DNA of 35,461 nucleotides from Gammaproteobacteria bacterium (GTDB lineage: Bacteria; Pseudomonadota; Gammaproteobacteria; Chromatiales; Chromatiaceae): NCBI GenBank assembly GCA_025458675.1, contig JALORY010000010.1, positions 1 through 35,461 on the forward strand, in the 5' to 3' direction. Below the pieces are notes generated by a model, which saw only the letters and a list, made by a program, of their open reading frames with translations, had not been told where the DNA came from and ran no database searches. Shown here one piece after another: positions 1 through 35,461 of this stretch. Position 1 is the stretch's first letter; every line of letters starts with the position of its first letter. A program made the translations under genes and the position numbers.

Positions 1-98
1 TGATTGCGCCGATTGCGATGGAGGAGGGGCTGCGGTTCGCGATTCGCGAAGGCGGCCGCACCGTCGGCGCCGGCGTCGTGGCGAAGGTTATCGAGTGA
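1..98 (+). CDS. tuf: Elongation factor Tu, C-terminal end (partial)
   Basis: Only the last 31 codons are present, and the gene is cut by the window start. The reading frame beginning at base 3 gives [18 protein letters not shown] followed by [13 protein letters not shown] and a TGA at 96-98. This is the highly conserved end of EF-Tu domain 3, the GTPase that brings aminoacyl-tRNA to the ribosome. Its place directly before rpsJ matches the str-S10 gene order (rpsL-rpsG-fusA-tuf-rpsJ) common in proteobacteria. The stop lies 5 bases before the rpsJ ATG, so the two genes are probably co-transcribed. Confidence 0.95.
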
Positions 99-103
99 CA
101 AAC

Positions 104-415
104 ATGGCCAGCCAGAGAATCCGCATCCGTCTCCAGGCCTTCGACCACCGACTGATCGATCAGTCGGCGCGGGAGATCGTCGACACGGCGAAGCGCACGG
201 GCGCCCAGGTCGTGGGCCCCATCCCGCTGCCGACCAAGAAGGAACGCTTCACCGTGCTCGTGTCGCCGCACGTCAACAAGGACGCGCGCGACCAGTACGA
301 GCTGCGCACGCACAAGCGGCTGATGGACATCGTCGACCCGACCGACAAGACGGTCGACGCACTGATGAAACTCGATCTGGCGGCCGGTGTGGACGTCCAG
401 ATCAAGCTGAACTGA
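104..415 (+). CDS. rpsJ: 30S ribosomal protein S10
   Basis: The 103-residue product has the S10 hallmarks [29 protein letters not shown] and [14 protein letters not shown]10 sits in the head of the small subunit and, as NusE in E. coli, also takes part in transcription antitermination. I chose ATG 104 because it gives the family length and the usual [10 protein letters not shown] start. A GTG at 95 in the same frame would add three residues and overlap the tuf stop. It is the first gene of the S10 cluster. Only 5 bases separate it from tuf, so there is no room for an E. coli-type S10 leader. Confidence 0.97.
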
Positions 416-425
416 GGTCGAAACG

Positions 426-1070
426 ATGGCGATCGGACTGGTCGGTCGTAAGGTGGGGATGACCCGCGTCTTCACGGAGGCGGGGGAGACCTTGCCGGTG
501 ACCGTGATCGAGGTGGAGCCGAACCGGGTCACGCAGGTGCGCACGGCAGAGACCGACGGCTATCGTGCCATCCAGGTCGCCGTGGGCACGCAGAAGGCGA
601 GCCGCGTGAACAAGCCCGAGGCGGGGCACTTGGCGAAGGCGGGCGCGGAGCCCGGTCGTGGGCTCTGGGAGTTCCGCCCGGAGGACGACGCGGCCGAGTT
701 GCCGGCGGTCGGCGCCGAGGTCCGGGTCGACATCTTCGAGGCGGGCCAGAAGGTCGACGTCCGCGGTGTCACGAAGGGCAAGGGCTACCAGGGCGGCGTC
801 AAGCGCCACCACTTCGCCACGCAGGATGCGACGCACGGCAACTCGCTGTCGCACCGCGCCCCGGGCTCGATCGGCCAGCGCCAGACGCCGGGTCGGGTGT
901 TCAAGGGCAAGCGAATGGCGGGCCAGATGGGCAACGTGAATCGCACCGCCGTGAACCTCACGGTCGTGCGGGTCGACGCGGAGCGCAACCTGCTGCTCGT
1001 GCGTGGCGCCGTGCCGGGCGCCCCGGGCGGCGACGTGGTCGTTACGCCGGCCGCGAAAGTGAGGGGCTGA
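426..1070 (+). CDS. rplC: 50S ribosomal protein L3
   Basis: The 214-residue product starts [16 protein letters not shown], the L3 N-terminus. It has the central loop with [17 protein letters not shown] and the [18 protein letters not shown] stretch that reaches toward the peptidyl transferase centre. L3 is an early assembly protein of the large subunit. The gene follows rpsJ by 10 bases and precedes rplD by 5, as expected within one operon. Length and motifs agree with full-length L3, and nothing is missing. Confidence 0.97.
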
Positions 1071-1075
1071 GGGAC

Positions 1076-1690
1076 ATGGATCTCAACGTACAGGCTCTGG
1101 TCGGGGCCGGCGGGACCGTGCAGGTGCCCGACGCGGTCTTCGCTGCCGACTACAAGGAAGCCTTGGTGCACCAGGTGGTGACTGCCTACCTGGCCGGCGC
1201 GCGCGCCGGCACCAAGGCGCAGAAGACGCGCTCCGAGGTCAGCGGCGGCGGCAAGAAGCCGTGGCGCCAGAAGGGCACCGGCCGCGCACGCTCGGGCACG
1301 AGCCGCGGTCCGATCTGGCGGAAGGGCGGCGTGACCTTCGCGGCGTCGCCGCGCAACTACGACCAGAAGGTCAACCGCAAGATGTACCAGGGCGCGCTGC
1401 GCTCGATCCTCTCCGAACTGGTCCGGCAGGAACGGCTGGTCGTGGTGGACGAGTTCACGCTCGAGCAGCCGAAGACGAAGGCCCTCATGGGCAAGCTCGG
1501 CCAGCTGGGCGTCAAGGACGCCCTGATCGTGGTCGAGGAGCCGGGCGAGAACCTCTACCTCGCCGGCCGCAACGTGCACGCGGTGGACGTTCGCGACGTC
1601 TCGGAAGTGGATCCCGTGAGTCTCATGGCGTTCGAGAAGGTCGTCGTTTCCCGGGGCGCTCTGGCGAAGATCGGAGAGAGGCTGGCATGA
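1076..1690 (+). CDS. rplD: 50S ribosomal protein L4
   Basis: The 204-residue product carries the L4 extended loop with [20 protein letters not shown] followed by [16 protein letters not shown], which lines the peptide exit tunnel. In E. coli L4 also represses the S10 operon by acting on its leader mRNA. No equivalent leader lies in this window because rpsJ follows tuf directly, so that control may be absent or located upstream. A GAGGGAC Shine-Dalgarno-like sequence is just before the ATG. The stop overlaps the rplW start (ATGA), suggesting translational coupling. Confidence 0.97.
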
Positions 1691-1983
1691 ACCAGGAAAG
1701 GATGATGCGCGTGCTGCTCCGTCCGATCGTGTCGGAGAAGAGCACCAACCTCGCCGACGCTTCCCGTCAGTTCGCCTTCCAGGTACTGCGCGATGCGTCC
1801 AAGCCCGAGATCCGGCAGGCCGTCGAGAAGCTGTTCAACGTGCAGGTCGCGGAGGTCCGCGTGACCAACGTGAAAGGGAAAGCCAAGCGCTTCGGCGCCA
1901 TGCAGGGTCGACGCAAGGACTGGAAGAAGGCCTATGTGCGCCTGAAGGAAGGCTTCGACATCCAGTTCGCCGGCGGCGCCTGA
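1687..1983 (+). CDS. rplW: 50S ribosomal protein L23
   Basis: The 98-residue product shows [15 protein letters not shown] near the start and [11 protein letters not shown]-like [20 protein letters not shown] in the loop region, typical of L23. L23 lies at the exit of the nascent peptide tunnel and is the docking site for trigger factor and SRP in bacteria. ATG 1687 overlaps the rplD stop by four bases. The open frame continues upstream through rplD in another frame, but only this start gives the family length. Confidence 0.97.
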
Positions 1984-2016
1984 GCCCGGTAACGGCAAGT
2001 CAGCGGAAGCAGAATC

Positions 2017-2844
2017 ATGCCCATCGTCAAAGCGAAACCCACGTCGGCCGGCCGCCGGTTCGTGGTCCGGGTCACCACTCCCGGGCTGCACAAGGGCGAG
2101 CCCCACGCCGCGCTGGTCGAGAAGCAGAGCCGGACCGGCGGCCGCAACAACGCCGGCCGAGTCACCACGCGCCACAAGGGCGGCGGCCACAAGCGCCGCT
2201 ACCGCATGGTCGACTTCAAGCGCACGAAGGACGGGATCAAGGCCGTCGTCGAGCGACTCGAGTACGACCCGAACCGTACGGCGCACATTGCGCTGATCCG
2301 CTACGCGGACGGCGAGCGCGCGTACATCGTCGCGCCGCGCGGCCTCAAGGCCGGCGACTCGGTGATGTCGGGCTCCGAGGCGCCGATTGCGCCGGGCAAC
2401 TGTCTGCCGCTGCGCAGCATCCCCGTCGGCACGGTCGTGCACAACGTCGAGCTGCAGAAGGGCCGGGGCGCCCAGATCGCGCGGGCTGCGGGTGCGTCGG
2501 TCCAGATCATCGCCCGCGAAGGCGACTACGCGACCGTGCGACTGCGTTCCGGCGAGATGCGCCGCGTCCACTCCGACTGCCGCGCGGTGATCGGCGAGGT
2601 GGGGAATACGGACAACAACCTGCGCTCGCTCGGCAAGGCCGGGGCGAAGCGCTGGCGCGGCATCCGCCCGACGGTGCGCGGCGTCGCGATGAACCCGGTC
2701 GACCACCCGCACGGCGGCGGCGAGGGCCGCACCTCGGGCGGCCGTCACCCGGTGAGCCCCTGGGGCACGCCGACCAAGGGCTACAAGACGCGCAACAACA
2801 AGCGCACGGACGGAATGATCGTCCGCCGGCGCGGGCGCAAGTGA
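2017..2844 (+). CDS. rplB: 50S ribosomal protein L2
   Basis: The 275-residue product has the complete L2 layout: an N-terminal RNA-binding OB fold with [21 protein letters not shown], an SH3-like middle domain, and the C-terminal segment [14 protein letters not shown] containing the conserved histidine near the peptidyl transferase centre. It ends in the basic tail [14 protein letters not shown]2 is a primary 23S rRNA binder needed for subunit association. A 33-base gap separates it from rplW and contains a GGAAGCAG sequence that can serve as a ribosome binding site. Confidence 0.98.
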
Positions 2845-2864
2845 TCAGGTTGAGGTGAACTGCC

Positions 2865-3137
2865 GTGCCACGTTCCATTAGAAAGGGGCCCTTCGTCGAC
2901 CACCACCTGATCAAGAAGGTGGAGGACGCCGTCGCGACGAGCAACAAGCGCCCGATCAAGACCTGGTCGCGCCGCTCCATGATCCTGCCGGAGATGGTCG
3001 GTCTGACCATCGCGGTGCACAACGGCAAGCAGCACGTGCCGGTGCTCGTCACCGAGAACATGGTCGGCCACAAGCTCGGCGAGTTCGTGCAGACGCGCAC
3101 CTACCGCGGTCACGCGGCGGACAAGAAGACGAAGTGA
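2865..3137 (+). CDS. rpsS: 30S ribosomal protein S19
   Basis: The 90-residue product begins [14 protein letters not shown] and contains [15 protein letters not shown] and the [16 protein letters not shown] motif, all diagnostic of S19. S19 binds 16S rRNA in the head next to S13. The start codon is GTG at 2865. No nearby ATG gives the right N-terminus, and AGGTGA at 2853-2858 is well placed as the ribosome binding site. The gene is 20 bases after rplB and 10 before rplV. Confidence 0.97.
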
Positions 3138-3147
3138 GGGAGCCGCC

Positions 3148-3480
3148 ATGCAGGCACTAGCAAAGCTGCGCAACGCGCACATCTCGCCGCAGAAGGGGCG
3201 CCTGGTCGCCGACCAGATACGCGGACTGGCCGTCGAGAAAGCGCTCAACCTTCTGGCTTTCAGCGACAAGAAGGCAGCTGCGATCATCAAGAAGGTGCTC
3301 GACTCCGCGATAGCGAACGCCGAGAACAACGAGGGCGCCGACGTAGACGAGCTCAAGGTGCGAGCGATCTGCGTCGACGAGGGCCCCGTCATGAAGCGCA
3401 TCATGCCGCGCGCGAAGGGGCGCGCCGACCGGATCGTGAAGCGTACCAGCCACATAACCGTGACCGTCGCCGACGACTGA
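3148..3480 (+). CDS. rplV: 50S ribosomal protein L22
   Basis: The 110-residue product has the L22 features [20 protein letters not shown], an [10 protein letters not shown] segment, and the extended hairpin [20 protein letters not shown] that lines the exit tunnel near L4 (the macrolide-resistance loop in other bacteria). It is within the S10 operon, 10 bases after rpsS. AGGGAG before the ATG is a plausible ribosome binding site. No unusual residues were noted. Confidence 0.97.
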
Positions 3481-3497
3481 GCGGAAGAGAGAAGGAA

Positions 3498-4190
3498 ATG
3501 GGTCAGAAAGTCCATCCGACCGGGATCCGCCTTGGCATCGTCAAGGACTGGAACTCGAAGTGGTTCGCCGGTAGCAAGCACTACGCGGACCTGCTGAACA
3601 CCGACCTCGCGGTTCGCGGCTTCCTCAAGCGCAAGCTGTCGCAGGCGTCGGTGAGCAGGATCCAGATCGATCGGCCGGCCAAGAACGCGCACATCACGAT
3701 CCACACGGCGCGCCCGGGCGTGGTCATCGGGAAGAAGGGCGAGGACATCGACGCGCTGCGCGCGGAGGTGGCACGCCGCATGGGCATCCCGGTGCACATC
3801 AGCATCGAGGAGATCCGGAAGCCCGAGCTGGACGCCCAGCTGGTCGCCGAGGGCATCGCGCAGCAGCTCGAGCGCCGCATCATGTTCCGCCGCGCGATGA
3901 AGCGCGCCGTCCAGAACGCGATGCGCCTCGGTGCCGAGGGCGTGAAGGTGAACGTGGCGGGGCGCCTCAACGGGGCCGAGATCGCCCGTAGCGAGTGGTA
4001 TCGCGAGGGACGGGTGCCGCTGCACACGCTCCGCGCCGACATCGACTATGGCTTCGCCGAGGCGCGCACCACTTACGGGGTTATCGGCGTGAAGGTCTGG
4101 ATCTTCAAGGGCGAGGTGTTCGGGGACGCCGAGCAGGCCGAGCAGGCCCCCGCCCCGAAGGGCAAGGGCCCGGCGGCGAAGAGGACCTGA
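3498..4190 (+). CDS. rpsC: 30S ribosomal protein S3
   Basis: The 230-residue product begins [20 protein letters not shown]. It has a type-2 KH domain with the loop [12 protein letters not shown] and a C-terminal domain with [20 protein letters not shown] and [17 protein letters not shown]3 forms part of the mRNA entry channel of the 30S subunit. The last 20 residues are an Ala/Pro/Lys-rich tail, which varies in the family. The stop is 2 bases from the rplP start. Confidence 0.97.
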
Positions 4191-4192
4191 GC

Positions 4193-4606
4193 ATGTTGCA
4201 GCCCAAGCGAACCAAGTTCCGCAAGCAGCACAAGGGTCGCAACACCGGCCTCGCACTCAGCGGCAACACCGTCGCCTTCGGCGAGTACGGGCTCAAGGCG
4301 ACGACCCGCGGGCGACTGACGGCGCGGCAGATCGAGGCGGCCCGGCGCGCGATCTCCCGCCACGTGAAGCGCGGCGGCAAGGTCTACATCCGGATCTTTC
4401 CGGACAAGCCCATCAGCAAGAAGCCTCTCGAGGTGCGCATGGGCAGCGGCAAGGGCAACGTCGAGTACTGGGTCGCCGAGATCCAGCCCGGCAAGATGCT
4501 CTACGAGATCGAGGGGATCCCGGAGGAGCTTGCGCGGCAGGCCTTCTCCCTCGCGGCGGCGAAGCTGCCGCTGCGCACCACCTTCGCCACGCGGACGATC
4601 ATGTGA
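4193..4606 (+). CDS. rplP: 50S ribosomal protein L16
   Basis: The 137-residue product begins [17 protein letters not shown] and carries [20 protein letters not shown] and the [19 protein letters not shown] motif of L16, a protein near the A site of the large subunit. ATG 4193 gives the standard length. The conserved MGSGKG loop contains the arginine that is hydroxylated by RoxA/YcfD in E. coli at the preceding VRMGSGKG position, and that sequence is present here. The gene overlaps rpmC by one base (TGATG). Confidence 0.97.
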
Positions 4607-4800
4607 TGAACGCGAAAGAGCTCAGGCAGAAGACGCCCGCCGAACTGGAGGCGGAGATCGTCAACCTCCGCAAGGAGCAGTTCAACCTGCGCATGCAGCG
4701 GGGAACGGGGCAGATGTCGCGCCCGCACCTGATGCGCGAGGTCCGGAAGAACATCGCCCGTGCCAAGACGGTGCTGAACGAGAAGCAGGGTAAGTCGTGA
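4606..4800 (+). CDS. rpmC: 50S ribosomal protein L29
   Basis: The 64-residue, mostly helical product has [18 protein letters not shown] and [15 protein letters not shown], matching the L29 helical hairpin. L29 sits beside L23 at the tunnel exit. ATG 4606 is preferred over the in-frame GTG 4603 because it gives the normal N-terminus. The start overlaps the rplP stop, and the end overlaps the rpsQ start (TGATG), so the three genes look translationally coupled. Confidence 0.96.
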
Positions 4801-5063
4801 TGAGCGAGCAACAGGTCTCCAACCGTACGCTGCAGGGTCGGGTCGTCAGCAGCAAGATGGACAAGACGATCACCGTCCTGGTCGAGCGGCAGGTGCAGCA
4901 TCCCGTCTACGGCAAGTTCATCCGCCGGTCGACGAAGGTGCATGCGCACGACGAGAACAACGAGTGCAAGGCGGGCGACGTGGTCGTCGTCGAGCAGTGC
5001 CGCCCGCTGTCGAAGACGAAGACGTGGCGGCTGGTCAAGGTCGTCGGGCGCGCCAGCGATTGA
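4800..5063 (+). CDS. rpsQ: 30S ribosomal protein S17
   Basis: The 87-residue product is an OB-fold protein with [20 protein letters not shown], the [16 protein letters not shown] motif and [19 protein letters not shown], all typical of S17, a primary 16S rRNA binder. ATG 4800 overlaps the rpmC stop. GTG 4797 lies in the same frame but would add only one residue. It is the last gene of the S10 operon, and a 37-base gap follows before rplN. Confidence 0.97.
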
Positions 5064-5100
5064 GCGGCGCCGGGCCAACGGGTTGCGGGAGTAGAAGGTC

Positions 5101-5469
5101 ATGATCCAGATGCAGTCGACGCTCGGCGTCGCCGACAACAGCGGCGCGAAGCAGGTGCAATGCATCAAGGTGCTCGGGGGTTCGCACCGGCGATACGCCG
5201 GTATCGGCGACATCATCAAGGTGTCGGTGAAGGATGCGATCCCGCGTGGCAAGGTCAAGAAGGGCGACGTCTACAACGCCGTCGTGGTGCGCACGCGCAA
5301 GGGCGTGCGGCGGCCGGACGGTTCGGTGATCCGCTTCGACGGCAACGCAGCGGTGCTCCTCAACAACCAGCTGCAGCCTATCGGCACCCGCATCTTCGGG
5401 CCCGTGACGCGAGAGCTGCGTTCGGAGCGCTTCATGAAGATCATTTCGCTTGCTCCTGAGGTGCTGTGA
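5101..5469 (+). CDS. rplN: 50S ribosomal protein L14
   Basis: The 122-residue product matches L14 over its full length: [19 protein letters not shown] at the start, [20 protein letters not shown] in the middle, and [23 protein letters not shown] at the end. L14 forms an intersubunit bridge and is the docking site of the silencing factor RsfS. It opens the spc cluster. The 37-base gap upstream is too short to be sure of a promoter. GAAGGTC precedes the ATG closely. Confidence 0.97.
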
Positions 5470-5478
5470 GGTCCCGCC

Positions 5479-5802
5479 ATGGCGATGCGCAAGATTCGTA
5501 AGGGCGACCAGGTGGTCGTCACCACGGGCAAGGACAAGGGCAAGCGCGGCACCGTGCTTCGCATGCTCGGCGACGAGAAGCTGGTCGTCGAGAACGTGAA
5601 CATCGCCAAGAAGCACGTGCGGCCGAACCCGATGCGCGGCGAGCAGGGCGGGATCGTCGATAGGGAGATGCCGTTGCACGTCTCGAACGTGGCCCTTTAC
5701 AACCCGACGACCGGCAAGGCCGACCGTGTGGGATTCAAGACGCTGGACGACGGCCGCAAGGTTCGCGTGTTCAAGTCGAACGGCGAAGTCGTGGACGTCT
5801 GA
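5479..5802 (+). CDS. rplX: 50S ribosomal protein L24
   Basis: The 107-residue product contains the KOW motif in [19 protein letters not shown], then [22 protein letters not shown], as in L24. L24 initiates large-subunit assembly by binding the 5' end of 23S rRNA. It lies between rplN and rplE with spacings of 9 and 15 bases, in the standard spc order. No oddities were seen. Confidence 0.97.
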
Positions 5803-5817
5803 GCAGAGTGACTACCG

Positions 5818-6357
5818 ATGGCTAGGTTGCAGACCCTCTACCGCGAGAAGATCGCCAAGGACCTGAAGGATCGCTTCGGCTACCAGTCGGCGATGCAGGT
5901 TCCGCGCATAACCAAGATCACGCTGAACATGGGCGTGGGCGAGGCCACCGCCGACAAGAAGATCCTCGACCACGCCGTGGGCGACATGGAGAAGATCGCC
6001 GGCCAGAAGGCGGTGATCACGAAGGCGCGCAAGTCGATCGCGACCTTCAAGATCCGCGAGGGCTGGCCCATCGGCTGCAAGGTGACGCTGCGGCGCGAGC
6101 GCATGTACGAGTTCCTGGACCGACTGATCTCGGTCGCGATCCCGCGTATCCGCGACTTCCGGGGCCTCAACCCGCGCGCGTTCGACGGGCAGGGCAACTA
6201 CAGCATGGGCGTGCGCGAGCAGATCATCTTCCCCGAGATCGACTACGACAAGGTCGACGCGCTTCGCGGCATGGACATCGTGATCACGACCACGGCGCGC
6301 ACCGATGCAGAAGGCCGGGCGCTGCTCGAGGCCTTCAACTTCCCGTTCAGGAGCTGA
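5818..6357 (+). CDS. rplE: 50S ribosomal protein L5
   Basis: The 179-residue product has [17 protein letters not shown], the [22 protein letters not shown] motif region and [23 protein letters not shown], diagnostic of L5, the 5S rRNA-binding protein of the central protuberance. In E. coli, S8 represses the spc operon by binding mRNA at the rplE start. The 15-base gap here shows no obvious S8-type helix, although I could not fold it by computation. Confidence 0.97.
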
Positions 6358-6365
6358 GACGGCGC

Positions 6366-6671
6366 ATGGCGAAGAAGAGCATGATCAACCGCGAGGTTAA
6401 GCGGTCGAAGATCGCGGCCAGGTTCAAGGCCAAGCGGGCGGCGCTCAAGGCGGCCATCAAGAACCCCAAGAGCACCGCGGAGCAGGTGGACCACGCGGTC
6501 CTGGCGCTGCAGAAGCTGCCACGCGACGCCGGCCCGACCCGCGCGCACAACCGGTGCCGGGTGTCGGGTCGCCCGCACGGGGTCTACCGGAAGTTCGGGC
6601 TGGGCCGGAACAAGCTCCGCGAGGCGGCGATGCGCGGGGACGTGCCGGGCCTCGTGAAGGCGAGTTGGTAA
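6366..6671 (+). CDS. rpsN: 30S ribosomal protein S14 (zinc-free long form)
   Basis: The 101-residue product starts [16 protein letters not shown] and has [29 protein letters not shown], the S14 signature. Its length and the absence of paired CxxC motifs mark the zinc-independent C-minus form found in most gammaproteobacteria. It lies 8 bases after rplE. A 132-base gap follows before rpsH and contains promoter-like hexamers and a hairpin. This is the largest break inside the ribosomal protein block. Confidence 0.97.
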
Positions 6672-6688
6672 GGGACGAAAGAAACGGC

Positions 6689-6716
6689 TGGAAATCCGCC
6701 GGCCGTTGATTAAACT
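6689..6716 (+). promoter_or_regulatory. Candidate sigma70-type promoter upstream of rpsH
   Basis: TGGAAA at 6689-6694 (4 of 6 matches to TTGACA) is followed, after a 16-base spacer, by TAAACT at 6711-6716 (4 of 6 matches to TATAAT). Predicted transcription start is near 6723, about 80 bases before rpsH. It lies in the only long gap between rpsN and rpsH. The match is moderate, and no experimental support can be seen from the sequence. Confidence 0.4.
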
Positions 6717-6719
6717 ATG

Positions 6720-6742
6720 CGGCTCCCCTCCGCGGGGAGCCG
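6720..6742 (+). other. Perfect 9-bp hairpin in the rpsN-rpsH gap
   Basis: CGGCTCCCC (6720-6728) pairs perfectly with GGGGAGCCG (6734-6742) around a 5-base TCCGC loop, followed by TCTTCTGTCGATTTTGGG. The weak T tract makes it a possible partial terminator or attenuator. It could equally be a 5'-end stabilising or processing hairpin if the nearby promoter is real. It does not resemble the S8-binding helix, which needs an internal loop with conserved unpaired bases. Confidence 0.6.
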
Positions 6743-6803
6743 TCTTCTGTCGATTTTGGGTATCGCGCCCAGCGGGCGGTCTGACCCAGGGAGTGCAAAT
6801 TCA

Positions 6804-7199
6804 ATGAGCATGTCAGATCCCGTCGCGGATATGTTCACGCGCATCCGTAACGGCCAGGCCGCGCGCAAAGCCTCGGTCGTCATGCCCTCTTCCAAGCTGA
6901 AGCTGAGCATCGCCCAGGTCCTGAAGGACGAGGGCTACATCGCCGGGTTCGGGGAGGCCGAGGTCGACGGCAAGAAGCAGCTCGAGGTTGGCCTCAAGTA
7001 CTTCCAGGGCAAGCCCGTGATCGAGCTGATCCGCAGGGTGAGCCGGCCGGGACTGCGGATCTACCGCGGTCGCGACGAGCTGCCCAAGGTTCGCGACGGG
7101 CTGGGCATCGCGATCGTCTCCACCTCGCAGGGGATCATGACCGACCGCGCGGCCCGCAAGGCCGGCCACGGCGGCGAAGTGATCGCCCTGGTCGCGTAA
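6804..7199 (+). CDS. rpsH: 30S ribosomal protein S8
   Basis: The 131-residue product starts [18 protein letters not shown] and ends with [31 protein letters not shown], the conserved S8 C-terminus. S8 is a central-domain 16S rRNA binder and, in E. coli, the translational repressor of the spc operon. ATG 6804 was chosen because AGGGAG at 6788-6793 is correctly spaced and the start matches the family. The frame is open back to ATG 6717 through the hairpin, but those 29 codons are not S8-like. Confidence 0.97.
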
Positions 7200-7209
7200 G
7201 GAGGTCGCC

Positions 7210-7743
7210 ATGTCCCGAGTCGCGAAGAGCCCGATCGGCCTGGCAAAAGGCGTGAGCCTGGCTGTGGACGGGCAGAACGTCACGGTGAAGGGCGGCAAGG
7301 GCAGCCTGACGCTGCGCCTGCACCCCGACGTGACCCTGAGCGAGGACGACGGCGTCCTCACGGTGAAGCCCCGGGTCGAGTCCAAGACCGCCTGGTGCCA
7401 GGCTGGCACCGCGCGCGCAGTGCTGCGCAACATGGTCGAGGGCGTGAGCCAGGGGTTCCAGCGCCGCCTGACGCTGGTCGGCGTCGGCTATCGCGCGCAG
7501 GCCAAGGGGCAGACGCTCGGCCTCAGCCTCGGCTTCTCCCACCCTGTCGAGTACCGGGTGCCCGAGGGCATCACGATCGAAACCCCGTCGCAGACCGAGA
7601 TCGTGATCAGCGGCGCCGACCGCCAGAAGGTGGGCCAGGTCGCCGCGGACATCCGCCGCTACCGTCCGCCAGAGCCGTACAAGGGCAAGGGCATCCGCTA
7701 CACGGACGAGACCGTGCTGCGGAAAGAGGCGAAGAAGAAGTAA
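7210..7743 (+). CDS. rplF: 50S ribosomal protein L6
   Basis: The 177-residue product has the two tandem L6 folds, beginning [17 protein letters not shown] and ending with [18 protein letters not shown] and a lysine-rich tail, which is the L6 signature. L6 supports the factor-binding region near the sarcin-ricin loop. It is preceded by AAGGAGG at about 7198-7204, a near-perfect ribosome binding site, and sits 10 bases after rpsH in standard spc order. Confidence 0.97.
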
Positions 7744-7754
7744 GGGGCGCAACC

Positions 7755-8111
7755 ATGGACAAGAAGATCAGCCGGCAGCGGCGCGCGCGCCGCACTCGCA
7801 TGAAGATCAGGGAGCTCGGTGTCCATCGGCTGACGGTGCACCGGACGCCACGGCACATCTACGCCCAGGTCATCTCGCCGAGTGGCAGCGAGGTGGTCGT
7901 CGCGGCCTCGACGCTGGACAAGGGCGTCTCCGAAGCCATCGAGGGCTACACGGGCAACGCCGCCGCCGCTGCGGTCGTGGGCCGGATGATCGCCGAGCGC
8001 GCAAAGGCCGCTGGCGTGGAGCGCGTCGCCTTCGACCGCGCCGGGTTCAAGTACCACGGCCGCGTCAAGGCCCTGGCCGACGCCGCGCGTGAGCACGGCC
8101 TGCAATTCTAG
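7755..8111 (+). CDS. rplR: 50S ribosomal protein L18
   Basis: The 118-residue product begins [18 protein letters not shown]. It has [12 protein letters not shown] and ends [26 protein letters not shown], matching L18, which binds 5S rRNA with L5 and L25. ATG 7755 gives the family length; the frame stays open upstream through rplF but encodes nothing L18-like there. Gap to rplF is 11 bases. Confidence 0.97.
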
Positions 8112-8122
8112 GAGCGGGAAGC

Positions 8123-8629
8123 ATGTCCCAGTACAACGTCAAGCCCGAGGGTGACGAGCTGCTCGAGAAGCTGGTCGCCGTCAACCGCGTGGCCAAGACC
8201 GTGAAGGGTGGCCGGCAGTTCGCGTTCGCCGCGCTGACGGTCGTCGGCGACGGCAACGGCCGGGTCGGTTTCGGCACCGGCAAGGCGCGCGAGGTTCCCG
8301 TCGCGATCCAGAAGGCCATGGAGAGCGCGCGCAAGAACATGAAGAAGGTGCGGCTCAAGGGCCACACGCTGCAGCACCCCCTCGTCGGCCATCACGGCGC
8401 GGCGCGCGTCTTCATGCAGCCGGCCTCGGACGGCACCGGCATCATCGCTGGCGGCGCCATGCGCGCGGTCTTCGAGGTCTGCGGGGTGCACAACGTGCTC
8501 GCCAAGTGCATCGGGACGAACAACCCGATCAACGTGGTTCGCGCCACGCTCGAGGGCCTGACCGGCATGTCGGACCCCGAGTCGGTCGCGCTAAAGCGCG
8601 GCAAGACCGTGGAAGAGATCCTGAGCTGA
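8123..8629 (+). CDS. rpsE: 30S ribosomal protein S5
   Basis: The 168-residue product has an N-terminal double-stranded RNA-binding domain ([41 protein letters not shown]) and a C-terminal domain with [20 protein letters not shown] and [11 protein letters not shown]5 lies at the mRNA entry site and affects decoding accuracy. The position between rplR and rpmD is standard. AGGAGCGGG before the ATG is a good ribosome binding site. Confidence 0.97.
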
Positions 8630-8639
8630 GGGCGTCGCC

Positions 8640-8828
8640 ATGGCCGACAAGAAGATGATGAAGGTGACCCTGGTGCGCAGCGCGCACGGGCGCCTCGCGG
8701 CCCACAAGGCCTGTGTGCGCGGACTCGGGCTGCGCCGGATGCACCACACCGTCGTGGTCGAGGACACCCCCGCGACCCGTGGCATGGTGAACAAGGTTTC
8801 GTACATGGTGAAGGTGGAGGACGCCTGA
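8640..8828 (+). CDS. rpmD: 50S ribosomal protein L30
   Basis: The 62-residue product contains [26 protein letters not shown] and a short C-terminal strand, as in bacterial L30. It is small but correctly placed between rpsE and rplO, which supports the call. The stop is one base before the rplO ATG. L30 is absent from some bacterial groups but is normal in proteobacteria. Confidence 0.96.
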
Positions 8829-8829
8829 C

Positions 8830-9264
8830 ATGCGCCTTAACAGCCTGAAACCCGGCGCAGGGGCGCGCCCGACCGGCAAGCGCCTCGGGCGCGGCATCGG
8901 CAGTGGCCTCGGCAAGACCTCGGGCCGCGGCCACAAGGGGCAGCGCGCGCGCGCCGGCGGGTACCACAAGGTCGGCTTCGAGGGCGGCCAGATGCCGCTC
9001 CAGCGTCGTCTGCCCAAGGTCGGCTTCCGGTCCGAGCTCAAGCGCGTCACCCGCGAGGTGCGCCTTTCGGAGCTCGCCAAGGTCACCGGCGACGTAGTCG
9101 ATCTCGCTGCCCTGCAGTCCGCAGGCGTGCTTCCGCTCGCGATCCTGCGCGCGAAGCTGATCCTGTCGGGCACCATCGACCGCGCCGTGACCGTGCGCGG
9201 CCTGATGGCGACCAAGGGTGCGCGCGCGGCCGTCGAGAAGGCCGGCGGCAGGTTCGAGGACTGA
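8830..9264 (+). CDS. rplO: 50S ribosomal protein L15
   Basis: The 144-residue product begins [20 protein letters not shown]. It has the glycine/arginine-rich [18 protein letters not shown] stretch and [16 protein letters not shown], all diagnostic of L15, a late-assembly protein of the large subunit. It is separated from rpmD by a single base and from secY by 10 bases, so translation of the three genes is probably coupled. Confidence 0.97.
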
Positions 9265-9274
9265 GCGGACCGCC

Positions 9275-10624
9275 ATGGCGACGCGCGGCACGGGCACCGG
9301 ATTCGGCGGCCTGGCGCAGCTCACCGAGCTGCGCCAGCGCTTCCTGTTCCTCGTCGGCGCATTGATCGTCTATCGGATCGGGACGTACATCCCCGTGCCG
9401 GGCGTCAATCCCGCCGCGCTCGCGTCTCTGTTCGACCAGCAGCAGGGCACCATCCTGGACATGTTCAACATGTTCTCGGGCGGCGCCCTCGAGCGCGCTA
9501 GCCTCTTCGCGCTCGGCGTCATGCCGTACATCTCCGCCTCGATCATCGTGCAACTCATGTCGACGGTGATCCCGCAGCTCGAGCAGCTGCGCAAGGAGGG
9601 CGAGTCGGGTCGCCGCAAGATCACTCAGTACACGCGTTACGGCACGCTGGGACTCGCCACCTTCCAGGCCATCGGGATCGCCATTGCGCTGCAGGGACAG
9701 CAGAGCGGCGGGATGCCGATGGTCGTGACGCACGGGCCGGGCTTCGTGTTCACGGCGACCGTCTCGCTCGTCACCGGCACGATGTTCCTGATGTGGCTCG
9801 GCGAGCAGATCACCGAGCGCGGCCTGGGCAACGGCATCTCGATGATCATCTTCACCGGCATCGCGGCTGGCCTGCCGACAGCCGTCGCCCGCACGCTCGA
9901 GCTCGTGCGGACCGGCGAGATGAACGCCTTCACGGCGCTGATCCTGTTCGCGCTCGCCTGCCTGGTGACCGCCTTCGTCGTCTTCGTCGAGCGCGGGCAG
10001 CGTCGGATCACGGTGAACTACGCGAAGCGGCAGCAGGGCCGGCGGGTGTTCGCGGCGCAGAGCAGCCACCTGCCCCTCAAGCTCAACATGTCGGGCGTCA
10101 TTCCCCCGATCTTTGCGTCCAGCATCATCCTGTTTCCCACCACATTCGCGCACTGGGCGGGTGGCGGCGAGGGGATGCGCTGGCTGCAGGACGTGATCGG
10201 CAAGATCTCGCCGGGCGAGCCGCTGTACGTGATCCTCTACGCCGCGGCGATCGTGTTCTTCGCGTTCTTCTACACGGCGCTCGTGTTCAACTCGAAGGAG
10301 ACGGCCGACAACCTGAAGCGCTCGGGCGCCTTCATACCCGGCATCCGGCCGGGCGAGCAGACCGGCCGCTACATCGACGGCGTCATGTCGCGGCTCACGC
10401 TGGTGGGCTCGATGTACCTGGTGGCGGTCTGCCTCCTGCCCGAGTTCCTCATCGTGGGCTGGAACGTGCCGTTCTACTTCGGCGGCACGTCGCTGCTCAT
10501 CCTGGTCGTCGTCATCATGGACTTCATGGCGCAGGTTCAGGCGCACCTGATGTCGCACCAGTACGAGGGCCTCATGAAGAAGGCCAACCTGATGAATTTC
10601 GGCGGCACGGGCCAGATCCGCTAG
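9275..10624 (+). CDS. secY: Protein translocase channel subunit SecY
   Basis: The 449-residue product is a ten-segment inner membrane protein matching SecY from end to end. Diagnostic stretches are FRIG-like [13 protein letters not shown] (plug region), IFALGIMPY-like [35 protein letters not shown], the cytoplasmic loop [38 protein letters not shown] and [16 protein letters not shown]. SecY forms the SecYEG channel. I chose ATG 9275; the frame is open upstream to 9218 inside rplO, but those residues are not SecY-like. It is co-transcribed with the spc ribosomal genes, as in other bacteria. Confidence 0.98.
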
Positions 10625-10653
10625 CCCCCGCCAGTATCGATCCGAGGTGCAAG

Positions 10654-10767
10654 ATGAAAGTACGCGCATCCGTAAAGAAGCTCTGCCGCAACTGCAAGAT
10701 CGTGCGGCGCAACGGCACCGTGCGGGTGATCTGCAAGGATCCGCGGCACAAGCAGCGGCAGGGCTGA
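10654..10767 (+). CDS. rpmJ: 50S ribosomal protein L36 (zinc-ribbon form)
   Basis: This small gene encodes 37 residues: [19 protein letters not shown] followed by [18 protein letters not shown]. Cys11, Cys14, Cys27 and His33 form the CxxC...C...H zinc ribbon of the C-plus L36 type. A frame running through from upstream hides it in simple gene lists. GAGGTG at about 10643-10648 is a plausible ribosome binding site. It ends the spc cluster and is followed by the alpha-operon promoter region. The zinc form here contrasts with the zinc-free S14 and S4 of the same block. Confidence 0.96.
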
Positions 10768-10782
10768 GCCGGCCGCGCGAGC

Positions 10783-10811
10783 TTGATTTCCCTCGGTTTC
10801 CGGATTAAATT
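10783..10811 (+). promoter_or_regulatory. Promoter of the alpha operon (rpsM-rplQ)
   Basis: TTGATT (10783-10788), a 17-base spacer and TAAATT (10806-10811) form a well-spaced sigma70-type promoter in the 95-base gap between rpmJ and rpsM. E. coli also has a promoter at this point for the alpha operon. Predicted start is near 10818, giving a leader of about 45 bases before the rpsM ATG at 10863, with AGGAG as ribosome binding site. Confidence 0.65.
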
Positions 10812-10862
10812 CCCGCGCTTCCGCTCAGGGGTGCGGCGGAGAGTGAGTCCCAGGAGCACACG

Positions 10863-11219
10863 ATGGCCCGTATAGCAGGCGTCAACATTCCCGACCGCAA
10901 GCACACCGTGATCGCGCTGCAGTCGATCTACGGCATCGGTCCCACGCGCGCGGGCAAGATCTGCGACGCGGCCGGGATCGTGAAGACCCGCAGGATCGTC
11001 GAGCTCTCCGAGGACGAGATGGAGAGGCTGCGCGTCGAGGTGGGCCGTTACTCGGTCGAAGGCGACCTGCGGCGCGAAGTGAACATGAGCATCAAGCGCC
11101 TGATGGACCTCGGCACCTACCGCGGGATCCGTCACCGCCGCGGCCTGCCGGTCCGCGGCCAGCGCACGCGCACCAACGCGCGCACCCGCAAGGGTCCGCG
11201 CCGTCCCATCAAGAAGTAA
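10863..11219 (+). CDS. rpsM: 30S ribosomal protein S13
   Basis: The 118-residue product begins [19 protein letters not shown]. It has the helix-two-turn-helix region [13 protein letters not shown] and ends with the basic tail [20 protein letters not shown] that contacts tRNA in the P site. It is the first gene of the alpha operon, whose promoter lies just upstream. In E. coli the alpha leader is bound by the repressor S4; the leader here is much shorter. Confidence 0.97.
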
Positions 11220-11249
11220 CCGAAACGCAGCCCGGTTCAGGACACACGA

Positions 11250-11642
11250 ATGGCAAAGACCAACAGCCGCGCCCCGAAGAAGAAGGTCAAGAAGTCCGTC
11301 AGCGACGGCATCGCCCACATCCAGGCCTCCTTCAACAACACGATCATCACGATCACCGACCGGCAGGGCAATACGCTCTCCTGGGCGACCTCCGGAGGCT
11401 CGGGCTTCCGTGGGTCGCGCAAGAGCACGCCGTTCGCCGCGCAGGTCGCCGCCGACAAGGCGGGCCAGGCGGCGAAGGAGTATGGGCTCAAGAACCTCGA
11501 CGTGAACGTGAAGGGGCCCGGCCCCGGACGCGAGTCCGCGGTTCGCGCGCTCAACAACGCGGGCTTCAAGATCACCAGCATCGTGGACGTCACCCCGATT
11601 CCGCACAACGGCTGCCGCCCGCCCAAGAAGCGGCGCGTCTGA
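11250..11642 (+). CDS. rpsK: 30S ribosomal protein S11
   Basis: The 130-residue product has [36 protein letters not shown] and the C-terminal [12 protein letters not shown], the S11 signature. S11 lies on the platform of the small subunit near the Shine-Dalgarno helix. The asparagine in PHNGCRPP is the site of isoaspartate formation known for E. coli S11 and is conserved here. Gap to rpsM is 30 bases, to rpsD 18. Confidence 0.97.
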
Positions 11643-11660
11643 TTTCCAGAGGTTAGCGAC

Positions 11661-12281
11661 ATGGCAAGGTACATCGGGCCGAAGTGCAAGCTTTCGCGGC
11701 GTGAGGGGACCGACCTCTTCCTCAAGAGCCGCGTCCGCGCGCTCGAGACGAAGTGCAACATGGAGAAGGCGCCCGGCTCGCACGGCGACAAGCGGCGCCG
11801 GCTGTCGGACTACGGCGTCCAGCTGCGCGAGAAGCAGAAGGTGCGCCGCATGTACGGCGTGCTCGAGCGCCAGTTCCGCGGCTACTACGCCAAGGCGTCG
11901 CAGCGCAAAGGCGCCACCGGCGAGAACCTGCTGCAGACGCTGGAGCGGCGGCTCGACAACGTCGTCTTCCGCATGGGGTTCGGCTCCACGCGTGCCGAGG
12001 CGCGTCAGCTCGTCAGCCACAAGGCGATCACCGTCAACGGACGCGTCATCAACGTGCCGTCGTTCCAGGTGAGCGCAGAGGACGTGGTGGCAGTCCGCGA
12101 GAAGGCCAAGAAGCAGGTGCGCATCCAGAGCGCGGTCGCGTTGGCCGAGCAGTACGGGTTCCCTGACTGGCTCGAAGTCGACACCAAGGCAATGTCCGGC
12201 GTGTTCAAGCGCATGCCCGAGCGGACGGACCTGCCGGCCGAGATCAACGAACAGCTGATCGTCGAGCTCTACTCGAAGTAA
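11661..12281 (+). CDS. rpsD: 30S ribosomal protein S4 (zinc-free form)
   Basis: The 206-residue product starts [20 protein letters not shown] and contains [22 protein letters not shown], the S4 RNA-binding domain at [26 protein letters not shown] (shown in part), and the ending [13 protein letters not shown]. Only Cys9 and Cys32 are present in the N-terminal region, so the four-cysteine zinc site of C-plus S4 is missing. S4 is a primary 16S binder and alpha-operon regulator in E. coli. Confidence 0.97.
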
Positions 12282-12302
12282 GGGACGAAACGAGGACCCT
12301 AC

Positions 12303-13304
12303 ATGGCGGACTCCGTCACCGATTTTCTCAAGCCCCGCATCGTCAACGTTCAGGCGATGGGGCCGCGGCACGCCCGCGTGTCGCTCGAGCCGCTCGAGCG
12401 CGGCTTCGGTCACACGCTCGGCAACGCGCTGCGCCGCATCCTGCTGTCGTCGATGCCCGGCGCTGCGATCACCGAGGCGGAGATCGAGGGCGTGCTCCAC
12501 GAGTACAGCGCGATCGAAGGAGTCCAGGAGGACGTGCTCGATATCCTTCTCAACCTGAAGGGCGTGGCGTTGTCCATGGAGGACCGCGGCGAAGCCAACC
12601 TGAGCCTGAAGGTCAGGGGGCCGAAGCAGGTCACGGCGGCGGACATCACGCTGCCGCACGGTGTCGAGATCGCGAACCCGGAGCACCTGATCGCGCACCT
12701 CACCGACAAGGGCCAGATCAACATGACCATGAAGGTCATGCGCGGCAGGGGCTACGAGCCGGTTTCGGCGCGCGACAACGCGAGCGAGGACCGGCCGATC
12801 GGGCACCTGCAGATCGACGCGCTCTACAGCCCGGTGCGGCGGGTCGCGTACAGTGTCGAGGCGGCGCGTGTGGAGCAGCGCACGGATCTGGACCGGCTGG
12901 TCATCGACCTTGAGACCGACGGCACGATCGATCCCGAGGACGCCATCCGCCGCGCGGCCACGATCCTCCAGGAGCAGCTCGAGGCCTTCGTCAAGCTCGA
13001 CGAGACCACGCCGAGCCCCGACCGGCCGCGGCCGAGCGGACCCTCGATCGACCCGATCCTGCTCCGGCCGGTGGACGACCTCGAGCTGACGGTCCGGTCC
13101 GCGAACTGCCTGAAGGCGGAGAACATCTTCCTGATCGGCGACCTGATCCAGCGCACCGAAGTGGAGCTGCTCAAGACGCCGAACCTGGGCAAGAAGTCGC
13201 TCACGGAGATCAAGGACGTGCTCGCGACGCGCGGGCTCTCCCTCGGCATGCGGCTGGAGAACTGGCCGCCCGAGAATCTGGACGAGCTGCTCGCGAAACA
13301 GTAA
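12303..13304 (+). CDS. rpoA: RNA polymerase alpha subunit
   Basis: The 333-residue product has both alpha domains. The N-terminal assembly domain carries [20 protein letters not shown] and the [15 protein letters not shown] stretch. A proline-rich linker ([16 protein letters not shown]) leads to the C-terminal domain with [17 protein letters not shown] and [20 protein letters not shown], which binds UP elements and activators. Alpha dimerises to nucleate the polymerase core. Position between rpsD and rplQ is standard in bacteria. Confidence 0.98.
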
Positions 13305-13328
13305 GAGAACGCTTTAGGAAGCACTGCC

Positions 13329-13718
13329 ATGCGCCATCGCAATTCCGGACGCCAGTTCAGCCGTCCCAGCTCGCACCGTGGCGCCATGTTCCGAAACATG
13401 GCCTGCGCGCTGTTCGAGCACGAGCTGATCAAGACCACCCTGCCGAAGGCGAAGGAGCTGCGCCGCGTTGCGGAGCCGCTGATCACCCTCGCCAAGGACG
13501 ACAGCGTGGCGAAGCGCCGCCTGGCGTTTGCGCGGCTGCGCAGCGACGCCGCGGTCGGCAAGCTCTTCACGGAGCTCGGCCCGCGCTACCGCGCCCGCCC
13601 CGGCGGGTACCTGCGGATCCTGAAGTGCGGCTTCCGTGCCGGCGACCGTGCTCCGATGGCGTACGTCGAGCTCGTCGACCGGCCCGCGGCCGGCGGAAAG
13701 GCGGTGGAGGCCGGCTGA
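13329..13718 (+). CDS. rplQ: 50S ribosomal protein L17
   Basis: The 129-residue product begins [20 protein letters not shown], with [26 protein letters not shown] and a C-terminal [15 protein letters not shown], as in L17. It is the last gene of the alpha operon. A hairpin terminator follows about 30 bases after its stop. The short tail after ELVDRP ([10 protein letters not shown]) is variable in the family. Confidence 0.97.
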
Positions 13719-13748
13719 ACCCGGCGCCGCGCCTCGACGTCGCCTCCG

Positions 13749-13778
13749 ACACCGGGCCTCGCGCCCGGTGTTTCGTTT
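13749..13778 (+). terminator. Rho-independent terminator after rplQ
   Basis: ACACCGGGC (13749-13757) pairs perfectly with GCCCGGTGT (13763-13771) around CTCGC, and the 3' arm runs into TTTCGTTT. Strong stem plus T-rich tail on the + strand supports termination of the long ribosomal protein transcript. It lies between the convergent rplQ and uvrA genes. There is no matching T tract on the - strand. Confidence 0.75.
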
Positions 13779-13802
13779 CCGGGCCCGCCGCGCCGCGGCC
13801 GA

Positions 13803-16631
<2,829 letters not shown>

Positions 16632-16662
16632 GGGGGTCCGGTGCTGCGGCCGAAATTTCCAC

Positions 16663-16690
16663 TTTATGCGAAAGCGCGCGTCGCGCACAA
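16663..16690 (-). promoter_or_regulatory. uvrA: Candidate uvrA promoter
   Basis: On the - strand, TTGTGC (complement of 16685-16690) is followed after 16 bases by CATAAA (complement of 16663-16668), giving a predicted start about 25 bases before the uvrA ATG. Matches are 3 of 6 and 4 of 6, so this is tentative. Confidence 0.3.
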
Positions 16691-16738
16691 AGCGTCCTGG
16701 GTGAGGTCTCGCGGCGAGCCTTCCCGGGGCGCGGCCGC

Positions 16739-16744
16739 TACAAT
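16739..16744 (+). promoter_or_regulatory. Candidate -10 element for the glycosyltransferase gene
   Basis: TACAAT matches 5 of 6 bases of the -10 consensus and lies 63 bases before the ATG at 16808, in the 176-base divergent gap with uvrA. No good -35 hexamer is found 16-18 bases upstream, so activity may need an activator or may be weak. Confidence 0.35.
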
Positions 16745-16807
16745 CCGCGACTCCATGCGGCGCCGCGTCGGCCGCTATGCAGGGACTGCCCCGACGGATT
16801 GCGTGAG

Positions 16808-17959
16808 ATGCCCGATTCGCACCAGCCGCCCCTCGTGGCCCACGTGATCCACCGCCTGGGGGTTGGTGGTCTTGAGAACGGGCTCGTGAACCTGGTCAAT
16901 CGGCTGCCGGAGGCCAGTTACCGCCACGCGATCGTCTGTCTGACGGACGCGACGGACTTCCGCCGGCGCATCACGCGGCCCGACGTCACTGTCCACGAGC
17001 TGCAGCGACGTCCCGGGCACGACCTGCGCCTGCCCGTCGCGCTCTATCGGCTCTTCCGGGCGCTGCGCCCGGCCATCGTCCACACGCGCAACCTCGCGGC
17101 GATCGAGTCGCAGCTCCCGGCCTGGCTCGCCCGCGTTCCGGGGCGCGTGCACAGCGAGCACGGCTGGGACGTCTACGACCCGGACGGAAGCTGCCGCAAG
17201 TACCAGTGGTTGCGTCGCGCGCACGTGCCGCTGATCCACCGCTTCGTCGGCCTGTCGGAGCAGCTCGTCGCGTACCTGCGCGACCGCGTCGGCGTCCCGC
17301 CGGCCAAGCTGCTGCACATCTGCAACGGCGTCGACACGGCGCGCTTCGCGCCTGCGCCGGGCGCGCGGCCGTCCATTCCCGGGTGTCCCTTCGGCGCGCC
17401 AGGGGAGGTGCTGTTCGGCACCGTGGGCCGGATGCACGGCGTGAAGGACCAGCTGACGCTGGTGCGCGCCTTCCTGCGCCTGCGGGAGCGGAACCCGCCA
17501 CGCGTCGCCGCCGCGCGTCTGGTGCTCGTGGGCGACGGCCCCCTCCGGGCGGAAGCGTCGGCCCTGCTGGAGACCGCGGGGGCGACCGCGTTGGCCTGGC
17601 TGCCGGGCGAGCGGGCCGACGTCCCCGCGATCCTGCGCGGCCTCGACGTCTTCGTCCTGCCTTCCCGGGCGGAGGGCATATCGAACACCATCCTCGAGGC
17701 GATGGCGACGGGACTGCCGGTGATCGCGACGGCGGTGGGCGGCAACGTCGAGCTCGTCGTCGACGGCGAGTGCGGTGCGCTCGTGCCGCCCTCCGACCCC
17801 GATGCCATGGCAGCGGCCATGGCCGGCTATCTGGCGGACGGCGATCGGCTTCGCGCCCACGGCGCGGCCGCTCGGCGGCGCGCCGAGTCGCGCTACGGGA
17901 TAGACACCATGTTGCGCAATTACCAGCAACTCTACGACGGCCTGCTGGCCGCGAGCTGA
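16808..17959 (+). CDS. GT4-type glycosyltransferase of the XrtA/PEP-CTERM-associated kind
   Basis: The 383-residue product is a GT-B fold glycosyltransferase. The N-terminal half has [41 protein letters not shown] and [12 protein letters not shown]. The C-terminal half has [28 protein letters not shown] and the donor-binding EGISNTILE (Glu289-x7-Glu297) followed by [20 protein letters not shown]. From memory this pattern fits the sugar transferase family linked to exosortase-A exopolysaccharide loci (TIGR03088), here without other locus members in view. It is probably cytoplasmic and acts on a lipid-linked or membrane-bound sugar; donor and acceptor are unknown. ATG 16808 is preferred over TTG 16799. 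It lies 6 bases before the amidotransferase gene. Confidence 0.85.
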
Positions 17960-17965
17960 GGACAC

Positions 17966-19855
17966 ATGTGCGGGATCGTCGGCATCTTCGACCTGGAGGG
18001 CACGCGGGAGATCGACCGTGCCCTGCTCTCGCGCATGAACGAGAGCCAGCACCACCGCGGTCCGGACGAGGGCGGCACGCACGTCGAGCCGGGACTCGGC
18101 CTCGGCCACCGCCGCCTCTCGATCATCGACCTCGCGACGGGCCAGCAGCCGCTCTTCAGCGCGGACCGGAGCCTGGTCGTCACCTTCAACGGCGAGATCT
18201 ACAACTTCCAGACGGTGCGCAGCGAGCTGCAGCGCCTCGGCTACGCCTTCACGACGCACAGCGACACCGAGGTGATCGTGTACGCGTGGGCCGCCTGGGG
18301 GCCGGCCTGCGTCGAGCGCTTCAACGGCATGTTCGCCTTCGCGGTCTGGGATCGGCCGCAGCAGACCCTGTTCCTCGCCCGCGACCGGCTGGGCGTGAAG
18401 CCGTTGCACTACGCGGTGACGGCGGACGGGCAGCTGGTGTTCGGCTCCGAGCTCAAGGCGCTGATGGAGCACCCCGGCCTGCCGCGCACCGTGGACCCCC
18501 TCGCGGTCGAGGACTACTTCGGCTACGGCTACGTGCCCGAGCCCAAGACCGTCTTCCGCGACGTCTGGAAGCTGCCGCCCGGCCACCGGCTGACCCTGCG
18601 CCGCGGCGAGCGGTCGTGTCGGCCGGAGCAGTACTGGGACGTCGGCTTCCGCCGCAACGACGCGGTCACCGAGGACGCGGCGCGTGCCGAGCTGGTGGAT
18701 CGGCTGCGCGATGCCACCCGTCTGCGGCTCATCTCGGAGGTTCCACTCGGCGCGTTCCTGTCGGGCGGCGTGGACTCGAGCGCAGTCGTCGCGATGATGG
18801 CCGGGCTGTCCGCGGAGCCCGTCAACACCTGCTCCATCTCCTTCGGCGACCGGGACTACGACGAGTCGCGGTTCGCCCAGCAGGTCGCGGAGCGCTACCA
18901 CACCAACCACCGGGTCGAGCGCGTCGATCCCGACGACTTCTCGTTGGTGGACCGCCTCGCCTGGCTCTACGACGAGCCCTACGCGGACAGCTCGGCCCTG
19001 CCCACCTACCGCGTCTGCGAGCTCGCGCGGCGGCAGGTGACCGTGGCGCTGTCCGGTGACGGGGGAGACGAGAGCCTCGCAGGTTACCGGCGCCACCGCT
19101 GGCACGCCTACGAGGAGCGCGTGCGCTCCCTGCTGCCGCTCGGCCTGCGGCGGCCGCTCTTCGGCCTCCTCGGCCGCCTCTATCCCAAGCTCGACTGGGC
19201 GCCGAAGGTGCTGCGCGCCAAGAGCACCCTGCAGTCACTCGCGCGCGACTCGGTGGAAGGCTACTTCCACAGCATCTCCGTGATGGGCGACCCCGTGCGT
19301 TCGCGCCTCTACAGCCCGGCCTTCCGGCAGGCGCTGGGGGGCCACCAGGCCGTCGACGTGCTGCGCGGCCACGCCGCCCGCGCGCCCACCGATCACCCGC
19401 TGTCGCTCGTGCAGTACCTGGACCTCAAGACCTATCTGCCGGGCGACATCCTGACCAAGGTGGACCGCGCGAGCATGGCACACGCGCTGGAGGTGCGCTC
19501 TCCCTTCCTGGACTACGAGCTGGTCGAGTGGCTGTCCTCGCTGCCGCCGGATCTCAAGCTGCGGGGGCGCGAGGGCAAGTACCTGCTCAAGAAGGCGATG
19601 GAGCCGCACCTGCCGCACGACGTCATGTACCGTCCGAAGATGGGCTTCGCCGTGCCCCTCGCGGGATGGTTCCGCGGGCCGCTGCGGGACTACCTGCGGA
19701 ACGCGGTGCTCGGCGAGCGGATGCTCGACTCCGGTTACTTCGACCGGCAGTACCTCACGCGCATGGTCGACGACCACCAGTCGGGACTGAGCGACCACAG
19801 CGCGGCGCTCTGGTGCCTCCTCATGTTCGACGGGTTCCTGCGCCGGGCTGCCTGA
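17966..19855 (+). CDS. Asparagine synthase-like amidotransferase, XrtA/PEP-CTERM-associated kind
   Basis: The 629-residue product has a class II glutamine amidotransferase domain with the nucleophile Cys2 ([12 protein letters not shown]), [10 protein letters not shown] near 48-56, FNGEIYN at 74-80 and HSDTE at 98-102. The ATP-pyrophosphatase synthetase domain has the PP-loop SGGVDSS at 266-272 and a GDGGDES motif. All catalytic residues expected for glutamine-dependent amidation are present. Length and wording (e.g. [20 protein letters not shown]) match exosortase-A-associated amidotransferase 1 (TIGR03108) better than AsnB. It probably amidates a sugar or uronic acid in exopolysaccharide, which is inference. 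The gene is in one unit with the glycosyltransferase. Confidence 0.85.
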
Positions 19856-19886
19856 GTCCGCCGCTGCCCGGCACCGGGCCTTCGGA

Positions 19887-19892
19887 TACACT
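19887..19892 (+). promoter_or_regulatory. Candidate -10 element for the MFS gene
   Basis: TACACT (4 of 6 to TATAAT) lies 28 bases before the GTG start in the 65-base gap after the amidotransferase gene. No clear -35 hexamer is present. A promoter here would fit the view that the MFS-ssb unit once had its own transcription start. Confidence 0.3.
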
Positions 19893-19920
19893 ACGGCGCC
19901 CGACGCGCCACAGGTCCACC

Positions 19921-21309
19921 GTGTCCCGCAAGCCCGCGCACATCGACGCCATGACGCCCGCCGAGCAGCGGGCGACTTTCGCGCTGGCCGGCATCTATGC
20001 CCTGCGCATGCTGGGGCTGTTCCTGATCTTCCCGGTGTTCGCCCTCTACGCCGAGCACCTCGCCGGCGCCACGCCGCTCCTGGTCGGCCTCGCCGTTGGC
20101 GCCTACGGTCTCACGCAGGCGCTGCTGCAGATTCCGTTCGGGATGATCTCGGATCGCCTCGGCCGCAAACCCGTGATCGTGGCGGGGCTGCTGGTGTTCG
20201 CCGTCGGCAGCGTGGTCGCGGCGACGGGCACCGACATCTGGACCGTGGTCCTGGGCAGGGCGCTGCAGGGGGCCGGGGCCGTGGCCGGGGTGGTCATGGC
20301 CCTGCTCGCCGACCTCACGCGGGAATCCCAGCGGACCAAGGCGATGGCGACCGTGGGGATGACCATCGGCCTGTCCTTCGCCGTCGCGCTGATGGCGGGG
20401 CCCCTGCTCGACGAGCTGTGGGGTGTCCCGGGCATCTTCTGGCTGGTCGGGGCCTTCGCCCTCGCGGGCATCGGCCTCGTGCAGTGGGTCGTGCCGACGC
20501 CGCAGCGCACCGCGGTCCACCGCGACGCGGAGGTCGTCGGCGGTCAGCTCGCCGCCGTCCTGCGCGATCGCGAGCTGCTGCGCCTCGACTTCGGCATCTT
20601 CGCGCTGCACGCGGTGATGACCAGCCTCTTCCTTGCCTTGCCGCTGCAGCTGCGCGATGCCGCCGGGCTCCCCACCGTGGACCACTGGCAGGTGTATCTG
20701 CCGGCGCTGGTGCTCGCGGTGGCGGTGATGATCCCCTTCGTTGTCCTCGCCGAGCGACGCGGGCGGATGAAGGGCGTGTTCCTCGGCGCGATCGCCGCGG
20801 TGCTTGCGGCACAGCTCGGGCTCAACGCCCACGGCACGTCGGCGCTGGCGATCGCGGGCTGGGTCTGGCTCTTCTTCGTCGGCTTCAACCTGCTCGAGGC
20901 GACGCTGCCTTCCCTGGTGTCGAAGATCGCGCCGGCGGCGGCCAAGGGGACGGCGATGGGCATCTACGCGACGGCGCAGTTCGCCGGCGCCTTCCTCGGC
21001 GGGGTCGGCGGCGGGCTCGCCCACCAGCACTACGGGCTTGGCGGCGTCTTCACCTTCGGGGCCGTCGTCTGCGCCGTCTGGCTCGCGGTCGCGAGCGGGA
21101 TGCCGAAGCCTCGACCGCTGTCGCGGCGGATCCTCGCAGTCGGTCCCCTCGGCGAGGCGGAGGCCGCGGCGCTGACGGCCCGCCTGCTCGCCGTGTCCGG
21201 CGTGGCGGAGGCCGTCGTGGTGGCCGAGGAAGGCGTCGCCTACCTCAAGGTGAACGAGGCGGGGCTGGACGAGTCCGCCTTGGATGCGCTGGCTCCGGCT
21301 GCCGCGTAA
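19921..21309 (+). CDS. YajR-type major facilitator superfamily transporter
   Basis: The 462-residue product has 12 predicted membrane segments and the MFS motif A in [15 protein letters not shown]. It aligns by eye along its whole length with E. coli Yaj[21 protein letters not shown] near the start, [44 protein letters not shown], and a C-terminal soluble domain of about 65 residues like the YAM domain of YajR. Substrate is unknown. GTG 19921 has an AGG upstream; ATG 19951 is a possible alternative that matches the YajR start MTPxE. In Pseudomonas a similar MFS gene lies between uvrA and ssb, as here apart from the inserted pair. Confidence 0.88.
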
Positions 21310-21362
21310 ACTCCACAACTCACCCAACCCACGGAAGGCAATCGAGCCAGGAGGAGGAGCAC

Positions 21363-21801
21363 ATGGCCAGAGGCATCAACAAAGTCATCCTGATCGGGAA
21401 TCTCGGGGGAGAGCCGGAGGTCCGTTACACCCAGGGTGGCGGCGCCGTCGCGAACCTGCGGCTCGCGACGAGCGAGTCCTGGAAGGACAAGAACACGGGG
21501 GACGTCCAGGAGCGCACCGAGTGGCACCGCGTGGTGCTCTTCGGCAAACTCGCGGAGATCGCCGAGAAGTACCTGCGCAAGGGGGCGCGAGTCTACGTCG
21601 AGGGCCGCCTCCAGACCCGCAAGTGGCAGGACAAGGACGGACGCGACACCTACTCGACGGAAATCGTCGCCAACGACATGCAGATGCTCGACGGCCGCGC
21701 CGGTCCGGGCGGCACCTCGGAGGCCCCGGGCGGCGGCTATGGCGGAGGCCCGCGCGGCGGCGGCGCCCCGCCCGCCGATGGCCCGTCCGGCGGCTTCCAC
21801 G

Positions 21802-21821
<20 letters not shown>
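21363..21821 (+). CDS. ssb: Single-stranded DNA-binding protein
   Basis: The 152-residue product has the SSB OB fold ([66 protein letters not shown]), a glycine-rich linker, and the acidic tip DDDVPF that recruits repair and replication partners. AGGAGGAG before the ATG is a strong ribosome binding site. The last 20 bases, which encode the tip, overlap the start of rfbB in another frame. Adjacency to a YajR-type MFS gene and proximity to uvrA match Pseudomonas-type organisation. Confidence 0.97.
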
Positions 21822-22889
<1,068 letters not shown>

Positions 22890-22893
<4 letters not shown>

Positions 22894-23768
22894 AAGGCAT
22901 CGTCCTCGCCGGCGGCGCCGGCAGCCGGCTGCACCCGCTGACCCGGTCGGTCAGCAAGCAGATGCTGCCGGTGTACGACAAACCGATGATCTACTACCCG
23001 CTCGCCGTGCTGATGATGGCGGGGATCCGCGAGATCCTGGTCATCAGCACGCCGCGCGACCTGCCGGGCTTCCGCGACCTGCTCGGCGACGGCAGCGCCT
23101 GGGGCATCCGTCTCGCCTACGCGGAGCAGCCGCGTCCCGAAGGCATCGCCCAGGCCCTGCTGATCGGCCGCGACTTCCTCGCGGGCGATGGCTGCTGCCT
23201 GATCCTCGGCGACAACATCTTCTACGGCAACGGTCTGGTGCGGCTCCTGCGCGAGGCGGAGGCGGCGAACCGGGGCGCGACCGTGTTCGGCTACTGGGTG
23301 AAGGACCCGGAGCGCTACGGCGTGGTCGAGTTCGACGCCGCCGGCCGCGTGCTCAGCATCGTCGAGAAGCCGAAGGAACCGAAGTCGCGCTACGCGGTGA
23401 CGGGACTCTATCTCTACGACGGCCGCGCGCCCGAGTTCGCCGCGCAGCAGCGGCCCTCGGCGCGCGGCGAGCTCGAGATCACCGACCTCAACAATCGCTA
23501 CCTGCAGGAGGGGGCGCTCGACGTCGTGACCCTCGGGCGGGGCATGGCCTGGCTCGACACCGGCACGCACGAGTCGCTGATGCAGGCGGCGAACTTCATG
23601 GAGACCATCGAGCAGCGGCAAGGGCTCAAGGTCTGCTGTCCGGAGGAGGTCGCCTGGGAGCAGGGCTGGATCAGCGACGACGACGTGCAGGCGCTCGGCC
23701 GCGAGATGGCGAACAACGGCTACGGCCGCTACCTGATCGAGCTGGTCACGCGGGAACGCCAGCCGTGA
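22890..23768 (+). CDS. rfbA: Glucose-1-phosphate thymidylyltransferase
   Basis: The 292-residue product starts [18 protein letters not shown] and contains [37 protein letters not shown] and [14 protein letters not shown], all typical of RfbA/RmlA. It makes dTDP-glucose from glucose 1-phosphate and dTTP and is normally feedback-inhibited by dTDP-rhamnose. The start is GTG 22890, overlapping the rfbB stop (GTGA). The nucleotide-binding loop has Ser where most homologues have Thr (GGAGSRL), a mild change. Confidence 0.96.
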
Positions 23769-24325
23769 GGGTGACGCCGCTCGCGCTGCCCGAGGTCCTG
23801 CTGATCGACGTCGACGTCTTCGGCGACGCCCGTGGCTGGTTCGCCGAGACCTGGCAGTCGCGCCGCTACGAGGGCGCCGGCGTGCCGGGCCGGTTCGTGC
23901 AGGACAATGCCGCGTACTCGCAGCGGGGCGTGCTGCGCGGCCTGCACTGCCAGCACCCGCACGGCCAGGGCAAGCTGATCCAGGTGCTGCGCGGCGAGAT
24001 CTACGACGTGTGCGTCGACATCCGTCGCGGCTCCCCCCGCTTCGGCCAGTGGCTCGGCGTCGCGCTCGGCGGCGACCGACCGCAGCAGCTGTGGATACCG
24101 CCCGGTTTCGCGCACGGTTACAGCGTGTCGAGCGACGAGGCGCTGTTCACCTACAAGTGCACCGACTTCTACCACCCGCAGACGCAGTTCAGCGTCCGCT
24201 GGGACGACCCGGCCATCGGCATCGCGTGGCCGCTGACCGCGGCGCCGATCCTCGCCGACAAGGATCGGGACGCCCCGCCGCTGGCGGCCATTCCACCCGA
24301 GCGCCTGCCGCCGTACGAGGGCTGA
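23765..24325 (+). CDS. rfbC: dTDP-4-dehydrorhamnose 3,5-epimerase
   Basis: The 186-residue product is a cupin of the RmlC family with [19 protein letters not shown] carrying the catalytic histidine, [33 protein letters not shown] and YKCTDFYHP. It epimerises carbons 3 and 5 of the keto sugar. The family more often has Tyr or Phe where Cys stands in LHCQ. The start is GTG 23765, overlapping the rfbA stop (GTGA). Confidence 0.95.
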
Positions 24326-24329
24326 GAGG

Positions 24330-25226
24330 ATGAACCGACCGCACATCCTGGTGCTGGGGGCCGACGGCCAGGTGGGCTTCCAGCTGCTGCGCACCCTCGC
24401 GCCGCTCGGCGAGGTCATCGGCTCCCGCCTGGACGGTGCCACGGGTCTCAAGATCGACGTCTGCGATCACGCCGCGCTGGAGGGCGCGATCGTCGCGCTG
24501 CGGCCGCGCGTCATCGTCAACGCGGTGGCCTACACCGCGGTGGACAGGGCGGAAGAGGAGTCCGCGGTCGCGACCGCCATCAACGCCACCGCGGTCGGCG
24601 TCCTCGGCAAGCTCGCCGCGCGCTACGGCGCGTCGGTCGTCCACTACTCGACCGACTACGTGTACTTCGGCTCCATGGGCCGGCCCTGGCGCGAGGACGA
24701 CCCCACCGCGCCCGCCAGCGTCTACGGCCGCAGCAAGCTCGCGGGCGACGAGGCGCTGCTCGCGTCGGGGGCCGACGCGCTGATCCTGCGGACGAGCTGG
24801 GTCTACGACTGGCGGGGCCGGAACTTCCTCCTCACGATGCGGCGACTGCTCGCCGAGCGGGACGAGGTGTGCGTCGTGGGCGACCAGATCGGGGCGCCCA
24901 CGTGGGCCCGGATGATCGCGGAGGGCACTGCGCTCGCCCTCGCGCAGACCGCAGGCGACGGCTTCCGCTTCGGCGCGCGCTCGGGGGTCTACCACCTCAC
25001 CTGCGCGGGCGAGACGAGCTGGCACGGCTTCGCCGCCGCGATCCGCGACCTCACCGGCGCGGCCTGCCGGGTCACGCCGATCACCACCGCCGAGTATCCG
25101 CTGCCTGCGCCGCGCCCGGCGGACTCCCGCCTCGACAACGGCCGGATGGAGGCGGTCTTCGGCGTCTGCCTGCCCGACTGGGAACTGGCGCTGCGCCAGT
25201 GCCTCGAGGAGTCGCGCGCCGCCTGA
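24330..25226 (+). CDS. rfbD: dTDP-4-dehydrorhamnose reductase
   Basis: The 298-residue product has ILVLGADGQVGFQLLRTL (NAD(P)H-binding), VIVNAVAYTAVDRAEEE, YSTDYVYFGSMGRPW, the YGRSK catalytic Tyr/Lys pair, LRTSWVY and GDQIGAPTWA, as in RmlD. It carries out the last step to dTDP-L-rhamnose. GAGAGG lies next to the ATG. It ends the operon, and its stop is 6 bases from the stop of the convergent nnrS with no visible terminator between. Confidence 0.95.
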   Translation: MNRPHILVLGADGQVGFQLLRTLAPLGEVIGSRLDGATGLKIDVCDHAALEGAIVALRPRVIVNAVAYTAVDRAEEESAVATAINATAVGVLGKLAARYGASVVHYSTDYVYFGSMGRPWREDDPTAPASVYGRSKLAGDEALLASGADALILRTSWVYDWRGRNFLLTMRRLLAERDEVCVVGDQIGAPTWARMIAEGTALALAQTAGDGFRFGARSGVYHLTCAGETSWHGFAAAIRDLTGAACRVTPITTAEYPLPAPRPADSRLDNGRMEAVFGVCLPDWELALRQCLEESRAA

Positions 25227-25232
25227 GCGCGC

Positions 25233-26435
25233 TCAGCCGGGACGGCCGTCCACGCGAGGCCGCCAGAGCGGGACGGCGTGCGCCGCGAGAAAGAGCGCGA
25301 ACGCGAGGACCCACAGGCCTGCGGCCGAGTGCACGAGGGTGACGTAGCGCTCCGGCCACAGGGCGGGGGCGACCCCACGCGCGAGCGCCGCGAGGTTGAG
25401 CAGCACGAACGCGATCGTCGCCGCGCGCGGTGCCGTCATCTCGCGCCCCGTGTGGCCGAGCGTGACGCGCGACATCATGCCGAGCGTGAGCACGCCCACG
25501 GCGCCGACGGTGAGTGCGTGCAGCGCGACGTGCGGGCCCACGAGGCCGAACGCAGCGGCCGCGCGCATCGCGAACCCCACGGCGAGCCACAGCACGGCCG
25601 CGTGCAGCACGGCGAGGATCGGTCTGTGCCAGACCTGCGGGTGGTGCCAGCCGGCCTCGCGGGCGACCGTCTGCAGCGCGAGCAGTGCGCACAGCGTGCC
25701 GATCAGCGCCGGCGGAGCGGCCAGCGCGTCGGCGAGCGCGAGGCCGATTGCGGCGGCAAAGCCCGCCTGCTCGAGCCACTCGCGGTTCTTCGGCGTCGCC
25801 CCGGCCACCCCCTTCTCGGTGAAGAAGGCGATCACGCGCCCGGTCACGATCAGGACGAGCAGCAGGACGAGGTCGAGCATTGCGAGGATGCCGCGCGCGG
25901 CGCTGCCCGACGCGAGGCCCAGCGCCTCGGCGTGGACCAGCCCGTTCGCGGCGGCCATCGCCCCGAGCAGCGGCAGGAAGAGCCGGTTCAAGCGGTTCTT
26001 GCCGGCCATCAGCGGGCGGTAGAGGGCGATCGCGACGAGCGGCAGGAAGGCGAGATCGAGCGCGGCGGTGACCGCGCCGGGCACGGGCAGGAAGGGCGAC
26101 GCCCGAGCGGCGATCCACAGCAGCGCCAGGCCTGCCAGCGGTGCGCCGGCGGGCGTGTCGATGCCCGTCCAGTTCCGCACGGCAGTGAGCAGGAACCCGG
26201 CGATCACCGCGCCGGCGTAGCCGAACAGCATCTCGTGGCCGTGCCATCCGACCGTGCCGTAGTACGCGCCGGCGGAAGGCAGGTGCCCCATCCACGCGAG
26301 CATCCACACGCTCACCAGCACGACCGCGCCCAGCCCCGCGAGCAGGAAGAAGGGACGGAAGCCGAACGCGAGGATCGCGGTGCCGGTCGGCGGCGCGCGT
26401 CGCGACGGCGGGGCTTGTATCGGGATGACGGCCAT
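25233..26435 (-). CDS. nnrS: NnrS family membrane protein
   Basis: The 400-residue product is very hydrophobic, with about 12 likely membrane segments. It has the NnrS features GFRPFF at 25-30, GWHGHEMLFGYAGAVIAGFLL around 63-83, and TGRVIAFFTEKG, and histidines that may bind haem or copper. NnrS proteins are linked to nitric oxide metabolism and protection in denitrifiers and others; the biochemical role is not settled. ATG 26435 was chosen over the longer frame to 26510 because AGGTG precedes it and the added residues are basic and not family-like. A perfect FNR/DNR-type palindrome lies 75 bases upstream. Confidence 0.9.
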   Translation of the reverse strand: MAVIPIQAPPSRRAPPTGTAILAFGFRPFFLLAGLGAVVLVSVWMLAWMGHLPSAGAYYGTVGWHGHEMLFGYAGAVIAGFLLTAVRNWTGIDTPAGAPLAGLALLWIAARASPFLPVPGAVTAALDLAFLPLVAIALYRPLMAGKNRLNRLFLPLLGAMAAANGLVHAEALGLASGSAARGILAMLDLVLLLVLIVTGRVIAFFTEKGVAGATPKNREWLEQAGFAAAIGLALADALAAPPALIGTLCALLALQTVAREAGWHHPQVWHRPILAVLHAAVLWLAVGFAMRAAAAFGLVGPHVALHALTVGAVGVLTLGMMSRVTLGHTGREMTAPRAATIAFVLLNLAALARGVAPALWPERYVTLVHSAAGLWVLAFALFLAAHAVPLWRPRVDGRPG

Positions 26436-26509
26436 GCTGCACACCTGTCGGCGGCCGGGCCTGGGCCGACCGGGAGCCGTCTTTCTGCCGGGGCGGGACG
26501 CGCACCGCA

Positions 26510-26523
26510 TTGACTGCGGTCAA
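26510..26523. promoter_or_regulatory. FNR/DNR/NnrR-type operator upstream of nnrS
   Basis: TTGAC-TGCG-GTCAA is a perfect inverted repeat with 4-base spacer, the layout recognised by the CRP/FNR superfamily (FNR, ANR, DNR, NnrR). Its centre is about 81 bases before the nnrS ATG. An activator at -41.5 would place the start near 26475, with CAGAAA (complement of 26482-26487) as a weak -10 and a 40-base leader. No good -35 is needed in that arrangement. It lies about 90 bases upstream of cca on the other strand, where no -10 fits. Confidence 0.7.
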
Positions 26524-26611
26524 CGGGGTGGCGGGCGTGGGGTACCGAAGGGGCCGCGGCAGCGATACCCGCGCGCTTGCCGCCGGCAGGCGCATCGCGC
26601 AGATTGGCGGC

Positions 26612-27856
26612 ATGAAGGCTTACCTGGTCGGCGGCATCGTCCGCGACACCCTGCTCAACCTCGAGCTCGGCCTCGGCGTCGAGTGCAAGGATCGCGACTG
26701 GGTGGTGGTCGGCGCGACGCCGCAGGAGATGCTCGCCGCCGGCTACCGGCAGGTGGGCGCGGACTTCCCGGTCTTCCTGCACCCCGAGACCGGCGAGGAG
26801 CACGCCCTGGCGCGCACCGAGCGGCGGCAGGGACGGGGTCACCGCGGCTTCGTCGTGCACGCGGCCCCCGACGTGACCCTCGAGGCCGACCTCGCGCGCC
26901 GGGACCTCACCATCAACGCGATGGCGTACGACGAGGCCGCCGATCGTCTGATCGACCCTTATGGCGGGCTCGCCGACCTGCGCGGCGGCGTGCTGCGCCA
27001 CGTGAGCCCGGCCTTCGTCGAGGACCCGCTGCGCGTGCTGCGGGTCGCGCGTTTCGCTGCGCGGCTGCCCGAGTTCGCGCTCGCCGACGAGACGCGCGTG
27101 CTGATGGCGGGGATGGCGGCAGGCGGCGACCTCGCGGAGCTCACGCCCGAGCGCGTCTGGAACGAGATCGCGCGGGCACTCGGTGAGCGGCGGCCGCGAC
27201 GCTTCCTCGAGGTGCTGCGCGACGCGGGCGCGCTCGCGGTCGTGCTGCCGGAGGTCGAGCGGCTGTTCGGCGTGCCGCAGCCGGCGATCCACCACCCCGA
27301 GATCGACACGGGGCTGCACACGCTGATGGCGCTCGACGCTGCGTGCGGGCTCTCGCCGGACCCCGCCGTGCGCTTCGCCGCCCTGCTGCACGACGTGGGG
27401 AAGGGCGTGACGCCGACCGGGAAGCTGCCGGCGCACCACGGTCACGACGCCGCGGGCGTGCCACTGGTCGAGACGTTGTGCGAGCGGCTGCGAGTGCCCA
27501 ACCGCTTCCGCGATCTCGCGGTCGACGTGTGCCGCGAGCACGTGCGGGTGCACGATGCCCTCCGCCTGCGGCCTGCGACGGTGCTCGACGTGCTGGAGCG
27601 GACGCGCGCGTTTCGCGACGCGGCGCACTTCGACGCGTTTCTGCTCGCCTGCCAGGCCGACGCGCGCGGCCGGCTCGGTCGCGAGTCCGATCCCTACCCG
27701 CAGGCCGACCTGCTGCGCCGCGCCCGCGAGGCCGCGCTGCCGGTCGCCGGCGCACAGTTCGTCGCGCAGGGCCATGCCGCCGGCCCGCGGATCGGCGAGC
27801 TGGTGCGGCAGGAGCGCGTGCGGCGCATCAGGACGGTGATGGCGCGGGAGGTATAG
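26612..27856 (+). CDS. cca: Multifunctional CCA-adding enzyme with HD domain
   Basis: The 414-residue product matches the class II bacterial tRNA nucleotidyltransferase of gammaproteobacteria. It has LVGGIVRD at 5-12, catalytic carboxylates in KDRDWVVVG (Asp27, Asp29), RRDLTINAMA, EDPLRVLRVARFAAR, and a C-terminal HD phosphohydrolase domain (LLHDVGKG) as in E. coli, where it also has phosphatase and phosphodiesterase activity. It adds or repairs the tRNA 3' CCA end. Compared with E. coli, about 6 extra residues (ELGLGVEC in place of PV) lie just before the catalytic DxD. ATG 26612 gives the family start. Confidence 0.95.
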   Translation: MKAYLVGGIVRDTLLNLELGLGVECKDRDWVVVGATPQEMLAAGYRQVGADFPVFLHPETGEEHALARTERRQGRGHRGFVVHAAPDVTLEADLARRDLTINAMAYDEAADRLIDPYGGLADLRGGVLRHVSPAFVEDPLRVLRVARFAARLPEFALADETRVLMAGMAAGGDLAELTPERVWNEIARALGERRPRRFLEVLRDAGALAVVLPEVERLFGVPQPAIHHPEIDTGLHTLMALDAACGLSPDPAVRFAALLHDVGKGVTPTGKLPAHHGHDAAGVPLVETLCERLRVPNRFRDLAVDVCREHVRVHDALRLRPATVLDVLERTRAFRDAAHFDAFLLACQADARGRLGRESDPYPQADLLRRAREAALPVAGAQFVAQGHAAGPRIGELVRQERVRRIRTVMAREV

Positions 27857-27934
27857 GCGGGGCTGCTGTCTGGGCGGTCCTTGCGCCGGTGCCCGCTCGC
27901 CGCTCGACGGATCGTCCGGACTCCACTCGCTACC

Positions 27935-28090
27935 GTGGACATCCCTGTCCACTGCTCGCGGGCACGCGGCTCCGGCCCGCCGCAAGGTTGAACCGCGGCC
28001 AGAAATCGGCGGGCGCGTCTCGACCTGCGCGGACCGTCAGCGGCATGGATGCCGCTGTCGAGCCTACATGGACGTATTCACGGCGCGTCC
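27935..28090. repeat. Block of palindromic repeats between cca and lon
   Basis: The 241-base gap between these convergent genes (27857-28097) contains at least four inverted repeats: GTGGACA/TGTCCAC (27935-27952), GCGGGC/GCCCGC (27958-27980), AGCGGCAT/ATGCCGCT (28039-28056) and GGACG/CGTCC (28070-28090). The last ends 7 bases from the lon stop. None has a T tract typical of a terminator. The text around GCATGGATGCCGC and GGACGTATTCACGGCG recalls intergenic repeats I have seen in gammaproteobacterial genomes, but this is from memory. It may be a REP-like element that also ends or protects both transcripts. Confidence 0.55.
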
Positions 28091-28097
28091 GCGCAGA

Positions 28098-30530
<2,433 letters not shown>

Positions 30531-30567
30531 GAGCTGGCTCCTGGATTCGTTCCCCTCAAATTCGGGG

Positions 30568-31350
30568 TCATCGGTGCGGTTTGCAAGCCGCTGCCAGCCG
30601 GACGAAGTCGCCGAGCGCGAGCACTTCGGCGCGTGCGCCCGGGTCGATGCCGAGGGCGGCGATGGCCTCGGCGTCCAGGTGGTCCTTGAGCGTGTTGCGC
30701 AGGGTCTTGCGGCGCTGCGCGAACGCAGCGGCCACGAGGCGGGCGAAGAGGGCGGGGTCGGCGATGTCCGGCGGCTGCGCGAGGGGCGCCAGGCGGACCA
30801 CCGCGGAGTCCACCTTCGGCGGGGGGCGGAACGCGCCCGGCCCGACGGTGAACAGCGGCGTCACCGTGCAGCGCGCCTGCAGCATCACCGAGAGGCGGCC
30901 GTAATCCCTGCCGCCGGGCCGTGCCGCCATGCGCTCGACCACCTCCTTCTGCAGCATGAAGTGCATGTCGCGGATGCAGTCGGCCTGGTCGAGCAGGTGG
31001 AAGAGCAGCGGCGTCGAGATGTTGTAGGGCAGGTTGCCGACGAGCCTCAGCTTCCCGCCGGCGCCGGCGAGCGGGCGGAAGTCGAAGCGCAGGGCGTCCG
31101 CCGAGTGCAGCACGAGCTCGCCCAGCCCAGCGCTGCGCGCGCGCAGCGGCGCGACGAGGTCGCGGTCGAGCTCGATCGCGTCGAGCCGGCCGGCGGCACG
31201 CAGCAGCTCGAAGGTGATCGCGCCCTCGCCGGGGCCGATCTCGACCAGGTGGTCACCGGGCTGCGGCGCCACTGCGGCGACGATGCGCTGCACGACGGCG
31301 GGATCGTGCAGAAAGTGCTGGCCGAAGCGCTTGCGGGGTTGGTGTGTCAT
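30568..31350 (-). CDS. rsmA: 16S rRNA (adenine1518/1519-N6)-dimethyltransferase
   Basis: The 260-residue product has KRFGQHFLHD at the start, the SAM-binding EIGPGEG at 37-43, the catalytic NLPYN at 106-110, and FRPPPKVDSAVV, typical of RsmA/KsgA, which dimethylates two adjacent adenines in helix 45 of 16S rRNA late in 30S assembly. ATG 31350 matches the family; the frame open to 31410 adds 20 basic residues. No Shine-Dalgarno sequence is visible, and a -10-like TATCCT is only 11 bases upstream. It is not next to pdxA or apaG as in E. coli. It probably shares transcription with lon. Confidence 0.95.
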   Translation of the reverse strand: MTHQPRKRFGQHFLHDPAVVQRIVAAVAPQPGDHLVEIGPGEGAITFELLRAAGRLDAIELDRDLVAPLRARSAGLGELVLHSADALRFDFRPLAGAGGKLRLVGNLPYNISTPLLFHLLDQADCIRDMHFMLQKEVVERMAARPGGRDYGRLSVMLQARCTVTPLFTVGPGAFRPPPKVDSAVVRLAPLAQPPDIADPALFARLVAAAFAQRRKTLRNTLKDHLDAEAIAALGIDPGARAEVLALGDFVRLAAACKPHR

Positions 31351-31360
31351 GCGGGCAGTC

Positions 31361-31366
31361 AGGATA
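31361..31366 (-). promoter_or_regulatory. Candidate -10 element for rsmA
   Basis: TATCCT on the - strand (4 of 6 to TATAAT) lies 11 bases before the rsmA ATG. If used, the mRNA would begin about 4 bases before the start codon. No convincing -35 is present. Confidence 0.3.
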
Positions 31367-31454
31367 GCGCGACGGGACCGTTGATTGGCACGGGCACGTC
31401 CGTTGCGCAAAGCCGCTAAGCTTCGCGGCAGGACTGCCGTCGTTGTGGGACGTG

Positions 31455-32885
31455 ATGACTCCTTTTCTCGAGACCAGCGCCGACCTGCCCGCCGGCTGGC
31501 TGGAACGTGCGGTCGCGGCGCAAGCCGATGCGGACGCCCTGCTCGCCCCGGGTGGCGAGATCCTCAGCTTCGCCGCGCTGCTCCGGCGGGCGCGCGGTCT
31601 CGCCGCTGCGCTCGCGCGCGCCGGCGTCGCCACCGGCGACGCGATCGGCGTCTGCGGGCTGCCCGCGCTCGAGACGGCGCTGCTGCTGCAGGCGGCGGCG
31701 CGGCTGGGCTGCGCAGTGGTTCCCGTGGACCCGCGCCGGCCCGGCCAGTGGCGCACGGCGGTCTGGCTGGAGTCCGGGGTCGGGCGTGCGTTCTCCAACG
31801 CCGGCGAGCTCGCCGATCTGGGCGGCGACGCGTCCGTGACGGACGACGGCATCCGCGCGACGCCCGAGGGCGTACACCTGATCGTTGCGACCAGCAGCAG
31901 CGGCGGCGAGCCGCGGGGTGCGATGATCGCGGGCCGCAACCTCGCGGCGTCGGTGCACGCCTGCCGCGAGCGTCTCGGCCTCCAGGCCCATGATCGCTGG
32001 CTCGTCTGCCTGCCGCTTCACCACCTGGGCGGACTGGCGATCCTCTACCGCTGCGTGCAGGCGGGGGCCTGCGCCGTCCTGCACGACGGCTTCGACGCCA
32101 GGCGCGTCTGGCAGGACCTCGCCGCGCACCGCGTGACCCACGTGTCGCTCGTCCCCGCCATGCTCGCCCGCCTGCTCGACGCCGCCGCCGGCGGGCCGCC
32201 GCCCCCAACGCTGCGGCGGGTCGTCCTGGGTGGCGCGGAGCTCTCCCCCGAGCTCCTCGAGCGTGCCCGCGCCGCAGGCTGGCCGATCTGCCCCGCCTAC
32301 AGCTGCACCGAGACCTGCTCGCAGATCGCGGCCGCGCTGCCCGAAGAGCAGAGCCCGCCGGGGTGCGTCGGCCGCCCGCTCGACACCTTCGACGTCCAGG
32401 TCGTCGATGCCCACGGTCACCCGACCTGGGACGTCGGGCGCATCAAGGTGAGCGGCGAGGCCGTCATGGCGGGCTACGCGAGCCCCGACCGTCGCCCGGG
32501 ACTGGGGCTCGAGGACGGCTGGTTCACCACCGGCGACCTGGGCCGGCTGGACAGCGGCGGCAGGCTGTGGGTGACGGGCCGGGCCGACGACATCCTGGTG
32601 ACCGGGGGCGAAAACGTGCATCCCCGCCAGGTCGAGGAGGTGCTGCGGGTTTGCCCGGAGGTGGGCGAGGTCGCCGTCACCGGCCGGCCCGATCCGGTCT
32701 GGGGGGCGACGCTCGTCGCCGTCTACACGGGCTCGATCGGCGAGGAACGCCTGCGCGCCTGGTGCCGGGAGCACCTGCACGGCGCGATGCGGCCGCGCGC
32801 CTTTGTCCGTGTGGACGAGTTGCCGCGCCTCGGCCACGGCAAGGTGGATCGGCAGCGGCTGCGGGGACTCGCGGCCCCCGCCTGA
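31455..32885 (+). CDS. menE: AMP-forming acyl-CoA ligase, probably o-succinylbenzoate-CoA ligase
   Basis: The 476-residue product is an ANL-superfamily adenylating enzyme. It shows the phosphate-binding loop TSSSGGEPRGA, YSCTETCSQ, GWFTTGDLG, the hinge region GRADDILVTGGENVHP and the catalytic lysine in GHGKVDR. The short length, the menA gene next to it and the sequence style favour MenE, which activates o-succinylbenzoate for menaquinone synthesis. Substrate assignment rests on context, and other aryl or acyl ligases remain possible. ATG 31455 is chosen; TTG 31443 and GTG 31452 are in frame upstream. It is divergent from rsmA and convergent with menA. Confidence 0.75.
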   Translation: MTPFLETSADLPAGWLERAVAAQADADALLAPGGEILSFAALLRRARGLAAALARAGVATGDAIGVCGLPALETALLLQAAARLGCAVVPVDPRRPGQWRTAVWLESGVGRAFSNAGELADLGGDASVTDDGIRATPEGVHLIVATSSSGGEPRGAMIAGRNLAASVHACRERLGLQAHDRWLVCLPLHHLGGLAILYRCVQAGACAVLHDGFDARRVWQDLAAHRVTHVSLVPAMLARLLDAAAGGPPPPTLRRVVLGGAELSPELLERARAAGWPICPAYSCTETCSQIAAALPEEQSPPGCVGRPLDTFDVQVVDAHGHPTWDVGRIKVSGEAVMAGYASPDRRPGLGLEDGWFTTGDLGRLDSGGRLWVTGRADDILVTGGENVHPRQVEEVLRVCPEVGEVAVTGRPDPVWGATLVAVYTGSIGEERLRAWCREHLHGAMRPRAFVRVDELPRLGHGKVDRQRLRGLAAPA

Positions 32886-32891
32886 CGGGCG

Positions 32892-33809
32892 TCAGTGCGG
32901 TAGCAGCCCCGCGACCAGCAGGAGGCAGACGCTGGCGTGGGTGGCGAGGGTCAGCGTCATGGCCGGGACCATCTGACCCCGGTGGAGCGAGCGCAGCGCC
33001 ATGCCGGCGGGAAACGCGGCCAGCAGGGCCACCCACGCCCCCTCCGGCACGGGGCCGAGGGCGATGAGCAGGAAGCCCGCGACGAACAGCACGAGCAGTC
33101 CGTAGGGCGCGCGTGCCGGTCCGAGGCGGGCGGGTAAAGTCCACTTGCCGGCGGCGCGGTCGGCCGCGATGTCGGGGATCGAGTTGACCCACAGAATCGC
33201 GGCGACGAAGCAGCCGACGGCCGCGCCGAGCCACCAGTTCGCCGGCGACACCGTCCCGGCCTGGAGGAACTCCGTGCCGGCCACCGGCAGCGTGCCGAAG
33301 CAGATGCCGATCACAAAGTCGCCGAGTCCGCGACAGGCGAGGCAGGGCGGGGCCGAGTAGAAGATTGCGAGCGCGCCGCCGACCGCCCCGATCGCGAGGA
33401 TGAACGGGCCGGCCACCGCCGACATCGCAAGGCCGAGCGCCGCGCCTGCAGCCAGCAGGACGGTGCCGAGCCGGAAGGTCTCTCGCTCCGTGAGCACGCC
33501 GTTCGGGATGAAGCGGCTGCCGCCCGAGAACGGGTAGACGTGCGCCACGTTCGCGGCGTCGGTGCCGTTGCGCGCGTCGCAGTAGTCGTTGAATACGTTC
33601 GCCCCCGCGTGGATCACGGCGATGTTGAGGACCGTGGCGGCCGCCATCAGCCAGTCCACGGCGCCGTGGACCTGCCAGGCGAGGGCCAGACCCACCAGCA
33701 CCGGCAGAACCGACGCCGTGAGGAAGGCGGGGCGGGTCGCCGCGAACCAGGTGGCCAGGCGGTTCGCGAAGGTGCGCTGGTGGAAGACGGCGGTCGTCGG
33801 CTCGGGCAT
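32892..33809 (-). CDS. menA: 1,4-dihydroxy-2-naphthoate polyprenyltransferase
   Basis: The 305-residue product is a UbiA-family membrane prenyltransferase with about 8-9 membrane segments. The first Asp-rich motif is NDYCDARNGTD at 74-84, the second is NSIPDIAADRAAGK with Asp213 and Asp217, and between them lies YPFSGGSRFIPNG, the MenA-type motif. It attaches the prenyl chain to dihydroxynaphthoate to make demethylmenaquinone. The stop is 6 bases from the menE stop. A promoter-like TGGACA-17-TAAACG and a leader hairpin lie upstream. Confidence 0.88.
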   Translation of the reverse strand: MPEPTTAVFHQRTFANRLATWFAATRPAFLTASVLPVLVGLALAWQVHGAVDWLMAAATVLNIAVIHAGANVFNDYCDARNGTDAANVAHVYPFSGGSRFIPNGVLTERETFRLGTVLLAAGAALGLAMSAVAGPFILAIGAVGGALAIFYSAPPCLACRGLGDFVIGICFGTLPVAGTEFLQAGTVSPANWWLGAAVGCFVAAILWVNSIPDIAADRAAGKWTLPARLGPARAPYGLLVLFVAGFLLIALGPVPEGAWVALLAAFPAGMALRSLHRGQMVPAMTLTLATHASVCLLLVAGLLPH

Positions 33810-33829
33810 CGGGGGTCGGACTCTGACGG

Positions 33830-33848
33830 TGCGCCGACAACCGGCGCA
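33830..33848 (-). other. 7-bp hairpin in the menA leader
   Basis: TGCGCCG (33830-33836) and CGGCGCA (33842-33848) pair perfectly around a 5-base loop. In the predicted menA leader the hairpin lies 20 bases before the ATG, and no strong Shine-Dalgarno sequence is visible. It could affect translation or mRNA stability. Confidence 0.45.
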
Positions 33849-33863
33849 GCGGACGTGCCGCTC

Positions 33864-33892
33864 CGTTTAGCGGAGTCGCCGTCCGCTGTCCA
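33864..33892 (-). promoter_or_regulatory. menA: Candidate menA promoter
   Basis: On the - strand, TGGACA (complement of 33887-33892, 5 of 6 to TTGACA) is followed after 17 bases by TAAACG (complement of 33864-33869, 3 of 6). It lies in the 140-base gap between aroG and menA. Predicted start is near 33857. Confidence 0.45.
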
Positions 33893-33949
33893 TGACGGAC
33901 CGGCGCCAAGTCCCTGCGCCGCGCGAGGTTTCGGGGCGGGCCGTCGTGC

Positions 33950-35038
33950 TCAGCCGAGGCGGGTCGCGAGGATCGGCCGCAGCTCCGCGTGCGCGCGCCG
34001 GATGACCTCCGCCGTGGTCTCCCAGTCGATGCAGCCGTCGGTCACCGAGACGCCGTAGGCGAGCTGCGACAGGTTCGCCGGGATCGACTGGTTGCCGCCG
34101 TGCAGGTGGCTCTCGAGCATCAGCCCGACGATCGAGCGGTTGCCCTCCTTGATCTGGTGCAGGCAATCGGCGAACACCAGAGGCTGCAGCGTCGGGTCCT
34201 TGAGCGAGTTGGAGTGCGAGCAGTCGACCACGATGTTCTCGGGCAGCCCGGCCCTGCGCAGGCTGGTCTCGGCCAGGCGCACGCTGACGGTGTCGTAGTT
34301 GGGCCGTCCGCCGCCGCCGCGCAACACCAGGTGGCCATAGCGGTTGCCGCGCGTGCGCACGATGGCGGTGCGGCCGTAGCGGTTGATGCCGAGGAAGCTG
34401 TGGGGATTGGCCGCCGAATTGATGGCGTTGATCGCCACCTCGAGCCCGCCGTCCGTCCCGTTCTTGAAGCCGACCGGGGCGGAGAGCCCGCTCGCCATCT
34501 CGCGGTGGGTCTGCGACTCCGTCGTGCGGGCGCCGATCGCATACCAGCTGATCAGGTCGCCCAGGTACTGCGGCGACATGGGGTCCAACGCCTCGGTGCC
34601 GGTGGGCAGACCCATCTCCGCGAACTCGAGCAGCAGCCGGCGCGCCCGGTCGATGCCCTCGTCGATGCGGAAGGAGTCGTCCATGTGCGGGTCATTGATG
34701 TAGCCCTTCCAGCCGGTCGAGGTGCGCGGCTTCTCGAAGTAGACCCGCATCACCAGCAGCAGCGACTCCGACACCTCGTCGGCGAGCGACTTGAGGCGCG
34801 CGGCGTACTCGTGCGCGGCCACGGGGTCGTGGATCGAGCAGGGGCCGAGCACGACGAACAGCCGCGGGTCCGTGCGGTCGAGGATGTTGCAAAGCGCCTC
34901 GCGGCCGCGCGAGACGGTCTCCTCGGCGGCGGGGCTCAGCGGCCAGCGGGCGTTGATCTGCTCGGGAGTCGGCATCTCCTCCATGCCCGCGACGTTGAGG
35001 TCGTCGATCGGCAGGTGGGCGTGGGCGTTCTCGGTCAC
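33950..35038 (-). CDS. aroG: 3-deoxy-7-phosphoheptulonate synthase, class I (AroG type)
   Basis: The 362-residue product matches E. coli AroG along its length: VVLGPCSIHDPVAA, RVYFEKPRTSTGWKGYINDP, GARTTESQTHRE, PVGFKNGTDG, VDCSHSNSLKD and ESHLHGGNQSI. Cys in GPCSIHD is a metal ligand. It condenses phosphoenolpyruvate and erythrose 4-phosphate, the first step of aromatic amino acid synthesis, which also feeds chorismate to menaquinone. The start is GTG 35038; ATG 34984 would drop the N-terminal segment involved in feedback control. Which amino acid inhibits it cannot be told from the sequence. Confidence 0.95.
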   Translation of the reverse strand: MTENAHAHLPIDDLNVAGMEEMPTPEQINARWPLSPAAEETVSRGREALCNILDRTDPRLFVVLGPCSIHDPVAAHEYAARLKSLADEVSESLLLVMRVYFEKPRTSTGWKGYINDPHMDDSFRIDEGIDRARRLLLEFAEMGLPTGTEALDPMSPQYLGDLISWYAIGARTTESQTHREMASGLSAPVGFKNGTDGGLEVAINAINSAANPHSFLGINRYGRTAIVRTRGNRYGHLVLRGGGGRPNYDTVSVRLAETSLRRAGLPENIVVDCSHSNSLKDPTLQPLVFADCLHQIKEGNRSIVGLMLESHLHGGNQSIPANLSQLAYGVSVTDGCIDWETTAEVIRRAHAELRPILATRLG

Positions 35039-35068
35039 GGCGGCGGTCCTGGCATTCGCGAAGGCGGA

Positions 35069-35077
35069 AGATTAGCA
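35069..35077 (-). promoter_or_regulatory. aroG: Candidate extended -10 promoter of aroG
   Basis: The - strand reads TGCTAATCT, an extended -10 layout (TGn before the hexamer TAATCT), 31 bases before the GTG start. It lies in the 142-base divergent gap with mepA. No clear -35 is seen. No obvious TyrR or TrpR box was recognised. Confidence 0.35.
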
Positions 35078-35145
35078 GGCTCCGGCGGGCCGGTCCGGCG
35101 AGGCCGCCGCCCCGCGGTCTGCCGCTGCCGTCGGGGCGCGCTCCG

Positions 35146-35151
35146 TACTAT
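35146..35151 (+). promoter_or_regulatory. Candidate -10 element for mepA
   Basis: TACTAT (4 of 6 to TATAAT) lies 29 bases before the mepA ATG. The -35 region is GC-rich and shows no good match. Confidence 0.35.
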
Positions 35152-35180
35152 GCTCTCGCGAGCCGCCGGACCCGCCCACG

Positions 35181-35461
35181 ATGACCCGCACAACCGCCAG
35201 CCCGCTCCTTGCCCTGCTCCTCGGCCTCGCCGCGCCGCCGGCCGTTGGGCAGAACCCCTGGGCAGAGGTGGATCTGCCGTCTTCCGGGCGCAGTCAGTCG
35301 ATCGGTGGCTACGCCGCGGGCTGCGTCTCCGGCGCCGTCGACCTGCCGCTCGTCGGCGAGGGCTACCAGGCGATGCGCCCGAGCCGCAACCGCACCTGGG
35401 GACACCCCCGACTCGTCGCCTACGTGCGGGAGCTCGGGCGCACTGCCAAGGCCCACGGCCT
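35181..35461 (+). CDS. mepA: Penicillin-insensitive murein endopeptidase MepA (partial, 3' end missing)
   Basis: The frame from ATG 35181 runs open to the window end (93 codons). It begins with a signal peptide (MTRTTASPLLALLLGLAA, likely cleavage after AVG near residue 23), then NPWAEVDLPSSGRSQSIGGY, GCVSGAVDLPL, GYQAMRPSRNRTWGHPRLV. This matches the N-terminal part of E. coli MepA (NPWQK-like start, QSIGSFSNGCIVGA, YFGHPDLV). MepA is a periplasmic zinc endopeptidase that cuts D-Ala-meso-DAP cross-links. The zinc-binding histidines lie beyond the window, so activity cannot be judged. Confidence 0.88.
   Translation, partial: MTRTTASPLLALLLGLAAPPAVGQNPWAEVDLPSSGRSQSIGGYAAGCVSGAVDLPLVGEGYQAMRPSRNRTWGHPRLVAYVRELGRTAKAHG

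Follow-up and report, generated by a model that had tools for sequence, protein, structure and literature searches.

The 35,461-nt stretch of DNA analysed here (hereafter, the window) carries an nnrS gene transcribed divergently from cca, and the gap between the two genes contains a palindrome resembling the boxes of FNR/DNR-type regulators. This raises the questions of whether the palindrome is a control site, which of the two genes it would serve and which regulator would bind it. As argued below, an FNR/DNR-type activator of the CRP family very probably binds the palindrome and thereby switches on nnrS.

The palindrome in the nnrS/cca gap

The features of the locus are as follows:
25233..26435, minus strand: nnrS, encoding a protein of 400 aa (PF05940 NnrS, E=8.8e-103)
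26510..26523, minus strand: FNR/DNR-type box, assigned from its sequence, its genome-wide enrichment and its recurrence 5' of nnrS in relatives
26612..27856, plus strand: cca, encoding a tRNA nucleotidyltransferase with an HD domain (PF01743, PF12627, PF01966)

The gap, which contains the box, spans 176 bp (26436-26611) if the ATG codons at 26435 and 26612 are the starts of nnrS and cca, respectively. The nnrS start was assigned from the open reading frame, its match to Pfam and where the gene begins in relatives; the NnrS protein accordingly begins with MAVIPIQ, and the Cca protein with MKAYLVGG. An alternative nnrS start at ATG 26510, yielding a 425-aa open reading frame, was rejected: the 25 added residues resemble spurious translation of GC-rich DNA, and the box would overlap the start codon.

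Inspection of the sequence bears out the original prediction of an exact palindrome in this gap: positions 26510-26523 read TTGACTGCGGTCAA (TTGAC-TGCG-GTCAA) on the plus strand and TTGACCGCAGTCAA on the nnrS-facing strand. The arms form a perfect inverted repeat, with a 4-bp centre, TGCG, that is not itself palindromic, and the site matches the FNR/DNR core TTGAY-N4-RTCAA with a spacer of exactly 4 bp. From the centre of the box (26516.5), the start of nnrS is 81.5 bp away and that of cca 95.5 bp. Given the base composition of the window (G+C 0.70), only ~6e-5 TTGAY-N4-RTCAA sites would be expected in the 176-bp gap.

Genome-wide distribution of the box and the encoded regulators

A pattern search of the 2.12-Mb assembly, which is 72% complete, yielded 16 TTGAY-N4-RTCAA sites versus ~0.75 expected by base composition and a single site for the reversed-pattern control, so that the box does occur above chance, as anticipated. 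The twelve other spacer lengths between 0 and 12 bp together give just 5 sites in the whole assembly, and the N4 spacing is thus enriched ~38-fold (Poisson P ~3e-20). The exact TTGAC/GTCAA arms occur 5 times with N4 and never with any other spacer from 0 to 12 bp; overall, position 5 of the arms varies between C and T in this genome. By simple open reading frame calling, all 16 sites are located in intergenic or upstream DNA, one of them reaching only into the outermost 5' extension of a radical-SAM open reading frame. Apart from the box in the nnrS/cca gap, the sites are:

L111:3351, upstream of fnr
L111:2472, upstream of the cbb3 oxidase gene ccoN
L108:3962, between norC and a DNR-like gene
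L108:4812, upstream of a cytochrome c/DUF302 gene
L109:4109, upstream of nirS
L106:4142, upstream of nrdD (anaerobic ribonucleotide reductase)
L105:485, upstream of nifJ (pyruvate:ferredoxin oxidoreductase)
L110:3977-3990 (G000:C79:6976-6989), 86.5 bp upstream of rquA
L103:4177, upstream of a Mo-oxidoreductase gene
L114:4202, upstream of a TatD-associated radical SAM gene
L115:4070-4083 (G000:C133:42569-42582), TTGAC-N4-GTCAA upstream of a second DNR-like gene
L104:4209, at a small open reading frame of no known identity, target less clear
L107:4102, target less clear
L112:4374-4387 (G000:C85:17373-17386), perfect TTGAC-N4-GTCAA in the interval separating a hom-like gene from the convergent nadA, no obvious target
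L113:4130, target less clear, as the probable start of proA is some 460 bp off

Judged from sequence, the box-bearing gene set is the one expected of an FNR/DNR regulon. The box upstream of the second DNR-like gene points to a possible regulatory cascade or autoregulation, and the site between the hom-like gene and nadA perhaps serves an unannotated small RNA or gene. The product of rquA is a rhodoquinone biosynthesis methyltransferase (NCBIfam, 307.8 bits, cut-off 175) and a DUF533 gene is divergent from it; the box 5' of rquA suggests low-oxygen control of rhodoquinone synthesis.

The assembly encodes six CRP-family proteins above the Pfam cut-off, and further regulators may be missing given its 72% completeness. 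One is a true FNR (NCBIfam, 289.5 bits versus a cut-off of 228) with the N-terminal cysteine cluster CKNCSLATLC and the recognition helix VETVSR, and another is a CRP/Vfr orthologue (296.5 bits, cut-off 266). A DNR-like protein encoded divergently from norCB, with the helix PETFSR, has DNR itself as its best PDB match (3dkw, 7.4e-42), as does the second DNR-like protein (3dkw, 3.6e-22). Hence, the genome search and the regulator check proposed along with the original prediction both turned out in its favour: the matches include nor, nir and further low-oxygen genes, and FNR and DNR-like genes are both encoded. Control of nnrS by NsrR was considered and set aside as unsupported, no Rrf2/NsrR protein having been found in the 72% complete assembly.

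Architecture of nnrS promoters

FNR/ANR boxes have the sequence TTGATnnnnATCAA, and class II promoters carry them at -41.5. The nnrS upstream regions of other genomes provide a view of whether this arrangement recurs. Within 400 bp upstream of the gene, an exact N4 box is present in 31 of the 109 other nnrS loci (32/110 with the window), whereas across the same 110 regions spacers of 2, 3, 5, 7 and 8 bp give no boxes and a spacer of 6 bp gives one. Within 150 bp, the N4 box is found in 27 of 109 loci (window excluded) and in 15 of the 29 loci from the search of relatives, and spacers of 1-3 and 5-12 bp give none across the 109 loci; matches with a 0-bp spacer in the 150-bp count are not independent sites: they stem from TTGATTGATATCAA, in which TTGATATCAA is included. 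In 21 of 24 distinct proximal nnrS promoters, a TAnnnT -10 element begins 28.5-30.5 bp from the centre of the box, compared to a mean of 1.1 and a maximum of 6 in 2000 shuffles. As read from these sequences, this spacing is the class II FNR-type geometry, with the activator predicted at -41.5, and the conservation 5' of nnrS on which the original prediction depended is found in relatives, at class II spacing.

The bases following the box are also constrained: the second base past it is G in 23 and the third is C in 19 of the 24 nnrS promoters, and the window agrees (TGC). The near-invariance of this G and C is confined to the downstream side (e.g. L028, L121 and L133), and in the window's genome the majority of the other boxes do not share it.

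In the window, this geometry would place the following elements:
26482..26487, minus strand: putative nnrS -10 hexamer CAGAAA, assigned here from its position, which equals that of the conserved -10 in nnrS promoters of relatives
26475, minus strand: predicted nnrS transcription start, positioned by class II geometry with the box centre at -41.5

The first base of CAGAAA is 29.5 bp from the box centre, and a start at 26475 would give a leader of ~40 nt. The stretch from -35 to -30 would then be ATGCGG, in agreement with the expected lack of a good -35 hexamer. The proposed activation from about -41.5 fares less evenly: the box-to-TAnnnT spacing in 21 of 24 promoters of relatives speaks for it, but the -10 of the window is a weak match (3/6) without the T1 and T6 kept in relatives, making the strength of the nnrS promoter in the window uncertain.

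The regulator and the role of cca

We infer from these data that a CRP-family activator dimer would bind the box with its centre at -41.5, substituting for the missing -35 contact, and would recruit sigma-70 RNA polymerase to the -10, which lies about 29 bp further downstream; binding, start site, identity of the regulator and inducing signal (nitric oxide or low oxygen) are all deduced from sequence. The regulator would most likely be the DNR-like protein encoded beside norCB, responding to nitric oxide, although the low-oxygen-responsive FNR of this genome could occupy the same box. Indeed, the box sequence does not separate DNR from FNR.

Comparative analysis of known systems offers some guidance. 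Denitrification genes are controlled by DNR via TTGATnnnnATCAA-like boxes, the DNR regulon consensus in Pseudomonas and beta-proteobacteria being CTTGATnnnnATCAAG, and nnrS is under DNR in P. stutzeri and under NnrR in alpha-proteobacteria (Rodionov et al. 2005, PMC1274295); nnrS is expressed in denitrifying conditions, under DnrD or NnrR (PMC11526790). The regulon described here shares with that of DNR the core and spacing, the sites at nirS, norCB and nnrS, and the DNR-like gene beside norCB, but differs in that its arms end in C (TTGAC) more often than in T, and the response to DNR is a prediction here. Similarly, it resembles FNR/ANR boxes in the core, the N4 spacing, the sites at fnr and ccoN and, in relatives, the -10 about 29 bp downstream, except that both nnrS arms are TTGAC rather than TTGAT. 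With alpha-proteobacterial NnrR (TTGcgnnnncgCAA), the target gene, regulator family and logic are the same, whereas the arms differ (TTGCG versus TTGAC here).

The foremost alternative, plausible yet the less likely one, is that FNR rather than DNR is the main activator, so that oxygen loss alone induces nnrS. A clear FNR gene is encoded, the classic FNR targets fnr itself, ccoN, nrdD and nifJ carry boxes, and one consensus describes FNR and DNR boxes alike (PMC1274295). Nevertheless, dnr directly adjoins nnrS in two relatives, with the box between the genes, either divergently (G014, box at 5523) or on the same strand (G006, box at 575287), and nnrS of P. stutzeri is listed as DNR-regulated (PMC1274295); on these two grounds, DNR is favoured over FNR as the regulator of nnrS. 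Among family genomes, 9 of the 25 with a DNR relative have no exact box at nnrS, and neither of the 2 nnrS-bearing genomes lacking a DNR relative has one, which is consistent with a link to DNR, two genomes being too few to carry weight.

Shared control of both divergent genes, such that cca too responds to nitric oxide or low oxygen, is improbable. The site is symmetric and centred 95.5 bp from the cca start, but none of 29 other cca genes has a box in its upstream region, the nnrS-cca neighbourhood is seen in the window's genome only (no other nnrS locus contains cca), and no hexamer at class II spacing towards cca matches the -10 consensus at more than 2/6 positions. The box thus goes with nnrS, and the effect on cca raised in the original prediction gains no support; cca most likely sits beside nnrS by chance, not as a target, and would be a bystander to activation of nnrS. 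That the box has brought cca, and with it tRNA maturation, under nitric oxide or low-oxygen control in this lineage alone is a slimmer prospect still.

There is very little to recommend a coincidental palindrome whose half-sites, TTGACT and TTGACC, are ordinary sigma-70 -35 hexamers: on either strand TTGAC does agree with the -35 consensus at 5/6 positions, but neither strand has a good -10-like hexamer at 16-18 bp, and the N4 spacing is enriched both genome-wide and at nnrS of relatives. Least likely of all is binding by an HcpR-type regulator, since, despite arms exactly matching the HcpR consensus TTGACnnnnGTCAA of delta-proteobacteria and cyanobacteria (PMC1274295), no hcp gene was found in the 72% complete assembly and the mixture of C and T at arm position 5 is what a single FNR/DNR motif would show in GC-rich DNA; with that consensus already on record, exact TTGAC arms are no novelty either.

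Activation of nnrS by an FNR/DNR-type protein thus being the preferred reading, the site in the window is genuine but unremarkable, one more example of a well-known type of control site, and existing knowledge of nnrS regulation is unchanged by it. What emerges is a coherent account, open to testing, of an FNR/DNR regulon in a denitrifier, in whose family class II FNR/DNR-type boxes 5' of nnrS are common.
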